Assembly: GCA_021797745.1 (NCBI GenBank)
Contig: JAJZZD010000003.1
Coordinates: 22,032-86,031 of the forward strand
Source of the DNA: Microcaldota archaeon
GTDB taxonomy: Archaea; Micrarchaeota; Micrarchaeia; Micrarchaeales; CABMGC01
Reading direction: 5' to 3'
DNA length: 64,000 bases
The notes below the pieces were generated by a model. The model did not search any database, was not told the DNA's origin, and saw only the letters and a list, made by a program, of their open reading frames with translations. Below are positions 1 to 64,000 of this stretch, piece by piece; position 1 is the stretch's first letter, and each line of letters begins with the position of its first letter. The position numbers and the translations under genes were made by a program.

Positions 1-834
1 CTGAACGTGCACTTTTTCCTTTCCAATTGCTCTTCTGCCGCGTATCTCTTCAAGCCCTTTCATCAGTGATTCCTTGAGCTCGTTGCCTATGAACCTCTTC
101 GAAAATGCATCAGCGCGCGCAGCGATGCTTATTTTTGTAGCATAAATGCGTGCTATCTTCCCTCTTTCCGAGCGGTCTGCAACAGCTATTTCCTTGAGCT
201 TGAAAAGCACGCCGTATTTCGGGGATTTGCTTCCGAATTTCATGTGCCTGAACAAGGCCTTTTCTGCACCCAGCAGCTGGATTGTGCTGGCGGGCATGTA
301 GCCCAGCTTGTTCAACGAGCCTGCCTTGGCCAGAAGCTCGGCAGCTATTTTGTAATCCACCAGGTATGCTATGTTTGGCATGACCTTTGGAACCGCGTCC
401 TTCAAGTATCCATCAAGTTCCGATTCTATGTTGATGAGCGCAAGCTCTGAATCAGCGACTCTTTTTATGTTTTCGTACTCCTTTGTCTCGGGGCTCCTGC
501 CTCCGCTCATAAGCGCGCCCTTTGCCTTTTCTATTTCTTGCTTGTTGCTTCCAAATATCTCTGCAAGCGCCGAGTCGCTGACGTTCTTTGTGTCTTTCCC
601 CGCAAGGCTGACTATCTTTGCATATACTGCAGGGTTCTCAAGCCGCAGCTCAGGAGCATATATGCTGTACCATTCCTGGAGCCTCTCGCTAATCAGGTTC
701 CTTGCCTTGCCCACATCGTTGTACATGTTTATTGCCTGCACGACAGGACGCTCGCCGGTTGCGTATGCCTCGCTGACTGCTTCTTTTGCCTGCTTCATGA
801 ATCGTGCTCTCTTCTGCTCAAGTGTTTCCTTCAA
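1..834 (-). CDS. Nop5/Nop56-family C/D snoRNP core protein, partial and N-terminally short
   Basis: This is the scaffold of the archaeal box C/D ribose-methylation complex, which joins L7Ae-bound guide RNA to fibrillarin. The minus-strand frame is open from a TTG at 834 to the window edge, 278 codons, so the C-terminus is missing. Seen in order are a coiled-coil part (motif ISERLQEWYSIYAPEL), a helical middle and the Nop RNP-binding signature GYMPASTIQLLGAEKALFRH. Family members carry an N-terminal fibrillarin-binding domain of roughly 120 residues before the coiled coil; here only about 30 residues precede it. The frame has a stop just upstream of the TTG, and no ATG exists before codon 13 (798). 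A TATA-like box near 870-880 fits initiation close to 834. Identity is firm; the start and the missing domain are the uncertain points. Confidence 0.88.
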   Translation of the reverse strand, partial: MKETLEQKRARFMKQAKEAVSEAYATGERPVVQAINMYNDVGKARNLISERLQEWYSIYAPELRLENPAVYAKIVSLAGKDTKNVSDSALAEIFGSNKQEIEKAKGALMSGGRSPETKEYENIKRVADSELALINIESELDGYLKDAVPKVMPNIAYLVDYKIAAELLAKAGSLNKLGYMPASTIQLLGAEKALFRHMKFGSKSPKYGVLFKLKEIAVADRSERGKIARIYATKISIAARADAFSKRFIGNELKESLMKGLEEIRGRRAIGKEKVHVQ

Positions 835-1049
835 AGAACCACATCACGTTACGTGTTTGAAATTAAAAGTATATAAAACAGTAATAAAAATTGCCAAACA
901 AAAGGAATTCAACTCTTTGGTGTATCGCTCCATGATTTTTACAATGAGTTCAGTGCATTCTGTAGCGTTTTTTCGGCTACTTTATCTCATCTTCTGCGTT
1001 TAATTCTCGAATGTAAAAATTCCGCGATTGCAAATAAAATCCACGCACA

Positions 1050-1293
1050 TTACGCTGCGATACGTTTACGTTTGCTTGTACCTGCACTAACAAACATATA
1101 CTTCTTTTTATGTGCTTCATATATTTGTTTTGTTCTTGGGTCAGTAACAATTACCTCATTCAACTTTATTCTTCATAACATGCTCCTTTTCTGCAGTCTT
1201 GTGCGTGTCTCTTAATTTCAGATATATGCCGATTATGCGCCTGCGCTTTTTTCGCTCAAATCCCCACTGTTTATATGCAGCTATGGCCCCTGC
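1050..1293 (-). pseudogene. Possible decayed small gene
   Basis: Between the Nop5 start and the TFE-like gene there are about 530 bases without a normal gene. On the minus strand two short open frames abut with a one-frame shift. The first, from 1293, reads a basic helical peptide containing AAYKQWGFERKKRRR and ends near 1155. The second, from a possible TTG at 1163 to a TAA at 1050, reads 37 residues containing VIVTDPRTKQIYEAHKKKY. Composition looks protein-like rather than random, but no family is recognised. A tiny gene of 37 codons or a frameshifted remnant are both possible. Nothing is seen in 835-1049 beyond the Nop5 promoter, or in 1294-1364. Confidence 0.25.
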
Positions 1294-1364
1294 TTAGCAT
1301 CATTTTCGCTTCTTCATCAAGCTTCTAATGCCCTTTTTACTGTTCCGAAACTGCAGTGAAACTT

Positions 1365-3272
1365 TTACATTATTTTTTTAACGCTTTTCGTGCTTTTGTA
1401 AAAATTCGGCAATCTTTTTCTATCTTCCAAAGCTTCGCCAGCAGGTGCGGCATTTGCTTTATCAGCAGGTGAGGCATTTAAACTTTCTAAGGGGGTTAAT
1501 GACGCATTGCATATGCTACATCTAAACTTCTGGTTCAATGCAGAATCAAAAGGCAGCCTGCCTGCTTGAGGATGCGCTTCGCAAATGAAATAGTCATTGC
1601 ATTCATCTGTGTTTTTATCAGCAAAATTAAGCTTGTTATGCAGTATGTCTATATTTTCTTCATTTGCGTACCATAAGAATAACGTCCACTCTTTTCTGGG
1701 CTCCTGCGTGTCTTCTGACTTGAACGTAGGTTCGTATTTTGCCATACTGCTCTCTTTTATTCCAACGTAGTTGACTAAGCCATAGCTTTGTAGTAGGTTC
1801 ACTATTCTCTGCATTATGCGGGTGTCTGCATTAAGCATGTGCGCCAACTCCGTCCCTTCTACTGCGTATTTGATGTGCGAATTATTGCCTTTAATTTCGC
1901 TGTTCTTTTGTCCGCGCGCCTGCTGCAAATCCGTCTTTTTCTCTAGAAGCAGTTTAAGCACCATTAACGCATAGTCTCCTTCTTTTTCATTTATCTGCAC
2001 TTGCTTTCCATTAACATCCACTTTTCTTCCCACGCCTATTATTGTATATTTTACGAAATTTGCGAAACGGTCATCAGCCAGAGCCCTTATTGCGTTTATT
2101 CCATTTTCCTTTTGCGGCTGTGCGGCCGTTGTGTCAATTACATAATCGTCGTGCGGTGCGTTTTCAGCGGTTTTTTCAACAGCTTTATACGTTGGTGGTT
2201 TTTGCTGTGGTTCTGCATTTGAAATGGCCACATTTGATTTTCTACTGAGTTGTTTCAGCTCTGCGCCAGTTTCGGTTTTTCCTGTATTAAGCCCCTCTTT
2301 TCTTACTGCGCTTTTTTCTATTCTTCTGTCAAAATTTGGCATTTGTTTGTCCGATTTGGAGTTGCGCACAGGTTTTGGCATGCTATGCCGCTTTCCAAAA
2401 TTATCGTATTTTTTTGGTTCCTCGTTTGGTTGTTTTGCCGGTTTGACTATTTGCTTTTTCGGCGCCGGATTTCTCTCATTGGCTTGTTTTATGCTTTTTG
2501 CAGGCTTGCGCACTTTTGACGTTTCCTTCGATGCTTTAGTCTTGCGCACTTTTACCACAACAAGCAAACCCGGCCTTACTCTTTCGATTTCTCTGCGAAT
2601 TACATTTTCAGCATGATTGAATTCTTTCATGGTTTTTTCCATGTTTCCATTTGTTCTCGCATAGAATTCTGCCATATCGTTTGCTTCTTCGTCACTCAGA
2701 ATTTTTGGCTTGCTTCCGTGTTTGATTTTGAAATTGAGCTCAGGATGCAAATCTAGAAAATTTTTGATCATTGTGAAGCTGGTTTTGTCCCCATACCGCA
2801 ACCTTAGTGCTTCTTTTATGCCCTTTATGTACTTCAGCCTATTTTCGTGGCTTGCATCTTCCAGCAGTTGAATCAGGTGCATTTCAGTTGTTTTAGTTCT
2901 TTTCTCAGTTACCCCTTTTTGGCCGTACGGATTATGCGTTCTTTTGCCGCCCCACACTTTTTGCAGATATCCTATAGAAACATGCATGCCCGATGCTTCT
3001 AAATTTGCCCGAGCAGTTTCGTATGAACTGCCTTTCCTTAATTCCTCCAAAGCAGCTTTTCTCGTTGCCTCATCGTGCCTGTTTCCACTTTTATAATGCA
3101 GGTCAAAGCCCATGCTTTTCCAGATTCTGCTTACCCTTTTTCTTCCATTTTGGCCCAGTCCTAGGTTTTTGGCAGCCTGTGATGCGGTCATTGGCGCGCC
3201 ATTTTCCATAATAAGGCCGTACTGCTTTATCACTGCTTCCCTAAACCCTTCTGCGCTTGATGCCCTTCCCAT
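1365..3272 (-). CDS. TFE-like transcription factor with long N-terminal HTH/basic extension
   Basis: The last third resembles archaeal transcription factor E (TFE-alpha/TFIIE-alpha), which helps TBP/TFB open promoters. A winged-helix segment (about residues 430-550, with GLVNYVGIKE and then EWTLFLWYA) leads to a zinc-ribbon-like segment (561-597) with CEAH (C564, H567), the TFE-like RLPFDSALNQKFRC, and C585-x2-C588. TFE is normally about 170-200 residues; this protein has 635. The extra N-terminus holds helix-turn-helix-like units (TASQAAKNLGLGQNGRKRVS near residue 30, a related unit near 65-110) and a Lys/Pro/Gln-rich linker (about 240-400). One zinc ligand is His instead of Cys. A TATA-like box at 3303-3313 precedes the ATG. 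TFE relatedness is inferred from motif order; the N-terminal part is unassigned. Confidence 0.6.
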   Translation of the reverse strand: MGRASSAEGFREAVIKQYGLIMENGAPMTASQAAKNLGLGQNGRKRVSRIWKSMGFDLHYKSGNRHDEATRKAALEELRKGSSYETARANLEASGMHVSIGYLQKVWGGKRTHNPYGQKGVTEKRTKTTEMHLIQLLEDASHENRLKYIKGIKEALRLRYGDKTSFTMIKNFLDLHPELNFKIKHGSKPKILSDEEANDMAEFYARTNGNMEKTMKEFNHAENVIRREIERVRPGLLVVVKVRKTKASKETSKVRKPAKSIKQANERNPAPKKQIVKPAKQPNEEPKKYDNFGKRHSMPKPVRNSKSDKQMPNFDRRIEKSAVRKEGLNTGKTETGAELKQLSRKSNVAISNAEPQQKPPTYKAVEKTAENAPHDDYVIDTTAAQPQKENGINAIRALADDRFANFVKYTIIGVGRKVDVNGKQVQINEKEGDYALMVLKLLLEKKTDLQQARGQKNSEIKGNNSHIKYAVEGTELAHMLNADTRIMQRIVNLLQSYGLVNYVGIKESSMAKYEPTFKSEDTQEPRKEWTLFLWYANEENIDILHNKLNFADKNTDECNDYFICEAHPQAGRLPFDSALNQKFRCSICNASLTPLESLNASPADKANAAPAGEALEDRKRLPNFYKSTKSVKKIM

Positions 3273-3416
3273 TTAATCTGCTATTGAAGGTGGCTTTTTT
3301 CCATATTTATAGGTTATTTTTGTTTTGTCTGCACTGGTTTCAACGTAACTTAGGCAGGTATGTACGCAAAAGCCAAAAACATTATTAATTTTTACTAGTA
3401 ATTGATATGTGATTAA

Positions 3417-3932
3417 ATGGCTTCTTTATTGAAAAACATTTTGAATTTCGCCGAAAGATTTTCTCCCGCAGAAATTGCGTATGCGCATTGCGACATTCCC
3501 TGCGGCATTTACGACCCGCACGAAGCGCAGATGTCTGCCCATACTGTAATTCGCATGGACGAGCTCATATCGCAGCTTAAGGAGAAAGAAAGCACAATGT
3601 CAAAAGAGGAATATGTGATAATGCTGTCGAGATACGCGAGCGTGAAGGAAGAGCACGCGGAGAACTGCAAACACCAAGCCAGAATTCTGTGGGGAGACTA
3701 TTTCAAGCCTGAGCATGCGCAGAAATATCCGCAGCTGCAGCAGCTGGTCTGGGACATAATGAAGCAGGGCAGCGAATGCAAGCAGAAAGTCGATGTGAAG
3801 GCGGCAGAGAGCCTGCTAGAGAGCGTGAACAAGCTTGCGGAGATATTCTGGGACAGCAAGGGCATAAAGACGCAGCGCGTCAAGGTCACGTACTGGCCCA
3901 CTAACAGGGAAATAGCGCTTCCTAAGTTTTGA
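3417..3932 (+). CDS. sodN: Nickel-type superoxide dismutase precursor
   Basis: Converts superoxide to oxygen and hydrogen peroxide using nickel bound by the N-terminal hook. The hook HCDIPCGIYDP starts at residue 24 and holds all the Ni ligands (H24 becomes the new N-terminus, C25, C29). It is preceded by a 23-residue propeptide that must be removed. Further family landmarks are ILWGDYFKPEH and AEIFWDSKG, the four-helix bundle of the subunit. The mature part of about 148 residues is longer than the roughly 117 of Streptomyces, with an extra C-terminal tail. The processing peptidase follows after 6 bases, so the two form an operon. Ni-SOD is mainly known from actinobacteria, cyanobacteria and marine bacteria, so an archaeal copy suggests transfer (inference). 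Confidence 0.95.
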   Translation: MASLLKNILNFAERFSPAEIAYAHCDIPCGIYDPHEAQMSAHTVIRMDELISQLKEKESTMSKEEYVIMLSRYASVKEEHAENCKHQARILWGDYFKPEHAQKYPQLQQLVWDIMKQGSECKQKVDVKAAESLLESVNKLAEIFWDSKGIKTQRVKVTYWPTNREIALPKF

Positions 3933-3938
3933 TAATCC

Positions 3939-4235
3939 ATGAAATTCCCTATAGCTAAATTCAGGGTTAGCGGACCAAGCATGTCGCCAACGATAAACAG
4001 CGGGGACTTCGTGGTCGTGAACAGGTGGGCCTATCTTTTTTCTAAGCCTAAAATCGGCGACATTGTTGTAATAAGACATCCGACAAAAAGAATTACTATG
4101 GTCAAACGAATAAAGAAGATAAAACTAGGTGCTGTTTTTGTTGTAGGCGACGACAAGCAGCTAAGCACAGACAGCAGGAACTTCGGATACGTACCAACAA
4201 GCAAAATCATAGGCAAAGTAATATTCCGCACGTGA
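3939..4235 (+). CDS. sodX: Ni-SOD maturation peptidase, S26/S24 type
   Basis: Signal-peptidase-like serine protease that exposes the nickel-binding His of SodN. The Ser-Lys dyad is visible: S14 in SGPSMSPT and K55 in TMVKRIKK, followed by the family's GDD (VVGDDKQLSTDSR), SxDSR and G-V-P elements. At 98 residues with no membrane segment, it matches the short cytoplasmic SodX type rather than a secretory signal peptidase. It begins 6 bases after sodN and is almost certainly co-transcribed. The function rests on motif plus neighbour and is strong. Confidence 0.92.
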   Translation: MKFPIAKFRVSGPSMSPTINSGDFVVVNRWAYLFSKPKIGDIVVIRHPTKRITMVKRIKKIKLGAVFVVGDDKQLSTDSRNFGYVPTSKIIGKVIFRT

Positions 4236-4261
4236 AATTACGTTTAGGCAAACCTGCGATG

Positions 4262-4783
4262 TCACTCTTTAGATTTCTCCGGAGAAAGCATTTTCCTGAA
4301 ATTGGCTAATTTGTCTGAGAATTCCTCGCCTTCCATTTTTTTAAACTCCTCGTCTATTTTACCTCCACGTAATCTACCATTGTCATATTTTTCTATATAG
4401 TCAACGATATCTGCGTTTCCTGACGAAACTATCTGCACCAAAAGCATGAAGGAAGGCACGTTAATGACCTTGTCTTCGGTAGCCAGCGGCCCAAGTCTTT
4501 TTTTGACTATGCCATCATTCTCGTCGTCAACTCTTTTTATAAGCTTTGGGTACCTCTTTAATCTTTCAAGCATTTCATTTGAAAAATCCGGATTTTTATC
4601 GTCTAAATCCTTTTGTGCATAAAGATACAAAGCAAGTATTGCACTGTCGTCGCCTAGCCCAAATTGTCCTAATAAATTCCTATCTGATGCTGCTTCGATA
4701 TCTTCAAGAGCTGTTTTATCCCTGCTTGCAAGTTTATCAAAAGCTGCAGAGCTTTTATTTTGATCATTTCCCATAACGCTCAC
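4262..4783 (-). CDS. Hypothetical soluble helical protein
   Basis: 173 residues, hydrophilic and mostly helical by composition (runs such as NPDFSNEMLERLKRYPKLIK), with no membrane segment, signal peptide or metal motif. I do not recognise a family. The stop lies 26 bases from the convergent sodX stop. Two ATGs are available (4783 and 4774); an AT-rich TATA-like stretch at about 4788-4800 sits just upstream. The gap from 4784 to 5011 contains only this promoter and that of the divergent glyS gene. Confidence 0.6.
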   Translation of the reverse strand: MSVMGNDQNKSSAAFDKLASRDKTALEDIEAASDRNLLGQFGLGDDSAILALYLYAQKDLDDKNPDFSNEMLERLKRYPKLIKRVDDENDGIVKKRLGPLATEDKVINVPSFMLLVQIVSSGNADIVDYIEKYDNGRLRGGKIDEEFKKMEGEEFSDKLANFRKMLSPEKSKE

Positions 4784-5011
4784 TAATTATATTATGCATT
4801 TGACACTATTTACACATTTCTAAAGTTTCGACTTTTTCGAATTAATCTGTTATTATAACATACAACATACCCAATTTTCTCAAGTTGCATTTCCGCTTAT
4901 TTTTATCTGTTGTCAGTAATGTGCGTCATATTATAATTTTTGCCATTTTATATGTCGTAGGAAACGATGTAACGTTCTTACCGATATGCGCTACGGGCAT
5001 AAGGTGTAAAC

Positions 5012-6622
5012 ATGAGTTCAAATAATGAAAATAAATATGATGAAATAATCAACCTGTCAAAAAACAGGGGCATACTTGAACCCACTAGCGAAGTCTATGA
5101 AGGTTTCGCCGGTTTCTTCGACTACGGCCCTGTCGGCGTAGAACTCAAAAAGAACATAGAAAAAGCATGGTGGCGCTTCTTTGTACAAATGCGCGATGAC
5201 GTAGTGGGAATGGATGGGGCAATAATACTGCATCCAACTGTGTGGAAGGCATCCGGGCACGTTGACAGGTTCAAGGACCAGATTGTCGCGTGCACAAAGA
5301 CGCCTAGCCACAAGTTCAGGGCAGACCACGTGATAGAAGAAGAGCTTGGCATAGCCACCGAGGGCATGTCTAATGACGAGCTGCAGAAGCTCATAACTGA
5401 AAATAAGATAAAATGCCCCGTCTGCGGGAGCCTGCTAGGTGAAGTCTCTGATTTTCGCACCATGTTCGAGACAAGCGTAGGCGCAGAAAGCAGTTTGATT
5501 GCTTACCTGAGGCCAGAAACGGCGCAGGCGATATTCGCGGATTTCCGCTGGGTGAAGCGCACCTCAAGAAAGTCATTGCCATTTGGCATAGCGCAGATAG
5601 GCAAGGCATTCAGGAACGAGATATCACCAAGAAACTTCGTTTTCCGTTCAAGGGAATTCAACCAGATGGAATTGGAATACTTCATACATCCTGACCAGAA
5701 ATTCGAATGCAAATATCTCGGAGACAAGGAACTGGGCAAGAGCGCAAGGTTTCTGGACATGCGCACGCAGCTGAAAAACATGGAGCAGAAAGAAAAGAAA
5801 ACGGGCGATGAAGGAATAAGTATGACATTCGGGGAGGCTTTGGAAAAGAAGGTAGTGGCCTGGAGGGAATTCGATGCAAGCCGTAAAATACTTTCAGAGC
5901 AGTCATCTCCGTGGCATGCCTACTGGCTGTGCAAGACATTGGAATTCTACACTTCAATCGGCATAAATGAAAACAACCTGAGATTCAGGGAGCACGTGCC
6001 CGATGAACTTTCCCATTACTCGAAAGCGACATGGGATTTGGAATACAGGTTCCCGTTCGGCTGGAAAGAGATAGTGGGGATTGCCAACAGGTCCGACTAT
6101 GACTTAAAGCAGCATTCGAAGTTCAGCAACAAGGACATGTCTGTTTACGACGAGGCAAAGAAGCAGAACGTGATGCCTGTCGTAATAGAGCCGTCTTTCG
6201 GATTGGAAAGGGCGATAATGGCCGTGCTGATTGAATCCTATGACAGAAGGGAAGGCGCGGGCAAGGATGCTGGCAAGTCAGCAGGCGATGAAAAAGTAGT
6301 TCTGCATCTTGCGAATTCCATAGCTCCGGTAAAGGTCATTGTTCTTCCGCTGGAGAAGAAGCCAGAACCTGTAAAAATCGCCCACGACCTTTTCGAGAAG
6401 CTGAAGGGCATGTACATGTGCGATTTTGATGAATCTGGCAGCATAGGCAAAAGGTATGCGCGCGCTGACGAGATTGGCGTTCCTGTTGCTATAACTATAG
6501 ACAACGAATCTCTGACAGACCACGCAGCTACGATAAGATACAGGGATACGACAAAGCAGGAGAGAGTCCCGATATCAGATATACCTGACAAAATCTCTCA
6601 AATAATAAACTCCAGTTTGTAA
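5012..6622 (+). CDS. glyS: Glycyl-tRNA synthetase, class II
   Basis: Charges tRNA-Gly with glycine in the cytoplasm. 536 residues of the archaeal/eukaryal dimeric type. Seen in order: the N-terminal substrate motif TSEVYEGFAGFFDYGPVG (about 26-43), a zinc-type CPVCG near 135, class II motif 2 (FRNEISPRNFVFRSREFNQ, near 203-221), motif 3 (PSFGLERAIMAVL, near 394-406), and a C-terminal anticodon-binding domain from SIAPVKVIVLPLEKK onward. Slightly shorter than many homologs because the insertions are compact. The ATG at 5012 fits the conserved N-terminus. The 3' end faces tyrS, with about 73 bases between the stops. Confidence 0.97.
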   Translation: MSSNNENKYDEIINLSKNRGILEPTSEVYEGFAGFFDYGPVGVELKKNIEKAWWRFFVQMRDDVVGMDGAIILHPTVWKASGHVDRFKDQIVACTKTPSHKFRADHVIEEELGIATEGMSNDELQKLITENKIKCPVCGSLLGEVSDFRTMFETSVGAESSLIAYLRPETAQAIFADFRWVKRTSRKSLPFGIAQIGKAFRNEISPRNFVFRSREFNQMELEYFIHPDQKFECKYLGDKELGKSARFLDMRTQLKNMEQKEKKTGDEGISMTFGEALEKKVVAWREFDASRKILSEQSSPWHAYWLCKTLEFYTSIGINENNLRFREHVPDELSHYSKATWDLEYRFPFGWKEIVGIANRSDYDLKQHSKFSNKDMSVYDEAKKQNVMPVVIEPSFGLERAIMAVLIESYDRREGAGKDAGKSAGDEKVVLHLANSIAPVKVIVLPLEKKPEPVKIAHDLFEKLKGMYMCDFDESGSIGKRYARADEIGVPVAITIDNESLTDHAATIRYRDTTKQERVPISDIPDKISQIINSSL

Positions 6623-6695
6623 AAATAAATTAAGCAGATTAAGGGGGCTAAAACTCAGAATGTAAATTAATGAAACCTTGGCGTTTACCTAGTTT

Positions 6696-7895
6696 TTACC
6701 TAGTTATTTGTATGCTTTGCATGTCTTCCAAATACTTTTTTCCTGCTCCTTCAAGGAAATATTTACGCGCAGGTCCAAGTATCTCGATTAAATAATTGGA
6801 CACGCTATCCTTCAGGTCAACAGGGTGAATTAAGTTATTCACATATGCTTCTTCAAGCTCTTTTTGATTCTTATATGAAGAAGATACTTTAGTCTTGGCA
6901 TTAAATATTTCATAATCTCTGTTTTTTCTTATGAGGTATGGCCAAATTATGTATCTTTCAATATCTATGATTGAATTCACTTCTAATTCTGCAGCAGGGC
7001 AGAAAGCACCCATTATCTTCGCTTTTATTTGCTCTTCAGTATCGTGTATGTATACTGCGCTGTTTGGCTTTGACTTTGACATTTTTACATCAATAATTTC
7101 ATCTATGAGTGCGTCTCTATTTCCCGACGCCTTTGCGGCTAGTATCTTGCTGCGCTGGTCTGCTGTTACGTGCACGCCCATCAAAAGATGGTGGTGTACT
7201 GCTACCGGTTTGTAACCTAAAGAGTTTGCAACATCTAATGCAACTACGTGAGCTTTTCTTTGATCCATCCCTGCATGCGGCAAGTTTATTTTCATGCTGA
7301 ATAAATCAGCTACCTGCATTGGCACATACATGAGCTGTGCAAGACTTACTGCATCGCCTTCTCTTCTGCCTAATATTGTAATGCTACGTTTTGCACGATT
7401 TAGCGTTATTTGTTTAGCAATCTTGATCACGTCTTCCCAGTAATTTAAGTTTAGTTTTTCGTAAAGTTCTGAGCCAAGAATAAACTCGACTTTATCGGTA
7501 TTGCCGCCAACGCATTCTAATGACAAACGAAGTGCTTCTTTGAAATACGTGCCTGCAACCCTTCTTATTGTATCGAGGTCGCCGCCAAGCTTATTGTTTA
7601 TCATGGTGTGATAATCTGCTAAAAATATGCGAGTTTTGACCCCGGCTGCCTGGAAATCTGCAATTTTAGTTGAACCAACTAGTCCTGTTCCCAAATGTAT
7701 AAAACCTGAAACTTCAAATCCTATATAATGATTAAGAGCTTCGTTATCCGCTATTTTTTTAATCAAAGTTAAATCTGTCAATACCTCTTCTGTGGGATTT
7801 CTGGTAATTAACCTAAACATTTTTTGCTGCTGTTCTGATAAATTCTCCAGAGTAATATCGTCTGTGGAATTGTCCTTCTTAACGTTGTCATTCAT
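6696..7895 (-). CDS. tyrS: Tyrosyl-tRNA synthetase, class I archaeal type
   Basis: Activates tyrosine and loads tRNA-Tyr. The Rossmann fold shows the HIGH-like SGFIHLGTG (near residue 65), the tyrosine pocket region with YVPMQVADLF, and the KMSKS loop VKMSKSKPNSAVY (near 272). 399 residues is longer than the roughly 310-350 of many archaeal TyrRS; the extra length is an N-terminal extension of about 35 residues rich in Asp/Asn and a helical C-tail. Several internal ATGs would shorten the extension; the ATG at 7895 is the longest choice. Confidence 0.95.
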   Translation of the reverse strand: MNDNVKKDNSTDDITLENLSEQQQKMFRLITRNPTEEVLTDLTLIKKIADNEALNHYIGFEVSGFIHLGTGLVGSTKIADFQAAGVKTRIFLADYHTMINNKLGGDLDTIRRVAGTYFKEALRLSLECVGGNTDKVEFILGSELYEKLNLNYWEDVIKIAKQITLNRAKRSITILGRREGDAVSLAQLMYVPMQVADLFSMKINLPHAGMDQRKAHVVALDVANSLGYKPVAVHHHLLMGVHVTADQRSKILAAKASGNRDALIDEIIDVKMSKSKPNSAVYIHDTEEQIKAKIMGAFCPAAELEVNSIIDIERYIIWPYLIRKNRDYEIFNAKTKVSSSYKNQKELEEAYVNNLIHPVDLKDSVSNYLIEILGPARKYFLEGAGKKYLEDMQSIQITR

Positions 7896-8043
7896 AAAGT
7901 CAACTTTTTGTCAGCGCCAGTTGGTCTTTCTAATAAACCCATTTGATCTGCACTGCTATTTGAATTTTTGGTATTTATGGCTTTCTATGTTTTGTACGAA
8001 CATGAATGATTTATTCCGACCTGACCTCTTTTCCAGCACCCCG

Positions 8044-9513
8044 TCATTTTTTGCCGGCTAGTTTCGCATCCCTGTGCGCATCAGTAATTGACCTTCTATC
8101 TTCCTTTCCACGTGTCAGAGACATGATCGCTGCCAGAGCTATCACGATTATCGACGCATATAATGAGTAGTCCAATCCTTGCAGGAACGAGACGCCCTGT
8201 GTCTGCGGCAGCACGATGTTGCTGCCGCTGAAAATCGCAAGTGCCGTGGAACGCGGTATTGTTGACGAGATAACCGTGAGCGCAATCACGAAGCTGAGCA
8301 CCATGCCAACGTTACCAAGCATCCTGTTCAATCCTGAAGCCATTGCATATTTGTCTTTCGGAGCGTTTGCCATTATCGCACTGGTGTTTGCCGGGAAGAA
8401 TGAACCAGTGCCAAGGCCCGTGAGTATTGTTATGAGCGATATGATGTAAAGCGGCGTGTTCACTCCAAGCAAAGTCGCATACGCAAAGTATCCAAAACCA
8501 AGCGCAGCGAGACCTAGCGTAGCTGGCACGCGCGCGCCTATTTTGTCTGAAAGCCTGCCCATCAACGGGCCGACGATGCCGCCTATCAGGTAGCCCGGAA
8601 TTAAATATATGCTTGCGTCAAACGCATTAAGCCCGCGCACTCCCTGCAGATACAAAATGAGCAGAAACAAAACCGCGAACGATGCTGTAGACTGGAGCAT
8701 TGATGCGATTACTGAGAAAGTGAAGATCCTGTTGCTGAACATGGAAAAATTAATAGTAGGATACTTTATCCTGCGCTCCCTGAGCACAAATGCAAGCAAA
8801 ATCAGCAAAGAAACGAAGAAAAGCGCTATTTCCAACGATGTTATTCCCTCAAACATAGAAAAAACGGCAGTAAGCGTCAGGGTCAAAAGCCCTATCCCCA
8901 AGAGCACTCCGCCAAGAAGGTCCAAAGGCTCTTTCATAGGCTTTACCACATCGCGAAGCTTGTAAATGGCAATTGGTATAAGTGCCAATCCTATGGGCAC
9001 GTTTATGTAGAATATGAGGCGCCAGTTTATCACAGACAGGAAGCCGCCCAGGAATATCCCCAATATCGCCCCAAAGCTCCATCCTATCGACAGATACCCG
9101 AACGCCTTTCCGCGTTCGTGCGGCTCGAAATGGTCCGAGAGCACAGCAGCGCTCGTAGTTCCAAGCAGCGCCCCGCCTATTGCCTGTATAATCCTAGAAG
9201 AATTCAGAAAGCTGATGTTCGGGGCAAGCCCGCATAGCGCCGAGCCGAGCACAAACACTCCAAGCCCGTATTTGTAAAGCCTTGCCCTGCCGTACCTGTC
9301 GCCGAGCCTTCCTACTTGCGAAGAAAGAATGGTGAGCACAAGTATGTACGACAATATTATCCAGATTGAATTAAGCGGCGATGTGCTGAGCGATACGTCT
9401 ATTGTGGGAAGAGCGAGCACCACTATCGTGGTGTCTACAGCAGCCATCAAAACTCCAATCACTATGACTGCCAGCACCATCGATTTTGCATTCATGTGAA
9501 ATCCATTTTTCAT
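8044..9513 (-). CDS. MFS drug/proton antiporter, 14-TMS (DHA2/EmrB-QacA) type
   Basis: Integral membrane exporter of the major facilitator superfamily. 489 residues with about 14 hydrophobic segments. Family landmarks are the N-terminal VDTTIVVLALPTI after TM1 (the DHA2 'D-x-T-I-V-N-V-A-L-P' motif), GRLGDRYGRARLY (loop 2-3 motif A), and later GRLSDKIGARVPA. Multidrug export is the usual role of the group; the substrate cannot be read from sequence. The start at 9513 has a TATA-like stretch near 9540-9555; an ATG at 9495 is an alternative. Divergently arranged with the glycosylase gene across 56 bases, so both promoters overlap there. Confidence 0.93.
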   Translation of the reverse strand: MKNGFHMNAKSMVLAVIVIGVLMAAVDTTIVVLALPTIDVSLSTSPLNSIWIILSYILVLTILSSQVGRLGDRYGRARLYKYGLGVFVLGSALCGLAPNISFLNSSRIIQAIGGALLGTTSAAVLSDHFEPHERGKAFGYLSIGWSFGAILGIFLGGFLSVINWRLIFYINVPIGLALIPIAIYKLRDVVKPMKEPLDLLGGVLLGIGLLTLTLTAVFSMFEGITSLEIALFFVSLLILLAFVLRERRIKYPTINFSMFSNRIFTFSVIASMLQSTASFAVLFLLILYLQGVRGLNAFDASIYLIPGYLIGGIVGPLMGRLSDKIGARVPATLGLAALGFGYFAYATLLGVNTPLYIISLITILTGLGTGSFFPANTSAIMANAPKDKYAMASGLNRMLGNVGMVLSFVIALTVISSTIPRSTALAIFSGSNIVLPQTQGVSFLQGLDYSLYASIIVIALAAIMSLTRGKEDRRSITDAHRDAKLAGKK

Positions 9514-9569
9514 AAAAGCCAGGTCCTTTTCTGCACTTCTTTATTAATTCATATTTTTAAAACCCCTAT

Positions 9570-10436
9570 ATGATTAAAGTCGAGAATTTTTCGCTAGGGT
9601 TAACTGTTGAAAGCGGCCAGCCGCTGACATTCTACGGCGAATACCGGAAAGAAGAGCGCGCTGAGTTTCTCAGATATGCAACGGCAAAAGGAATTTTCGG
9701 GGTAATATGCAGACATGAAGGAGTTCATGCGCACATCGATTACACGTTCGAAGGAAATTACACGAATAAAGAGGCAAACGCTGAGATCACGAAGCGGCTC
9801 GGTCTGGAATATGACATGGAAAAAATATACGAAAAAATAGCAACAGACAGTTACATGAAAGCTGCAGTAAAAACGCTGCGCGGAATGCGCATAACGCAGA
9901 ACGACCCGTGGGAGACTACGCTCTGCTTTGTAATCTCCCAGTTCAACAACATAAAGAGGATAAGGCTAATAGTCAGGAGCTTGATTAAAAAATTCGGTGA
10001 AGAGTACAGAGACCACAAGACCGAAACTATGCATATGTTTCCGACCCCCGAGTCTCTGGCTTCAGCAAGCATTTCCGAGATAAGGAACTGTGGCACAGGA
10101 TTCCGGGACAGGTACGTGAAGCAAGTTGCCGAGCAGTTTGCATACGGCTTTGATGCAGGCAAACTTTACAAAATGAATTACTCGAAAGCAAAGGAAAAGC
10201 TGATGGAGCTCGACGGCGTAGGCGACAAGGTCGCTGACTGCATACTCCTTTTCGGATACAAAAAACTAGAGGCGTTTCCAATAGATGTTTGGATAAAAAG
10301 GAGCATGGAAAAAATATATTTCTCTGGAAAGAAGGAAAAAGAAAAAACAATACACGATTTTGCCGAAAAAAGGTGGGGCAGATACGCAGGCTATGCGCAG
10401 CAATACATTTTTCATTATGCACGCACAGCTCCATAA
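9570..10436 (+). CDS. OGG1-like 8-oxoguanine DNA glycosylase/AP lyase
   Basis: Base-excision repair enzyme of the HhH-GPD superfamily that removes oxidised guanine and nicks the strand. The helix-hairpin-helix reads LMELDGVGDKVADC with the catalytic Lys at residue 220, followed by the Gly/Pro-Asp loop FPIDVWIKR whose D239 is the general acid/base. The N-terminal 110 residues form the OGG1-type beta domain (FTYGGEY-like start, LTFYGEYRKEE). 288 residues is normal. The Lys separates it from AlkA-type 3-methyladenine glycosylases that use only Asp. An oxidative-damage role fits the Ni-SOD gene nearby, although they are not in one operon. Confidence 0.9.
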   Translation: MIKVENFSLGLTVESGQPLTFYGEYRKEERAEFLRYATAKGIFGVICRHEGVHAHIDYTFEGNYTNKEANAEITKRLGLEYDMEKIYEKIATDSYMKAAVKTLRGMRITQNDPWETTLCFVISQFNNIKRIRLIVRSLIKKFGEEYRDHKTETMHMFPTPESLASASISEIRNCGTGFRDRYVKQVAEQFAYGFDAGKLYKMNYSKAKEKLMELDGVGDKVADCILLFGYKKLEAFPIDVWIKRSMEKIYFSGKKEKEKTIHDFAEKRWGRYAGYAQQYIFHYARTAP

Positions 10437-10448
10437 ACCACAACAATG

Positions 10449-10460
10449 TTTATAAAATAT
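10449..10460 (+). promoter_or_regulatory. TATA-like box for the 10487 gene
   Basis: The stretch tttataaaatat lies about 30 bases before the ATG at 10487, the spacing expected for an archaeal leaderless or short-leader promoter. Confidence 0.5.
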
Positions 10461-10486
10461 CCAAATCAAAGGCTCTGAGTGTAAAA

Positions 10487-10921
10487 ATGCAGATGCAGAA
10501 AACAGCCGATTCTGGATTATTTCCCAGCCTAAAGAAAATTCCGCAAAGCCAATTGAGTCCGATAGTGAACGCCATCGAGAAAGCGGTCAGCGAATATGAC
10601 TTTGAGTCAAAGAAATTTTTCGATAATAATTTCAAATCAGTACTTAGCGCACTGCTTGACGACAAATTATACACTAATAGCCTTGATGGCCTAGACAAAT
10701 TAGAAACACCATCAGATAAGTTGAAGCAGTCTCTTGAAAAAATAAATCCAGAATACAGAAAACTGGTGGCAATATATGCCTATGGATTGAGTTTCAGGCG
10801 AAGATACAAATTCAGCGGAGATTCCCTCAGGTACGACGTATCTGCAAACCTGCAATTAACCGACCCGGAAAAAAATCTGCCAAATATATTGCAAAGGCGC
10901 TTATCAGAAAGGAAAAACTGA
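10487..10921 (+). CDS. Hypothetical small helical protein
   Basis: 144 residues from the ATG at 10487, chosen because a TATA box sits about 30 bases upstream and because the frame before it overlaps the glycosylase C-terminus. Content is helical and charged, with segments such as SQLSPIVNAIEKAVSEYDFE and NPEYRKLVAIYAYGLSFRRR. There are no Cys motifs and no membrane segment. I do not recognise it. It precedes the translin-family gene by 68 bases on the same strand but that gene appears to have its own AT-rich promoter. Confidence 0.65.
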   Translation: MQMQKTADSGLFPSLKKIPQSQLSPIVNAIEKAVSEYDFESKKFFDNNFKSVLSALLDDKLYTNSLDGLDKLETPSDKLKQSLEKINPEYRKLVAIYAYGLSFRRRYKFSGDSLRYDVSANLQLTDPEKNLPNILQRRLSERKN

Positions 10922-10989
10922 ATTCATTGTCGCTTTCATTCAGAAAATTAATGCAATTTTTAAAGCATTCAGACGAACAAATATGATCG

Positions 10990-11601
10990 GTGCTTTACTG
11001 CATACTATTTATGCATAAATGTGCAACAATAAGCTGTGATAAATTGACAATTAAAGATTTTGAAAAGGTCGAAGGGTCTCTGATTAAACTTCAGAAGCAG
11101 AAAGATGCAGTAATGGATACTTCGCGTAACATAATCAGGATGACAGGCAAGGCGATAACGCTGATGCATGCGGGAGATCTGGGAACCGCGGGAAAAATGA
11201 TCGCCGATATTTCAAAGCACGTAAAAAAGCTTAATGAGATAGAGAAAGGATTCGAGTACAATTCGCTTCAGGCCCATCAGGAATATGTCGAGGCATACGC
11301 TTTTTTTCATATTCTCAAAAACAAGGACATTATTTCACTTGACAGTATAAAAGAATCGGAGATTGCATACCTTCTTGGCATAATGGACCTTGTAGGCGAG
11401 CTGAAGCGCGAGGCAGTGGAATCGCTGAGGAAAAATGACAGAAACAGCGCAGAGCTTTACTACAAATTCATGATAGAAATATACGATTCGTCAAGGCACA
11501 TGCGGTTCGCCGAATCCATTGCGCCGGATTTCAGGAAAAAACAGGACGTCGCAAGGATACAGATAGAGACGACTGCTAGCGAACTACTGAGGAACAGGTA
11601 A
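10990..11601 (+). CDS. Translin/TRAX-family protein
   Basis: All-helical nucleic-acid-binding family that in eukaryotes forms the C3PO RNase; archaeal members bind or cleave single-stranded RNA or DNA. Seen: DTSRNIIRMTGKAITLMHAG (helix 1-2 signature) and QAHQEYVEAYAFFHIL, which carries the acidic residues that are catalytic in TRAX, plus LLGIMDLVGELKREAVESL. The frame starts at a GTG (10990); an ATG at 11011 or a TTG at 11044 would fit family length equally well. About 190-203 residues is typical. The substrate in this organism is unknown. Confidence 0.85.
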   Translation: MLYCILFMHKCATISCDKLTIKDFEKVEGSLIKLQKQKDAVMDTSRNIIRMTGKAITLMHAGDLGTAGKMIADISKHVKKLNEIEKGFEYNSLQAHQEYVEAYAFFHILKNKDIISLDSIKESEIAYLLGIMDLVGELKREAVESLRKNDRNSAELYYKFMIEIYDSSRHMRFAESIAPDFRKKQDVARIQIETTASELLRNR

Positions 11602-11656
11602 ATTCATCTATTAATTTTTCCGTCCGAATAATACCTGAGCGCAGAGGCGGGATCGA

Positions 11657-12949
11657 ATGGCGGATCAAATTGAACAGACAGAACAGACGGAACATACAAG
11701 ACAAGCAGAGCGTGCAGGCAAGGCGGCACAGACCGCAGGCTTGCTGGATGTTGAGCGAACAAGGGAAGTTTACTCTAACATGAAAAATCCTTATCTTTTG
11801 AAATACTATTACAAGTTCAAGACTCTGAACCTGCTAAACACCACCGACATATATGGCTCTTCGCCGCCTGACATTTTCATAGGAAGGGCAGGCTACCCGA
11901 ATGTGTACATGGGTCCTCTTGTCCCGCCCCAAAGTGGGGATACCTCGATAATGGGAGAGCCTGAGATGTGGACCAACAAGAGCATACCTGAAATAGTCGA
12001 GTACAGGTCTATGCTCGTGCGCGGGATGTACAAGGCAAACGTCAATGACGTTGGGTTCGGAAAACTCACAGACATGCTTCAGGAGCTCGCAATCGCAGAC
12101 AAATACACCGGCGTTGACATAGAGCTAAAGCGTAAACCGTCGCTCAACGTAAGCTTCGACGAGAACAGCCAGCCTTTCGGGCCCAGCGCCCCTCTCAAGG
12201 AGATGACGCTGGAAAACACAACGGCCAACGTGAAGATTGAAAAAGCATATTCCGATACTGACATGACAGCTACGCAGGCGATACTCGAACTGTATTCGAA
12301 AGGATTGCCGGTATCGCGCATACAAAAGGCGCTCTCGGCGGGCACGTTGGGAATAGGTGACAAAAGGAAGTTCGTGCCAACGCGCTGGAGCATAACAGCA
12401 GTTGATGACACCATATCAAAGGACAAGTTGAAAATAGTCAAGGATTACACTACACTAGATTCAATCAGAATCTACGAGACCGTTGCGCTTGACAACCGCT
12501 GGGTCATTTTGATGATTCCTGGGGAATGGAGCTACGAGCTCATAGAGGCATGGTATCCTGGCACAACGTGGAACGAAAGCAAGAACAAGATAGACATATT
12601 CTCTTCAAGCGAATTCTTCTACGGAAGGAAGGGCTATGCTGAAATAGGCGGCTGTTATTATGCCGCAAGGCTTGCAGTGTCTGAGCTTTTGGAAAAACAG
12701 GGAGCGCAGGCAAAAGTAATCATAATGCGTGAAACGCACCCTGGCTACATAATGCCCGTAGGTGTTTGGAACGTAAGAGAGCACGTACGCGAGGCTCTCA
12801 GGAACAAGCCTCTTTATTTTGCAACTTTAAACGACGCCTTTGCGCATATTTCAAAGAAAATGGCCATACCTATTAACATTTGGATAAAGAACAGCGAAGT
12901 TCTGCAGAACATAAAGTATCAGAAAAGACTTTCCGGCACAGTGCTCTGA
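11657..12949 (+). CDS. Nre-family DNA repair protein
   Basis: Archaeal repair factor family (NreA/NreB) linked to nucleotide-excision-type repair and mitomycin resistance in haloarchaea. Family landmarks are clear: GSSPPDIFIGRAGYPNVYMG, GPLVPPQSGDTSIMGEPEMW, KSIPEIVEYRSMLVRG, and the C-terminal half with EIGGCYYAARLAVSELLEKQ and RETHPGYIMPVGVWNVRE. 430 residues. The N-terminal 35 residues are a Gln/Glu/Thr-rich tail instead of the zinc finger of NreB, and the C-terminus (SGTVL) shows no PCNA-binding Q-x2-hydrophobic-x2-FF box, which many homologs have. The stop codon overlaps the tRNA-like sequence on the other strand. Confidence 0.92.
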   Translation: MADQIEQTEQTEHTRQAERAGKAAQTAGLLDVERTREVYSNMKNPYLLKYYYKFKTLNLLNTTDIYGSSPPDIFIGRAGYPNVYMGPLVPPQSGDTSIMGEPEMWTNKSIPEIVEYRSMLVRGMYKANVNDVGFGKLTDMLQELAIADKYTGVDIELKRKPSLNVSFDENSQPFGPSAPLKEMTLENTTANVKIEKAYSDTDMTATQAILELYSKGLPVSRIQKALSAGTLGIGDKRKFVPTRWSITAVDDTISKDKLKIVKDYTTLDSIRIYETVALDNRWVILMIPGEWSYELIEAWYPGTTWNESKNKIDIFSSSEFFYGRKGYAEIGGCYYAARLAVSELLEKQGAQAKVIIMRETHPGYIMPVGVWNVREHVREALRNKPLYFATLNDAFAHISKKMAIPINIWIKNSEVLQNIKYQKRLSGTVL

Positions 12950-13008
12950 TCGGGATTTGAACCCAAGTTCCGGCCTTGAGAGGGCCGTGTCCTTAACTGA
13001 ATCAGCAG
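12942..13008 (-). pseudogene. Degenerate tRNA-Glu (anticodon CTC)
   Basis: Read on the minus strand, the 3' half is a good tRNA: anticodon stem CGGCC/GGCCG around loop CTCTCAA (anticodon CTC, Glu), variable GAAC, T-arm TTGGG-TTCAAAT-CCCGA and acceptor TCAGAGC with discriminator A. The 5' half is damaged. The expected 5' acceptor TGCTCTGAT appears as TGCTGAT, lacking one CT, and the D-arm is about 5 bases too short and does not pair. The last 8 bases lie inside the end of the Nre gene. It is either a dead tRNA copy or one whose 5' half is supplied otherwise; decay is the simpler reading. Confidence 0.5.
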
Positions 13009-13121
13009 TCGTAAAACAAGCCCTGAATTTTAATTTTAAGGTGCGCTGACTCAGTTTTCAATTATCAATTATCAATATAAAAGGACCCCAAGTAAAACTT
13101 TTAATTCTTTACCAGCAATAT

Positions 13122-13316
13122 ATGCTAGACTTGTACATGTCAAAACGCTCAGAACCTATGCTGGCAATGTTGATGGGTATAATCATCCTACTAGCTGACG
13201 CCTACTGGATATACACGAGTGGTGCATACGCTCTGTGGATAGAACTCGGCATAGTGATATTTGTAGCTACGCTGGTCTGGCTCTACCTTGACTGGGACAT
13301 GTCGAGAAAGCAATAA
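13122..13316 (+). CDS. Small two-TM membrane protein
   Basis: 64 residues with two hydrophobic stretches (AMLMGIIILLADAYWIY and LGIVIFVATLVWLYL) joined by a short loop, ending in charged DWDMSRKQ. An ATG at 13137 would remove the first five residues. The family is not recognised; small proteins of this sort are common in archaeal membranes. It ends 8 bases before the next gene, suggesting co-transcription. Confidence 0.65.
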   Translation: MLDLYMSKRSEPMLAMLMGIIILLADAYWIYTSGAYALWIELGIVIFVATLVWLYLDWDMSRKQ

Positions 13317-13324
13317 GTGATTGA

Positions 13325-13825
13325 ATGAACAAAACAAGCACAATAGTTGCGGTAATTGCTGCACTCATAATAATAGCAGGCGTAGTTTACGTGATAAGCA
13401 GAGGTAATGCAGGGTCATATGCAGCATCAACCACAACCATAGTGACCGCGAGTCCCACTACCACATCTCCAACAACCAACTTTACATCAACAGCTTATAC
13501 CGTTAAGCTCGAGAACAGCACCACTTTCGGCACCTACCTCGCAAATGCGAGTGGGTTCACTCTCTACACATACAGCGGCGACACCCAGAACAGCGGCACG
13601 AGCTCATGCACTGGAGAATGTGCCAGTATATGGCCTCCGTTCTACACATCAAGTCTAGTACTGCCTCCTGGTCTCAACGCGTCAAGCTTCACAACTATAA
13701 CGAGAAGCGACGGATCCAAGCAACTGGCTTACAATGGATGGCCGCTCTATCTATACACCGGAGACTCGTATCCGGGCCAGGTAAACGGCAACAACGTCGC
13801 AGGTTTCAAGGTAGCGATTAAGTAA
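13325..13825 (+). CDS. Membrane-anchored protein with secreted-repeat (Lipoprotein_15-like) domain
   Basis: 166 residues: an N-terminal hydrophobic anchor (VAVIAALIIIAGVVYVI), a Thr/Ser-rich linker (about 32-58) likely to be glycosylated or extended, then a domain with the 'secreted repeat of unknown function' pattern: ASGFTLYTYSGDT, SCTGECASIWPPF with a Cys pair, TRSDGSKQLAYNGWPLYLY and GDSYPGQVNGNNVAGFKV. The family occurs in bacteria and archaea on the cell surface; the role is unknown, with redox or metal binding suggested for some. Several N-glycosylation sequons (NFT, NST, NAS). Confidence 0.85.
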   Translation: MNKTSTIVAVIAALIIIAGVVYVISRGNAGSYAASTTTIVTASPTTTSPTTNFTSTAYTVKLENSTTFGTYLANASGFTLYTYSGDTQNSGTSSCTGECASIWPPFYTSSLVLPPGLNASSFTTITRSDGSKQLAYNGWPLYLYTGDSYPGQVNGNNVAGFKVAIK

Positions 13826-13863
13826 CTGCCTATGCTGGATGACTGCCATCTGAGACTACAAAA

Positions 13864-13940
13864 GTCTAGAAGCTAGACATTCAGAATCCTGATTCTGATA
13901 AAGATCCTCTGACTTTAGCCAGAAGAGTGCCACGGCTAAA
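13864..13940. terminator. Cluster of three short hairpins between convergent genes
   Basis: Three inverted repeats follow each other: GTCTAG/CTAGAC (13864-13878, 3-base loop), CAGAATC/GATTCTG (13882-13897, 2-base loop) and TTTAGCC/GGCTAAA (13914-13940, followed by four more A). They sit just after the 13325 gene and before the convergent vapC gene, so bidirectional termination or mRNA 3'-end protection is plausible. The rest of 13826-14126 shows nothing else. Confidence 0.4.
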
Positions 13941-14126
13941 AAAAGCTGTCGGTATTGCAAAAAATGGTTTGTTGGTATAAATAATGCCGCAACGCATGTT
14001 CCTGCTTGCATCTTTGCATATCGATAAAATGCGTGTCTGATATATTTTCATATTTGGCGAAGTGACGAAATGTAAATATCAAGTGCGCATATTGCCAGTT
14101 TTTTCTTGTTTTTTGCCACGTACTAG

Positions 14127-14552
14127 CTATAGGAACGGATTTCTTATTTTGATTCCAGAAATTTTATTGAAATCTCTTTCGTTTTCTGTAACAATTTCAG
14201 TTATTCCATTTTCTTTCATTGTTTCAGATATCAATACGTCTAAAAAAGGAGCGTTAAATAGGTCAGCGTGTTCAAGCGCCCTGTCTACTGTATTTGAATT
14301 ATAATCTATTTTGTGCCATTGCCTTGACAGAATTAACGATTGCGTTATGATTTTGGCAGTTTCTACTGCGACATCTAATCGCCGGGTTAGCGCGTTAAAT
14401 AATTCAGCAAGTACCTGATTGGATATAACTCCAGTTATTTCGCCCTTGAACGCTTGTTCTACTAGCTTTTCGCATATTTTCCTTTTCAACGGCTCTCCGG
14501 AGTCATACGCATAACACAAAATATTAGTATCGAAAAATAGTTCATCTTTCAT
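14127..14552 (-). CDS. vapC: VapC-type PIN-domain ribonuclease toxin
   Basis: PIN-domain RNase, the toxin half of a VapBC pair. The acidic active site is present: D8 in ELFFDTNILCYAY, E in QVLAELFNAL, D in NAPFLDVLISETM and ENERDFNKI near the C-terminus. 141 residues is normal. The antitoxin gene precedes it and overlaps by 11 bases, the classic coupled order. Target RNA unknown. Confidence 0.9.
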   Translation of the reverse strand: MKDELFFDTNILCYAYDSGEPLKRKICEKLVEQAFKGEITGVISNQVLAELFNALTRRLDVAVETAKIITQSLILSRQWHKIDYNSNTVDRALEHADLFNAPFLDVLISETMKENGITEIVTENERDFNKISGIKIRNPFL

Positions 14553-14793
14553 ACAATTCTTCCCTATTAAATTTCCATTTTTTCATTTTTATTCCTTCTT
14601 TCAATAGCGTCAACGATTTTGCTACTACGTCAGCATTTTTCTTCTTTGTCCATTCTTTCATTGCTTCTGTAAGAGCTCTCCCAAGATATCCTTTTCTTTT
14701 GCCGTATCTCTTGCTTGCCTCTATTCTAAATTCGCTTTCTGCCTCCTCATCAACATTAACCGTGATTGTTTTTGATCTGCTGTATTTTGCCAT
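14542..14793 (-). CDS. vapB: VapB-type antitoxin partner of 14127
   Basis: 83 residues from the ATG at 14793 (MAKYSRSK); an ATG at 14805 would add four residues. The N-terminal half has the strand plus two helices of a DNA-binding antitoxin (TITVNVDEEAESEFRIEASK, then GYLGRALTEAMKEWTKKK), and the C-terminal tail (KMKKWKFNREELYER) is the likely toxin-neutralising peptide. AT-rich TATA-like sequence at 14810-14830 lies just upstream. Confidence 0.8.
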   Translation of the reverse strand: MAKYSRSKTITVNVDEEAESEFRIEASKRYGKRKGYLGRALTEAMKEWTKKKNADVVAKSLTLLKEGIKMKKWKFNREELYER

Positions 14794-14824
14794 ATCATCA
14801 ATCATATTTAGATAATTTAATTAT

Positions 14825-14956
14825 TTAAATGTTTCTTTTTTGTAAATATATTGTATTCCCTGCATCGGGCGATGCGATCCATGTTTGGCGGTACATGTAT
14901 GCGGCCTCAATCCTAAATTCACTTTCAACGTATTCGTCCACATTTACTGCAAACAT
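14825..14956 (-). pseudogene. Remnant of a second vapB-like antitoxin
   Basis: A 43-codon frame upstream of vapB begins MFAVNVDEYVESEFRIEA, which closely matches residues of the neighbouring antitoxin (ITVNVDEEAESEFRIEAS), then diverges into unrelated sequence (YMYRQTWIASPDAGN) and stops. It keeps only the N-terminal strand and the first helix. It looks like the leftover of a duplicated or recombined antitoxin gene; the shared stretch could still bind DNA, but that is speculation. Confidence 0.5.
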
Positions 14957-14969
14957 TTTTGTCGCAATA

Positions 14970-15392
14970 TCACCCTAATTCAACTGTGTTTATGCCAGTA
15001 CTATTGGCTGCACTAATCAACCGTTTATCAAAACTGAGTAACTTTGCGAAATTTAGCTTGCATTGGGCCAAATATATCGAATCGTATACGCTAATTTTAT
15101 TTTCCAGCGCCATCTCCATGGCGAGTCTAGATCCTAGATATGAATTTATTACGTGAATTTTGGACCAGATCGAATAAAGATAATCTATTGCAGCTTCTAG
15201 CTCTTTTTTTTCAATACTTTTTAATATCGCGTGCTGCTTCCATATTGCATTAAGCGATTCGATTAAGCAAATTTCAGGTGCAGCAACAGTTTCGCCTTCC
15301 TTGAGCGCGGTAACTAATTTATTTAGAACGTCTTGGGACTCTGATTCGTGCAGGGCCAGCTTTGCCACCGCGCTCGCGTCTATAATTATCAT
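14970..15392 (-). CDS. vapC: VapC-type PIN-domain ribonuclease toxin (second pair)
   Basis: 140 residues with MIIIDASAVAKLALHE (first active Asp D5), PEICLIESLNAIW (Glu), ISVYDSIYLAQC (Asp) and LLSFDKRLISAA (Asp), the standard PIN quartet. It overlaps the upstream antitoxin by 4 bases (ATGA arrangement). It belongs to a different subfamily from the 14127 toxin, so the two pairs are not a recent duplication. Confidence 0.92.
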   Translation of the reverse strand: MIIIDASAVAKLALHESESQDVLNKLVTALKEGETVAAPEICLIESLNAIWKQHAILKSIEKKELEAAIDYLYSIWSKIHVINSYLGSRLAMEMALENKISVYDSIYLAQCKLNFAKLLSFDKRLISAANSTGINTVELG

Positions 15393-15610
15393 CTAGAATC
15401 CCTGTCTTCTCTAATTAATTGTGTGCTATTTGGTGTAATTCTTCTGTGTTTATTGGCCTTTCCTATTTTGGCAAGTACCTCCTCAAGCTCTCTCGCCTTT
15501 ATTCTTGACTCTATGTAATCCCTTACTTCCTGGCTCCAATTGCCTTTATATTTTTTCATTTTAGCCTGCACCTCTTTCGAAATTCTTATAGTCATCACAG
15601 AATTTTCCAT
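15389..15610 (-). CDS. vapB: RHH/VapB-type antitoxin (second pair)
   Basis: 73 residues. The N-terminus SVMTIRISKEVQAKMKKY is a ribbon-helix-helix-like strand and helix, and the tail (ANKHRRITPNSTQLIREDRDSR) is basic and extended, as in VapB toxin-binding tails. The ATG at 15610 follows an AT-rich stretch (15611-15655) with TATA-like elements. The stop overlaps the toxin start. Confidence 0.85.
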   Translation of the reverse strand: MENSVMTIRISKEVQAKMKKYKGNWSQEVRDYIESRIKARELEEVLAKIGKANKHRRITPNSTQLIREDRDSR

Positions 15611-15663
15611 AATTATCTATTGTATATACTTATGTAATATATTTAAACATTACTATTGTAATG

Positions 15664-17871
15664 TCATAGTAGTGATATTTTATTTCTTTCACCTCCAATG
15701 ACGTCAAATTTCCGCATGTCTTTCTTTCTATCACCCAGCACAAAAAGAATGTACCTTTTTCCCCTTATCGTATTTTCTACAGCTGCGTTTCCAAAGCTGT
15801 CGGTTGTTCCAGAATAGATTTTCTCACCAACGTAATGAAGCTCTATCCTATTATTCGCTTTCGGCTTGCCATTTTCAGAAATGTTCAAGTAAGTCGTGTA
15901 TTTCTGCAAAGGCGTATCTGCTGCTTCAATATTTTCGTAATTCGACATTGCTTCGTGCCTTTCGATTTCAGGGACTTTTATGAAAACAGAGCCCGCAGGG
16001 CTTTTTCCTTTGCCTGAGCTGCAAACGTAGTTTGCGGCGCAAATCCTATGCCCTAACGATTTTAGCATGTCAGTTACCTTTTCTTTTTCACTCTCATTGA
16101 ACGTCAGGTCATCCGCGGCGTACTTTGCGACATCCGAGCTCTGCCTGAAATAGAGCTTTGTCTGGCATAGCCTGCGTATACTCCTATCTATGTCTGTGAC
16201 GTTGTGCGTGACAAGCAAAAGACCAACCCCCTTTTTCCTGAAATCCTGAATCCTCTGCTTCAAGTCCTCATTTACTGCAAATTCGCTGCTGTCGCGCAGC
16301 GCAAGCTGCGCTTCTTCGATACAAATGAGCAGCCTGAGTTCTGAATCGCCGTTTGTGTCAAAAGAATCGACAAAACCATATACTTTATTGAGTATCAGCG
16401 CATAGAAGAATGGTTTCATCTTGTTGCTCACACTTGACAGGTCGAATACGGCCCCTTTTTCCAAAAGCTCTTTGAAGTTTATGCCTTCGGTTGCTGCAAA
16501 CTCGGGACGCATGAGCATTAGCCGCATGCTCTCCAGCGCAGCCTTTATGTTCTCCCCGTGTTTCGTGTATTCTATGCTTACGTTTGTTTTCTTGGCATGC
16601 TGTGCAACTATCGCATTCTCTATTTCATAATATGCCTCTACTGGGTCAGGTGAACGCGTGTTTGCGTATAGTTTTTGGAAAGCAGACAGCAGCACTTTTT
16701 CAAGGGACTTGGTGTAAGGGCCTGCATCGCACGCGACAGACAGCATTGCGGCGAGGTTCTCGTAGAAACGGTCTGTGCTAATCCCTGAATCGCACGAGAA
16801 GAAATTGATAGGTATTTTGGATTTGTACAAGCTTATCACGTTTATGCCGTGCTTATGCGCGAGCATATTCCATTCATCCGTAGGAGACACGACTGCAATT
16901 TTGCTTCCGCGTTCGATGGCCTGCGAAACGATGTTCATTGCGGCGAACGTCTTGCCAGCTCCAGGCAGGCCCGTTATCAGGCAGCCCAGATTAAGCGTGT
17001 CCGCATCTACGTTCACTGCATCGCGTTCCTTAACGCCAGATTCCAGATATGTCCCTAAAACCACGTCTCCGCCGCGCTGCACAACTGAATTCCCAACGAG
17101 AGATATTCTTTTGACTGATTCTGGAAAAGAAATAAGCAGAGACATGTTGTGCAAGTCCAGCGGCAATGCGTCTTTTATGCCTAGGTTCCTGAACAGCGTT
17201 TCGACATCAGAAGCATCTACGCTGTTTTCCTCCAGCACAAGAGACTTCGATTTTATGTAAGTGTATACTAATTGTGAGTCCCTGCCGCACACCACTACGC
17301 TTGTCCTGTATGCCGCCCCATTTTCCATTAGCGACCTGTTCATGGAGTCAAGAAGCAGAGTCAGCGCCTTCTTCTCATCAGAATCGTTGTATATGTCGTG
17401 CTGCACTGAGCTCAGAGACCCGAACAGGCTGTCTTTCAGGCTTTTTGTTACCCTTACCTGCTTGCCGCTTATCCGCGATTCTATCCTGTTCTTCGTCCTC
17501 TCAACATATGCCTTGTCGGCAGGTACAAACGAAAGGAAAATATAGCAATCCTTGCCTGCGAATAACTTATACACATTGTCGAAAATCCTTTCCCGGTTTG
17601 CATTGAAAACTACGCAATACTTTGGTTTTACTGAATCGGAGCCTAAATCAGCATCTGAAGCTTTGACTAGTGCTGCATTTATGTCCAGCTCAAACCCCAC
17701 TACCGAATCAGCAACAGTATTCAGCTGCTCGCCGGTTTCAGTGGCCAGAAACAGCTCTCCTGACTTTAATGACATCATCAGCATAAACTGGCGGTTGAGC
17801 ATCGATTCTATCAAAAGCCCATAGTCGAGATCGTCCGGAATCGCGATTATCTTGGCAAAATTCATTCCCAA
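15664..17871 (-). CDS. HerA/VirB4-like P-loop ATPase with C-terminal beta domain
   Basis: 735 residues. An N-terminal region of about 290 residues of unknown fold is followed by a RecA-type ATPase core: Walker A GLPGAGKTFAAMN (near 303), Walker B LLICIEEAQLALRD (near 515), and a sensor segment GVGLLLVTHNVTDIDR. The order matches HerA/DUF87 or conjugation-type pumping ATPases. The last 80 residues (from YLNISENGKPKANNRIEL to SFGNAAVENTIRGKRY) read like a carboxypeptidase-regulatory or transthyretin-like beta sandwich, an uncommon add-on. DNA translocation, or threading of a partner through a hexamer, is the family expectation. No nuclease or conjugation gene sits beside it; two toxin-antitoxin pairs do. 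Confidence 0.8.
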   Translation of the reverse strand: MGMNFAKIIAIPDDLDYGLLIESMLNRQFMLMMSLKSGELFLATETGEQLNTVADSVVGFELDINAALVKASDADLGSDSVKPKYCVVFNANRERIFDNVYKLFAGKDCYIFLSFVPADKAYVERTKNRIESRISGKQVRVTKSLKDSLFGSLSSVQHDIYNDSDEKKALTLLLDSMNRSLMENGAAYRTSVVVCGRDSQLVYTYIKSKSLVLEENSVDASDVETLFRNLGIKDALPLDLHNMSLLISFPESVKRISLVGNSVVQRGGDVVLGTYLESGVKERDAVNVDADTLNLGCLITGLPGAGKTFAAMNIVSQAIERGSKIAVVSPTDEWNMLAHKHGINVISLYKSKIPINFFSCDSGISTDRFYENLAAMLSVACDAGPYTKSLEKVLLSAFQKLYANTRSPDPVEAYYEIENAIVAQHAKKTNVSIEYTKHGENIKAALESMRLMLMRPEFAATEGINFKELLEKGAVFDLSSVSNKMKPFFYALILNKVYGFVDSFDTNGDSELRLLICIEEAQLALRDSSEFAVNEDLKQRIQDFRKKGVGLLLVTHNVTDIDRSIRRLCQTKLYFRQSSDVAKYAADDLTFNESEKEKVTDMLKSLGHRICAANYVCSSGKGKSPAGSVFIKVPEIERHEAMSNYENIEAADTPLQKYTTYLNISENGKPKANNRIELHYVGEKIYSGTTDSFGNAAVENTIRGKRYILFVLGDRKKDMRKFDVIGGERNKISLL

Positions 17872-17903
17872 GCTAACACTTTACTTCAGTATATATCTTA
17901 TAC

Positions 17904-17927
17904 TAAAGTATAATATTATATACTTTA
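17904..17927. promoter_or_regulatory. Palindromic operator/promoter upstream of the HerA-like gene
   Basis: Perfect 9-base arms TAAAGTATA and TATACTTTA flank a 6-base AT centre, 33-56 bases upstream of the ATG at 17871. It covers the place where the TATA box should lie, so it could be bound by a repressor. No other gene start is closer. Confidence 0.45.
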
Positions 17928-18000
17928 TCTCATTATAGAGTTTGCCTCGCTATGCCTTCTTATTTTCACAACTGGCCAATTTGTGCGAGAAAGGAAAAGC

Positions 18001-18055
18001 CTGAAAAGTGCGCGGCGTCGAGAGTGGGGATAAAAATACGGCCGCGCACCATCAG
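18001..18055. ncRNA. Conserved long hairpin, copy 1
   Basis: A stem of CTGA/TCAG (18001-18004 with 18052-18055) and GTGCGCGGC/GCCGCGCAC (18008-18016 with 18041-18049) encloses a 24-base loop containing GTGGGGATAAAAATACG. A second copy at 31218-31269 keeps the loop and has paired changes in the stem. It lies about 250 bases before the Lrp-like gene at 18307 and about 130 bases upstream of the HerA-like gene, so the strand and the gene served are open. The remainder of 17872-18306 holds the two divergent promoters, with a TATA-like box (tatatttaaatat) at about 18271-18285. Confidence 0.45.
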
Positions 18056-18306
18056 CATAATGCCGTAATGTATTACTTGTGTGAAATTTCCCAATTCTGT
18101 GTCACAAATATAACTCGTTCCTTTAATATATAGATTTCTGTAGTGCATGATTATTATTTAGTGCGCCGAAGAGAATTTTTCGTATTTTTATGCGATATTT
18201 CATTAATTCCTATTATATTTTCCTTATTTTTACGTCTATTATGATTATATTAATAAATTAAATTAACAAGCATATATTTAAATATGAATATTAATAAATT
18301 GCTGCT

Positions 18307-19644
18307 ATGAGAGGCACAAGGCTGGTTTTGCCGCCAGAAGTTGAGAAAACACTAAATGCCATCAGAAAGGCGCACAAGCATGGCATATCAGTCAACTTAA
18401 TCCGCGGAAATTACTACGTAGCTGAAACCACCACTAAATACGTCAAAGAAACTGGCCGCACTAAATCATTTTACCTGTATTTAGGCAAAATAGAGAGAGA
18501 TGGGAAGTTTGTGCCTGCAAGGCACAGGAAGCCGGAGACAAGCATAGGGTCAGTGGAAGGGCTCGTCAAGAACAAGATAGGAAAGGACCCTTTGGAACAG
18601 CTCATACATCCTGGTGCTGCCGAGCTTAAGATACTGGAAGCCGTAAGCACAGATGCGCGAATGCCAATCCGCGAGATAGCGAAGCGTGCAGGCGTAACGC
18701 CGCAGGTGGCGAAGTACAAGCTCAGGAAGCTGGAAAAACAGTACGGCATAAGGTACACCATAGAAATGGCGTCAAGGCCCCTTGGCTTCTTCAGGTACGC
18801 TATTTTCATTAAATTCCTTAGAGATATGCCTAACATAAAGGATGTCAAAGAGCTTTTAGAAAAAGAGCCAACTATTCAACTTGCCGCCGTAATGAAAGGC
18901 GATTATGACTTATTCATCTACTTATTTGCTGAGAACACCCAGACATTGGAAGACAAGATATATGCTCTGAGGTCGGACAGGGTCTTTGCGCCCTTCAATG
19001 CATACTGGTACGCGAGCTACATAACCGACGCTTACGGGTATATACCGCTCCGCGAGCAGTTCTTTGACCTATTGAAAGATAAAATTTGGGTAAAGAGCCG
19101 TGAACGGCTTAGGAAAACGCCAGAGCAGATTCTGCAGAGAGACTACTTCGTCCTTAAAGAGCTAAATGAAAACGGGAAGGCTGATTTTGCCGAACTTGAC
19201 AGAAAACTTGGCTACGCGTCAGGCGCTTCGGATTACACTTACCATAAACTGCTTGAGCAGAAAATAATAAGGCGCGTAACTATAGTCATGCAGTCCCTTC
19301 CAATAAAATATTTGTTGCTTGCTCTAGGCAGACAGGTAAACATGCAGCTTTTCAACATACGGCGCAAAGAAGAATTGATTTACATAATAGAAGAAACCGG
19401 CTTGCCTACAAACAGGTTTGTCTTGAGCGCAGACATAGGCGCGCCGTACGGCATGATGTCCGTGGCTCCGCTTTTCGATGAAAATGTCACTGACTTTGAA
19501 AACGACTACCGCAACACGTTCAGAGGCACAGAAATACAGACTTTTGTATTGACTGACGTATTCCTTGGCTCTTTCGGATTCAGAAAAATAAGCAGAGTTT
19601 ACACTCCGCAATACAAAATAATCACAGAGGAATTAAAGGGCTGA
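18307..19644 (+). CDS. Lrp/AsnC-type HTH regulator with N-terminal YLGKI domain
   Basis: 445 residues. Residues 1-80 form a small domain (VNLIRGNYYVAETTTKY, then FYLYLGKIERDGKF) resembling the N-terminal segment of some transposases and archaeal regulators. An Lrp-type winged helix follows (DARMPIREIAKRAGVTPQVA, about 116-150), and then a ligand-like region (LAAVMKGDYDLFIYL) and a long C-terminal half without a recognised family. A paralog of the same architecture is at 31593. An AT-rich TATA-like box about 25-30 bases before the ATG implies an almost leaderless mRNA. It is probably a DNA-binding regulator; targets are unknown. Confidence 0.7.
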   Translation: MRGTRLVLPPEVEKTLNAIRKAHKHGISVNLIRGNYYVAETTTKYVKETGRTKSFYLYLGKIERDGKFVPARHRKPETSIGSVEGLVKNKIGKDPLEQLIHPGAAELKILEAVSTDARMPIREIAKRAGVTPQVAKYKLRKLEKQYGIRYTIEMASRPLGFFRYAIFIKFLRDMPNIKDVKELLEKEPTIQLAAVMKGDYDLFIYLFAENTQTLEDKIYALRSDRVFAPFNAYWYASYITDAYGYIPLREQFFDLLKDKIWVKSRERLRKTPEQILQRDYFVLKELNENGKADFAELDRKLGYASGASDYTYHKLLEQKIIRRVTIVMQSLPIKYLLLALGRQVNMQLFNIRRKEELIYIIEETGLPTNRFVLSADIGAPYGMMSVAPLFDENVTDFENDYRNTFRGTEIQTFVLTDVFLGSFGFRKISRVYTPQYKIITEELKG

Positions 19645-20052
19645 CTAAGCTAGCGAAAAAGTTTACTGGTCTACTGTCCTCCCATGCCGCCTTCCATCGT
19701 TGTCACTTCATTTACCTATTGAAATATTATATTTAAAAACCTTTTCAAGGTTAACCTTGCATTACGCTGCATATTGCACTCTATGGAGCTACGCCTGTTC
19801 GCGGTAAATTCGTTGCCAAAACTTGCAGATCTTTAAATTTACCGTAGACACATTATTACTGTTTTGTTCCAGCATAATGCGAACTGGCTACAGTTTCCTA
19901 TAAATCCGACCTTTCCAGTTCTATCGTTCCGGCCAGTTAGGTAGATTGTGTTCTGAGTTATTATCTACTTATAAATCAGTTTTCAGTAAGGTATTTATAC
20001 CTTTTTTATCAATTAATCGTGCTGATTTTCCCGTAAACACTGCAGCTCTGCA
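19645..20052. other. Long intergenic region before the L1 operon
   Basis: About 400 bases with no supported gene. Seen: TATA-like sequences at about 19966-19975 (cttataaat) and 19990-19998 on the plus strand, which should drive rpl1. On the minus strand a TATA-like box (near 19722-19740) and an AGGT element precede an 11-codon frame that reads MTTMEGGMGGQ. That frame is too short to call a gene. An inverted repeat GGTAAAT/ATTTACC lies at about 19803-19852. Whether a small RNA is made here cannot be told. Confidence 0.4.
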
Positions 20053-20058
20053 GGAGGG
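20053..20058 (+). promoter_or_regulatory. Strong Shine-Dalgarno site of rpl1
   Basis: The motif ggaggggttaag directly precedes the ATG at 20065 with good complementarity to the 16S rRNA 3' end. It is one of the clearest SD sites in the window and fixes the L1 start, in contrast to the many leaderless-looking genes. Confidence 0.7.
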
Positions 20059-20064
20059 GTTAAG

Positions 20065-20697
20065 ATGCTTGATGACAAATATTCTGAATTCGAGAAGTTC
20101 ATTGCCGATAACAAGGGCAAGAGGAAGTTCAAACAAACAGTAGAAGTAGCCATGAACTTCACAGGCGTTGACTTTGCAAAGCAGGACAACAGGCTCAATG
20201 TAGAAGTTCTGCTGCCGTACAACAAGGGCAGCAGCGTCAAGATAGCTGTTTTTGCAACAGACAAAGCGGTAATAGAGGAGGCAAACAGGAACGGTGCAGA
20301 GGTAATAGACGGCAATAGCCTTACTGCTCTTGCCACTGACAGGCAGAAACTTCAGAGCCTTCTGGCATACACGCTCCTGGCACAGCCAAGCCTGATGCCC
20401 AACATAGCCCGCAGCCTGGGTCAGTTCCTGGGTCCGAGGAACAAGATGCCTAAGCCTCTTGTCCCTGGAAGCATGCAGAAGGCAGTCACAGAAAGCGCAA
20501 GGGCGATAACAATAAAGAACAGGGGTAAGTTTCTGCCCACTGTGCAGTGCGTAGTGGGAAGCGAGGACATGGCGCCTAAGGAAATATTCGCAAACATAAA
20601 GGAAGTCATCAGCGGTGTGTCGGGGAAAGTCGGACAGGGGCACATGAAGTCAGTTTACGTCAAGCTCACTATGAGCCCTCCACTGAAGCTTATGTAA
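20065..20697 (+). CDS. rpl1: 50S ribosomal protein L1
   Basis: Builds the mobile L1 stalk at the E site and, in several archaea, represses its own operon by binding mRNA. 210 residues of archaeal type. Landmarks: FKQTVEVAMNFTGVDFAKQD near the N-terminus, the middle domain PNIARSLGQFLGPRNKMPKP, and the C-terminal SGKVGQGHMKSVYVKLTMSP. First gene of the L1-L10-L12 cluster (56 bases before L10), the usual archaeal order. Confidence 0.98.
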   Translation: MLDDKYSEFEKFIADNKGKRKFKQTVEVAMNFTGVDFAKQDNRLNVEVLLPYNKGSSVKIAVFATDKAVIEEANRNGAEVIDGNSLTALATDRQKLQSLLAYTLLAQPSLMPNIARSLGQFLGPRNKMPKPLVPGSMQKAVTESARAITIKNRGKFLPTVQCVVGSEDMAPKEIFANIKEVISGVSGKVGQGHMKSVYVKLTMSPPLKLM

Positions 20698-20753
20698 AAT
20701 GTAATAAATATACAATCAAGACGCAATAAAAACGCAATCAACGTGATATAAAC

Positions 20754-21587
20754 ATGAAAATGAACAAAAGCGAAAAGGTAGCGCTTGTGAAGTCGCTTGC
20801 AAAGGAAATGGGCAATTACAAGACAATTGCAATAATGCCAACAAGCGGAGTTCCGGACCGCCTTTTCCAGAAAGCTAGGAACAAGGTCAACAAGGTAGGA
20901 AAAGTGGTAGTTGCAAGACACACGCTCGTCAACCGAGTTCTTCAGCAGCAGAAGCTCGAAGTTCTTGCTCCATACATCACCGGAAACGTTGCTTTGATAA
21001 TGACTAACAAGGAGCCTGGCGAGTTATATGAATTGGTCAGCGAAAACAAGCTCAAGCTTGCCGCAAAGCCCAGGCAGGTTGCGCCTGCCGACATAAGCAT
21101 AGTGGCAGGTGAGACAAGCGTAGCACCTGGCCAGGCAGTCACCGACCTCAAGAACGCAGGTGTTGACGTTAAGATAGACAGAGGCAAGGTAGTCATTTCA
21201 AAAGGCAAAGTTCTTGTGGCAAAAGGGCAGAAGGTAACCGCGGCAGCGGCAAACGCTCTGAAGATGCTTGACATAATGCCTTTCAGCGTTTCAACAGTAT
21301 TGAGTGCGGCATACTCTGAGAAGCTTCTTTACAAGAAAGAAGCGCTGGAGATGACTCCGGAATTCATAAAAGAGGAAATCGCAAAAACGTTCAACGGCGC
21401 AAACAACCTTGCGCTGGAGATAGGGTATGTGACCAAGTACAACGTACCTATTATGCTCGCGAGGGCGTACGCAGCAGCAGAGGCGCTTGAAAAGCAGACG
21501 GCGCCAAAGGAAGCCGCGAAAGAGGAAAAGAAGGAAGAGAGCAAGGAGGCAAATGATGCGAATAAACCTGAGGAAAAGCAAGCATGA
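20754..21587 (+). CDS. rpl10: 50S ribosomal protein L10 (P0 stalk base)
   Basis: Anchors the L12 dimers to the ribosome and recruits GTPase factors. 277 residues. The N-terminal domain shows LVKSLAKEMGNYKTIAIMPT and ARHTLVNRVLQQQ. The archaeal-specific insert region has PGQAVTDLKNAGVDVKIDRG, and the helical C-spine that binds L12 is followed by an Ala/Lys/Glu-rich tail (about 245-277). That tail lacks the conserved phenylalanine-rich end of many P0 proteins; the terminal factor-binding motif is carried by L12 instead. Co-transcribed with rpl1 and rpl12. Confidence 0.97.
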   Translation: MKMNKSEKVALVKSLAKEMGNYKTIAIMPTSGVPDRLFQKARNKVNKVGKVVVARHTLVNRVLQQQKLEVLAPYITGNVALIMTNKEPGELYELVSENKLKLAAKPRQVAPADISIVAGETSVAPGQAVTDLKNAGVDVKIDRGKVVISKGKVLVAKGQKVTAAAANALKMLDIMPFSVSTVLSAAYSEKLLYKKEALEMTPEFIKEEIAKTFNGANNLALEIGYVTKYNVPIMLARAYAAAEALEKQTAPKEAAKEEKKEESKEANDANKPEEKQA

Positions 21588-21653
21588 GAAAAAGTTAATA
21601 ATGAAGCAGGAAAATGAATATAAAACAAAATCGTGTTAAAAATAGGTGAAAAA

Positions 21654-21947
21654 ATGGAATACATATACGCGGCGCTATTGCTTAACGATCTCGGGAAGGA
21701 GATCAACGAAGGCAGCCTGAATGCGGTCGTAAAGGCAGCAGGAAAGGAGCCTGATGAGGCAATGGCCAAGTCTGTGGCGGGTTCGCTCAAGGGAGTGAAC
21801 ATAAAAGAAGTGATTGAAAAGGCGCAGGCAGCGCAGGCTGCCGCACCGGCAGCTGCTGCAGAGCAGAAGAAGCCTGAGGCAAAGCCTGAAGAAGAGAAGA
21901 AAACAGAGGAGGAAGCTGCAGGAGGCCTTGCCGGCCTGTTTGGCTAA
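21654..21947 (+). CDS. rpl12: 50S ribosomal protein L12 (P1/P2 type)
   Basis: Flexible acidic stalk protein that contacts elongation factors. Starts [20 protein letters not shown], the archaeal dimerisation helix; an AGGTG element 8-12 bases before this ATG supports it over an upstream start at 21633. Helices follow, then the Ala/Pro/Glu hinge (about 60-87) and the conserved factor-binding end GGLAGLFG. 97 residues is typical. Third gene of the stalk operon, 66 bases after L10. The stop codon lies inside a hairpin. Confidence 0.96.
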
Positions 21948-22037
21948 TCAATTAGCCAAACGCAGCGCGCAGCCAGAGCAAAGAGGGCGTATGCTTCGTT
22001 TAACGGTATATGCTTTCGCTCGCTGACGTGCGTTTGG
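21939..22037 (+). terminator. Alternative hairpins at the end of the stalk operon
   Basis: The last codons and stop of L12 form a perfect 9-bp hairpin (TTTGGCTAA, loop TCAA, TTAGCCAAA; 21939-21960). The right arm overlaps CCAAACGCA (21956-21964), which can instead pair with TGCGTTTGG at 22029-22037 over a 64-base loop. The two structures exclude each other. No long U-tract follows, so 3'-end processing or attenuation are as likely as simple termination. A TATA-like tttatttaaaac follows at about 22041-22052 for the next gene. Confidence 0.4.
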
Positions 22038-22082
22038 AAATTTATTTAAAACTTCTTTGCAAAATTGGTTTGGTCTGATTAA

Positions 22083-22439
22083 ATGGACGTTTGGGTTGAA
22101 AAAGAGAAATGCACCGGTTGCCAGCACTGCAAGGACGTTTGTCCAGTTGCGGTATTTGAGATGAAAGAGAGAAGCGGTGCAGATGCCAATGCAGACAACG
22201 CCCCTGAAGAGCACAAGTGGAAAGGCACAACAAATGCCGACGTCGTAGCCAAGTGGAAAGACGTGAACGACGGCCACAAGCACTTTGCGGACCAGAACGA
22301 CGGTACGAGCGGAGGCCTGTCAGTCGCCACTGCAGGAAGTGCGTGCATCCTGTGCCAGGCATGCCTGATAGAGTGCGAAGGAGAGTGCATAGTGATACAC
22401 GACGATGCGGGGACCGAGTACAGATCTATTTATAAGTAA
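22083..22439 (+). CDS. Two-cluster [4Fe-4S] ferredoxin
   Basis: Small electron carrier of 118 residues. The first cluster motif is C10-x2-C13-x2-C16-x3-C20-P and the second C88-x2-C91-x2-C94-x3-C98, each binding a [4Fe-4S] cluster. Between them is a roughly 60-residue hydrophilic insert (DANADNAPEEHKWKG), larger than in clostridial ferredoxins and resembling the zinc-ferredoxin-sized loops of thermoacidophilic archaea, though the full Zn ligand set is not evident. Partner enzymes are not in the window. Confidence 0.9.
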   Translation: MDVWVEKEKCTGCQHCKDVCPVAVFEMKERSGADANADNAPEEHKWKGTTNADVVAKWKDVNDGHKHFADQNDGTSGGLSVATAGSACILCQACLIECEGECIVIHDDAGTEYRSIYK

Positions 22440-22476
22440 TGTGCGCAAGCCGCATCCAGGTTGTGCTGATGGTTCA

Positions 22477-23544
22477 ATGAAAATCTGCCTTCTAAGTCTT
22501 AAAAATAATTTCAACAAGGACATAGGACAGGGCGTGCAGCGTTACATGTACGAGCTGTGGAAAGGCCTTGACGGGATCATGCGCGAACCAGACGTGCTTG
22601 ACAAGACGGAACTTGGCTTCGGAAATAATAACTTTGTCAGGAAGGCTTCTTTTACACTGTCTTCGCTTTTTCATGATTTTCGCGGATATGACATAGTTCA
22701 CACGCCTGCGCCAATCATGTACAATCCAAAACGTTTGGGAAAAGCGCAGATGGTAACTACAGTGCACGAGCTGGTGCTTGTTGATGACAATAGTGCTTAT
22801 GCGAAAGCCATCGCAAAGACAAAGAAGGGTTTTAGCATGGCCGACCGTTTTGGCGGTCTGGTGTACAAAAAAGCGATAAAGCAGATATTAAACTCGGATC
22901 ACGTGATAACGACTTCAACGCTGGTCAGGGATGAGGTAGTGAAGCTGGGATTCGACAGGGACCGGATAAGCATAGTAAATGTCGGCATAGACAATCGATT
23001 CATCATCGAACCGAAAAGCAGGAAAACGGGCAAATTTACCGTTGGCTATTTGGGCGGGCATATTCCAAGGAAGAACGTGGGTTTTGCGATAAATGCGTTC
23101 AGGAAGATAAAAGACCCTGATTTAGAGTTTAAGATTTACGGGAAGGGTAGCGAGCATGACAATCTGGTTAAGCTGGCAGACGGCGACAAAAGAATCAAGT
23201 TCATGGGATTCGCACCAGAGAATAAAATAGTCAAAGTCTATGACAGCTTTGACGTGCTAGTGCACCCAACACTTTACGCCGGCTTCGAACTGGAGATAAT
23301 AGAGGCACAGAGCAGGGGCATACCAGTGATCATCTGCAAATTTGGCATCATACCAAAAGAAGTCAGAAAGTACTGCTTCGAAGCAGAGGACGAAGCACAT
23401 GCCGCCAGCATAATCGAAGATCTGAAGGAGAACGGCTACGACAAAAAAAAGATGAATGAAGCCAAGGAGTACGCAAAGCGATTCACATGGAGCAGGTGCG
23501 CAAAAGAAACCTTAGGCGTGTACGACAACATATTAAACAATTAA
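22477..23544 (+). CDS. Glycosyltransferase, GT-B fold family 4
   Basis: Transfers sugar from an activated donor, probably onto a surface glycan or lipid carrier. 355 residues from the ATG at 22477 (MKICLLSLKNN), where the N-terminal Rossmann strand begins. Landmarks: KDIGQGVQRYMYEL, the acceptor-domain region DIVHTPAPIMY, the interdomain FTVGYLGGHIPRKNVGFAI, and the donor site YAGFELEIIEAQSRGIPVI with its E-x7-E. It follows the ferredoxin by 37 bases but has no obvious functional tie to it. A second family member lies at 50885 near AglB. Confidence 0.9.
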   Translation: MKICLLSLKNNFNKDIGQGVQRYMYELWKGLDGIMREPDVLDKTELGFGNNNFVRKASFTLSSLFHDFRGYDIVHTPAPIMYNPKRLGKAQMVTTVHELVLVDDNSAYAKAIAKTKKGFSMADRFGGLVYKKAIKQILNSDHVITTSTLVRDEVVKLGFDRDRISIVNVGIDNRFIIEPKSRKTGKFTVGYLGGHIPRKNVGFAINAFRKIKDPDLEFKIYGKGSEHDNLVKLADGDKRIKFMGFAPENKIVKVYDSFDVLVHPTLYAGFELEIIEAQSRGIPVIICKFGIIPKEVRKYCFEAEDEAHAASIIEDLKENGYDKKKMNEAKEYAKRFTWSRCAKETLGVYDNILNN

Positions 23545-23581
23545 TATTTGTTGAAGAAATTTACAGTATTTAAACCGCAGT

Positions 23582-24068
23582 CTAAATCTTATTCTTTATG
23601 CTAGCTCCCAATTCCGCAAAGCATTTGTTTCCGTAGCCATTAGGCGTGGATACTGAATCAAATCCAAATCCATAATCCCCTTTTTGCTCATGAATTACCT
23701 TTCCGTATATTTTACCAAGAAACGATTTCAGTGTTTTGCAACTACCACTTTTCTATCATTTACCCCTTTCATAAGCTTCAGTAATCCCTCCCTGCCTATT
23801 GTCTGCAGGGTTTGTGCCGTGTACACACCTGGAACCCATTCAACCGGTCAACAAATAATCCCGAGTCATCGACTATCAATGGTTGTTTTATCTTCCCAAA
23901 TGCTTCGACAGCACTGAAGCGCGAAACTTCCGTAACTGTATCTGCCTGTATCTTGAATTTGCCAAGTCCCTTGCCTGGCATTTTGAGCACAACGCCATAT
24001 CTTTTTGCTATTTCATTTGCCTCTGAAAACTTGCCTTTATTGTGCGTTACTAAAATCAGACTTTTCAT
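23582..24068 (-). pseudogene. Frameshifted HAM1/RdgB-type NTP pyrophosphatase
   Basis: An intact gene of this family destroys dITP/XTP. The N-terminal part is intact (MKSLILVTHNKGKFSEANEI, IVDDSGLFVDRLNGF), with the active-site Lys, Glu and Asp residues. At about 23805-23845 the frame is lost and the continuation appears in another frame (VYTAQTLQTIGREGLLKLMK, DRKVVVAKH, stop). A second shift then restores FLGKIYGKV and GDYGFGFDSVSTPNGYGNK down to a TAG at 23582. Order and content match the full family, so at least two frameshifts have killed it, unless sequencing errors are involved. The region 23545-23581 is empty. Confidence 0.8.
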
Positions 24069-24151
24069 GAAATCACCGCACGATACCGAAAATATTAACT
24101 CCACAAAACGCTTTATATTTATGTCATAGAATTATATGCGCAATTGATGAC

Positions 24152-25237
24152 ATGGATAAGCAGCTAAGGATAAAGCTTAATGAAATATTTAGGCACGCAA
24201 AAGGCGTTGGCAAGATAGTCTTGGTGAACACAGATAGGCAAGACCCTAACTTCACATACCTTACGCAGTTCACGAGCGGCCTGTTCGAAAACGACATACT
24301 TGTTCTTGAGAGCGCAGGCGCAAGGCAGTACACGAGCGAGCTCGAATACGAGACTGCGATGCTGCAGAGGGCCCCTGGAATAAAGATAACTAAGTTGACA
24401 GAGGGAAATTACAAGAAGCTGCTAAGCAGCGAGCTCAAGGGCAAAAGAATAGGCATAAACGGCGGATTCCTGCCTTATGCCACATACATGGGCCTGAAAA
24501 AGTACAAGCCAAATAAGATAATCGACGTTTCAGGCAGCTTGGAGCAGGCAAGAATAGTTAAGACGAATGCTGAAATAGAAAACATAAAAAAGGCAGTGCG
24601 TGTGACAAAGTCGGCAATGCGAACAATACAGAAATATTTCAAGGCCGGCATGAAAGAAACCGATTTGGCAAAGAAATTTGATGAGATATCGAGCGGTCTG
24701 GGCTCAGAGGGGCCGTCCTTTCCCACTATAGTATGCTTTGGCAAGAATGCGGCACTGCCGCATCATTTTCCTGACGGAACAAAACTTAAGAAAGGAGATT
24801 TCATATTGATAGACGCAGGTTCAAGGAATAAGAATTACTGCAGCGACATAACCCGGACGTTTCTGTTCGGAATCAAAAGCAGAGAAGACTATGAAAAGAA
24901 GATGGCAATTTACAATGCCGTAAAGCAGGCGCAGCAGCTTGCGATATCAAAAATAAAACAGGGAGTAAAAGGAGGCGCCGTAGACAATGCAGCAAGGGAT
25001 TACATAAACTCTGTTGAAAATGGTAAATATAAAAACACATTCATACACAGTCTCGGGCATTCGATAGGAATAGAAGTACACGACGGCTCAGGCCGCATGC
25101 TGGGTCCTGGGTCGCTGCAAGTCCTCAAGGAAGGCATGATAACAAGCGTAGAGCCAGGCATATACATAAACGGATTCGGAGGGGTAAGAATTGAAGATGA
25201 TGTACTGGTAACCACGAAGGGCGGAAAGGTTCTCTGA
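24152..25237 (+). CDS. pepQ: Xaa-Pro dipeptidase / M24 aminopeptidase
   Basis: Cytoplasmic metallopeptidase with a pita-bread fold that cleaves peptide bonds beside proline. 361 residues: an N-terminal creatinase-like domain (about 1-130) and the catalytic domain with its five metal ligands in LIDAGS (Asp), CSDITRTF (Asp), HSLGHSIGIEVHD (His), SVEPGIYI (Glu) and VRIEDDVLV (Glu). The ATG at 24152 lies shortly after a TATA-like run (tttatatttatg) near 24113. Choice between Xaa-Pro dipeptidase and aminopeptidase is not possible from sequence alone. Confidence 0.93.
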   Translation: MDKQLRIKLNEIFRHAKGVGKIVLVNTDRQDPNFTYLTQFTSGLFENDILVLESAGARQYTSELEYETAMLQRAPGIKITKLTEGNYKKLLSSELKGKRIGINGGFLPYATYMGLKKYKPNKIIDVSGSLEQARIVKTNAEIENIKKAVRVTKSAMRTIQKYFKAGMKETDLAKKFDEISSGLGSEGPSFPTIVCFGKNAALPHHFPDGTKLKKGDFILIDAGSRNKNYCSDITRTFLFGIKSREDYEKKMAIYNAVKQAQQLAISKIKQGVKGGAVDNAARDYINSVENGKYKNTFIHSLGHSIGIEVHDGSGRMLGPGSLQVLKEGMITSVEPGIYINGFGGVRIEDDVLVTTKGGKVL

Positions 25238-25351
25238 GAAAGTAACGGCAATTAAGCTCAGGACAGCACTCAAATAATAACTAAATAATCAATAATCAAT
25301 GAATAACTAATGCCTGAATAACAAATAACCGCAGTCAATGAAGTATGCCAA

Positions 25352-25424
25352 GGGGAGTTCTGCTAGCTTGGTAGGCTACCACCTTCGGGAGGTGGTGACC
25401 CGAGTTCAAATCTCGGACTCCCCG
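25352..25424 (+). tRNA. tRNA-Pro (anticodon CGG)
   Basis: Acceptor GGGGAGT/ACTCCCC, anticodon stem CCACC/GGTGG around TTCGGGA, T-arm CCGAG-TTCAAAT-CTCGG, discriminator G. The 3' CCA is not encoded. The gene is intact and is the left end of a toxin-antitoxin insertion whose right end carries a copy of its last 33 bases. Confidence 0.93.
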
Positions 25425-25427
25425 AAT
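25395..25427 (+). repeat. Left attachment-like repeat (tRNA-Pro 3' end)
   Basis: 33 bases from the end of the anticodon stem through the tRNA 3' end plus AAT. Identical to 26144-26176, 749 bases away in the same orientation. Confidence 0.85.
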
Positions 25428-25510
25428 TTCGACGGCAAATCTGTGATTAAAAAACAAAAATGCGAGACATCATCACAGAACATCATGTATTGAAACAGTA
25501 CACAAACAGA

Positions 25511-25523
25511 ACATATTTAAATC
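25511..25523 (+). promoter_or_regulatory. TATA-like box of the tRNA-Pro toxin-antitoxin cassette
   Basis: The stretch acatatttaaatc lies about 30-40 bases before the antitoxin ATG at 25552, consistent with a cassette-borne promoter that does not depend on the tRNA promoter. Confidence 0.5.
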
Positions 25524-25551
25524 ATGAGTTGCATAATATTACCGTGATAAA

Positions 25552-25794
25552 ATGAATGTTACTCTAAGGGGTAGAGTAAGGCAAATCCTTGATGTCATGG
25601 TTGAGGAAGGGTATGCCAATACTAAATCAGAAGCAATACGGCTAGCCATAATTAATTTTGGCGAAAAGCAAGTCGGCGAAGAGATCAGGGTAAAGGAAAA
25701 GCTCGATAAGATCGACAATAGTATAAGAGAAGGCAAGAGGAAGGTGTTAGGCACAAAGGAGGCTTTAGGCATTTATGCAAAACATGTCAAGTGA
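25552..25794 (+). CDS. Ribbon-helix-helix antitoxin of the tRNA-Pro cassette
   Basis: 80 residues. The N-terminus MNVTLRGRVRQILDVMVEEG begins with the strand that inserts in the DNA groove in CopG/ParD proteins, then YANTKSEAIRLAIINFG forms the second helix. The C-terminal part (VKEKLDKIDNSIREGKRKVL) should wrap the toxin. It precedes a RelE-type toxin with a 4-base overlap (stop TGA within GTGA). Gene order and size are those of a type II antitoxin. Confidence 0.88.
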   Translation: MNVTLRGRVRQILDVMVEEGYANTKSEAIRLAIINFGEKQVGEEIRVKEKLDKIDNSIREGKRKVLGTKEALGIYAKHVK

Positions 25795-26060
25795 TAGACC
25801 TGTACGATGCAGAGTTTGACCAAGAGTGGACTGCATACTTCCAGTCATTAGACAAAGGCATTAAAGAGAAAATTGCAAAGAAAATCGGGAAAATTCTGGC
25901 ATATCCGGCTAAAAAGCATTTGAAGAAAAGTTTATTTTTTGTGGATGAAGTAGGACAGTATAGAATTCTCTACCGGATTTTTGAAGAAAACAAACGGGTA
26001 AGATTCTATTTTGTAGGTACTCATAAAGAGTATGAAAAATGGTATAAACAGGACATCTGA
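25791..26060 (+). CDS. RelE/ParE-family toxin of the tRNA-Pro cassette
   Basis: 89 residues from a GTG overlapping the antitoxin stop. Fold-typical pattern: YDAEFDQEWTAYFQSLDKGI (first strand and helix), a middle helix rich in Lys, then VGQYRILYRIFEENKRVRFYFVGTHKEYE, the RelE beta-sheet with the conserved Arg pair and the final basic/aromatic strand. RelE proteins cut ribosome-bound mRNA and ParE inhibits gyrase; the pattern with YRILYRI fits RelE more closely. The only cargo besides its antitoxin between the two tRNA repeats. Confidence 0.88.
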   Translation: MIDLYDAEFDQEWTAYFQSLDKGIKEKIAKKIGKILAYPAKKHLKKSLFFVDEVGQYRILYRIFEENKRVRFYFVGTHKEYEKWYKQDI

Positions 26061-26143
26061 TTGTAAGCCTAAGCAATATCTGATGTTATTGAATGCCATG
26101 TTTTTTACATTTAACTTAACTTATCGCCTATCGCACAGATGCA

Positions 26144-26176
26144 GTGACCCGAGTTCAAATCTCGGACTCCCCGAAT
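26144..26176 (+). repeat. Right attachment-like repeat (displaced tRNA-Pro 3' end)
   Basis: Exact copy of 25395-25427, without the 5' part of a tRNA. It marks the right boundary of the insertion. Downstream (26177-26392) I see no gene; there are two copies of ttttgtcgtcg near 26220 and 26240 and an AT-rich stretch. Confidence 0.85.
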
Positions 26177-26413
26177 CTCATAAGGGGTTATATATAGAAC
26201 GCACATTTTGCACCCCTATTTTGTCGTCGAAGCCAAATTTTGTCGTCGGTAAATTCAGTGTTTCTTAGAGATAATATCGTCACTGAATGATAAACCAGTA
26301 CCTGATTCCAGGCAATTGAGCGTAGATTCTTCATTTGCAGCGTTTTTCATGCAAACATCTTCTTTGCTATACCATAAGTATCTGAACGTTCCATGCATAT
26401 CATACGTGAATGC

Positions 26414-26608
26414 ATGACTATTGAGACTGAACACGGCGATTATGTCTTTCTCATGAACAACTCGAACAACATTGAGTTGGACGCAAAGCTTATGAGGAAA
26501 ATGGAGAAGAGCAAACTGGGCTACAGGCTTAGCAAGGATTATCTGATGACAAGAAGAGAGTATCTGAAGCGGGCGATAAAGGAATTGAAGGCATGGCACT
26601 ATATCTGA
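26414..26608 (+). CDS. Small hypothetical protein
   Basis: 64 residues from an ATG at 26414 (MTIETEHGDYVF); a start at 26393 would add seven. A short beta-like start is followed by a basic helical half (KLMRKMEKSKLGYRLSKDYL, REYLKRAIKELKAW). No family recognised. It lies just outside the tRNA-Pro insertion. Amino-acid make-up is protein-like, but an open frame on the other strand makes the call uncertain. Confidence 0.4.
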   Translation: MTIETEHGDYVFLMNNSNNIELDAKLMRKMEKSKLGYRLSKDYLMTRREYLKRAIKELKAWHYI

Positions 26609-26690
26609 AATGAATAGATTGAAGCTAATCTGCCGATTTCTTTACCTGTGTGTTTATTAGATTTGTAGCGCGCTATCCTTATCCTGCGCA

Positions 26691-27380
26691 TCAGCTGTCG
26701 CTTCCTGCAGCCGCGGCAGCAGACAACGCCATGCGCTTGATCTCTTTGTGTTCCTTTAGTCTGCTTGCCAGCCTGCTGAGCCTTTCGCCCCGTTTGGCAG
26801 CTTTCCTTTTTATTATCTGAATCCTTCCTTTCTTGAAAAGCCGCGAGAACCAGCCAGACTGGTACGCGTTCAGCCTGTTTAGCAGCTGCTCTTGTCCGGC
26901 GCGCACCCTGCTGCTTTTGTTCACCAGCATGAGCTCCTTCTTGTCCATCATGAGCATGCAGCTGTTCAGGTATCTTTTCATGGCTTTTGTGTTCTTCGCC
27001 ACCTGCGTAAGGCCAACTAGTATTACATTCAGCATCTCGTTGTTCCCAAGAACGTAGCCATAGGCGATCGCAAGTGCCTCTATGCTCTTGAGGTATTGGC
27101 CGAGCTCTACTGCTGTCATTCCCTTTGAATTTATCGTTATGTTCTGCATGCACAAACCTTCGTAGCCTAAGCCAAGGGTGCCGTGCATGGCCTTCGCGTG
27201 CTCTTCGAGCATGCGCTCCTTGCTGTCCTTTTCCTCCTTATCTGATTTCTCGTGCGACGCTGTCATCTGCCTCTTCCAGTTTTCCCTTATCACTTTCTTT
27301 ATTGCTTCGTATTCAAGGCTCCCTGGCCTTGAGTTCACGATTTGGCTTTCAAAAGAGATTTCATGTTCTGGCAAGCGCAC
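26691..27380 (-). CDS. Hypothetical helical protein
   Basis: 229 residues, mostly charged helices with a basic C-terminus (LFKKGRIQIIKRKAAKRGER) and Ala-rich end. A central stretch VELGQYLKSIEALAIAYGYV and NEMLNVILVGLTQVAKN looks like a helical bundle rather than membrane segments. I do not recognise a family. It is transcribed in the same direction as gltX but 159 bases away and upstream of nothing obvious; function unknown. The ATG at 27380 gives the longest plausible frame. Confidence 0.65.
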   Translation of the reverse strand: MRLPEHEISFESQIVNSRPGSLEYEAIKKVIRENWKRQMTASHEKSDKEEKDSKERMLEEHAKAMHGTLGLGYEGLCMQNITINSKGMTAVELGQYLKSIEALAIAYGYVLGNNEMLNVILVGLTQVAKNTKAMKRYLNSCMLMMDKKELMLVNKSSRVRAGQEQLLNRLNAYQSGWFSRLFKKGRIQIIKRKAAKRGERLSRLASRLKEHKEIKRMALSAAAAAGSDS

Positions 27381-27539
27381 ACCTTTCAGATGAATGGCGG
27401 CACTGCAGCTAACAGTTCATTTTCAATGCATATTACTGTCATACTGGCGCCTATTTCCAGGCACACGCCTGAAAGATGTTTAAACAGAAGAACGTTATTG
27501 CTTTTAAGCATTATGGTGATATTGCCGCGAGCCCGCGAT

Positions 27540-29270
27540 TCACAGACTGAAGAAAATCCTCTCCTGCTTGCTGTCGAGCTTGTAGAATCCCATTCGCTCG
27601 AGGTTCACAGTTTCTCCGTCTTTGAGTTTGTCGACATATTTCTCAATGTATCCGGGTACGTCTTTCATGCTATCTGGATTCAGCTCGTTGTTCTTGAGAA
27701 GCGGCTCGATCTGCTTTATAGTGCCCTGCGCATAATTGCCTTCGTTGACCCACTGTATGACAGGCACGTTCTCGCTTGAGTTTACGATTTCTCCTTTAAT
27801 CACGTTGCCGGCTTTCGTTATCCTGACCCTGTAAAGGTCCTTAAGCAAAACTACGCTGCTGTTTTCTATTGCATTTGCGTCCTCCCCGCTTATGTAAAAA
27901 ATATTGCTTAGCGTGTATTCCTTATATCCAAGGTCTTCTGTCGGGTGCAGCCTGAGCTTCACCATTTTCTGTTCTTCTGTCATGCTGCCTATTTCAAGCC
28001 TGACTGGCTCTTTGACGAAGAAAAGTCTTTTAGATGTTCTGTCTATTATCTTCCTGTTCTCAGATAGCAGCATTCCTATGTCTATCTTCCTCTCGCTTTT
28101 TCCTGTGCCGAACCTCAGCACGAAATTCCTTATTGCCTCTGCGCTCACTCCCCTGTTCCTTAATCCAGATAGGGTTACCAATCTTGGGTCGTCAAATCCC
28201 TTAAGTATGTGCTCATTTATCAGAGGAACTATCTGTCTTTTTGAAGTCATGTTGTCCTTTATCGCAAGCCTTGCATACGGATGTATCCTGGGTATTCTCA
28301 GGTCGAGCGCTTCGAGTATCGCAGAGTAGAGGTAGTCCCTTAATTCGTATTCCTTGCTCCTGAAGGCATCTGTGACGCCATGTATAGAATCCTGTATCGG
28401 CGTGTTGAAGTCATATGTAGGCCACGCCCTGTACTTGTTTCCCTGGCGGTAATGCTCCGATTCCTTTATTCGGAATATGGTGGGGTCGCGCATTGTGGTG
28501 TTTGACGCCTTCATGTCACCTTTGAACCTTATTGCTACCTCCTTTTCTCCGTACTTCCCTCTTATCATGTCTTCGAATATTTTTAAGTTGTCATCTGCTG
28601 GCGTTTCCCTATGTCCGCATGCAATCCCGTGCAGCCTGTTTTCCTTCCTTGTTGCATCGTCACACATGCATGCATACGCTCCTCCTTTCGCAATCAGCTT
28701 TCGCGCATAATCATATACCTTCTCTATGCTGTCGCTTGCATAGTATTCCTGGTCGAACTTTGCGCCAAGCCACTCCAGGTCTTTCTTGATGGCGTCTACA
28801 TAATCCTGCTTTTCCTTTTCTGGATTCGTGTCGTCAAAATAAAGGAATGCCTTTCCCTTGTACATCTTTGCGAACTCCTGCCCAAGGAATATGTTCATAG
28901 CATGGCCTATGTGCAGGTAACCGTTCGGTTCAGGTGCATACCTTGTGGCGAAATTGCCTTCCTGCACGCCTTCTAGAATCATCCTTGGTTTTGAGGTTTC
29001 CTCTGCCCTTTTAATTTCCCTTTCTTCGAATTCCTTTCTGAAAGGCGCGTACGCCTTTTCAAGGTCATTCTTGCCAAGGCCATTTACTTCCTTGACTATC
29101 GCGCCAACTTCCTTTGAAACGTCCTTCATGTTTTCCTTAAGCTCAGGATAAATCCCCAGAAGCTTGCTTATCACAGCTCCCGGCTGTGCCTTTCCGTAGT
29201 CTATGGCGTTCTTTACAGCGAACTTCCTTGCCGCCTTTTCGGCTTCTTCATTTAATTGCATTAAACTCAT
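27540..29270 (-). CDS. gltX: Glutamyl-tRNA synthetase, archaeal class I
   Basis: Loads glutamate on tRNA-Glu and, in most archaea, also on tRNA-Gln for later amidation. 576 residues of the archaeal/eukaryal type: an N-terminal helical extension (about 1-100), the HIGH site at 120-123 (APEPNGYLHIGHAMN), the glutamate/ATP region YLYFDDTNPEKEKQDY-like segment (AFLYFDDTNPEKEKQ), the KMSKS equivalent NMTSKRQIV, and an all-beta anticodon-binding C-terminus (from LHPTEDLGYKEYTL). No GlnRS is seen in the window, but the tRNA-Gln gene at 36402 may be its second substrate. Start at 29270 or at ATG 29261. Confidence 0.97.
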   Translation of the reverse strand: MSLMQLNEEAEKAARKFAVKNAIDYGKAQPGAVISKLLGIYPELKENMKDVSKEVGAIVKEVNGLGKNDLEKAYAPFRKEFEEREIKRAEETSKPRMILEGVQEGNFATRYAPEPNGYLHIGHAMNIFLGQEFAKMYKGKAFLYFDDTNPEKEKQDYVDAIKKDLEWLGAKFDQEYYASDSIEKVYDYARKLIAKGGAYACMCDDATRKENRLHGIACGHRETPADDNLKIFEDMIRGKYGEKEVAIRFKGDMKASNTTMRDPTIFRIKESEHYRQGNKYRAWPTYDFNTPIQDSIHGVTDAFRSKEYELRDYLYSAILEALDLRIPRIHPYARLAIKDNMTSKRQIVPLINEHILKGFDDPRLVTLSGLRNRGVSAEAIRNFVLRFGTGKSERKIDIGMLLSENRKIIDRTSKRLFFVKEPVRLEIGSMTEEQKMVKLRLHPTEDLGYKEYTLSNIFYISGEDANAIENSSVVLLKDLYRVRITKAGNVIKGEIVNSSENVPVIQWVNEGNYAQGTIKQIEPLLKNNELNPDSMKDVPGYIEKYVDKLKDGETVNLERMGFYKLDSKQERIFFSL

Positions 29271-29285
29271 CCGCTCCGAATGTTC

Positions 29286-29906
29286 CTATCTCGTGATGCT
29301 CAGATTGCCGTTTATTGTCCCGTTTGCATATATCAGCGCTGCAACAGTCACATTCACCGACACTACCGCGTTTGCCGAAAGCGTTTCAGGGATTGAATAG
29401 ACACGCTTGCTGCTGGGTATATTCACGGTGATGCTCTGGTTTGCAGATAATATGTTGAATTTGATTGTGGCTGGCAGGCCGATCAGCGCGCTCGTGGAGT
29501 ACGAGACGCAGTCTGGCCTGTTTATATGCGCATTTACGAATGCGTATATCTGGTAGCTGCTCATGTTTCCTGACTCCACGAAAAGCTTTGAATTTGATTC
29601 GGTAATGAAGGTGGCCACTGAATTATTGTTTTCTAGATTCTGCAGCACGTTCGATGCTTCAGCAATTGTTTTGTTGGTGTCATTGCCGCAGTTCACGCTT
29701 ATGGAAAGGGTTTTTGCATATCCTGTGACATTCGCTCTCAGGAACGCTTTTGCATAGACCTGCGCTCCGCCTGCATTTGTCTTATTGCCACTCTGGGACG
29801 ACTGGCCTAAGTTCGAGTTTGGCGCGCTGAAGTTCAAATATCCTGAAACGAAAGTGACGGCTACTGCAATAGTTCCAAGCAACATGTACAATTGTTTCCT
29901 GTTCAA
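29286..29906 (-). CDS. Membrane-anchored secreted protein of unknown function
   Basis: About 206 residues from a TTG at 29906 (NRKQLYMLLGTIAVAVTFVSGYLNFSA), giving a positively charged start followed by one hydrophobic anchor; an ATG at 29885 is the conservative alternative. A TATA-like ttattttatacc near 29965-29975 supports initiation around 29905. The outside part is Ser/Asn/Thr-rich with several sequons and a Cys pair (SVNCGNDTN, RPDCVSYST). No family recognised. It lies 15 bases from gltX on the same strand. Confidence 0.6.
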   Translation of the reverse strand: MNRKQLYMLLGTIAVAVTFVSGYLNFSAPNSNLGQSSQSGNKTNAGGAQVYAKAFLRANVTGYAKTLSISVNCGNDTNKTIAEASNVLQNLENNNSVATFITESNSKLFVESGNMSSYQIYAFVNAHINRPDCVSYSTSALIGLPATIKFNILSANQSITVNIPSSKRVYSIPETLSANAVVSVNVTVAALIYANGTINGNLSITR

Positions 29907-30026
29907 AAACACACCGGTGCGCCCGTGTCTGCAGGGGCAATAGATTTGATAGATGCAGTTCTTAATGATAGGTATAAAATAATAAAAGGTTAACATAATG
30001 TCACAAAATCAAAAATAGGTGTAAAG

Positions 30027-30737
30027 ATGGCTTTTGAAAACGGAGACTTCGTAAAAATAGACTACGATGAATGGCGCGCAGCCGACAATGCGCTCGTGTT
30101 TACCACTGACAGGAAAACCGCAGAAGCGAACGGCGTGTTAGACAAGGATGCAACTTACAGGCCGGCTCTTGTGATAGTGGGCAAGGGCAGCATAATCAAA
30201 GGCGTTGACAAAGCAGTCAGCGGTATGAACGTAAACGAGGAAAAGAATATAGAACTCGCACCCGCTGATGCGTACGGCGAGAGAAACCCGCAGCTTGTGA
30301 GAATTATGCCTGCTGCCGAATTCAAGAAACGTGACATAGACCCGATGCCGGGAATGAGGATAAACCTTGACGGCATAGCGGCAACAGTCAAAACAGTGAA
30401 CTCAGGAAGGGTGGTTATTGATGCGAACCATCCGCTTGCAGGCGAAAAGCTTAGATGCAGGATAAAGATTGTCGCGAAGGTCGACTCTGACAAGGACAAG
30501 ATATCTGCGCTTTCAGAGATGCTTAACCTAAGTCCTAAATCTGTTGAGGTAAACGACGGTTCCGCAAAAATAGTTTTTGATGAAAAGACAAAGAAGGATG
30601 CCGACTTCATGGTGAGCAAGTCAGCGCTTGTCGATGCAGTGTTCAAGTATCTTGACAAGATAAACCACGTTTCTGTGGATGAGCTTTATTCAAAAGAGGC
30701 GGAGAAGCAGCCGGAAAAGGAAACAGAGAAGCAGTAA
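30027..30737 (+). CDS. FKBP-type peptidyl-prolyl isomerase (SlyD-like)
   Basis: Protein-folding helper that isomerises X-Pro bonds. 236 residues. FKBP halves are split by an insert-in-flap chaperone domain as in archaeal SlyD-type proteins: FVKIDYDEWRAADNALVFTT, the active-site strand YRPALVIVGKGSIIKGVDKA, the flap domain with PADAYGERNPQLVRIM, then the return AATVKTVNSGRVVIDANHPL. A C-terminal extension of about 90 residues ends in a Lys/Glu tail, as in long archaeal FKBPs. No signal peptide, so cytoplasmic. AAAATAGGTG before the ATG gives a modest SD. Confidence 0.93.
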   Translation: MAFENGDFVKIDYDEWRAADNALVFTTDRKTAEANGVLDKDATYRPALVIVGKGSIIKGVDKAVSGMNVNEEKNIELAPADAYGERNPQLVRIMPAAEFKKRDIDPMPGMRINLDGIAATVKTVNSGRVVIDANHPLAGEKLRCRIKIVAKVDSDKDKISALSEMLNLSPKSVEVNDGSAKIVFDEKTKKDADFMVSKSALVDAVFKYLDKINHVSVDELYSKEAEKQPEKETEKQ

Positions 30738-30755
30738 TTTATTACTGCTTTCTAA

Positions 30756-30899
30756 TCAATCGTTTCCGTTTTTGCCGTCAGCATATACTATGCGCCAGAC
30801 GTTCGGCCTTTCCTCAATTATTTTTACAGGCCGCAGCTCGTTTCTTTTGCGCTCTTCATCTAATTTCTTTCTGCTGCTTTTTGCAAATATATCAAACAA
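30756..30899 (-). CDS. Possible 47-residue basic protein
   Basis: A short minus-strand frame, from a TTG at 30899 to a TGA at 30756, reads FDIFAKSSRKKLDEERKRN and then LRPVKIIEERPNVWRIVYAD. It starts 19 bases after the stop of the 30918 gene and shows a sensible helix-then-strand pattern, so it may be a coupled small gene. There is no ATG; TTG or a nearby ATT would be the start. No family known. Confidence 0.4.
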   Translation of the reverse strand: MFDIFAKSSRKKLDEERKRNELRPVKIIEERPNVWRIVYADGKNGND

Positions 30900-30917
30900 G
30901 TCAGTAATTTTACCATC

Positions 30918-31196
30918 TCAGAATCGTTTCCTGTAAGTGTAATGGCTTTCGCCAAGAGAGTATTCATCTGCGTATCTGTCGAGAATTGATTTGCTGATCT
31001 CGGGATTTACTGCATTCTTTCCAGACTTCGTTATCACTACAAATCCAAAATCGCCGCTTGTTATCCTGACTTCTTTGACGTTTTCCGCGCTTATGAGCTG
31101 CTGCGCGAATTCCTTCGCGTTAACGTTGTTTTTCGGCTTAAGAAAATAGAACAGACACGCATGCCCTGCGCGCTTTGTTTTATCCGTTTTTCTCAT
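30918..31196 (-). CDS. Small alpha/beta protein, possible ligand/RNA-binding domain
   Basis: 92 residues from the ATG at 31196 (MRKTDKTKRAGHAC); an ATG at 31214 would add six. Pattern beta-alpha-beta-beta-alpha (CLFYFLKPKNNVNAKEFAQQ, AENVKEVRITSGDFGFVVIT) resembles the ferredoxin-like RAM or Lrp ligand domain without its HTH. The exact family is not recognised. The conserved long hairpin (31218-31269) lies 22 bases upstream of the start. Confidence 0.6.
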   Translation of the reverse strand: MRKTDKTKRAGHACLFYFLKPKNNVNAKEFAQQLISAENVKEVRITSGDFGFVVITKSGKNAVNPEISKSILDRYADEYSLGESHYTYRKRF

Positions 31197-31217
31197 TTTC
31201 ACACTCTTCAGCATAAA

Positions 31218-31269
31218 CTGATGGCGCGCAGCGTTTGGTGGGGAACAAAATACGGCCGCGCGTCATCAG
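31218..31269. ncRNA. Conserved long hairpin, copy 2
   Basis: A 15-base arm at 31218-31232 (CTGATGGCGCGCAGC) faces 31255-31269 (GCCGCGCGTCATCAG), with one wobble and one mismatch. The 22-base loop holds GTGGGGAACAAAATACG. Copy 1 at 18001-18055 has the same loop core and a differently composed but paired stem, which suggests selection on structure. It lies between a minus-strand gene and the Lrp-like paralog at 31593, about 320 bases from the latter. The rest of 31270-31592 shows only the regulator's promoter (TATA-like ttatataac at 31565-31573). Confidence 0.45.
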
Positions 31270-31592
31270 CATGAATCAGGTAATGCAAGTAATAGGCGAG
31301 CATTGCGGCGGGACAGAGTGGTTGAGTGTTGGGTGTTGGTAATCTTATGGATGTTTGCACTGGATGGTAGGGAAAAATATAATGCAAACTTATCCCACTC
31401 AATTTCATATTCCCGCCCGTAACTATATTATGAAGTTTGTTTTATTTATAAGCTAGCCAAAAAAACATATGAAATAGGTGTTAGTTTATTCTAATTTGGA
31501 ATTTTGAATGCAAAAAATACACAAGTTTGATTATATGCTATAGCTTATTCATCAGCGCCAAGAGTTATATAACTATTTGGCATAGTATAATT

Positions 31593-32999
31593 ATGAGTTA
31601 TGAAATGCCAGAAGGCGTTAGAGAGGTCGCGGAACGTATAAAGAAGGAGTATCCGTTCAAGGTAAGCATAAAGCGGATAAACGGCAAATATTACATATAT
31701 CACATCTACGCGCTCAAGGGCAAAGAAGATAAGGCAAAAAAGGTTACCGAATACTTAGGTAGAATAACTGAAGAAGGACAGTTCGTTAAGAAACTGGGCG
31801 AGAAGGTAACCGACAACAAGCTCAAGCTTGCAGAGGAAATCATACGTGCATACGGCGGCAAGGTCATAATGCCACACGAACCAGTACCAAAGGAACTTAT
31901 GCCGCAGCAAAATAACCAGCAACAGCTTATTGATGAAAAAGACAAGATAATACTGACTGCGCTGAGCATGAACGCGAGAATCAAATATTCAAAAATAGGC
32001 GCGATGACTGGTTTGCCGGTGCAAACTGTGGCATACAGAATAAAAAGACTGGAAAAAGAATTCAGAATAAAGTATACTGAAGAGTTGGATTTGAACAAAC
32101 TAGGTTTTTCCAACTATCTGATTTTAGGGAAATTTCTTGGAGAGAAGCCAAGTGCAGAAGCGATAAAGAAGGCTGCGGAGAGTGAACCACGTGTGCAATT
32201 AGCAATGACAACAAAGGGAAAATACGATGTTGTTATGTTCTGCGTGGGGGAAAGCACTGATGCAATAAGCTGGGCATTTACAGGTTTACGAGAAAAGGAA
32301 GGGCTCGGCAAATACGAATCGGAATGGTATATAAGCCCGTTAAGAGACGTATATAATTTTGTCCCATTAAGAAGCGCCTTCTTTGATTTGTTAGAAAAGA
32401 GAGTTTGGCATAGAACAAGAGGAAATTCAAAGGCAGGGAAAAATGATTTGAAATATAGGGAATTTGTCTTGTTGAAAGAGCTCAACAAAAATAGCATTGA
32501 AAGTTTCAGCACGATAGATGCGGCATACGGCTTACCAAAGGGAAGCGCGAAGAACGCCTATGAAAGCTTGAGAAGCGAAGAAAGAGAGATTTTGATACGG
32601 CCGACTATAGGAATAGAAGACGACATGATTAAATTCGATGCTATTCTATTGCTTAGCGTATTAAATAGGGATTTGTTTGGCACGACGAGAAATTTACTTA
32701 GGCTGCATATAATAAACGAAAAAGTTGACCGGATAACTAATAAATTTACATACATTGCAGATATGGAAACTCCTGATGGCATATTGTTTATTTCTTCACT
32801 GCTGAAGGAAGGAGATCTTGAAAGGGAGGAAATAGAAATAAACGACCATATTAAAGGCATATCATTTCACTCCCTTATAGTCAGCAGTATTTTAGTTGGC
32901 AAATTCTGTAAGAGGAGATTTGATAATTCATACTCTAAACAATATTTAAATCTGGTAAAAAATAAGCAAGTAGAAAGAAAGGAAGCACTTGAATACTGA
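31593..32999 (+). CDS. Lrp/AsnC-type HTH regulator, paralog of 18307
   Basis: 468 residues from the ATG at 31593, chosen because ttatataac sits about 25 bases upstream (leaderless). The same plan as the 18307 protein: an N-terminal domain (VSIKRINGKYYIYHIYALKG, then VTEYLGRITEEGQFV), a linker with Gln/Pro, and an Lrp winged helix (NARIKYSKIGAMTGLPVQTV, about 128-160). A ligand-like segment follows (QLAMTTKGKYDVVMFCV), then a long C-terminal half. The last 50 residues (from IKGISFHSLIVSSILVG, then CKRRFDNSYSKQYLNL) are repeated twice downstream as isolated fragments. Regulatory role inferred; targets unknown. Confidence 0.72.
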   Translation: MSYEMPEGVREVAERIKKEYPFKVSIKRINGKYYIYHIYALKGKEDKAKKVTEYLGRITEEGQFVKKLGEKVTDNKLKLAEEIIRAYGGKVIMPHEPVPKELMPQQNNQQQLIDEKDKIILTALSMNARIKYSKIGAMTGLPVQTVAYRIKRLEKEFRIKYTEELDLNKLGFSNYLILGKFLGEKPSAEAIKKAAESEPRVQLAMTTKGKYDVVMFCVGESTDAISWAFTGLREKEGLGKYESEWYISPLRDVYNFVPLRSAFFDLLEKRVWHRTRGNSKAGKNDLKYREFVLLKELNKNSIESFSTIDAAYGLPKGSAKNAYESLRSEEREILIRPTIGIEDDMIKFDAILLLSVLNRDLFGTTRNLLRLHIINEKVDRITNKFTYIADMETPDGILFISSLLKEGDLEREEIEINDHIKGISFHSLIVSSILVGKFCKRRFDNSYSKQYLNLVKNKQVERKEALEY

Positions 33000-33077
33000 T
33001 ACTAATATCGATTACTAATTAAAAAGAAGATTAGCGCAATGCGCTACCACTAAGTCACTCAGTCTCCGTTTCCAGGG

Positions 33078-33162
33078 TCATCCATAAGATTACCTAATAA
33101 TACTGAAAATACAAAGCTTTTAAACCTTGCCTGAATGCGAGTTACCTATTATACACGCATCG
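33078..33162 (+). repeat. Promoter-like repeat, unit A
   Basis: Begins TCATCCATAAGATTACC and contains CTAATAATACTGAAAATAC and a TTTTAAACC box. Closely repeated at 33433 and 33833. Stands between the intact regulator gene and its first C-terminal fragment. Confidence 0.75.
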
Positions 33163-33360
33163 TTTTTTGTCTCATATTTAGAAAAAGAAAAGTTAGATTT
33201 AACTAATGAAATTAAAGGTATTTCTTTATACTTGTTGATAGTAAGTGACATATTAGTAGGAAATTTATGCAACAGACGATTCGACAACATGTATGCAATG
33301 CAATATATAAGTCTCGTTAAAGAAAAAGAACTAGAAAGAAAAGAATCCGCCGAATACTAA
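33127..33360 (+). pseudogene. C-terminal fragment of the Lrp-like regulator, copy 1
   Basis: An open frame of 77 codons from a TTG overlapping the end of repeat unit A. From about residue 20 it matches the end of the 31593 protein: NEIKGISLYLLIVSDILVG, CNRRFDNMYAMQYISLVKEK and the terminal ERKESAEY (ERKEALEY in the parent). Sequence divergence is clear but the reading frame is kept, which argues either for function as a small protein or for a reservoir of C-terminal variants. It could also be simple decay of a duplicated gene. Confidence 0.6.
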
Positions 33361-33432
33361 TAAAAAGAAAAAAAATAAGATAACTAAGATAGCAAAATAT
33401 ACACGATAAGAATTAATCACTTAGTGTTACCG

Positions 33433-33530
33433 TCATCCATAAGATTACCTAATAATACTGAAAATACGAGGTTTTTAAACCCTGCTGTGCTGCGCGTTAC
33501 CTGCTATACCGCGCCTGATTTGTGCCTAAA
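33433..33530 (+). repeat. Promoter-like repeat, unit B
   Basis: TCATCCATAAGATTACC again, with CTAATAATACTGAAAATACG and TTTTTAAACCC, continuing into cctgatttgtgcctaaataat. Offset 355 bases from unit A. Shares a longer match (about 120 bases) with unit C than with A. Confidence 0.75.
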
Positions 33531-33580
33531 TAATTGCCAGTTTTCGAAGACGAAGATCTAGAAAAAAATCAGAATCTGAA

Positions 33581-33739
33581 ATGGAGACTTACATAAAATG
33601 GATAACATTAGATTCCCTGATAGTAAGCCAAACATTATTAGGAAACCTCTGCCGCAGACTATTCGATAATGCATATACTTTGCAGTACAGGAACCTTTTG
33701 AAAGAAAAACAGATAGAAGAAAAAGAAATCAGATACTAA
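33581..33739 (+). pseudogene. C-terminal fragment of the Lrp-like regulator, copy 2
   Basis: 52 codons from an ATG. IKWITLDSLIVSQTLLGN and CRRLFDNAYTLQYRNLLKEK align with the parent end and with copy 1; the terminal residues are EEKEIRY. The frame is open and in register with the parent protein, although shorter than copy 1. Confidence 0.6.
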
Positions 33740-33832
33740 GAAATATAACTAAAATGAACTATTATTGCCCGTAGTTATTTCCAACACTGCAAACTTCAGC
33801 CGCTTTTTTATCCGGTTCCATATCCGCCTCCA

Positions 33833-33935
33833 TCATTCATACGATTACCTAATAATACTGAGAATACGAGATTTTTAAACCCTGCTGTGCAAGCGCGTTA
33901 CCTGTTATACAGCGCCTGATTTGTGCCTAAATAAT
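33833..33935 (+). repeat. Promoter-like repeat, unit C
   Basis: TCATTCATACGATTACC, CTAATAATACTGAGAATACG, TTTTTAAACCC and gcctgatttgtgcctaaataat. 400 bases from unit B. No regulator fragment follows before the convergent spt4 gene, so the array ends here. 33740-33832 and 33936-34012 show nothing else. Confidence 0.75.
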
Positions 33936-34012
33936 ACTTACCGCGCACATAAAAATAACTCCTAGAAATGGTGCTTAGCCTGTGCCTGCACTTGCCGTAT
34001 TCTGTTCCAAAT

Positions 34013-34210
34013 TCACTTCTGGTCCCGTATGTTCAATGCATATGTGCCATTCGCCTTTATGCCCATCTTCTTCGCTATCTCGGACTTCTCTGCGTTCATT
34101 ATTATGACATATCCGTTCCATTTGTGGGTCAGGTCGCTCTTCCCGCACAACGGGCACACGTCTCCCTGCGTAATAATGAGCCTGCAGTTCCTGCACGCTT
34201 TTTCAACCAT
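34013..34210 (-). CDS. spt4: Transcription elongation factor Spt4
   Basis: Zinc-binding partner of Spt5 that stabilises elongating RNA polymerase. 65 residues: ACRNCRLI and DVCPLCGKSDL provide the four Cys ligands, followed by WNGYVIIMNAEKSEIAKKMG, the Spt5-binding part. Length normal. Lies 40 bases after rpo7 on the same strand, the standard archaeal pair. Confidence 0.96.
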   Translation of the reverse strand: MVEKACRNCRLIITQGDVCPLCGKSDLTHKWNGYVIIMNAEKSEIAKKMGIKANGTYALNIRDQK

Positions 34211-34250
34211 TCGACCACTTCTTTGTTTCTTTTTTACCTATTCTGACCTT

Positions 34251-34835
34251 CTATCTCCTTTTACCTTTTGCAGCCCTCAGCCCTTTTATTCTCTCTTCCT
34301 TTATCCAGTCCAGTTTCCCGAGCCCCTCCGGGCGCATGGTGAGCGCGACCTTTGTGCCGTTGCCCCTGGTGCTTACCGTAGATACCTTTGCGTATACTGT
34401 GTCGCCTTTCTTGAGGCTCCTCTTAAGACTCTTTGAAACGAGCATGCCAGATTTCCTGTCAAAGCTCACGAAGTCGTTAGTGACCTGCGACAAATGCACA
34501 AGTCCGTCAAGCGGGCCTATTCTTACATACACTCCGAAATCGGCGAATTCAGAAGCCTCTCCGACCACGACCTCGTCAACGTCAAGTTTGAACGAAAGCA
34601 CGTCGAATGTTACGTCGTGATGCGCATTCGGGTCTTCAGGCAGTATGAAGCCCTCGCTTATGTCCCTTATGTTGTAAACTACCAGCATTATGCCAAGGTC
34701 CTTGTCAACCGTCCTCTCGTACTTGTTCCTGAGCATATCTGCCGCTGCCTTTGTCGCATCCTCGCCTATGTATTTTGGCGGTATGCTTACAGAATCTTTT
34801 ATTGTAGTAACGTAATACAATAGATCACCAAACAA
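34251..34835 (-). CDS. rpo7: DNA-directed RNA polymerase subunit Rpo7 (RpoE')
   Basis: Forms the polymerase stalk with Rpo4 and contacts the nascent RNA. 194 residues: an N-terminal tip domain (VTTIKDSVSIPPKYIGED) and a C-terminal S1/OB domain (EVVVGEASEFADFGVYVRIG, DGLVHLSQVTNDFV, KKGDTVYAKVSTVS). The C-terminus ends in a basic tail (KGLRAAKGKRR). Family members usually begin near YYVTTIKD, so the true start may be a few codons inside 34835. Operon with spt4. Confidence 0.96.
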   Translation of the reverse strand: MFGDLLYYVTTIKDSVSIPPKYIGEDATKAAADMLRNKYERTVDKDLGIMLVVYNIRDISEGFILPEDPNAHHDVTFDVLSFKLDVDEVVVGEASEFADFGVYVRIGPLDGLVHLSQVTNDFVSFDRKSGMLVSKSLKRSLKKGDTVYAKVSTVSTRGNGTKVALTMRPEGLGKLDWIKEERIKGLRAAKGKRR

Positions 34836-34875
34836 GCGTCATATATGAAAAATGAAAGCTATAATTACCTTAGCT

Positions 34876-35250
34876 TTATCTCAGCGTCCCGCTTCGCGTG
34901 GCGCTAAACACCTTTATGCCGTGCATTCTTACTTTTTTCTTAAGGTTTATATCGTTTGTGCATACTACGCATTCCCTGCCGCCCGCATCTTTTGCCGCGT
35001 TTTCTATCCAACGGTCCACATTTAGCTCATTTTCCTCTATCTTGAGCGCAGTGGAACCTATCTCCATCAATGCGGTTCTTGCGAGTTTAGCCCTGTTGCC
35101 TTTTTCCTTTGCCAGTCTTTCAAGCTCGTTGACTACGCCTTTAGAGATCACCATCTCCTGCTTCGGGAATCTGTCGGAAATTATCTGGAACACGTTCTTC
35201 ATGTTGCTCAGCGCAAACAGTATCGAGCTCGTGTCGATCAGGATTCGCAT
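34876..35250 (-). CDS. PIN-domain protein, Fcf1/Utp24-like
   Basis: 124 residues from the ATG at 35250 (MRILIDTSSILFAL), where the PIN fold begins; longer starts add a stretch without homology-like content. D6, E in GVVNELERLAKEKG and ND in CTNDINLKKKVRMHG give the nuclease acidic set. The location next to rpo7-spt4 and the absence of an antitoxin gene indicate the housekeeping Fcf1 type (implicated in rRNA processing) rather than VapC. About 40 bases from rpo7 on the same strand. Confidence 0.82.
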   Translation of the reverse strand: MRILIDTSSILFALSNMKNVFQIISDRFPKQEMVISKGVVNELERLAKEKGNRAKLARTALMEIGSTALKIEENELNVDRWIENAAKDAGGRECVVCTNDINLKKKVRMHGIKVFSATRSGTLR

Positions 35251-35294
35251 GCACTTATTATATAAATATGAAATTATAACATTTGCTGTATTTA

Positions 35295-35900
35295 ATGCTG
35301 GTTTTCGACGTAATAGGTCAGCTGAACACCGCAGCATTCCATGTCGCTGACTCAGTGGCGAGTCCTGCGCTGAACAGCGTAATGGCAATCCTCGCAGAGA
35401 GCTTCTTTGTGGTTCTGCCGCTGCTTGTGATATACATGTTCCTCAAGAAGGACAGGAACGTTGTGCCATTCATGATCATGGCTGTAGCCGCGTACATAAT
35501 CGCCGACATAATAAAGATCATCGTGCGAGAGCCGAGACCTTGCACAGTTCCGCAGCTAAGCTGGATAAACGCAGTAGGCTGCGAAAGCTCTACTTTTTCA
35601 TTCCCTTCTGGACACGCAACAGTTTTAACCGGTTTGTCATTTTTCCTGGGAAATTACAAATACATACGAGCCCTTTACATATTTTATGTCATTTTGATAC
35701 TCTTTGGCAGGGTATATCTCGGCCAGCACTATTTCACAGATGTGATCGCAGGCATAGCGCTGAGCATAGTAGTCGCGTCTGCAGTTTACTGGAAAAGGAA
35801 CTGGATAAACAAGGCTGCTGAGCCAGTGTACAGATTTGCGGATTCGGTTGTTGAAAAACTTACAAACATGATATACGGCAAAACGCCTAAAAATGTATAA
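35295..35900 (+). CDS. PAP2-family membrane phosphatase
   Basis: 201 residues with five to six membrane spans. The three phosphatase motifs are visible: KIIVREPRP (K-x6-RP type), FPSGHATVL, and GRVYLGQHYFTDVIAG (R-x5-H-x3-D). Members dephosphorylate lipid pyrophosphates or phosphatidate at the membrane; recycling of the dolichyl/polyprenyl carrier used by AglB glycosylation is an attractive role here (inference). Start ATG at 35295; a short leader follows the divergent PIN gene. Confidence 0.92.
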   Translation: MLVFDVIGQLNTAAFHVADSVASPALNSVMAILAESFFVVLPLLVIYMFLKKDRNVVPFMIMAVAAYIIADIIKIIVREPRPCTVPQLSWINAVGCESSTFSFPSGHATVLTGLSFFLGNYKYIRALYIFYVILILFGRVYLGQHYFTDVIAGIALSIVVASAVYWKRNWINKAAEPVYRFADSVVEKLTNMIYGKTPKNV

Positions 35901-35931
35901 ATAGCTTAACAATCTCATAAACCTGTTTCTT

Positions 35932-36339
35932 ATGGCAATCGAAGACATATATGCTGAGGAATTGATATACAACTACGAGAATCCGAGCGCAAAAGGCAAG
36001 CTTGCTAACAGCACCGTAAGCATGCACGAGGAGAATGTGTCGTGCGGAGATGTAATAACAGTATATCTCGTCATAAAAGACGGCAAGATAGCAAATGCGA
36101 AGTTCGAGGGTACTGGCTGCGTGATATCTATGGGAACTGCCAACATGCTCATAGAGCATGTCAAGGGGGTTGGCCTGGAGCAGCTTGAGAAGATGACACA
36201 AGGAGATTTGCTGAAGCTAATCACAATAGACCCGGGACCTGTGCGCATGCACTGCGCGACCCTGTCATTGAGGGCCGTCAAGAAAGCGGTTCTTGGGTAT
36301 GAGAAAAAGCCAATAGACACTGCGACAAAAGAGTTGTAG
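35932..36339 (+). CDS. IscU/SufU-type iron-sulfur scaffold
   Basis: Assembles [Fe-S] clusters for transfer to apoproteins such as the ferredoxin at 22083. 135 residues with the three conserved Cys: C38 in VSCGDVIT (with Asp40), C63 in GTGCVISMG and C108 in VRMHCATLSL. No zinc-type SufU insertion is visible. No cysteine desulfurase in the window. Confidence 0.95.
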   Translation: MAIEDIYAEELIYNYENPSAKGKLANSTVSMHEENVSCGDVITVYLVIKDGKIANAKFEGTGCVISMGTANMLIEHVKGVGLEQLEKMTQGDLLKLITIDPGPVRMHCATLSLRAVKKAVLGYEKKPIDTATKEL

Positions 36340-36401
36340 CATAATAAAGCGCGAGCTTATTCTACAATCTTATTTAAATTGAAGGTTCGTAATATTTTTG
36401 C

Positions 36402-36474
36402 AGTCCCGTCGTCTAGCGGCCAAGGACGCAGGGCTTTGGACCCTGCTACATCGGTTCGAATCCGGTCGGGACTA
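36402..36474 (+). tRNA. tRNA-Gln (anticodon TTG)
   Basis: Acceptor AGTCCCG/CGGGACT, D-stem GTC/GAC, anticodon stem CAGGG/CCCTG with loop CTTTGGA, T-arm TCGGT-TCGAATC-style, discriminator A. Intact. A TATA-like tatttaaa lies at about 36371-36378. Left end of the second toxin-antitoxin insertion. Confidence 0.95.
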
Positions 36475-36476
36475 AT
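36441..36476 (+). repeat. Left attachment-like repeat (tRNA-Gln 3' end)
   Basis: 36 bases from the 3' anticodon stem to the tRNA end plus AT. Matches 37121-37156 with a single difference (G at 36453, T at 37133); the offset is 680 bases. Confidence 0.85.
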
Positions 36477-36535
36477 TTATTTTTATGTATGCCGCATGAG
36501 AGTGTTACGAAATGCGACAGTAATATTTATATATC

Positions 36536-36565
36536 TATTAATGTCATATTAATACGGTATTAATA
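36536..36565 (+). promoter_or_regulatory. Three TATTAAT operator repeats at the antitoxin start
   Basis: TATTAAT occurs at 36536, 36547 and 36558, exactly 11 bases apart (one helical turn), the last overlapping the ATG at 36565; two of the copies extend to the palindrome TATTAATA. A TATA-like atttatatatc lies at 36525-36535. This fits cooperative autorepression by the antitoxin. Confidence 0.65.
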
Positions 36566-36813
36566 TGGTTAAGGCGCTGGTAGACATAAGCGATAATGCA
36601 AACACAATACTTAATATAATTAAAGCAGAGTACGGCCTTAAAGATAAATCTCAGGCGATAGACCGTATGGCGGAAGACTATAAAACATTAGTTTTCGAAC
36701 CTAAAGTTAAGGCGTCTTACCTAAAAAAACTTGAATCGATAAAGAAAGAACGCCTAATAAAAATAGGGGGAATCACAGATTTCGACAAGAAGTACGGTTT
36801 AACCAAGAAGTGA
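36565..36813 (+). CDS. DUF2683-type antitoxin of the tRNA-Gln cassette
   Basis: 82 residues. VKALVDISDNANTILNIIKA and YGLKDKSQAIDRMAEDY match the archaeal DUF2683 pattern, a RHH-like DNA-binding start, with a C-terminal tail (LIKIGGITDFDKKYGLTKK) for toxin binding. It precedes a RelE-type toxin by 4 bases. It belongs to a different antitoxin family from the tRNA-Pro cassette. Confidence 0.85.
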   Translation: MVKALVDISDNANTILNIIKAEYGLKDKSQAIDRMAEDYKTLVFEPKVKASYLKKLESIKKERLIKIGGITDFDKKYGLTKK

Positions 36814-36817
36814 GCTA

Positions 36818-37093
36818 ATGCCGCAATCCTTGCCGTATGACATTGAATTACGCGAGCATGTAGCTAAGATATTCGAAAAATTGGAGAAGCGAGATAGGAC
36901 GCAGCTGATTGCCATACGGAAGAAATTGGCTGAAATTGTAGAGGATCCGCAGAAGTTCAAGCCGCTTCATCCTCCGATGCAAAGCATCCGAAGGGTGCAT
37001 ATATTGAAAAGCTTCGTTTTGACTTATTCAGTCGTTGAAGAAAAGCACACTATAATAATCGAAGATTATGCGCATCACAATGAAGTATACTGA
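36818..37093 (+). CDS. RelE-family toxin of the tRNA-Gln cassette
   Basis: 91 residues. LPYDIELREHVAKIFEKLEK begins the fold, followed by the basic helix RDRTQLIAIRKKLAEI, PLHPPMQSIRRVHILKSFVL (conserved Arg/Lys of the active face) and the last strand TIIIEDYAHHNEVY with H-x-x-x-Y. Typical mRNA-interferase-like length. Little sequence likeness to the tRNA-Pro cassette toxin, so the two insertions carry unrelated pairs. Confidence 0.85.
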   Translation: MPQSLPYDIELREHVAKIFEKLEKRDRTQLIAIRKKLAEIVEDPQKFKPLHPPMQSIRRVHILKSFVLTYSVVEEKHTIIIEDYAHHNEVY

Positions 37094-37120
37094 TGAGTGG
37101 CAAACAAAAAGCAGTTTTGG

Positions 37121-37156
37121 CCCTGCTACATCTGTTCGAATCCGGTCGGGACTAAT
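37121..37156 (+). repeat. Right attachment-like repeat (displaced tRNA-Gln 3' end)
   Basis: Copy of 36441-36476 with one mismatch and no tRNA 5' half; it is preceded by TTTTGG, reminiscent of the anticodon loop. The EamA gene starts 46 bases later. Confidence 0.85.
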
Positions 37157-37201
37157 ACTAAGCTGCTTTTTAAACCTGATTTTCTAATTCAAATAGGTTG
37201 A

Positions 37202-38059
37202 ATGCTGCCTCTGTATATTCTTGTTGCAGCCGCTTCGGGGTTCTGGGGCGTATCTGCGGTTCTCGAAAAAAAGGCGCTCGGAAAAGAATATGCGTCTGCA
37301 TATCTATCCAGTTTCGCGCTCATAACTGCGGTATTTTCGATAGTTTTGCTGCCATTTTCTAACTTCTCGATGTCAGTACAGAGCCTGTCGCTTATTTACA
37401 TATACAGTGTGATTACTACTTTTGCATACCTTCTTGTCGCGAGAATTTTCAGGCACAGCAACATATCTGCTTCATCGCCTTTGTTCAGCACCCTGCCGCA
37501 GGTCCTTATTGTCATATTTGCGTTTTTGATCCTGGGCGAATCCCTTTCTTACTTTCAGTACTTGGCGCTCGCAATTCTCCTGCTCGCCGCCTATTTCATG
37601 CTTTTCGGAAGCAGGTCGAGGGCGTATTTCCAAAGCAACAAATACCGGATCATGACTGTGATTTATTCGCTGGTTTTTGGCGCAAGTGCCATATTGCTAA
37701 AATACGTATTGTTCAGCGTAAACATCTTCGCATTCCTTGTTTTGTCGCAGATATTCATGCTGATTAACATGGGCGTTTACATGCAGCTTAAATACGGCGG
37801 CATAAAAGAGACAGCGTCAAATCTGAGGAAGCACAGCGGCATAATCATACCCATTTCAGTGCTAACAATTGGTTACAGAGCCTTTTACTATGCGGCAGTA
37901 TCTCTTGTCGCAGTAAGCATCGCCGCGCCTCTTGTGAACACTTTGTACGTGGCCATAACGCTGCTTGCCGGAATATTCCTTTTCAAAGAAAAAGATGCAC
38001 TGAGAAAAGGAGTCTTGGCGATTGTCATAATTGCGGCCGCGTATGCGCTCGTATCTTAG
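37202..38059 (+). CDS. EamA/DMT-family transporter
   Basis: 285 residues with about ten hydrophobic helices in two related halves (LPLYILVAAASGFWGVSAVL; later YRIMTVIYSLVFGASAILLK), the pattern of the drug/metabolite transporter superfamily. The first half ends LVIVFAFLILGESLSYFQY-like with the conserved Glu after TM4 (FLILGESLSYFQY). Substrate unknown. Own promoter probable; the right tRNA-Gln repeat lies immediately upstream. Confidence 0.9.
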   Translation: MLPLYILVAAASGFWGVSAVLEKKALGKEYASAYLSSFALITAVFSIVLLPFSNFSMSVQSLSLIYIYSVITTFAYLLVARIFRHSNISASSPLFSTLPQVLIVIFAFLILGESLSYFQYLALAILLLAAYFMLFGSRSRAYFQSNKYRIMTVIYSLVFGASAILLKYVLFSVNIFAFLVLSQIFMLINMGVYMQLKYGGIKETASNLRKHSGIIIPISVLTIGYRAFYYAAVSLVAVSIAAPLVNTLYVAITLLAGIFLFKEKDALRKGVLAIVIIAAAYALVS

Positions 38060-38109
38060 AATCGGTATTGCGCAGCTATCAGAAATATAAATTAGCCGTG
38101 CTATTATTA

Positions 38110-38168
38110 GCCGAATGATGATACGAGGTATTTCTGATTTGTGATGAAAAGTTACCCCACTGACAAAA
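38110..38168 (+). ncRNA. Box C/D guide sRNA
   Basis: All four boxes are present in order: C ATGATGA (38115-38121), D' CTGA (38134-38137), C' GTGATGA (38141-38147), D CTGA (38160-38163). Between C and D' is a 12-base guide (TACGAGGTATTT) and between C' and D a 12-base guide (AAAGTTACCCCA), the spacing of archaeal methylation guides. It fills the gap between the EamA gene and the convergent HAD gene. Targets would be the complements AAATACCTCGTA and TGGGGTAACTTT, with methylation at the base paired to the fifth position before each D box. Confidence 0.8.
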
Positions 38169-38172
38169 CCAT

Positions 38173-38784
38173 TTAGGCGTGAACTCCAAGTTTGTCAAAG
38201 TCTTTTTCCAGCTGCCTGTTATTCTTAAATCTTATTGCCTTTATGCCTGCTTTCCTTGCGCTTTCTACGTTTTTCTTCAGGTCATCGATGAACAGCGTTT
38301 CATTCCCTTTCATTCCCAGTCGTTTCAGCACTATTTCAAAGGTCCTTTCATTTTCTTTCCTAATGCCCAAATAACAGGATGCAAAGTGCTTGTAGAAAAG
38401 CTTTTCATAGCCATTCAGAAATTTCTTGAGGTATGGATAGCGTGACTTGTCTACGTCGGTAAGGTAAGCTACTTTGTATTTTTTTCGCAGTTTCTTTATC
38501 CGCTTTATCAGTTCCAAATTTAACCTGCCGTTTTCGGCAAACTCCTCTTTGTACCTTACTTCGCTTACCTTTATTCCCAGCTTTTTTGCCACTATCCCCG
38601 AGAATTCCTTCAGCGTCATATTGCCCTTTTCAAATTCTGGCAGAGGGCCGTCGTCTATTATCTTTTTGATTTTCTGCTGGCTGATATTGCTGATTTTAGA
38701 CAGATACGGGTAGTAGTGCCGGTCGTTGCGCGCATTTGTTATCAACACTTCGCCCACATCAAATATTATTGCTTTTATTGCCAT
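38173..38784 (-). CDS. HAD-superfamily hydrolase
   Basis: 203 residues. Motif I is IIFDVGEVLIT (nucleophile Asp, with Gly where many have the second Asp, as in FDxGGVL subgroup members), motif II/III include VAYLTDVDK and KENERTFEIVLKRLG, and motif IV is TLFIDDLKKNVESARKAGIK. An alpha-helical cap lies after motif I. Phosphatase or related activity; the substrate cannot be predicted. It precedes the NUDIX gene's end by 34 bases on the same strand. Confidence 0.88.
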   Translation of the reverse strand: MAIKAIIFDVGEVLITNARNDRHYYPYLSKISNISQQKIKKIIDDGPLPEFEKGNMTLKEFSGIVAKKLGIKVSEVRYKEEFAENGRLNLELIKRIKKLRKKYKVAYLTDVDKSRYPYLKKFLNGYEKLFYKHFASCYLGIRKENERTFEIVLKRLGMKGNETLFIDDLKKNVESARKAGIKAIRFKNNRQLEKDFDKLGVHA

Positions 38785-38818
38785 TCAGTCACACTCACGT
38801 ATCTCTTGCGCAAGGCAG

Positions 38819-39331
38819 TCATTTTCCCATTAAGTAATTTTTGTAATATAGAAACGACACCATTGTCTTGTGGTCATGCAGTCTGCCTGCGCGTATCATT
38901 TTTTCAACCTGCTCAGGAGCCATTAGTATCGGTTTTATTATTTCTGATTCGTCAAGGCGCACTTTCCCCCTTGAAAGGTCGGTTGCCAGGAAATAGTAAA
39001 ACGTCCTGTTGCTAAACGCAGGATTGTAGAATTCCTTGAACATTGGCCTTATCTTCCCCGCCACGTATCCCGTTTCTTCCTCGAGCTCTCTTTTCGCTGC
39101 CTCTATCGGCTTTTCTCCCTTTTCAATCAGACCTGCAGGGACTTCGATCATATGCTTCCTGATTCCGTGCCGGTATTGATTCTCCAGAACTATCCTGCCG
39201 TCGTCCATTACTGGCAATACTATCGCTGCATCGATTTCCTTGTATGTGTGCCAGGCAATCTTCTTTCCCCTGACATTTATGTCACTGACCGTTACTGTGA
39301 GAAATTTGTCACGATAAAGCGTCTTAGCCAT
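38819..39331 (-). CDS. NUDIX hydrolase, ADP-ribose pyrophosphatase-like
   Basis: 170 residues with a complete Nudix box: G-LIEKG-E-KPIEAAK-RELEEETGYV. The N-terminal strand set (KFLTVTVSDINVRGKKIAWH) and the motif VLENQYRHGIRKHMIEVPAG upstream of the box are characteristic of ADP-sugar pyrophosphatases. Housecleaning of ADP-ribose is the likely role. Same strand as the HAD gene, which lies 34 bases downstream, a probable two-gene unit. Confidence 0.93.
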   Translation of the reverse strand: MAKTLYRDKFLTVTVSDINVRGKKIAWHTYKEIDAAIVLPVMDDGRIVLENQYRHGIRKHMIEVPAGLIEKGEKPIEAAKRELEEETGYVAGKIRPMFKEFYNPAFSNRTFYYFLATDLSRGKVRLDESEIIKPILMAPEQVEKMIRAGRLHDHKTMVSFLYYKNYLMGK

Positions 39332-39394
39332 GTGCTCTCTACTAACAACATAAGCTAAAATAAATATCTTGTTATTGATATCTTGTCAACGCGC

Positions 39395-39536
39395 GGGGTT
39401 GTTGCGTAATCAGGCAGCGCGGCTGGCTCCAGATGTTTATAATTGTTTGAGCTAAATGCGATGATGAGGATCTGGAATGGCAAAAATTGAAATATGAAGT
39501 CACCAGCAAGTTTGGGTTCAAATCCCAGCAACCCCA
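39395..39536 (+). tRNA. tRNA-Trp (anticodon CCA) with 69-base intron
   Basis: Exon 1 (39395-39432): acceptor GGGGTTG, D-stem GCG/CGC, anticodon stem GCTGG, CTCCAG. Exon 2 (39502-39536): A, CCAGC, T-arm TTGGG-TTCAAAT-CCCAG, acceptor CAACCCC, discriminator A. The mature molecule is 73 bases. The intron sits after position 37, the classic archaeal site. It contains ATGATGA (39461-39467, box C-like), and ATCTGGA (39470-39476), complementary to TCCAGAT spanning the anticodon and splice junction (39428-39434). No good box D is seen, so a cis-acting methylation guide, as known for haloarchaeal tRNA-Trp, is possible but unproven. Confidence 0.93.
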
Positions 39537-39584
39537 AGCCATATTACTCATAATTTGTTCAAACGGTTGTCGTTATAGAATGAG

Positions 39585-39752
39585 TTAGAAATCGCTTACA
39601 AATTATTCTTGGGGAGCGAAAAAGACTTTGCCGATGCAAGCCACCTGTTTATAACATTCAGCGATGTGCTTGACATGAAAAAGCTTAAGGATTTTATCGG
39701 AGAATTAGCAATAAAGAAATCCGTCATAAAACGTGTGTTGGGAGATTTATGA
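39585..39752 (+). pseudogene. Truncated nucleotidyltransferase-like gene (3' end)
   Basis: An open frame without start reads NELEIAYKLFLGSEKDFADA and SHLFITFSDVLDMKKLKDFI, ending at a TGA that overlaps the next ATG (ATGA). The pattern matches the C-terminal helical end of archaeal nucleotidyltransferase proteins of the AbiEii/MNT kind, often toxins. The 5' part, including the catalytic domain, is gone; the break lies about 50 bases after tRNA-Trp. I see no second copy of the tRNA-Trp end nearby. Confidence 0.55.
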
Positions 39753-39946
39753 AAGACGTTCAAAACTTGCTGCACATAAAAAATCGTAAAAAGTTCTTAA
39801 ACGAACTTACTTTAGCAAAAAAACAAAATTTAACGAGCAACTTGGAATTTGTTAAACAATATGCAGAGTGGCTAAAACATACAAAAAACAAGGAGTGGAG
39901 CAAAAGACAGAAACTTCTGATTGACGAAGTTTACAAAGGACATTAA
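39749..39946 (+). CDS. Small helical protein coupled to the truncated nucleotidyltransferase
   Basis: 65 residues, strongly helical and basic (NRKKFLNELTLAKKQNLTSN, FVKQYAEWLKHTKNKEWSKR). The start overlaps the stop of the upstream remnant, the geometry of a two-gene operon, so it was probably the partner of a lost toxin-like gene. No family recognised. It may survive only as a leftover. Confidence 0.55.
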   Translation: MKDVQNLLHIKNRKKFLNELTLAKKQNLTSNLEFVKQYAEWLKHTKNKEWSKRQKLLIDEVYKGH

Positions 39947-40229
39947 AGACACGAAGCCTATTTTCTCTGACCAAATAAGATTGGCGCTTAGAGTCAATGC
40001 GATAAAAAATGAGAAGGGTTCGGTCGAAAAGGAAGGGCACATAATGCTTATCTTCATGGACGGGATGAAAAATCAGGTTCTGGGAGAATTTGTGCTGACT
40101 AAGAACACTGCAAAATCGCTAGTTACTATTTTGACTGAAAATATAACGAATTTGGAAAAGCAGCGTTCAGATAAGTCAATGCCCAAGCCGTCTGTCACTA
40201 AAACTACTGGAAACATTGGCTACAGGTAG
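39921..40229 (+). CDS. DUF3467-like small protein
   Basis: 102 residues from a TTG that overlaps the previous gene; no ATG exists before the conserved part. FSDQIRLALRVNAIKNEKGS, IMLIFMDGMKNQVLGEFVLT and KNTAKSLVTILTENITNLEK give the beta-sheet plus C-terminal helix of DUF3467. That family is common in bacteria and archaea with no settled function. A Lys/Pro/Thr-rich tail follows. The start is uncertain. Confidence 0.55.
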   Translation: MTKFTKDIKDTKPIFSDQIRLALRVNAIKNEKGSVEKEGHIMLIFMDGMKNQVLGEFVLTKNTAKSLVTILTENITNLEKQRSDKSMPKPSVTKTTGNIGYR

Positions 40230-40277
40230 TCAAAATCAGCATCAAATTGCAGGTTACCTAAAGATAACCATAGGGAA

Positions 40278-40315
40278 ACCGAAACTTTTACTTAACTATA
40301 TATTTATACCGAAAC
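40278..40315 (+). promoter_or_regulatory. Promoter of the DUF4382/MacB operon with twin ACCGAAAC sites
   Basis: ACCGAAAC occurs at 40278-40285 and 40308-40315, 30 bases apart, bracketing a TATA-like ctatatatttat (40296-40307). The start GTG at 40349 lies about 40 bases downstream. The symmetrical placement around the TATA box suggests operator half-sites, possibly for the winged-helix domain encoded by the first gene. A small hairpin GGTTA/TAACC lies just upstream, near 40251-40268. Confidence 0.5.
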
Positions 40316-40348
40316 AATACCTAATTACTTATTATCAGGTAGATTTAC

Positions 40349-42139
40349 GTGAGCAAAACATCTGAAACAAAGCAAAAGATACTAAAAATTCTCGAAAGCG
40401 GCCCAAAAAGACTTGTAGACATATATCCTGCATTGGGTTTGTCTGCAGCGACAGTCTCGCAGCACATGAAAGAGCTTCGTGAAATGAATTTGATAAAGGA
40501 AACCGAAGATCGCCACTTCAAGAACATGAAATATTATATTTTGAACGAGAAAAATGACTATGCTGCAAACGCACGCAAGCTGATGGGATCGCATCTTCTG
40601 AAGACCGGCCTTGGTGTAATACTTGTTGCTGTTTTGGTTTCTAGCATTGCGCTTTTAAGCCACAATTCATTCAGCACAGGCAATTCTATTCAGTCTAGCA
40701 CTCTGAACATATCGCTTACAGATCCTCCGCATGTTCCTCTTGGAACGGAAAGACTGAACATAACTTATTCATCGATAAAGATACATGTAACTAAAAGCAG
40801 CATAAATTCCTCTTGGATTACTGTCAACACTACCGGAACGATAGACCTTATGTCGCTGATAAACGTCAGCAAGCTAATAGGATCTGCAAAGGTTCCTTTC
40901 AATTCCGTAATTAATGCGGCTTCATTCAATATTTCCAAGGCAAGCATAACAATAAACAACGTAACTTATCCTGTTTCTCTCTTAGAGAATCAAGTCACTG
41001 CAAATATATCTAGCAGCAGGCTTAACGGAACTTCTGAACTGCTTCTAGATTTGTCTCCGACAATACTTACAATATACACATCAAACTCTACTTTGTTCGA
41101 GATGGTTCCTTCACTAACTGCTGTTGTTGTAGCGCGCGGTGATTATGGTGTTAAATTGAATCATTCCGGCGTTGCGATTCCACAGCAATACGCGCCGAAC
41201 AAAAACCTGGTTGAAAGGCTTAATTCAATGAACGGTGCCATAGTGATATCTGATGCTGGCATAACGCAAACCGGAAATATCACTTCAATTTCAATTTCTG
41301 TAAAGGATAACTCAAGCAAAAGAGTCGAGCTCGACAGCATCCTGATTTTCGGCAACGAATCCATGTATGTAAATGTAAATTCGATCAGGAGATATCCTGT
41401 GCCTGTATCTTCTGTAAGCCCTGCACCATTCCATGTAGTGCCATTTGGCATTTCAGCAGCGCTGGCATTCCCTGCGGTTCCCTCCGGAGCTCAAACAATG
41501 CAGCAGGTAGCTATCAGCAGGCACTTGAAAAATTCAATGGCAAACTTAAATAGCATTGGCCAGTTTAACAAAGGCACCATCAACGTTCAATATTTGCACA
41601 ACGAGTCTTTTTACGATTTCAATGCAACTAACTCGAGTTACTGGCAAACAGCATACAACTGGTCTACCGGCGCAATAAATAGGTCTTGGCAAGTCGTTGC
41701 TGTCAATCGCAGCAAGTTTGCTCAAAACATGCAAAATGTGCAAAGTGTGCAAAGCAATCAAAACGGACAACAATGGGTTTCAATAAATCCATACTTCAAC
41801 ATACCGCGACAGATAGGCCTGAACGGATCTCCGAAGCAGATTTCTGTCGGAATGAAGAATGCTTATGCCATAGGCTCCGCAAAAGAAAGCCTTGGAGTGA
41901 TAACGCTTTTAGTAAATGAAAACGGGTCGCTGAGCCAGCCCTCTTTCAGCATGCGTTCGAACTTTTCGCAGCAGGGTTTCATACTGAATCCCGGGCAAAC
42001 AGCAACCCTTGATTTCAACGGAACAATATCGCTTGGCGCAAACCTCGTCATAGTCCACTTTATTAATGGCTCGAGCTACAACATAAACGTGATAAGCAAC
42101 GGTGGGGCATCGGCAAGCTATGCCGCAACAGCGAAATAA
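40349..42139 (+). CDS. Membrane-spanning winged-helix regulator with DUF4382-like outer domain
   Basis: 596 residues from a GTG. Residues 1-75 are an ArsR/MarR-like winged helix (LVDIYPALGLSAATVSQHMK, ELREMNLIKETEDRH). A single transmembrane segment follows (TGLGVILVAVLVSSIALLSH, about 88-107), and then an external region. Its start (STLNISLTDPPHVPLGTERL, TVNTTGTIDLMSLINVSKL) matches DUF4382, an archaeal/bacterial surface domain, with many sequons. Further beta-rich sequence with Gln/Asn-rich stretches runs to the end. DNA binding inside and sensing outside in one chain is an unusual one-component arrangement. Heads an operon with the ABC genes (18 bases to the next). Confidence 0.78.
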   Translation: MSKTSETKQKILKILESGPKRLVDIYPALGLSAATVSQHMKELREMNLIKETEDRHFKNMKYYILNEKNDYAANARKLMGSHLLKTGLGVILVAVLVSSIALLSHNSFSTGNSIQSSTLNISLTDPPHVPLGTERLNITYSSIKIHVTKSSINSSWITVNTTGTIDLMSLINVSKLIGSAKVPFNSVINAASFNISKASITINNVTYPVSLLENQVTANISSSRLNGTSELLLDLSPTILTIYTSNSTLFEMVPSLTAVVVARGDYGVKLNHSGVAIPQQYAPNKNLVERLNSMNGAIVISDAGITQTGNITSISISVKDNSSKRVELDSILIFGNESMYVNVNSIRRYPVPVSSVSPAPFHVVPFGISAALAFPAVPSGAQTMQQVAISRHLKNSMANLNSIGQFNKGTINVQYLHNESFYDFNATNSSYWQTAYNWSTGAINRSWQVVAVNRSKFAQNMQNVQSVQSNQNGQQWVSINPYFNIPRQIGLNGSPKQISVGMKNAYAIGSAKESLGVITLLVNENGSLSQPSFSMRSNFSQQGFILNPGQTATLDFNGTISLGANLVIVHFINGSSYNINVISNGGASASYAATAK

Positions 42140-42157
42140 AAAAAAACAACTGATATC

Positions 42158-42850
42158 ATGATAGACTATTCAATCAAAGTTCACGATGTATCGAAAACCT
42201 ACAAATCAGGTGACATAAGGGTCAATGCGCTTGAGAGAATATCATTTATGCTTAAGAAAGGGGAATTCGCTGCAATAGTCGGACCTTCTGGTTCTGGAAA
42301 ATCCACACTTATGAACATACTTGGCACAATTGACAAGCCAAGCTCAGGGGAAGTGTACGTAGACGGTATAGCAACGGCGAAAATGAATGGTGATGAGCTT
42401 GCTGTGTTCCGTAACAAGAAGCTTGGCTTCATATTTCAGGCATTCAACCTGATCAACGGCCTTGACGCAGAGCAGAACGTAGAGCTTCCCCTTATGGTAA
42501 CTCCTATGCCTAATTCAGAACGAAGAAAAAAATCAGATGCGCTTCTGGTGCAACTGGGCCTCGGGAATCGGCTCAAGCTAAAGCCCTCGCAGTTGAGCGG
42601 AGGCGAACAGCAGCGCGTAGCTGTTGCACGCGCCCTAATAAACAATCCTGCGTTAATACTGGCTGACGAACCAACAGGGGACCTTGACTCTAAAACCGGA
42701 GAAGAAGTGATAAAACTCCTGAAGAAAATATGCAAAGATGACAAAGTTACAATAGTCATGGTGACCCACAACCTTGACACCACAAAATATTGCGATAGAA
42801 TAATCCATTTAAAAGATGGGCGAATAGAAAAAGAGGAATTGGTAAAATGA
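42158..42850 (+). CDS. ABC transporter ATP-binding subunit, MacB/LolD type
   Basis: 230 residues. Walker [11 protein letters not shown]-loop FQAFNLI, signature [15 protein letters not shown], Walker [13 protein letters not shown] and H-loop VTHN are all present. The subgroup pairs with FtsX-like permeases that drive mechanotransmission or export rather than classic channels. It overlaps the next gene by 4 bases (ATGA), so it is translated with it. Confidence 0.96.
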
Positions 42851-44139
42851 AAATAACAAATTTTGCAATATCTGTTTTCGCATTAGCGATAATCTCGTTA
42901 GCGGTGTCTTCTAATTTGGTTTTTGCTGCTACAAACTCATCGATTTCCATACCTACGCCTCCTAATGTTTACGTAAACACTTCGGTGCTTAGCCTATGCA
43001 AAGGCCAGGTAAACCAAATTCCCATAACAGTTACTAATGCAGGTATTCCGTTCTTAATAGACGAAGATACGCAGAACCTAAAGGGTCCTGCTCTTGAGAA
43101 TGTGCAGCTCAGTGTTGCCAATTCAAAGATCACATACGGCATGGGATCCGTGTACATAAACAACATAAGTGCAGACAATTCGATCACCGCAAATGTGCCT
43201 GTATTCCTTGATGCGAATGTATCACCGCTTTTCTCTTTGGGTTTTTCAACGCTGTTCTATTATGACACTTTTTATGCGGTAAGCACGACATATAACCTTA
43301 CTTTCACTTCCCATGATTGCAACGTGCCGCTTTCGATAAACGTGACACCAAAGACAGTCATTCAAAGCAGCACTGAGAATCTTTCAGTAAATCTCACTAA
43401 CACCGGCAATTTCACTCTGCGATCCCTGCTGGTTCATTTTGCATTTCCGTCTGCTGATTTAGCTGCGCTCAGCAACCAAACGGTGCAGATAAGTTCGCTT
43501 GCGCCTATGTCATCAGTAAAATTGAATGAGACAGTGCATGTTTCTGACAACGCATCGCAATTTTTCCCGCTGAACGTTACAGTAGATTATTACAACGGAA
43601 ACAGCCTTATGCAGGCTTATGATGGCTTGACTTTGCTTTCTAGCGGCGTCATAACTTTGATTCCTTCAAGCCTTACTCTGTCGCCAACTACAGTTTCTCC
43701 GGGCAGCATAGTCTCCATATCGTTTGTGTTGACGAACGTAGGAACCGAATCTGCGTCCACTGTTTCTGTGAGCGCGATCGCCCCCAAGGGATTTGTTCCA
43801 TTCGGGTCGAATTCTGTTTTCCTTGGCGATATCGCCGAGGATGGCCAGACTCCTGTCACTTTGACTTTCACAGTGGCAAACCGCACAGCTGCCGGAAACT
43901 ACACCGTGCCTATAAAAATAAACTATTTGAACAGCTTGAGAAGCAATCTTACTGCCAACATCACAGTTCCTGTCACTGTAACTTCTGCTGCTTTCACTGA
44001 AAATGAGTCTGCTGCGTCAAAGCGCTTTGCATCAGGCGGCTCGCCATTCAGCCTTCTTACTATCGTCTTTCTGATAAGCACTGTAGTGCTAGCTTATTTG
44101 TACATCAAGGAAAGGAAATTGCACAGGAGCGTTAAATGA
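42847..44139 (+). CDS. Secreted, C-terminally anchored protein with NEW3/CARDB-like domain
   Basis: 430 residues: a signal peptide ([20 protein letters not shown]), extracellular beta-rich domains, one with the NEW3/CARDB pattern ([20 protein letters not shown], then [15 protein letters not shown]), and a C-terminal membrane helix ([20 protein letters not shown]) with a short basic tail. Rich in N-glycosylation sequons. It sits between ATPase and permease with 4-base overlaps on both sides, so it probably acts as the external periplasm-like adaptor of the ABC complex, in the role that MacA has in bacteria (inference). Confidence 0.85.
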
Positions 44140-45458
44140 ACCTGAAAGATATCTTTTGGCTGAGCTACAAGGACTTGCGCGAAAAGAAAATAAGGACAGC
44201 GTTAACGGTAATAATGGTTGTAATAGGCGTCGCATCCATAATCGCCCTTACCTCGCAGACTCAGGGAATAAGCCAAAGCATTCAGACTTCGCTTGAATCG
44301 CTGGGTCCAACTTCTATAATACTGACTTCATCCAGCTCTACCGGCTTCACTGTTGCTGACACTGCGCGTCTTTCGACGCTGCCAAACGTTAGCAGCGTGA
44401 TACCTATTTTGACAGGTTCTGTCAATGTTTATGCCAACAGTCAGAACGTGTCTGCCACGCTTATAGGAATATCTTCCGAGGGTCTGCAGAGCCTTCTAGG
44501 AGTAATCAATCTGTACCAGGGTTCTATCTTCCAGGATACCATAGCGCCTTCTGCAGTCATTGGTTACAGCATAGCATTCCCGACAGCTCTTGCAGGAAAG
44601 CAGAACATAATAGTTGGGCAGCCTGCAACTATAAAATTGTCGGGAAAGGGCGGAGAAACACTTACCCTACCTATAATCGGCATACTACAGCGGTATGGAA
44701 CGTCAGTGATTCCTATTGATACCGGAGTCATAGTTTCGATGCAAGCTGCGGAGGTTCTTTTGCACAAGGATTCGTTCAATATAATACTTGTTAAAGCGAA
44801 CAACGTGAGCAGCGTAAATGAGCTTTCCTTACTTATAACAACAGTTTATGGTTCAAGCGCACGCGTTCTCACAACTCAGCAGCTTCTCGAGACAACAAGC
44901 TCGATCATAGGTTCGATAACAATCCTTTTTGTTATAATCGCAGGAATTTCCCTTGTAGTCGCTGCAATCGGAATAATGAACATAATGCTCATTGCAGTTT
45001 ACGAGAGGACGCACGAGATAGGAATCCTGAAGGCATTGGGCTTCAAGAACAGGCACATTCTCACAGTATTCCTGTTCCAGGCTCTTCTGATTGGGATAAT
45101 AGGAGGAATAATCGGCATTTTGGTTGGCGCAGGCGCATCATACAGCCTTTCAGCTATAATTTCAGGGGCTCAAGCATCGACTAATTCAAACACAAGAAAT
45201 TCAGGAAGCGGTGTATTTGTTGCAGGGAGCGCACGCAGCGGCAGTTTCAGCGGCGGCGGCGCTACTTTTGCAGCCGGGGCGTCTCCCGCTACTTCTTCAG
45301 GCGCCGGGCTTTCTTCATTGTCTTATTCTCCTGTTTTCACCCCAATTACTATTTTAGAGGCGATTTTAGTCGCAGTAATAGTAAGCGTAGTTGCAGGGGT
45401 CTATCCGGCAATCAGGGCCTCAAAGATGGAACCTATAGAAGCGCTGCGCGAGCTGTGA
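44136..45458 (+). CDS. ABC transporter permease, MacB/FtsX type
   Basis: 440 residues. TM1 ([20 protein letters not shown]), a large external MacB core domain (about 45-265), then three C-terminal spans with the FtsX signature ([40 protein letters not shown]) and the last span before [14 protein letters not shown]. An unusual Gly/Ser/Ala-rich insert (about residues 352-400) lies between TM3 and TM4. Completes the four-gene unit 40349-45458. Likely exports or senses an envelope-active compound or moves a surface lipoprotein-like substrate; the substrate is unknown. Confidence 0.94.
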
Positions 45459-45634
45459 TAGATATTTTTCAGATAAAACAGCGATACTACATCCTATCGA
45501 AGTTCCTGATATCGCAATTTCAGAAGTTTTGAATGCATTTCAGAGGTGCTAAAGTCATATTTCTTAAAGAAAAGTATTGCCTATAATAATTTCAACGCCG
45601 CAGCAAAACAATTCGGTTTGATTATAGAAACTCT

Positions 45635-46828
45635 TTATTCATCGACAGTATCCGCATCGCCATTCTTGCGCACGGCAAACAGTGTGGCTTCCCTCCTGTT
45701 GTGGGGCAATTTCTTTATTCTTATGGACCCGTACTTCCCTTTAAGCGCTTTTTTTGCAGTTTCGATGTGCCTTTCAAAATTCCGTGTTCCGAATTTTATA
45801 GTTAATATCAGCACCGCACCGCTTTTCAAAAGCCCTGCGAAGTCGTTCGCGATATTAGAGCTTTCCACTGCCTGAGTGTTTGCGTCTATCGTGAGCATGT
45901 CAAATGTTCCTAATTTCTTTTTCATGTCAAAATTCCTTACAGGAAAATTTGACTTGATATGGATTAAACCGTATTCACTTAATTCCGCGCTTTTATCATC
46001 GAAACTTTTTATCGCTACCTGATTTTTAACGCCAAACTTTTCTATTGCCTTTTTTGTTTCCTGAGTATTGTTGCGGTCCGTAATTACGAGTGTTTTATTT
46101 TCCTTGTTTGCACACAGTTTCCTGTAATCAAGAAACGCGTTGTCTATTGCCACAACTTTAACTCCGCTGTCAGTTAAATAATGAGTCCAGCCTCCTGGCG
46201 CCGCGCCTATGTCTAGAGCCGCATTCACTTTCTTCAAGTCTATGCCAAAGAACTCTACTGCCTCTTCTAATTTAAATTCTGCCCTGTTGACTTTGTTTTG
46301 CTCTGAGCTGTTTATGCCTCTGAACTTGTCCAAAGCATAGTTACTACGTAACGAAGCTATAGCGTGTCCGGCGATTATCGAATCTGCTATAAATACCAGA
46401 TAAACTATAATGTCTGATTTTGCTAAATCCGCGACAAATCCCTTTCGCTCCAAGCCCGTGCCCAGCTTGACTTCTATTGATTTTGCATTTTCCTCAAAAA
46501 CCGGGTCAAACCTTTTAGTTTCTATTTTGAATGTGGCTGATTCTTTATTTTTTCCCGCAAGCACGCATGCGATTTTATCTTGCAGATTTTCATAGCTGCA
46601 ACCTTTCCCTTTCAGGGTAAAATCTATCTGCATCATAAAATCTACGAATGCCGTTTTGCGCATTACCTTTTCGCAAACATCGCCTTCTGTTTTTGCTGCC
46701 GTTATGAGAAATAGAGACGTGCCGTTCCTTTGGATTTTCTTTTCGAATTCTATCCCGTTAAGCATTTGCCCAAGCTCTTTCTCAGCCAAATCTGCAAATC
46801 TCTGGCCCGATATTACTGCATATTTCAT
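45635..46828 (-). CDS. FtsJ/RlmM-like 2'-O-ribose methyltransferase with THUMP domain
   Basis: 397 residues from the ATG at 46828 (MKYAVISGQRFADLAEKEL); an upstream start at 46891 lies too near the TATA-like sequence at about 46898-46908. Residues about 60-150 look like a THUMP RNA-binding domain (ATFKIETKRFDPVFEENAKS). The SAM-binding motif is ALDIGAAPGGWTHYL, followed by acidic VVAIDNAFLDYRKL; conserved Asp and Lys of the K-D-K-E set appear in MLTIDANTQAVE and VLILTIKFG. Probably modifies 23S rRNA or tRNA. The region 45459-45634 contains no gene. Confidence 0.87.
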   Translation of the reverse strand: MKYAVISGQRFADLAEKELGQMLNGIEFEKKIQRNGTSLFLITAAKTEGDVCEKVMRKTAFVDFMMQIDFTLKGKGCSYENLQDKIACVLAGKNKESATFKIETKRFDPVFEENAKSIEVKLGTGLERKGFVADLAKSDIIVYLVFIADSIIAGHAIASLRSNYALDKFRGINSSEQNKVNRAEFKLEEAVEFFGIDLKKVNAALDIGAAPGGWTHYLTDSGVKVVAIDNAFLDYRKLCANKENKTLVITDRNNTQETKKAIEKFGVKNQVAIKSFDDKSAELSEYGLIHIKSNFPVRNFDMKKKLGTFDMLTIDANTQAVESSNIANDFAGLLKSGAVLILTIKFGTRNFERHIETAKKALKGKYGSIRIKKLPHNRREATLFAVRKNGDADTVDE

Positions 46829-47006
46829 TCTGCCTCTTGCTGTGGTCTTGTGCACATGTATCACTAATATGCGGATTAAAGTACCCTGCACACTTAAATT
46901 ATTTATTGTTCGGAAGTTCCTGGATTAACTGGCATTTTTATTTTGGCGCAGTTGAAAATTACAAAACTGCAATAAGTTTTAAATATGGAAAATACTGATT
47001 TCTAAT

Positions 47007-47846
47007 ATGCCTGAAATATCATTTGTGCCTATTGCGCAGATTAACCAATATGAAATTAAAGTAAATGGAAAAGAACGCAGTAAGCTAAGCATGCGTGATT
47101 TTTGGATAGAGCAAGGATGGTACCGAACAGACGACGGCAAGAGCCTAACTTTATTGCGTGCGGACTGGTCGCAAAAGCGCGTAAGGGCCTACGCTATACA
47201 GCATTTGTTCGAAAAGGTTTTAAAAAAAGACCCGCGTCTTGCAGAAAAGCCGGATTTCTATGAAAACGGGCTCGGCAAAATGCTTATGGATTATTACCGC
47301 AATAGCCCGTATCTGGCCGTAAAAGAAGCATGGCCAGGCATAGCCAGATCTGAGCTGAAACATGCAAAGAAAAAACGCTTGGCTAAGTCCGATGCGTATT
47401 CTTCGCTGCTCAAAATTGGAGAACGAAATGATAAGCCCATTACTTCGCTTTCGCGCCGTGAACTGGGCAAGAATTCCTGGTTTTTTAGACAGTATGGCGG
47501 AAGCAGGCATGAAATGTTGACTAACGTAACTGGGTTGAAGCTTGAACCCTGGCAATTGCATCCAATCACTCCAGGATTTTTCAATGAAAGAAAAAACAGG
47601 GTTGCTGCGGTAAAAAGCCTGTGTGAAATACTTAGAAAGGAACCTATTGCGTTGACTCAGTCTGATTACAAGGAAAACAAGATGCTTGGACTGCTCAGCA
47701 ACCACTACGATTCCAGTACGCTTAAAGCGGCTCGTGAGGTAAACCCTGAAAGAAATTATACAGTTTATGATCTGCCGCATAGTTCGCCTTCTATGCAAAA
47801 AGCATTAAAAAATCTAAGGCTGTTTAGGAAATCGCTTGAAGGTTAA
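47007..47846 (+). CDS. Repeat-containing hypothetical protein (GLGxxLxxYY modules)
   Basis: 279 residues made of related units. One reads RAYAIQHLFEKVLKKDPRLA, then ENGLGKMLMDYYRNSPYLAV and KEAWPGI. Another reads NRVAAVKSLCEILRKEPIAL, then YKENKMLGLLSNHYDSSTLK and AAREVNPE. Modules are separated by EPWQLHPITPGFF-like and DFWIEQGW-like linkers. Such helical modules occur in archaeal and viral proteins and look like nucleic-acid-binding repeats; I cannot name the family. No metal or catalytic motif. Monocistronic, with AT-rich sequence at 46970-46990 upstream. Confidence 0.7.
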   Translation: MPEISFVPIAQINQYEIKVNGKERSKLSMRDFWIEQGWYRTDDGKSLTLLRADWSQKRVRAYAIQHLFEKVLKKDPRLAEKPDFYENGLGKMLMDYYRNSPYLAVKEAWPGIARSELKHAKKKRLAKSDAYSSLLKIGERNDKPITSLSRRELGKNSWFFRQYGGSRHEMLTNVTGLKLEPWQLHPITPGFFNERKNRVAAVKSLCEILRKEPIALTQSDYKENKMLGLLSNHYDSSTLKAAREVNPERNYTVYDLPHSSPSMQKALKNLRLFRKSLEG

Positions 47847-47905
47847 TCGAGAGACGATCTTGCGATTAACTTTTACCTTTAGCTAATTTATCTAACCCTT
47901 TTGTT

Positions 47906-48598
47906 TCATATGTTGCCGAGCCGCGCCCGTATCTCTTCGGCACTGAGTTTCGTGGTAAGCAGGGGTATGCGTTCTATCTGCGCTATCTTTATGGCAAGCT
48001 TGTCAACCGCCTCAACGTTCTGTATAACAACAATCTTCGGCTTTATCGGTGCGACTCTTATCACCACCATAGGACTTCTTCCTGTGCTCACCTGGTCGAA
48101 TATGAACGCGCGCTCTGTCGTTGTTCCGAACAGCTTTGGATAGTCGTTTGGCGCCACGTCCAGTATTATCTTCAGGCTGTCAAGGATTGTGTAGCCGAAA
48201 AGCTTCACGTTGTCGAGATAATTGGGATTTGCTGCAATCTTTGCCTCAACCAATCTGGCAAAGTCGACACCGCTTATCGGGCTTGAGAAGTCGTGTATGT
48301 AATACGCCGGCGTCTGCTGTTCTGTCGTGTTCTGAAACTTCTGAAGGTTCTTGATTACCTCGCTGCCTTTCTGTGCGTCTATGTCCATTATCGCTTTAAC
48401 GAATCTTCTTACTACTGCTATGCCTGGGCTCGTCCTCCTGTTGCCTTCGTAGTCGCTTATCGTTGAGGCGGAAATCTTGAGGTATCTGGCGAGCTCAACC
48501 TGCGAAATCCCGAATATCTCGCGCCATTTCTTCATTGCGCCTCCTGTGCTTTCGCTCATCACTATTTCTCCGCAGATCCGCTCCTCTATGGAATCCAT
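47906..48598 (-). CDS. XRE-type HTH regulator, archaeal COG1709-like
   Basis: 230 residues from the ATG at 48598 (MDSIEERICGEIVMSESTGG); the family usually begins with this LEERIAGEIVLS-like stretch, so a longer start at 48667 is unlikely. A helix-turn-helix follows (REIFGISQVELARYLKISAS, about 27-70), and then a conserved sensor half with YYIHDFSSPISGVDFARLV and RAFIFDQVSTGRSPMVVIRV. The family is archaeal and poorly characterised. Own promoter near 48670-48690 (TATA-like ataagtataatgcg). Confidence 0.9.
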   Translation of the reverse strand: MDSIEERICGEIVMSESTGGAMKKWREIFGISQVELARYLKISASTISDYEGNRRTSPGIAVVRRFVKAIMDIDAQKGSEVIKNLQKFQNTTEQQTPAYYIHDFSSPISGVDFARLVEAKIAANPNYLDNVKLFGYTILDSLKIILDVAPNDYPKLFGTTTERAFIFDQVSTGRSPMVVIRVAPIKPKIVVIQNVEAVDKLAIKIAQIERIPLLTTKLSAEEIRARLGNI

Positions 48599-48724
48599 AA
48601 TATCATGTGACTTTTTCAGATTATACGTGCCTTGCCGTTTCCCACATCGACAATGTGGCATTCGCATTATACTTATGACTGAAAGGCTTTTAAGCTGTGC
48701 TAATTTAACGGCATTGCCATGAAT

Positions 48725-48922
48725 CTACTTTCTTTCTGCCGAATTTATTTCCTTTAACTGGATCATCCCGCCTAGGCTGCCGTCGCTGTTCACTTCCCTG
48801 ACGTAGCTTCTTGATTCGTCGCCGATCACAATCACTGCCTTCCTTATGCACGGGTTCAGAGATTTGGCTGCTTCCGCGAACTGACGGTCGATTTTGTAGC
48901 CTTTATCGGTGTTTTTCGGCAT
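48725..48922 (-). CDS. Small hypothetical protein
   Basis: 65 residues: KGYKIDRQFAEAAKSLNPCI, then a beta-like IRKAVIVIGDESRSYVREV and GGMIQLKEINSAERK. No family recognised. Both sides are short intergenic gaps with no other feature. Confidence 0.5.
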   Translation of the reverse strand: MPKNTDKGYKIDRQFAEAAKSLNPCIRKAVIVIGDESRSYVREVNSDGSLGGMIQLKEINSAERK

Positions 48923-49024
48923 TAAACCACATCACACAGGAATCAATTTCATAGTTTATAACTCTTTTTACGAGTTTGGCTTTCGCACATTAATGCATTC
49001 TTCTGCCGTTACCTTTCTTATCTT

Positions 49025-49816
49025 TTATCTCTTATTTCTTTTTTTATTTTTTGCGCTGTGCTTTCTTTTTCCTTCGCGTACATGAACACGCTTGCGCTTG
49101 TTTCTGTCTTCTCTTTCTATTTTTTCGTACAGCTCCTCAGCTTCATGGTCGATCGCCACCTCTGCCTGCTTTGGCTTGCCGCCCTTTATCATTACGCTCA
49201 CCAAAATCAGGACAAGCCCAAGGAAAACGAATGCTGATGCTGCTATGCCGTTTGCCTCAAGCGAGCTGTATTCGTTCTGCACGCCTGAAACCGGCAGCGT
49301 CACGTAGCCGAGCTTTATGTCAACATTGGAGCTGGCGTTGTTTGCAAATATGGCATAATAGTAGCCTGCGCTCAGGAGCCCTGCAGCCGCATTCGTGTAA
49401 ATCGGGGTTTTAAGCTGGATTGAATTGGAAGATGTGCTGGAGTTGCGCGCTTTCGTCGAATTTGCACTGAGATAAGGAAATGATTCCCTAGACGCATTTG
49501 CAATTTCCAAAACGCCTGCGTTTTCAAGTTTTTCCGCATTTCCTATCAAAGTGTTTGGCGTGGAGTTCGTCAGGATCCCGAACGCCGTGGCGTTTGCAAC
49601 TACGAACCCAAGGTTGCCGCTAGCGTTGTACGCGATCTCCAGGCTTCCGCTGGCGTTCAGATACATCCTGTAGAATTGCAGCGAATCCGCATTTGCCTGC
49701 AAACGTACGTTCATTGAGCTGTACTTGATTCCACTCTCCTGAGGCGCAATAGTGCCTCCTAAAGCAATGCCGATGATTATGAGCAGAATCCCAATTGCAA
49801 ATACCTTTTTGTTCAT
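49025..49816 (-). CDS. Bitopic surface protein with basic cytoplasmic tail
   Basis: 263 residues from the ATG at 49816 (MNKKVFAIGILLIIIGIALG), which has GGGAG 6-10 bases before it; an overlapping ATG at 49828 adds four residues. An N-terminal signal/anchor and a C-terminal TM (AASAFVFLGLVLILVSVMIK) flank an external beta-rich domain with many N-x-S/T sequons. The cytoplasmic end is very basic (DRNKRKRVHVREGKRKHSAK). No family. The upstream gene's stop overlaps the alternative start, so they form an operon. Confidence 0.7.
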   Translation of the reverse strand: MNKKVFAIGILLIIIGIALGGTIAPQESGIKYSSMNVRLQANADSLQFYRMYLNASGSLEIAYNASGNLGFVVANATAFGILTNSTPNTLIGNAEKLENAGVLEIANASRESFPYLSANSTKARNSSTSSNSIQLKTPIYTNAAAGLLSAGYYYAIFANNASSNVDIKLGYVTLPVSGVQNEYSSLEANGIAASAFVFLGLVLILVSVMIKGGKPKQAEVAIDHEAEELYEKIEREDRNKRKRVHVREGKRKHSAKNKKRNKR

Positions 49817-49827
49817 ACTTACTCCCA

Positions 49828-50253
49828 TTAACCTCTGTACCTGAATCCCAAAAATATGCCTGCAAGCCCAAGCGCGAAGCCAAGCCCGAATCCCATGCCA
49901 CCTGCTAGGCTGGCAAGCAGGCAAACTGAAGCTATCTTGGTCCATTTCCTTACGTGCGGTATCTCTGGCTTGTGCATGAATATGCTGCTTATTATGAGCA
50001 TTATGCCTGTTGCTATGCCTACATATGGCGTATAGATGCCGAGTATCGCGAACACGCCGAAAATGCCGCTTATCGAAGTGGAGGGGGCTTGTATATCGTA
50101 GCCCTGGCTTTGATAGTACTTAACCTGTGCTACAGCTGCGCTGTTCTGCGATGCTGATATGTCAAACAGTGCTAGAAGGAGTATTGCGAAAAGGAATGTA
50201 ACTATACCTGACGCAAGTTCGAAGGAGAACGCATACGTTGGTTTGTTCGGCAT
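49828..50253 (-). CDS. Four-TM small membrane protein
   Basis: 141 residues from the ATG at 50253 (MPNKPTYAFSFELASGIVTF). Hydrophobic stretches: IVTFLFAILLLALF, ISGIFGVFAILGIYTPYVGI, GIMLIISSIFMH and a Gly-rich last span GGMGFGLGFALGLAGIFLGF. The Gly-rich ending resembles the 50411 protein and the DUF4064-type small archaeal membrane proteins. Function unknown. Overlaps the start region of the next gene. Confidence 0.65.
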   Translation of the reverse strand: MPNKPTYAFSFELASGIVTFLFAILLLALFDISASQNSAAVAQVKYYQSQGYDIQAPSTSISGIFGVFAILGIYTPYVGIATGIMLIISSIFMHKPEIPHVRKWTKIASVCLLASLAGGMGFGLGFALGLAGIFLGFRYRG

Positions 50254-50410
50254 CGACCTCAGCCTATGCACAATTGAACGCACTTAACATATAAAAATCA
50301 GTGTGCCGCACAAGCGTGCAAACCAATGAGATGCCTATTTGTAATGAAAAAGAAAAAGAAAGAAAAAGGAAAAAGGCCAAAAGCAAAACAGCTCTTGGCC
50401 GCAAGTGAGG

Positions 50411-50773
50411 TTACTTGCTTATAAAAGCAAGCGCGCCTCCTGCAAGTCCCAGCAAAATTCCGACATACCCAAACGAGTAAATCCCGCCTCCTCCAAAGTA
50501 TGCCGCAGCTAGCGAGAATATTATTGCGAGTATGCCCCATAGCTGCTTATTCTGCGCAGATTTCAGCATGAATCCGGCAATAGCAACGAGCAAACCCAAA
50601 ATCGCTCCTATCATGAAGTAAAAACTGAATGCGCCAAGACCAAACCCGAAATACGTAGCCGAACTGAACGCCAAGTATGTCAGAATTCCCGATAAGAATA
50701 CCAACACTCCTCCTACAAGGGCAAGTATCCAAGCCCACTGTCCTAATCCAGACAAATTATTATTTCCAGCCAT
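50411..50773 (-). CDS. Small polytopic membrane protein
   Basis: 120 residues with four hydrophobic helices (WILALVGGVLVFLSGILTYL, AFSFYFMIGAILGLLVAIAG, LWGILAIIFSLAAAYFGGGG, VGILLGLAGGALAFI). Gly-rich packing and short loops are typical of DUF4064/DUF973-like archaeal proteins, but I cannot assign one. 50284-50410 has only a Lys-coding-like A-rich run and nothing more. Confidence 0.65.
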   Translation of the reverse strand: MAGNNNLSGLGQWAWILALVGGVLVFLSGILTYLAFSSATYFGFGLGAFSFYFMIGAILGLLVAIAGFMLKSAQNKQLWGILAIIFSLAAAYFGGGGIYSFGYVGILLGLAGGALAFISK

Positions 50774-50884
50774 TCTATCACTGAAATAAATGAAATGTAT
50801 AGCTTTAAAAAGCTATGTTCGTGTTTGCCCGATAACGAAGTCTGCGCGTGACGCAGTCATGCACTGGCTTTTGCCGAACCCGCG

Positions 50885-52018
50885 CTAGCCTGACATTATG
50901 CGGCCGTACACGTCTTCTGCCGTGTCGCCCGAGAACTCGCTTATTGCCATGTCTCTCATTGCCAGCGACCTTTTCCCGTAATATTCATAATTTTTCAGTA
51001 TTTTGTTCACCAGCATGTGGAACCTTTGTTCCTTTTCTTCCAGGCAGTATTTTCTTATTTCCTTAGGCAGCATAGTTGTGTCGACTATTGCCACGGGCAC
51101 GCCAAGTGAAAGCGCCTCTGCCGTAGCAAGAGAGAGCCCTTCGCGCTGGCTTGGCATCAGCAGCGCCTTGGATGTAATGAGCTCATAGAAAAGCTCCTTT
51201 TCCGAAAGGTTTTGCTTGAACGTGACCTTGCGTTCCAGTCCCTCGTCATTGACAAGCTTTCTGAGCATCTCGAGCTCAGGCCCGGCGCCAACCACCACTA
51301 GCTTTGCGTCTATCTTTTTCATTGCGCGTATCGCTATTTCAGGCCTTTTGTGCCGTATAAGCCTGTTTATAACTATGAATTTGTCCTGTACCTTTGGCCT
51401 TTTCATCCTGTTCAGCCTCCTCATTTCGTCGGCGTCTACTGCTGCAGGCAGCACGGATATCCTGTCTGGCTTTATCTTGAACTCCTTTTCCAGCTGCTGC
51501 TTTGTAGTGCTGCAGTTCGCGATGTGATATTTTGGCAGCGACGCACCGGCGCGGGAAACAGAATAGCCTATAACGCTTCCCGGCGCGCCCATGTACTCAT
51601 TCCAGAAATGCCTGCTCCATACCTCGTGCCATGTGCACGCGAATCGTGCTTTAGACAATTTGCAATACATGTATATAGGAAAAAGGTGCAGGTAGGGCAT
51701 GTTGTCTGTATCTACTATATCAAATTTATAGCGCCTGAGGCCGTTGAAAACAAGGGTGGCAAACCTGAGGGAGAACATGATGCTCCTGCGCTTCCCTTTT
51801 TTGTACATCTTGTTTATCGCAGTGGCTTTGCCTATGCAGTGGTAATGCACGCCTTCATGCATGAACTCCATTCCGGGCATGCCCTCGCGGAACATAGTGA
51901 ACATGTGCATCTCGTTCTTCTTGTTCTTCGCAAGAGCCTTCATTATCACGTAACGCCTTTTCTCTATGCCCCCTTTCATCCACGGGTATGCGCTTTCGTA
52001 AGCGAATGCGATTTTCAA
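50885..52018 (-). CDS. Glycosyltransferase, GT-B fold family 4
   Basis: 377 residues. KIAFAYESAYPWMKGGIEKR at the N-terminus, YDIVDTDNMPYLHLF-like acceptor domain (FDIVDTDNMPYLHLF), interdomain KFIVINRLIRHKRPEIAIRA, and donor site MPSQREGLSLATAEALSLGV with the E-x7-E. Immediately follows aglB (161 bases) on the same strand, so a part in building the N-glycan that AglB transfers is plausible. Related to the enzyme at 22477. Confidence 0.92.
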   Translation of the reverse strand: MKIAFAYESAYPWMKGGIEKRRYVIMKALAKNKKNEMHMFTMFREGMPGMEFMHEGVHYHCIGKATAINKMYKKGKRRSIMFSLRFATLVFNGLRRYKFDIVDTDNMPYLHLFPIYMYCKLSKARFACTWHEVWSRHFWNEYMGAPGSVIGYSVSRAGASLPKYHIANCSTTKQQLEKEFKIKPDRISVLPAAVDADEMRRLNRMKRPKVQDKFIVINRLIRHKRPEIAIRAMKKIDAKLVVVGAGPELEMLRKLVNDEGLERKVTFKQNLSEKELFYELITSKALLMPSQREGLSLATAEALSLGVPVAIVDTTMLPKEIRKYCLEEKEQRFHMLVNKILKNYEYYGKRSLAMRDMAISEFSGDTAEDVYGRIMSG

Positions 52019-52180
52019 TCAACCACTACATGCGTTTCTGCGTATGCAAGCGCAGCTGCAGCATTTATGATATTCCGAATAAATCTATTAATAACAAGCG
52101 GTGTTGCCGAGCGTTGCTGCTTCACTCAATTCAAATATGCTGCCGCGCAGCCAAACGCATGCGTTTTGCATTCCTGCCTG

Positions 52181-55100
52181 TCATGATGCTGACGCATTTG
52201 CTGACGCATTTGCCGATGTGTTGTAAATGATTTTGTATATCTTAGTGTCAGGATTTACGTAAACTAGCTGCAGCTTCGCAACGCTGCTGTTCCATGCGCA
52301 CTGGTAGTCGTTGCACATGAAAAGCAGTTTAACTACATTGCTTGCCGAGAGGCCAGGCGGGAACGCATAAGCTGCGGTTACGTTAAGCGCGGCGCCGTTG
52401 CTTACGTTGGAATACGCTATAAGAAGCGTGTAGTTTATCGTCTCATTTGCGTTCATCGTGGACTTTATCACCGAATAGTTGCCCGTATTTTCGTTGTAGA
52501 ACACTACATTTTTGATATACGACAGCTTTGTGCTCTGCCCCGGCTGCTCGACCTTCAGGGCAGCAGTTACGTTGCGCATAACGTTGCTCTTGTCTGTAAG
52601 AACTCCGGCGCTCACGTTCTCGCCGCTCGGATACGTGATGCTGAAAACGAACAGGTTGTGAGTCAGGTTTTTGTACTGGTTTAGCTGTGCAAATGTGATT
52701 GGCAGATAGTCGTAAACGTTGCTGGCGTTGAGACCAGACTCTGTGTATATGCCTTGTATCTCTTCTAGCCAGAATGACCTTGTTACAAGATAGTCGGGGC
52801 TGTGGCTTAAGTTGCCTGTCAGGAAACTGCCGTCGCTGCTTGAGTTGAATAGCCATGCTGCGAACGGGTCTGCTAATGCTCCAATCTGCGAGCCCACGCT
52901 GTCAGTTATGCTTGTCCTGTGTGCTATTGCCTCAACCACGCTTCCATCAGGCCACAGCGTCAGCACCACGCTGTTCTGCGCTGAGTTGTTCCTAAGCCAA
53001 GACATTGCGCTCAGAAACTGCGTGTTTATGCCATCTGCAGGCACAAGTCCGGGTATGTAGTCAAAGCTTACCACCAGCATTGTAAGCACGAGCATCAGCA
53101 CCAAAATGAGATATGCGTAATACAAAACGTTTTTATCCAATGACACAAGCTTGCTGACCAGATATGCAATGGCAAGAGAAGCCAAGGCTGCCACTACCAA
53201 TACTGCAGCATAGAGCAGCGCCACGTATGCGCCATAATACGATACGTCGCTTGCGAAATACGGATATGCCACGTTGAACACGTAGAAAAAGTTCATGAAT
53301 ATGAATATCGCACCAATGAATATTGCCTGCAGCCCGTGTTCCTGCTGTTTTGAGCGCATCTTATTCGCGATCCAGTAAACCAGATACGCCAGCGCCAGTG
53401 CAGCAAGGCTTGATACTATGCTGATTGCAGTCATAATTTCAAATACGCCTGTCTGGGTGATGTTTGGCGTGTTTGTGAAATAGCCTAACAATACATTTGC
53501 GTATATTATTGTAACAAACGCCAGAAGGAATATTGAGAACAGCGAAAACAGAACGAATGACCTGCTATCTTTTTTGATCTCGACCCTGTAAAACATGTAC
53601 GCAGCGAAAAGTGACATAGGTATGGATACCATGAGCGCGTTGTATCCTAGGGACATGTACTGCATTATCGAATTATAAAGTATGTTGAACAGGATTACGA
53701 ATATTCCAGTAAGCGCCAAAAAGCTCAGCGAAAGGCCATTTGGCTTGTGCTTCTTGACCAGCATAGCGAACCAGTATACAGTGAAAGCCGCGAATATTGA
53801 CAGAGGTATTGAAATCAGCGAGTTGAACCTTATCGCGTTTATCTGCAGGAATGACGTAACAGTGAAATAGGCTATCAGCGCAAGCACTCCTATGCTTACG
53901 TCGAAGGTGAAGCGCGCATTGCCCTGCATGAACCTATCGTTGCGCCTTTTAATAAATATCATTTCTTCTTTCAGGTGCCTTTTCAGCATTTCCATTTCTG
54001 TTTTGCCCGCAAGCTCTGCGCTGTCCTCTTCATCAATGTGCCTCTTGACCAGCTCTTCAGCTTCGGGAGATTCGGCGTACCCTAGCTTTTCCCTGACCTC
54101 TGCGAGAAGCTTCTGCAGTTTCTCCTTCTCATCAGCGTATTTCACGTTTTGTATCTCTATGTTGCTGTCATATACGTGCAGGAAAAGGTACAAGAACGAG
54201 GAGATAAACACTAGCGCCCAAAAGCCGTACTGCGAGCCTGGGATGTATGTGGATGCCAGTATGAAAAAGCCCATAGGTGTCAGGTAAAGCTGCTGCGCGA
54301 AGCTCGCATACAGGAACTGCGGGCTCGGGGGCTGGAGCTCCTGTATAGTGGCCGCGAAATTGCTGGTTATCACAAATCCGTTGCCTATAAATACCTTGTA
54401 GACAAACGAAGGCGCGGCTATGAATATTATAAGCGCAACCGCCAGCACGAACAGTATTGCAACTGCAAATCTCGCCACTGCCGAGCCCATAAATAACGGC
54501 AGCATGTGCTTTTTCTCTATCAGCAGCTTGGCGAGGATCCATGCCAATAGCATAAATGTGAGCAGCATTATAAAGAACGGGCCCATGAACGTCTGGATAA
54601 GTGTTATTCCCACTGCAAGCATTATATTCGCAAGCACGAACCATATTGACAATGCTATTAACACGTATATGCTACTGTCTATCCAGTCCTTTTTCTCTAA
54701 AGCGAAGGCAAAAGTCAGTACCAGTGCGAAGAGCACTACATATATTGCAGTTACGAACGAAGCGCCGTTCCATACTGCTGTGCCTGCAGACAGCGACAAC
54801 GCAGTAAGGGCAGTCATAAGCAGTTTTCTATTTCTTGACGCACTCTTGAATATCTCTATGGTGAATATGAGTGCGAGTATGGCAAATATAGTTATGAACG
54901 TGTCGCCTCTGTACACAAGCGCGCTGGTGCGCGCCGCATCGCCCATGTTCACTGCTACAAATGCCATCACAAGAAGCCCGAAAAGCTTGTCCTTGCTCAG
55001 ATACCTTGACAGGAAATACGCGCCGATGGCGTCGAACACTCCGAAAGCCACTGCTATCAGGCGCATTATGGTGTAGTAGCTGATTCCGAAATACTGCAGA

Positions 55101-55426
55101 ATCGCGTAAGGTATGATCGATATCCAGTACAGTCCGAGCGGCTCCTGGTCTATTTTTGCGTGCACCGGAAATCCCGACAGCGTATTGTACTTCGGAGTTG
55201 TGAAATTGTTGTTTATTATCTCGCCCACTACTGAATAGTGGTAAAAACCGTCCGGCTCGTAGAATCCCTGGTATTTAAGCATCGGCAGCCTGAAATAAAT
55301 GTTGAATATGGTTATTGACACTGCCAGGACCAGGAACGCCAGAAGCCAGAAAGAGATCCTGCCTGTCTTTCCGTGCATGTGTTCAGTAACTTGTTTTACC
55401 TCGGAAGAAACATTGTCTTGCATCAA
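52181..55426 (-). CDS. aglB: Oligosaccharyltransferase AglB/STT3-like, divergent
   Basis: Transfers lipid-linked glycan to Asn of N-x-S/T sequons on exported proteins. 1081 residues. About 13 N-terminal spans begin after residue 22; the first external loop has FYEPDGFYHYSVVGEI, the acidic catalytic motif plus His. The C-terminal globular domain should begin with WWDYGYWI; here the aligned place reads VVLTLWPDGSVVEAIAHRTS (W825-P-D-G), so only part of the peptide-binding motif is kept. An unusual cytoplasmic, Glu-rich coiled-coil loop (about residues 425-480: EKLQKLLAEVREKLG) interrupts the membrane domain. It ends in NASANASAS. The likely substrates lie downstream: the S-layer and other sequon-rich proteins. 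Confidence 0.9.
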   Translation of the reverse strand: MMQDNVSSEVKQVTEHMHGKTGRISFWLLAFLVLAVSITIFNIYFRLPMLKYQGFYEPDGFYHYSVVGEIINNNFTTPKYNTLSGFPVHAKIDQEPLGLYWISIIPYAILQYFGISYYTIMRLIAVAFGVFDAIGAYFLSRYLSKDKLFGLLVMAFVAVNMGDAARTSALVYRGDTFITIFAILALIFTIEIFKSASRNRKLLMTALTALSLSAGTAVWNGASFVTAIYVVLFALVLTFAFALEKKDWIDSSIYVLIALSIWFVLANIMLAVGITLIQTFMGPFFIMLLTFMLLAWILAKLLIEKKHMLPLFMGSAVARFAVAILFVLAVALIIFIAAPSFVYKVFIGNGFVITSNFAATIQELQPPSPQFLYASFAQQLYLTPMGFFILASTYIPGSQYGFWALVFISSFLYLFLHVYDSNIEIQNVKYADEKEKLQKLLAEVREKLGYAESPEAEELVKRHIDEEDSAELAGKTEMEMLKRHLKEEMIFIKRRNDRFMQGNARFTFDVSIGVLALIAYFTVTSFLQINAIRFNSLISIPLSIFAAFTVYWFAMLVKKHKPNGLSLSFLALTGIFVILFNILYNSIMQYMSLGYNALMVSIPMSLFAAYMFYRVEIKKDSRSFVLFSLFSIFLLAFVTIIYANVLLGYFTNTPNITQTGVFEIMTAISIVSSLAALALAYLVYWIANKMRSKQQEHGLQAIFIGAIFIFMNFFYVFNVAYPYFASDVSYYGAYVALLYAAVLVVAALASLAIAYLVSKLVSLDKNVLYYAYLILVLMLVLTMLVVSFDYIPGLVPADGINTQFLSAMSWLRNNSAQNSVVLTLWPDGSVVEAIAHRTSITDSVGSQIGALADPFAAWLFNSSSDGSFLTGNLSHSPDYLVTRSFWLEEIQGIYTESGLNASNVYDYLPITFAQLNQYKNLTHNLFVFSITYPSGENVSAGVLTDKSNVMRNVTAALKVEQPGQSTKLSYIKNVVFYNENTGNYSVIKSTMNANETINYTLLIAYSNVSNGAALNVTAAYAFPPGLSASNVVKLLFMCNDYQCAWNSSVAKLQLVYVNPDTKIYKIIYNTSANASANASAS

Positions 55427-55583
55427 AACTTACCTGCATGCATATGTGTATACAATCTGACAGCAATCCGACAGACTTAACGGGAAAAAATCAAAGTCAA
55501 AGTTAACAATGAATTATGAATTAAGCAAATAGTAATTTATATGTTGCAGTAAGCAGTGCGGTGCAGGTGCTTGACGTTTGTAT

Positions 55584-56030
55584 TCAGTCATTCGCCAAAC
55601 ACAAAAACCTATCGCAGCACGTATTTATCGGGTATGTTATCACATGTGTTATCAGGTATGTGAGGATGCAGGCATGGACATGCATCGCGGCATTTTTTAT
55701 GCTTGCGAACCTGTTTTTTTGAAATACCTGCAGCTCTTTTAATCTCAAAAAAATTCTTTCAATTGCCCATCTTTTCCCATAATCGTTGTCCTTAGACACT
55801 TCTGATTTGAAATGACCTCTACTGCTCGTTGAAATTACCTGTGCTGCATTGCTGTTTCTTAATTCCATTTTTATGTCTGTAGAATCATACGCAGAATCGG
55901 CAATGTATTTTGCCATATGCTGCAAAACAAATTTTTCTTTTATATTTGCAAACAATTCTGTGAATAATTTCTTATCATGTATGTTCGCCGGTTCTACAGG
56001 AAAACATAGTGGCACTTCTCCTGTTGTCAT
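55584..56030 (-). pseudogene. Transposase fragment, IS4/IS5-type DDE family
   Basis: The last part of a DDE transposase: PANIHDKKLFTEL, the second catalytic Asp region YIADSAYDSTDI and the catalytic Glu in YGKRWAIERIFLRLKEL, ending in a divergent Ile/Thr-rich tail. The frame runs into a stop just upstream of 56030, so the N-terminal half with the first Asp is missing. No terminal inverted repeats were identified. It lies between aglB and the S-layer gene, with 55427-55583 and 56041-56320 holding no supported gene. Confidence 0.8.
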
Positions 56031-56334
56031 GCGGAGCTAAAACTTTCTGGTGCATCAGCCATGGGCGCAGGCCTGCGTACAGCGCATATAATAATCTAAT
56101 ATACTATATCATAGTCATAGGCATCTCTGGCATATCAGGTACGTGAAGTAGTTGGTGTAACCTGTAATTGGCTTAAAGCGTACATAAGCAACAGACTTTG
56201 CCACGCATGCGATTGCCGGAACAGCGGTTATGTACAGTTTTTCCCTGTACTTGCACGTGTGACGAAGAATTCGCACCAAGCAGAAGCCTAATACAACACG
56301 TGACGATGCAAAATATACATTATGCCAGAAAAAG

Positions 56335-56350
56335 AGATATATTTAAATAC
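56335..56350 (+). promoter_or_regulatory. Strong TATA element of the S-layer gene
   Basis: The stretch gatatatttaaatac lies about 40 bases before the ATG at 56385, a near-consensus archaeal TATA box, as expected for the most abundant surface protein. Confidence 0.65.
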
Positions 56351-56384
56351 TTTACTTTTTATGTTATCTCAACAAAGTGGTAGA

Positions 56385-59357
56385 ATGAATAGACTGAATG
56401 TAAAAAGAATAGCAGTACTGGCGAGTGCACTCATTATGGGTGCCGCAGTCGCAGGGTCGGTATCGTTTCAAGGCGTACCGATAATAAACAATGCGGGAAC
56501 ACCGGTAGTGCAGATAGTAGTTGGATCAGGTGCTAAACCAAGCGATGCATTAGTTGCAGGCAACATTGCCGCAGTTATAGGAAACTTGGCATACACGTCA
56601 CAGCCTGTTACAGCAGTAGTAAACGGAAAGGGCGGCGTGTCATGCACAGTGACTACACCTACGTGCACTGTCTCAAACGCTCAGGTTTACCTTAGCGAAA
56701 AAGGATCAAGCTCTGTAAAAGGAGGCTACGGCTTCACTGCATTGATAGGCTCAGTGCTAAACGGAGCCATACAGCAAGGCGCACCTCTGTCAACAAAACA
56801 GTTGCAGAGCACAAGCTCGTATGCATATTACGACAACCCGGCAGTAACCTCTGCAATAGTTGGACAGATACCTACAAACAGCCCGTTCGCACAGTCGAGC
56901 GGATATTCGATGTCTTTGGCAGTATCGTCAGGTTCCAACGGAGGCGGAGCTACATTCTCTAGTTTAAACAAAGGTAACTATGATAACCTGCTTTTGGTGT
57001 CAAACGCATACCTGCCGAGCTTGCTAAGCAACTCAGGCGCAAACGGAGAATCAGAATTCCTATGGCTGGCCGGATTCCCGGTATACGACCAGGCGACATC
57101 GCCTTCAGTGCAAAGCTTCGCACTGCTTGACGCAGGGGGCGCATACCAGATAACATTCTCAAAGCCGATACACGAGCCTTATTACACTGATTCGGCATTG
57201 GGCGGAAACGCACCAGGCACCAACTCGATAAACAACGCACAGTTCACAATACTTGGACAGCCGTACTCAATAGTGAACTACAAATTGTCATCGACAACGG
57301 CTTCGTCAACTAGTGCAATATCCGGAACTGGCTCTATACTTCAGCTAGCGCAGTCGCTTACCAACGTAACTACAGTATACGTTGGACAAAACATAACCTC
57401 CGGAAACTTCACTGTGCAGCTTCAGGACCTTGGCCACACAAGCGGGTCAAACGCGCCTGCAATATTGAACGTGTACTACAACGGAAAGCTGACAAACAAC
57501 ACGTCAGTATTGGCTCCTAACCTGACAACGTTCAACGTTTCAGGACAGAAGCTGGTTGTAGACGTAAAGCAGACAGCTGCAGGTTTGTACGCGAACGCAA
57601 AATGGGCAAAGCTTCAGCTTTACTCGAATGTGTTCAACGTAACAAGCGGTTCTGAGTACAACAAGACATACAACCCTGGATGGAATGCATACCTGCTGTG
57701 GACTAACTCATCAGGAAATGGCCACCCTACAGACTTGTACAGCATAATCTTGCTGAACACAAGCCCTGTAAGCCAGCTATTGCCAGGACAGAGCTTCCAG
57801 TTCATACAGAAGCCTAAGGCATATAAGCTGACCTTCATAGGAGACACTATAGGAACCAACTTCGACACGGTCGACGTAACAACGAATTACGCATCAAGCG
57901 TGAACTATGCGAACAGCGGTCAGAACAGTACAGCACTGACGGACAACATAACTGAACCTTCGCAGGAGTTGACTGTTTCGAGCCAGATACCTAATGCATT
58001 CAGTGACTTCGGAGGGGTTACCGCGAGCAGTGTAACATACCTGTTGACGCCTATGCAGCTCAACACGTCCCCGAATGTAAACAAGGGTATTGCAGTAGGT
58101 GCGCCGGCAAACATCGTTCTTTCTGATGTAGGAACACTAGCAGCTAACGCCATAGACAAAAACTACTTTGCAGGAAATGGACAGCTACAGCTTAAGGTAC
58201 TAGGTTACACATCGAAAGCCAACGCGGCAGGAGGGAACACGCCAGTGACTTTGGCCACAGGAACCTTCAACGCAATCGGTTCCAACATACTGTCAACTGC
58301 TAACGTGTTCAACGTAACGCAGATAGACCTTACTGGTGCTGCATTGCCAGGGCTTGAGGTAACAGTGTACAACTCGCTCGTTGGGGATGTCGCTGGGAAT
58401 GTAGTGGCTAACTTGGCACCTGCAACTGCACCGGTAATTCTGTATAGCACACCAAACCAGAATTACTACTCGACAGTTCAGCAAAGCTATGTATCGTACA
58501 ACCAGCAGAATGGCCAGTCTAACTCCATATTCAGCATTGACACAACATCAGGAGCTGTAGGAACTACGCAGAACGCGTTCTTCCAGGGCAACCTGACAGA
58601 GTTCCCTGTCGCCACGTCTACTTCGCACTCTGATGCGTTCGAGTTCGATGTGGTAAACACTACAGGAGGCTACACAGTGTCAAACCTGTATGAGCTGAAC
58701 TACTCGACTAGTGGGCAGCACCAGAACGTGACTTACCTGCCTTCAGGACTTACGAGCACAGCTTCGTTCAGCGTGCCTGTGGGCTTCATATCGGAGCGTG
58801 GAAGCAAGGTTGCAAACATACAGCCTCACGAGCTGACCTTCGACATGGCAAAAGCTGTTGACACACTGCAGTTCGCTGTAAGCGCAGAGGCATCAAACGT
58901 TTCGACATCTGCTGCGACATACGGACCTTACAAGGTAGGGCAGAATACCAACATTGCGAACGTTTCGATAGCAAGCGTGAACGCGTCGTGCACTGGAGGT
59001 TCGGCCTCGTCAAGTAGCTGCACTGTATCAGGGCTAAGCAACCTGTCGGCAACGCCTAGCGTGGCAAGCGCAATAACGCCTGTGGTGCTAAACACTGCAA
59101 CAACGCCATTGGTAGTTCTTGACAGCGCTGCGGACCAGGCTTCGACATTGATAGTCGTTGGAAGCAAGTACGTGAACAGCGTAGCTGGACAGATATTCGC
59201 GCAGCAGACAGCGTTGAACCAAAGCTTCGGGCCTAGCTCTGTAATCGCGCAGGCATACGGGACAAACCGCATACTTGTAGCGGGATACTATGCTAACCAG
59301 ACAGTGACCGCAGGCAACGAGTTCATAAACGCATTGCTGAGCGCAGCCGGACAGTGA
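56385..59357 (+). CDS. S-layer protein, methanogen-type (S_layer_N/S_layer_C)
   Basis: Main surface lattice protein. 990 residues from the ATG at 56385 (MNRLNVKRIAVLASALIMGA), chosen over one at 56322 because the signal peptide begins here. After the cleavage region comes the S-layer N motif (GSGAKPSDALVAGNIAAVIG NLAY), a long beta-rich middle with many sequons and Asn/Thr/Ser, and a C-terminal half ending SKYVNSVAGQIFAQQ and RILVAGYYANQTVTAGNEFI, the S-layer C signature. Cys are few. Codon use is regular, as for a highly expressed gene. A terminator follows. Confidence 0.93.
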   Translation: MNRLNVKRIAVLASALIMGAAVAGSVSFQGVPIINNAGTPVVQIVVGSGAKPSDALVAGNIAAVIGNLAYTSQPVTAVVNGKGGVSCTVTTPTCTVSNAQVYLSEKGSSSVKGGYGFTALIGSVLNGAIQQGAPLSTKQLQSTSSYAYYDNPAVTSAIVGQIPTNSPFAQSSGYSMSLAVSSGSNGGGATFSSLNKGNYDNLLLVSNAYLPSLLSNSGANGESEFLWLAGFPVYDQATSPSVQSFALLDAGGAYQITFSKPIHEPYYTDSALGGNAPGTNSINNAQFTILGQPYSIVNYKLSSTTASSTSAISGTGSILQLAQSLTNVTTVYVGQNITSGNFTVQLQDLGHTSGSNAPAILNVYYNGKLTNNTSVLAPNLTTFNVSGQKLVVDVKQTAAGLYANAKWAKLQLYSNVFNVTSGSEYNKTYNPGWNAYLLWTNSSGNGHPTDLYSIILLNTSPVSQLLPGQSFQFIQKPKAYKLTFIGDTIGTNFDTVDVTTNYASSVNYANSGQNSTALTDNITEPSQELTVSSQIPNAFSDFGGVTASSVTYLLTPMQLNTSPNVNKGIAVGAPANIVLSDVGTLAANAIDKNYFAGNGQLQLKVLGYTSKANAAGGNTPVTLATGTFNAIGSNILSTANVFNVTQIDLTGAALPGLEVTVYNSLVGDVAGNVVANLAPATAPVILYSTPNQNYYSTVQQSYVSYNQQNGQSNSIFSIDTTSGAVGTTQNAFFQGNLTEFPVATSTSHSDAFEFDVVNTTGGYTVSNLYELNYSTSGQHQNVTYLPSGLTSTASFSVPVGFISERGSKVANIQPHELTFDMAKAVDTLQFAVSAEASNVSTSAATYGPYKVGQNTNIANVSIASVNASCTGGSASSSSCTVSGLSNLSATPSVASAITPVVLNTATTPLVVLDSAADQASTLIVVGSKYVNSVAGQIFAQQTALNQSFGPSSVIAQAYGTNRILVAGYYANQTVTAGNEFINALLSAAGQ

Positions 59358-59383
59358 GTACATACTAGCAACTAGACAGTTTT

Positions 59384-59412
59384 GAAGCCCGAAAGGGCTT
59401 CTATTTTTTTTA
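59384..59412 (+). terminator. Hairpin terminator of the S-layer gene
   Basis: Perfect 7-bp stem GAAGCCC-GAAA-GGGCTTC followed by a long T-rich tract (ttttttt and more T/C-rich sequence to about 59450), a textbook intrinsic-type terminator. Confidence 0.85.
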
Positions 59413-59761
59413 TTTTTCTTTCTGTTTTTTTCTCTTCCTTTTTCTTTTCAAAACTTCAGCACAAGCCTCAATTTCACTGCATTCCTCGCGTTCCGAATAT
59501 TCCTGGTTTTTCAAGAATTTTCCAAGACTTTTTGCTTTGAAAAAAATATATGCTTTAACTTATTTCCTTCCGTAAAAGCCCAATAAACTGCACAGAAAGC
59601 AAAATGCAACGGACAATGAGCCGCTGCCGCGGCCATATGCCACGCGTATATTCTGTCACCGATGTCTGCTGCTGACAACTGTTGCGTTTGACGTTTTGCT
59701 GTCTGCGGGAAAACTGATTAAAAGCTTTAAAAACTTTGCAGTTTAATTCAAATCTGGTTTA
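59413..59761. other. Gap between S-layer terminator and next gene
   Basis: About 350 bases without a coding frame. The first part is T/C-rich; near 59720-59737 an AT box (aaagctttaaaaacttt) precedes the ATG at 59762 by 25-40 bases and should be its promoter. Nothing else is recognised. Confidence 0.5.
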
Positions 59762-61810
59762 ATGCACGCGAGATATATTCTGCTTTCAGTGTTATTTTTC
59801 GCTGCACTTGAGAGCGTCGCTTTTTCATACTCGCTCAACGACGCAAGCTCGCTACTTCTGCAGTATGGCGTTCCTTCAAACTCAGTATTCCAGCTAATGC
59901 CAGCAAACGTCGTCAGTTCAGGTCACACGTACATGCTACTTTACAACGGCACGAACCTTGACTTCGTGATAAACGAGTCAAGCGACTCAGTGGTTTTGAA
60001 CGCAACAAGCATATACAACATAATACGAAGCTATGAGATCAACAGAACATTTGCAGCCAGTAATTTCACGGCGCTGTCTGACCTTATGAAAAAGTTCGTG
60101 GCGTCTTCCTCTGCAGCCATAAACACGTGTCTTGTGCTCACCGGGCTGAACACCGGGCTTACATGCACAAATGCAAATGCGTGCCTGTCGTGCAGCGTTG
60201 TGCCTGCGTGTTCAGAGCTTGACAACCAGATGGGCATACCTGACTATCTTGCGCAGGGCATTATGCAGTTCGAAAGCCAGTACGCTTGGCTGAACAGCAG
60301 CCTGAACCGCTTCTACAGCGCAGTTTCGGGCATTTCTGAGAACAATCTGGTTTCCAGCCTGAATGTCATAAACGGCACTTTCTACAACGTGTCTAATCTG
60401 ACAGCAAACATGTACAAGAATCAATTATTCCCATATCCTGACAACTTCTCGGCGTCGCAGCTTAGCAAGTGCAGCACGTATTCGAGCACAAGCGAGCCCT
60501 GGTACTGCGTGGACCTTGGCTACTGCGACGAGCCCACTTACAATTCCTCGATAAAAAGCTCTTTAGGAAACGAACTAGACAGCATTCTGTCGTCCTATCT
60601 TACAAACTCAACGGTAAAGCAGCTTGCCGGCAACGTGAGCAGCTACGAAATGGTGTATGTATACCCGATACTGTTCAAGCAGCAAAGCAAAAAACTCGGC
60701 ATAATACTGAACAGTACCCTTAACGGGTACAATTCGGTCGTATCTTCTGCAGATGCTCTTCTTTCGCACGTTGAGAATGCAAGCCTGTCTGTTTCGCTGC
60801 AGAACTTCAACTCAAACCTTACTATTCTGAAAACAAATTTTGTGAACCTTAATCTCAGCAGCGAGAACAAGACCATGGCAAAATTGTTCCTGTCGTTAAA
60901 ATCAATTTACAACGGCGTGAGCGGCGCATACAACAGTGTGCTTTCTTATGCAGTCAACAACACAAGGAATATACTCGAAATACAGATAACAAATCCCAAC
61001 GCGCAGGGGCTCGGACCTGTGGAGCTTAAGCAGTATGGCATAAACCAGCAGCTGTCAGGCAGCGGATTAGTGCTGTCTGCGGGCATCTACGACAGCCTGC
61101 ATAACGTGTCTAACTCCCTTGGCAGATACAGTACAGGCGGAATAAGCCTAGCAGGAATGGCAAGCGGCTTCGACGAGCCGGTAATAAGCGCTTTGGCAGG
61201 CGTGCTGGGCCTTGACTACGCCCAGGCTGTTTCGCTGGCGCCAGTGCTCGGGTCTTTGGTGTCTCTGCTGATAGGACTGGCGATATTCGCAGCGTTCGTA
61301 TATTTCAAGATGCGTCTAAAGAAAAAGCACAGGCTGTTCGTGAACGAAAAGACTAACAAGGCGTGGCGCAAGCTGTTCATAATACTGATACTTCTGATAA
61401 TACTGTATGTGATAATTACATACGTGTCACTGGCCTACGCAAACACGAATGCGCAGTCAAGCTCGTTACAGAGCGCGGTATCAGGCGCAAAGTCGATAGC
61501 AGTGGTGATAAACGGGACTGCCACGCAGCCTGTCCTGAACTGCGCTGCCAACGTGAGCGCCGCAGTGAGGTCGCTTGGCAAAACTGCCGTTAGCGCCGAC
61601 ATATACGGCAACACCTGCACAATGTCTGGAAATTCCCTGACAGCAAGCTCGTGCATGAACCGTTTCGCGCAACAGGGCATACCTGCAGTGGTGCTTGCAA
61701 ACAGCACATTTTATTCGATACATCTGTACTCGCTTTACGGCACAGTCCTGGACTTCTCGGGAAACGCGAGCGTTATGAACTCGTGCTACGTGACGCTGCT
61801 GCTGAAATAA
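59762..61810 (+). CDS. Large secreted membrane protein of unknown function
   Basis: 682 residues. Signal peptide (ARYILLSVLFFAALESVAFS), then an external region of about 480 residues with two Cys-rich spots (TCTNANACLSCSVVPACS; CSTYSSTSEPWYCVDLGYC), very many sequons and helical stretches. Two hydrophobic segments follow (APVLGSLVSLLIGLAIFAAF and LFIILILLIILYVIITYVSL) with a basic loop RLKKKHRLFVNEKTNKAWRK between. A C-terminal external domain with conserved-looking Cys follows. No family recognised; may help build or anchor the surface layer. The next gene is 79 bases on. Confidence 0.75.
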   Translation: MHARYILLSVLFFAALESVAFSYSLNDASSLLLQYGVPSNSVFQLMPANVVSSGHTYMLLYNGTNLDFVINESSDSVVLNATSIYNIIRSYEINRTFAASNFTALSDLMKKFVASSSAAINTCLVLTGLNTGLTCTNANACLSCSVVPACSELDNQMGIPDYLAQGIMQFESQYAWLNSSLNRFYSAVSGISENNLVSSLNVINGTFYNVSNLTANMYKNQLFPYPDNFSASQLSKCSTYSSTSEPWYCVDLGYCDEPTYNSSIKSSLGNELDSILSSYLTNSTVKQLAGNVSSYEMVYVYPILFKQQSKKLGIILNSTLNGYNSVVSSADALLSHVENASLSVSLQNFNSNLTILKTNFVNLNLSSENKTMAKLFLSLKSIYNGVSGAYNSVLSYAVNNTRNILEIQITNPNAQGLGPVELKQYGINQQLSGSGLVLSAGIYDSLHNVSNSLGRYSTGGISLAGMASGFDEPVISALAGVLGLDYAQAVSLAPVLGSLVSLLIGLAIFAAFVYFKMRLKKKHRLFVNEKTNKAWRKLFIILILLIILYVIITYVSLAYANTNAQSSSLQSAVSGAKSIAVVINGTATQPVLNCAANVSAAVRSLGKTAVSADIYGNTCTMSGNSLTASSCMNRFAQQGIPAVVLANSTFYSIHLYSLYGTVLDFSGNASVMNSCYVTLLLK

Positions 61811-61898
61811 ATAGCATAAATATGTTTGCTGTGTATTGTAAAGTTCATTAGGCAGTTCAAGACCGTTAGGCAATTTATGATATTTAAAGGTGATTCAA

Positions 61899-62402
61899 AT
61901 GTCGCAAGAAGAAAAATCAAAAAAGCCGTTCAATGCAGCGTGGTACCTGGTGATTGCAGCCGCAGCATTCATAGCCATAATAGTGGTGTTCTTTGAATTT
62001 GTGCTGCAAAGCCCCGTTGTTCCATTTTCCACTTTTAAATCCAATTTCGCGGCAGCTGACAACGTCTCGATAGTTGTGGAGTTTTCTAACAACACGCAGA
62101 CGGCTTATGAGACCAACTGTTTCAACGACCTCGCGTATGTTGTGCATAGTTCGTACTCTAAGCACGTAAACCAATTCTACATTTACAATTACAACAGCAC
62201 GTGCGAGTATTCGCCGACCCTTTATCCAGTTAACATAACGACAAAGCCAGAGAGCTACTGCCTCAACATAGCAAATGGCGAGCCAAGCATAATCCTCAGC
62301 TACTCTAACGCTAATTCCACCACAATAACAGCAAGGCAACTGCAGATAGCCGGAAACAACAACTACATGCAAATGTGCCCTATTGCAGCCGAGATATCAT
62401 AA
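61899..62402 (+). CDS. Bitopic secreted protein, partner of 59762 gene
   Basis: 167 residues from the ATG at 61899 (MSQEEKSKKPFNAAW), preceded by a GGTG element; an ATG at 61890 adds three residues. One membrane anchor (LVIAAAAFIAIIVVFFEFVL) and an external domain with four Cys (ETNCFNDL, STCEYSP, SYCLNIA, MCPIAAE) that could form two disulfides, and many sequons. No family. Close spacing and shared Cys/sequon style suggest that it works with the preceding protein (inference). Confidence 0.7.
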   Translation: MSQEEKSKKPFNAAWYLVIAAAAFIAIIVVFFEFVLQSPVVPFSTFKSNFAAADNVSIVVEFSNNTQTAYETNCFNDLAYVVHSSYSKHVNQFYIYNYNSTCEYSPTLYPVNITTKPESYCLNIANGEPSIILSYSNANSTTITARQLQIAGNNNYMQMCPIAAEIS

Positions 62403-62660
62403 GCACAAAGCAGGCATGCGTCAGATACGGGAAATGTGCTGCACATGCATGTACATGCGGCATAAGCAGCTTAGTGCAAGAGTAAAAGGACAAAAAGGAC
62501 AAGGAAAATAGGAACATGATAAAGAAAATGACGTCAGAATACGCCATTTGGCAACGACGTTTAGCAACGTTTGTTAGCGAACTGTTCGCGCACAAAAACA
62601 AGCTATTTAAACCTTGCTTTCTTATATGTTTAATGTTTTGAAAGGCTTTTGGCTGAGTAT

Positions 62661-64000
62661 ATGAATACAAAATCGCTAATTCTCACTTCTTGTATTTTGA
62701 TGTCATTTTTGCTCGTAAATCTTGCTTCTGCAGCCAATGTGATTGCCACTCCGAATCCTTACACTCTTACCAACACAACAATAGACGTTGGCCAAATATC
62801 AGTCGCTAACACAGTGATAAGCGGAGGCACAGGTGGATACACAGGCAATTGGGTGATAGTGCCACCTTCATCAGCAAATATAGCAACGTCAAACACAGTC
62901 ATGGGTCTTTTGAGTGGGAACACGCTTACGCTGAAAATAAATGCCACTGCGGCGAACTCTTTACAACTCACATTTAACGGTGCAAATTATTTTGCAAAAA
63001 CCATAGGAACTAACACGATTGAAGGCACCTGGACGTTCAACGGATATGCGCAGGATTCTTCTGGAGTAAACAGTGTAACTGTTACCAACACCCTGACAAT
63101 TGACCCTGCGCTCTCATTTACCTCTTTCACAGCGTCAAATACACCGAATGCAGACACAGGACAGTATGAATTGTTCTCAGCAAACTGGGCTGGCGGCACA
63201 AGTTCATATACTGCAAACTATGTAATAACAAACTCGATAACAGGCACAGTGATTGCAAACCAACTTTACACCAACATTGTTGGCACGAGCAACACATTCC
63301 TGTGGAACATTCCTGCTGCTGATGCAGGAAACACAATTCAGGCAAATGTAATAATAACAGATAGCGCGTCAACACCTGTGACTGTAAACAGTGTAAAAAC
63401 ATCTGCCATAACTCTAAACCCTGCTCCTACTGCGACTTCATTTACTCCGAGCAACACAATACTGGATTCTGGCCAGTATGTTACATACAACACGATAATA
63501 AACGGCGGCACATTGCCTATCACTGCAAATATCGTACTTATATCCAATTCAATACCGATAGCGATAAACGGGGCAACTGCAGTTCCTGGAACAACCTACA
63601 ACACTATTGTCCTCCCGACAGGCAGTGCTGAGCCAAATACAATAACATTCAACTCTCTTGCATTAACTACGTCAAGCAGCAGCGGTGGTGCAGTTACATT
63701 CAATGCTGTTGCAATTGACAGTGCAAGCACCCCAGTAACATTCAATGCAGTTGAGAGCACGATTACATTGGACCCTGCGCTCTCATTTACCTCTTTCACA
63801 GCGTCAAATACACCGAATGCAGACACTGGCCAGTATGAGTTGTTCTCAGCAAACTGGGCTGGCGGCACAAGTCCATATACTGCAAACTATGTAATAACAA
63901 ACTCGATAACAGGCACAGTGATTGCAAACCAACTTTACACCAACATTGTTGGCACGAGCAACACATTCCTGTGGAACATTCCTGCTGCTGATGCAGGAAA
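62661..64000 (+). CDS. Repeat-built surface protein, partial (runs off right edge)
   Basis: 446 codons, still open. A signal peptide (KSLILTSCILMSFLLVNLAS) is followed by Ig-like/adhesin-type beta modules, each with a D-x-G-Q-Y/I motif (ATNTTIDVGQIS, NADTGQYELFSANWAGGTS, TILDSGQYVTYN). A 223-residue unit begins at 63102 and starts again at 63771 with nearly identical DNA. Thr/Asn/Ser-rich throughout. TATA-like ctatttaaacc at about 62609-62620 lies upstream. Probably an adhesin or cell-wall stalk protein. 62403-62660 holds only this promoter. Confidence 0.85.
   Translation, partial: MNTKSLILTSCILMSFLLVNLASAANVIATPNPYTLTNTTIDVGQISVANTVISGGTGGYTGNWVIVPPSSANIATSNTVMGLLSGNTLTLKINATAANSLQLTFNGANYFAKTIGTNTIEGTWTFNGYAQDSSGVNSVTVTNTLTIDPALSFTSFTASNTPNADTGQYELFSANWAGGTSSYTANYVITNSITGTVIANQLYTNIVGTSNTFLWNIPAADAGNTIQANVIITDSASTPVTVNSVKTSAITLNPAPTATSFTPSNTILDSGQYVTYNTIINGGTLPITANIVLISNSIPIAINGATAVPGTTYNTIVLPTGSAEPNTITFNSLALTTSSSSGGAVTFNAVAIDSASTPVTFNAVESTITLDPALSFTSFTASNTPNADTGQYELFSANWAGGTSPYTANYVITNSITGTVIANQLYTNIVGTSNTFLWNIPAADAG
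63102..63331 (+). repeat. Long direct repeat inside the surface protein, copy 1
   Basis: About 230 bases from GACCCTGCGCTCTC onward are repeated at 63771-64000 with only a handful of differences (for example ACAGGA versus ACTGGC and TCA versus CCA). The period is 669 bases, exactly 223 codons. Near-identity at the DNA level indicates recent duplication or gene conversion. Confidence 0.95.
63771..64000 (+). repeat. Long direct repeat inside the surface protein, copy 2
   Basis: Second copy, cut by the window end, so the true length of the repeat and the number of copies are not known. Confidence 0.95.

Follow-up and report, generated by a model that had tools for sequence, protein, structure and literature searches.

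Two hairpins in divergent intergenic regions

The window, i.e. the whole 64-kb stretch of DNA analysed here, is part of contig C4 of a genome of 806 kb. The genome belongs to a tiny uncultured archaeon that is placed in Micrarchaeota by its glutamyl-tRNA synthetase (gltX), for which relatives were found in MAGs of this group. The window contains two hairpins, at positions 18001..18055 (copy 1) and 31218..31269 (copy 2), which a preliminary description had noticed upstream of two Lrp-like regulators. Both hairpins are indeed present and are much more stably folded than dinucleotide-shuffled sequences (z-scores of -3.4 on the plus and -4.46 on the minus strand for copy 1, and of -4.2 and -4.72, respectively, for copy 2), each being more stable than every shuffle on either strand. 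On the minus strand, which is the presumed sense strand of both copies, the 5' arm GGUGCGCGGC and the 3' arm GCCGCGCACU of copy 1 enclose the loop CGUAUUUUUAUCCCCACUCUCGAC, and the loop of copy 2 is CGUAUUUUGUUCCCCACC; the second copy therefore has the same loop core, as had been described. Likewise, the two regulators are paralogous AsnC/Lrp-type HTH proteins with about 30% identity.

Regulator 1 (18307..19644, plus strand) comprises an N-terminal region of about 105 residues and an AsnC HTH. It has a TATA-like box near its ATG, and its mRNA is therefore probably leaderless. In case of regulator 2 (31593..32999, plus strand), the TATA box lies immediately upstream of the ATG. The N-terminal region is conserved in the Lrp-like regulators (18307-18640 and 31593-31930 in the window), has as many as 13 homologous matches in a single relative (genome G006), and may resemble the N-termini of some transposases; that of regulator 1 gave no Pfam match, and the regulator as query gave no match against the genome contigs.

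Seven hairpin copies exist genome-wide, five more than had been described before: the two in the window, two on contig C9, and one each on C1, C5 and C6. Copy 2 was recovered by a full-length pattern for which shuffles gave an expectation of 0, and pattern searches also detected both copies on C9. The fifth copy, on C1, came from a scan upstream of regulator paralogs and has a mostly different stem with perfect pairing (CTGGCGCACAG/CTGTGCGCCAG). The sixth and seventh copies, on C5 and C6, were found when leaders were read by eye and were not recovered by our first covariance model, R1; they have another new stem, AACAGGAcAGC/GCTaTCCTGTT, around GAGTGGGGAAAATAC (z -4.7). Four of the copies are nearly identical while their flanks are unalignable, and among all copies the similarity of the stems extends from about 90% identity down to wholly different sequences, with a loop that stays similar. 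The hairpin is real and beyond chance. Each of the six full-length regulator paralogs encoded in the genome has the element in its divergent intergenic region, and no hairpin was seen upstream of the two shorter HTH homologs. Six hairpin copies had no match at E <= 1 in Rfam 15, we found no description of this element in the literature, and the exact loop pattern has four matches in viral contigs. In the window, Rfam 15 covariance models matched tRNAs alone at gathering scores. A tRNA match at 39395-39536 extends over 142 bases on a 71-position model, and it is probably an intron-containing tRNA.

Genes for stand-alone RAM proteins on the opposite strand

On the minus strand, copy 2 is followed after 22 nt by the start codon of a gene for a stand-alone RAM-domain protein of 92 residues (30918..31196), of which relatives were found. 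Between hairpin and regulator lies a conserved promoter-like block, CTTATAAATAAAACAAACTTCATAATATAG (31423..31452, minus strand), that consists of a TATA box, a spacer of about 8 nt and TTCATAATA, and is directed at the hairpin and then at the small ORF; many RAM loci from other genera carry the same block. RAM ORFs of about 92 residues lie on the opposite strand beside five of the seven copies. The hairpin-to-ORF distance is 22-45 nt (copy 2, both C9 copies, C1 and C5), and usually the hairpin is 20-110 nt ahead of a divergent stand-alone RAM gene, the second C9 copy being followed by a 45-residue ORF instead of the RAM gene of about 92 residues. The preliminary description thus was right about the position of the hairpins, which are 250-400 bp upstream of the regulators, but the regulator is probably not the gene that is served, considering the opposite strand, the promoter and the divergent RAM gene, and both strand and target gene probably had been misassigned. 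A location of the hairpin in the 5' untranslated region of the regulators was rejected, as TATA-like boxes near the start codon of each regulator inspected make its presence in regulator mRNAs unlikely, and as the minus-strand promoter lies in between.

The RAM paralogs have a weak Pfam match to AsnC_trans_reg. An AlphaFold model (pLDDT 72) has a stand-alone RAM fold without HTH, and with this model Foldseek gave the stand-alone RAM structure 2djw as best PDB match, along with 2e1a, 2cvi and 2zbc, which are of the same kind, and Lrp/FFRP proteins. In its predicted structure, the protein resembles P. horikoshii DM1, S. tokodaii STS042 and T. thermophilus TTHA0845, with a beta-alpha-beta-beta-alpha-beta fold of about 75 residues that lacks an HTH; it differs from the solved stand-alone RAM structures by its divergence (12-19% identity) and by its frequent head-to-head arrangement with an enlarged Lrp-type regulator.

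At copy 1, 14 of 14 nt at 17953..17966 (minus strand) are identical to the C5/C6 RAM start (E 0.001 in a five-sequence database), and an alignment with the RAM start of copy 2 has AUA in place of AUG. It is suggestive only that this is the remnant of a RAM gene start. As merely this match is left, copy 1 probably is an orphan whose RAM gene decayed. Where a RAM gene is situated at other copies, copy 1 has on its divergent side a gene for a 735-residue HerA/FtsK-like ATPase (15664-17871, minus strand). Divergent RAM operons often start with other tiny ORFs (L112/L113 in G006, L122 in G024, L210 in G053), one of which encodes a C2HC zinc-finger-like protein (..CFICKEM..FLWHIQDCKA); the leader structure overlaps with the region for the N-terminal part of this protein.

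Covariation of the stem and strand of the structure

It had been claimed that the changed stem of copy 2 still closes. Between copies 1 and 2, one pair is fully compensated (U-A to C-G), but another is G-C in one and A.C in the other copy (G.U on the other strand). With a single fully compensated pair, the two copies do not suffice to prove covariation, and the proof needed the C1, C5 and C6 copies as well as other genera. In an alignment of nine sequences with an 11-pair stem, 91.9% of the cells are paired as compared to 86.4% after shuffling (1/500 shuffles as high), 8 double-change cells face 3.0 expected ones (0/500 as high), and the covariation score is 0.333 versus 0.221 (1/500 as high), all computed without regard to the relatedness of the sequences. 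Four stem pairs are altered on both sides, and such compensatory base changes are expected of a cis-acting structured mRNA leader.

One pair position is G-C, G-U or A-U and never broken when read in the sense of the RAM gene, but on the opposite strand it would be A.C in five of nine sequences. Over 13 hairpins, the ratio of G.U to A.C among the wobble-type exceptions on the RAM-sense strand is 12:2 (one-sided binomial p 0.006, with cells that are not independent). In the same sense, the loop begins with a U-tract that is followed by UUCCC(C/U) and more C's. Of 37 promoter-anchored RAM leaders, 15 contain this motif of U-tract and CCC, as compared to 4 after shuffling and 6 on the antisense strand; these leaders had been picked by promoter match, some being added for a strong helix P1 (see below), and the motif was no criterion.

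The loop does not perfectly complement the ribosome-binding sites of RAM genes in the same genome. That it could be antisense to ribosome-binding sites in general is not supported, as the genes of the window have no common GGTGGGGA sites. The start region of an ORF on the plus strand of C9 (GGTGGGGAATAAAATATGG, L068:1501-1522, G000:C9, near 6220-6241) is an almost exact complement of the RAM-sense loop if two G.U pairs are allowed. This ORF has 165 residues with repeats that resemble ribosomal protein L12, and its start region possibly is a trans target of the loop, or the match is due to chance.

Occurrence in other genera

A covariance-model search in related genomes had been suggested, and it detected the hairpin in further genera. 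The four near-identical copies were used for model R1, which had its top match outside of the own genome in G070 (E 2e-4). The hairpin of G070 is located 65 nt ahead of a RAM gene, behind which a short Lrp-type gene lies on the same strand. R2, trained on copies c1-c5, G070 and G050, gave non-training matches in G005 (E 9e-5) and G020 (E 0.09), and R3, for which these two were added to the training set, gave one in G004 (E 0.08), all of them upstream of RAM genes. None of these three was in the training set of the model that found it, and the three hairpins lie about 80-110 nt before independently found RAM genes in the same orientation. With R3, the window copies reach E 3.1e-8 (copy 1) and 3.4e-9 (copy 2). 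In G004, G005 and G020, no Lrp-type regulator was seen alongside the RAM gene; what we take to be an RNA-polymerase-subunit-L-like (RpoL) gene is near the RAM gene in all three, and presumably a DUF99-like gene in G005 and G020.

The position upstream of one gene family on the same strand is therefore conserved in the loci of the own genome, G070, G005, G020 and G004, with two exceptions: a significant copy in G012 (E 3.8e-5) precedes a CTP-synthase-like gene and not a RAM gene, and a copy in G050 lies beside a short Lrp-type regulator where no RAM gene was seen. In most genera, RAM genes are present but not accompanied by a match to these covariance models. R1 matches in G068 and G008 combined loop motif and stem but had unrelated contexts and E-values of 0.1-0.8 and were not retained, and the locus L057 in G025 was likewise dropped due to its unrelated context.

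Of the two possibilities that the preliminary description had offered, a structured RNA is supported by the stem covariation, the G.U bias on one strand and the repeated occurrence next to the same gene in other genera. A protein-bound cruciform is less likely, given the strand bias and a stem sequence that is free to change as long as pairing is kept.

A possible second helix in the presumed leader

Right after the presumed transcription start of the copy 2 locus, a long-range helix P1 can be drawn (31307..31417, minus strand), in which GGCGGGA (31307-31313) pairs with TCCCGCC (31411-31417). P1 has p 0.066 at this locus and 0.016 at the C1, C5 and C6 loci, and the own genome thus provides strong examples (GGCGGGA/TCCCGCC, GATGGTGGGAA/TTCCCACCATC, AGAGGGTGGA/TCCACCCTCT); in many other RAM leaders, P1 helices are of unrelated sequences. 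P1 as a universal second helix was given up: despite several strong cases, only 7 out of the 28 loci anchored by the promoter reached p <= 0.05. The strand test for P1 gave 17:7 in a selected set and 3:4 in a stricter one, and alternative pairings in the leader were noted by eye. Inside P1 (31307-31417 and the matching C9 region), another hairpin was noticed that is weaker and has a different stem around a similar loop (GGTAGGGAAAAATATA, GGGTGGGCACAAAGAATA), and judged from these sequences the leaders may hold tandem elements.

A proposed structured leader of RAM mRNAs and its alternatives

What could be the function of the hairpin? We give a slightly better than even chance to the view that it is part of a structured 5' mRNA leader that controls RAM gene expression, encoded on the minus strand of the window and pointing away from the Lrp-like regulators. 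At the sequence level, this agrees with a stem of some 10 bp that changes in sequence but stays paired, with the U-tract and CCC(C/U)-rich tract of the loop, and with the fixed site before RAM genes in most copies; the promoter block upstream of the hairpin in RAM loci of the own genome, together with the G.U bias, bears on transcription of the minus strand. Transcription would proceed from the promoter block through the hairpin into the RAM gene, and the hairpin would set the amount of RAM protein, most likely at the level of translation. In several loci, a short leader ORF overlaps or abuts the RAM start, which suggests a possible coupling of leader and RAM translation. The pyrimidine loop could serve as recognition surface, either for an RNA-binding protein, possibly the RAM product itself, or for a purine-rich ribosome-binding site such as GGUGGG. 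Copy 1 would be the leftover of such a leader with a RAM gene that probably decayed. As amino acids are ligands of stand-alone RAM proteins, and as these proteins can form hetero-octamers with Lrp proteins (PMC2995911), a feedback between sensor level and leader appears plausible; the physiological role of stand-alone RAM proteins was considered unclear in a review of 2010 (PMC2995911).

Alternatively, the region could be a leader-peptide attenuator, i.e. mainly a short translated ORF (e.g. M.[VT]RGRILFPT..CAP) on which ribosomes melt the hairpin and thereby expose or hide the RAM start. We regard this as unlikely, although the leader does contain ORFs. At copy 2, a putative ORF of 66 codons (MKLSGISLHYIFPYHPVQ..RPYFVPHQTLRAISLC, 31208..31408, minus strand) extends from P1 through the hairpin; at C1, the leader ORF overlaps the next start codon as TGATG. 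Peptides of the type VRGxIL.P..CAP recur in c1-c4, G004 and G005, and differences in the leader ORF frame are mostly synonymous (four, plus one terminal non-synonymous difference, between the G006 paralogs L112 and L113; three, followed by two terminal changes, between C5 and C6). However, the near-identical hairpins of copy 2 and C9-c3 are in different frames of ORFs that start after P1, and the loop lengths of 22, 23, 24, 26, 28 and 29 differ by numbers not divisible by three, so that the 3' arm shifts frame and its pairing is kept independently of the frame. Moreover, CCCCAC shows no variation at third positions within the own genome, and the openness of the ORFs is uninformative because stop codons are rare in all frames of the pyrimidine-rich strand. 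As the frame of the hairpin is not constant while the 3' arm remains paired, we take structure to be the primary constraint, with leader translation as a possible, secondary one; RNA and coding constraints on the leader have been separated in part, not fully.

A DNA operator appears still less probable. Here, the pairing would reflect two half-sites of a symmetric protein, with an inverted repeat that is bound by the Lrp-like regulators or by RAM/Lrp hetero-oligomers and controls the divergent promoters. It is common for Lrp proteins to act at the control regions of their own genes, and they can form hetero-octamers with RAM proteins (PMC2995911), and the element does lie within the divergent intergenic region. 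An Lrp operator should have conserved arm sequences, but the arms change wholly among paralogs while the pairing stays: copies c1-c3 have a common arm sequence despite differing recognition helices of their regulators, and the arms of C1, C5 and C6 are new. The most conserved part is the asymmetric loop, the 12:2 ratio of G.U to A.C is not what an operator would predict, and the hairpins of G004, G005 and G020 lie before RAM genes beside which no such regulator was seen. A separate small non-coding RNA or a mobile palindromic (REP/MITE-like) repeat that is near these genes by chance would fit the compact 50-nt hairpin and the four near-identical copies with unalignable flanks, but is very improbable, as the copies share a single gene context and orientation, in other genera too, and are not dispersed, as stems can be wholly different around a still similar loop, and as no RAYT or transposase was noticed beside them.

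Relation to known systems and significance

The candidate RAM leader shares with riboswitches and protein-binding mRNA leaders, such as those of ribosomal proteins, a covarying stem with a conserved loop, located between the promoter and the start codon in a single family of genes. It differs from them in that the hairpin has no Rfam match, that no conserved multi-helix aptamer core was found, and that the gene behind the leader encodes a stand-alone RAM protein. With ribosome-mediated attenuators, it has in common a short leader ORF and a hairpin before the gene, which overlap or abut the gene in some loci, but the frame through the hairpin is not constant, and there is no run of a single codon. 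As a cis-acting mRNA leader, the candidate would be ordinary in kind, and new as a family without Rfam match. A more far-reaching idea, which we consider possible but rather doubtful, is that it represents an undescribed class of DPANN regulatory RNA, in which a pyrimidine-loop hairpin leader senses a protein, a peptide or the amino-acid state, and thereby sets the level of the stand-alone RAM sensor; if true, amino-acid sensing and the leader RNA would be joined in a feedback loop.

To our knowledge, little is known about gene control in Micrarchaeota. The hairpin adds a candidate RNA family that is absent from Rfam, and a covarying leader that is tied to stand-alone RAM genes would offer a concrete handle on amino-acid-responsive regulation in symbiotic Micrarchaeota.
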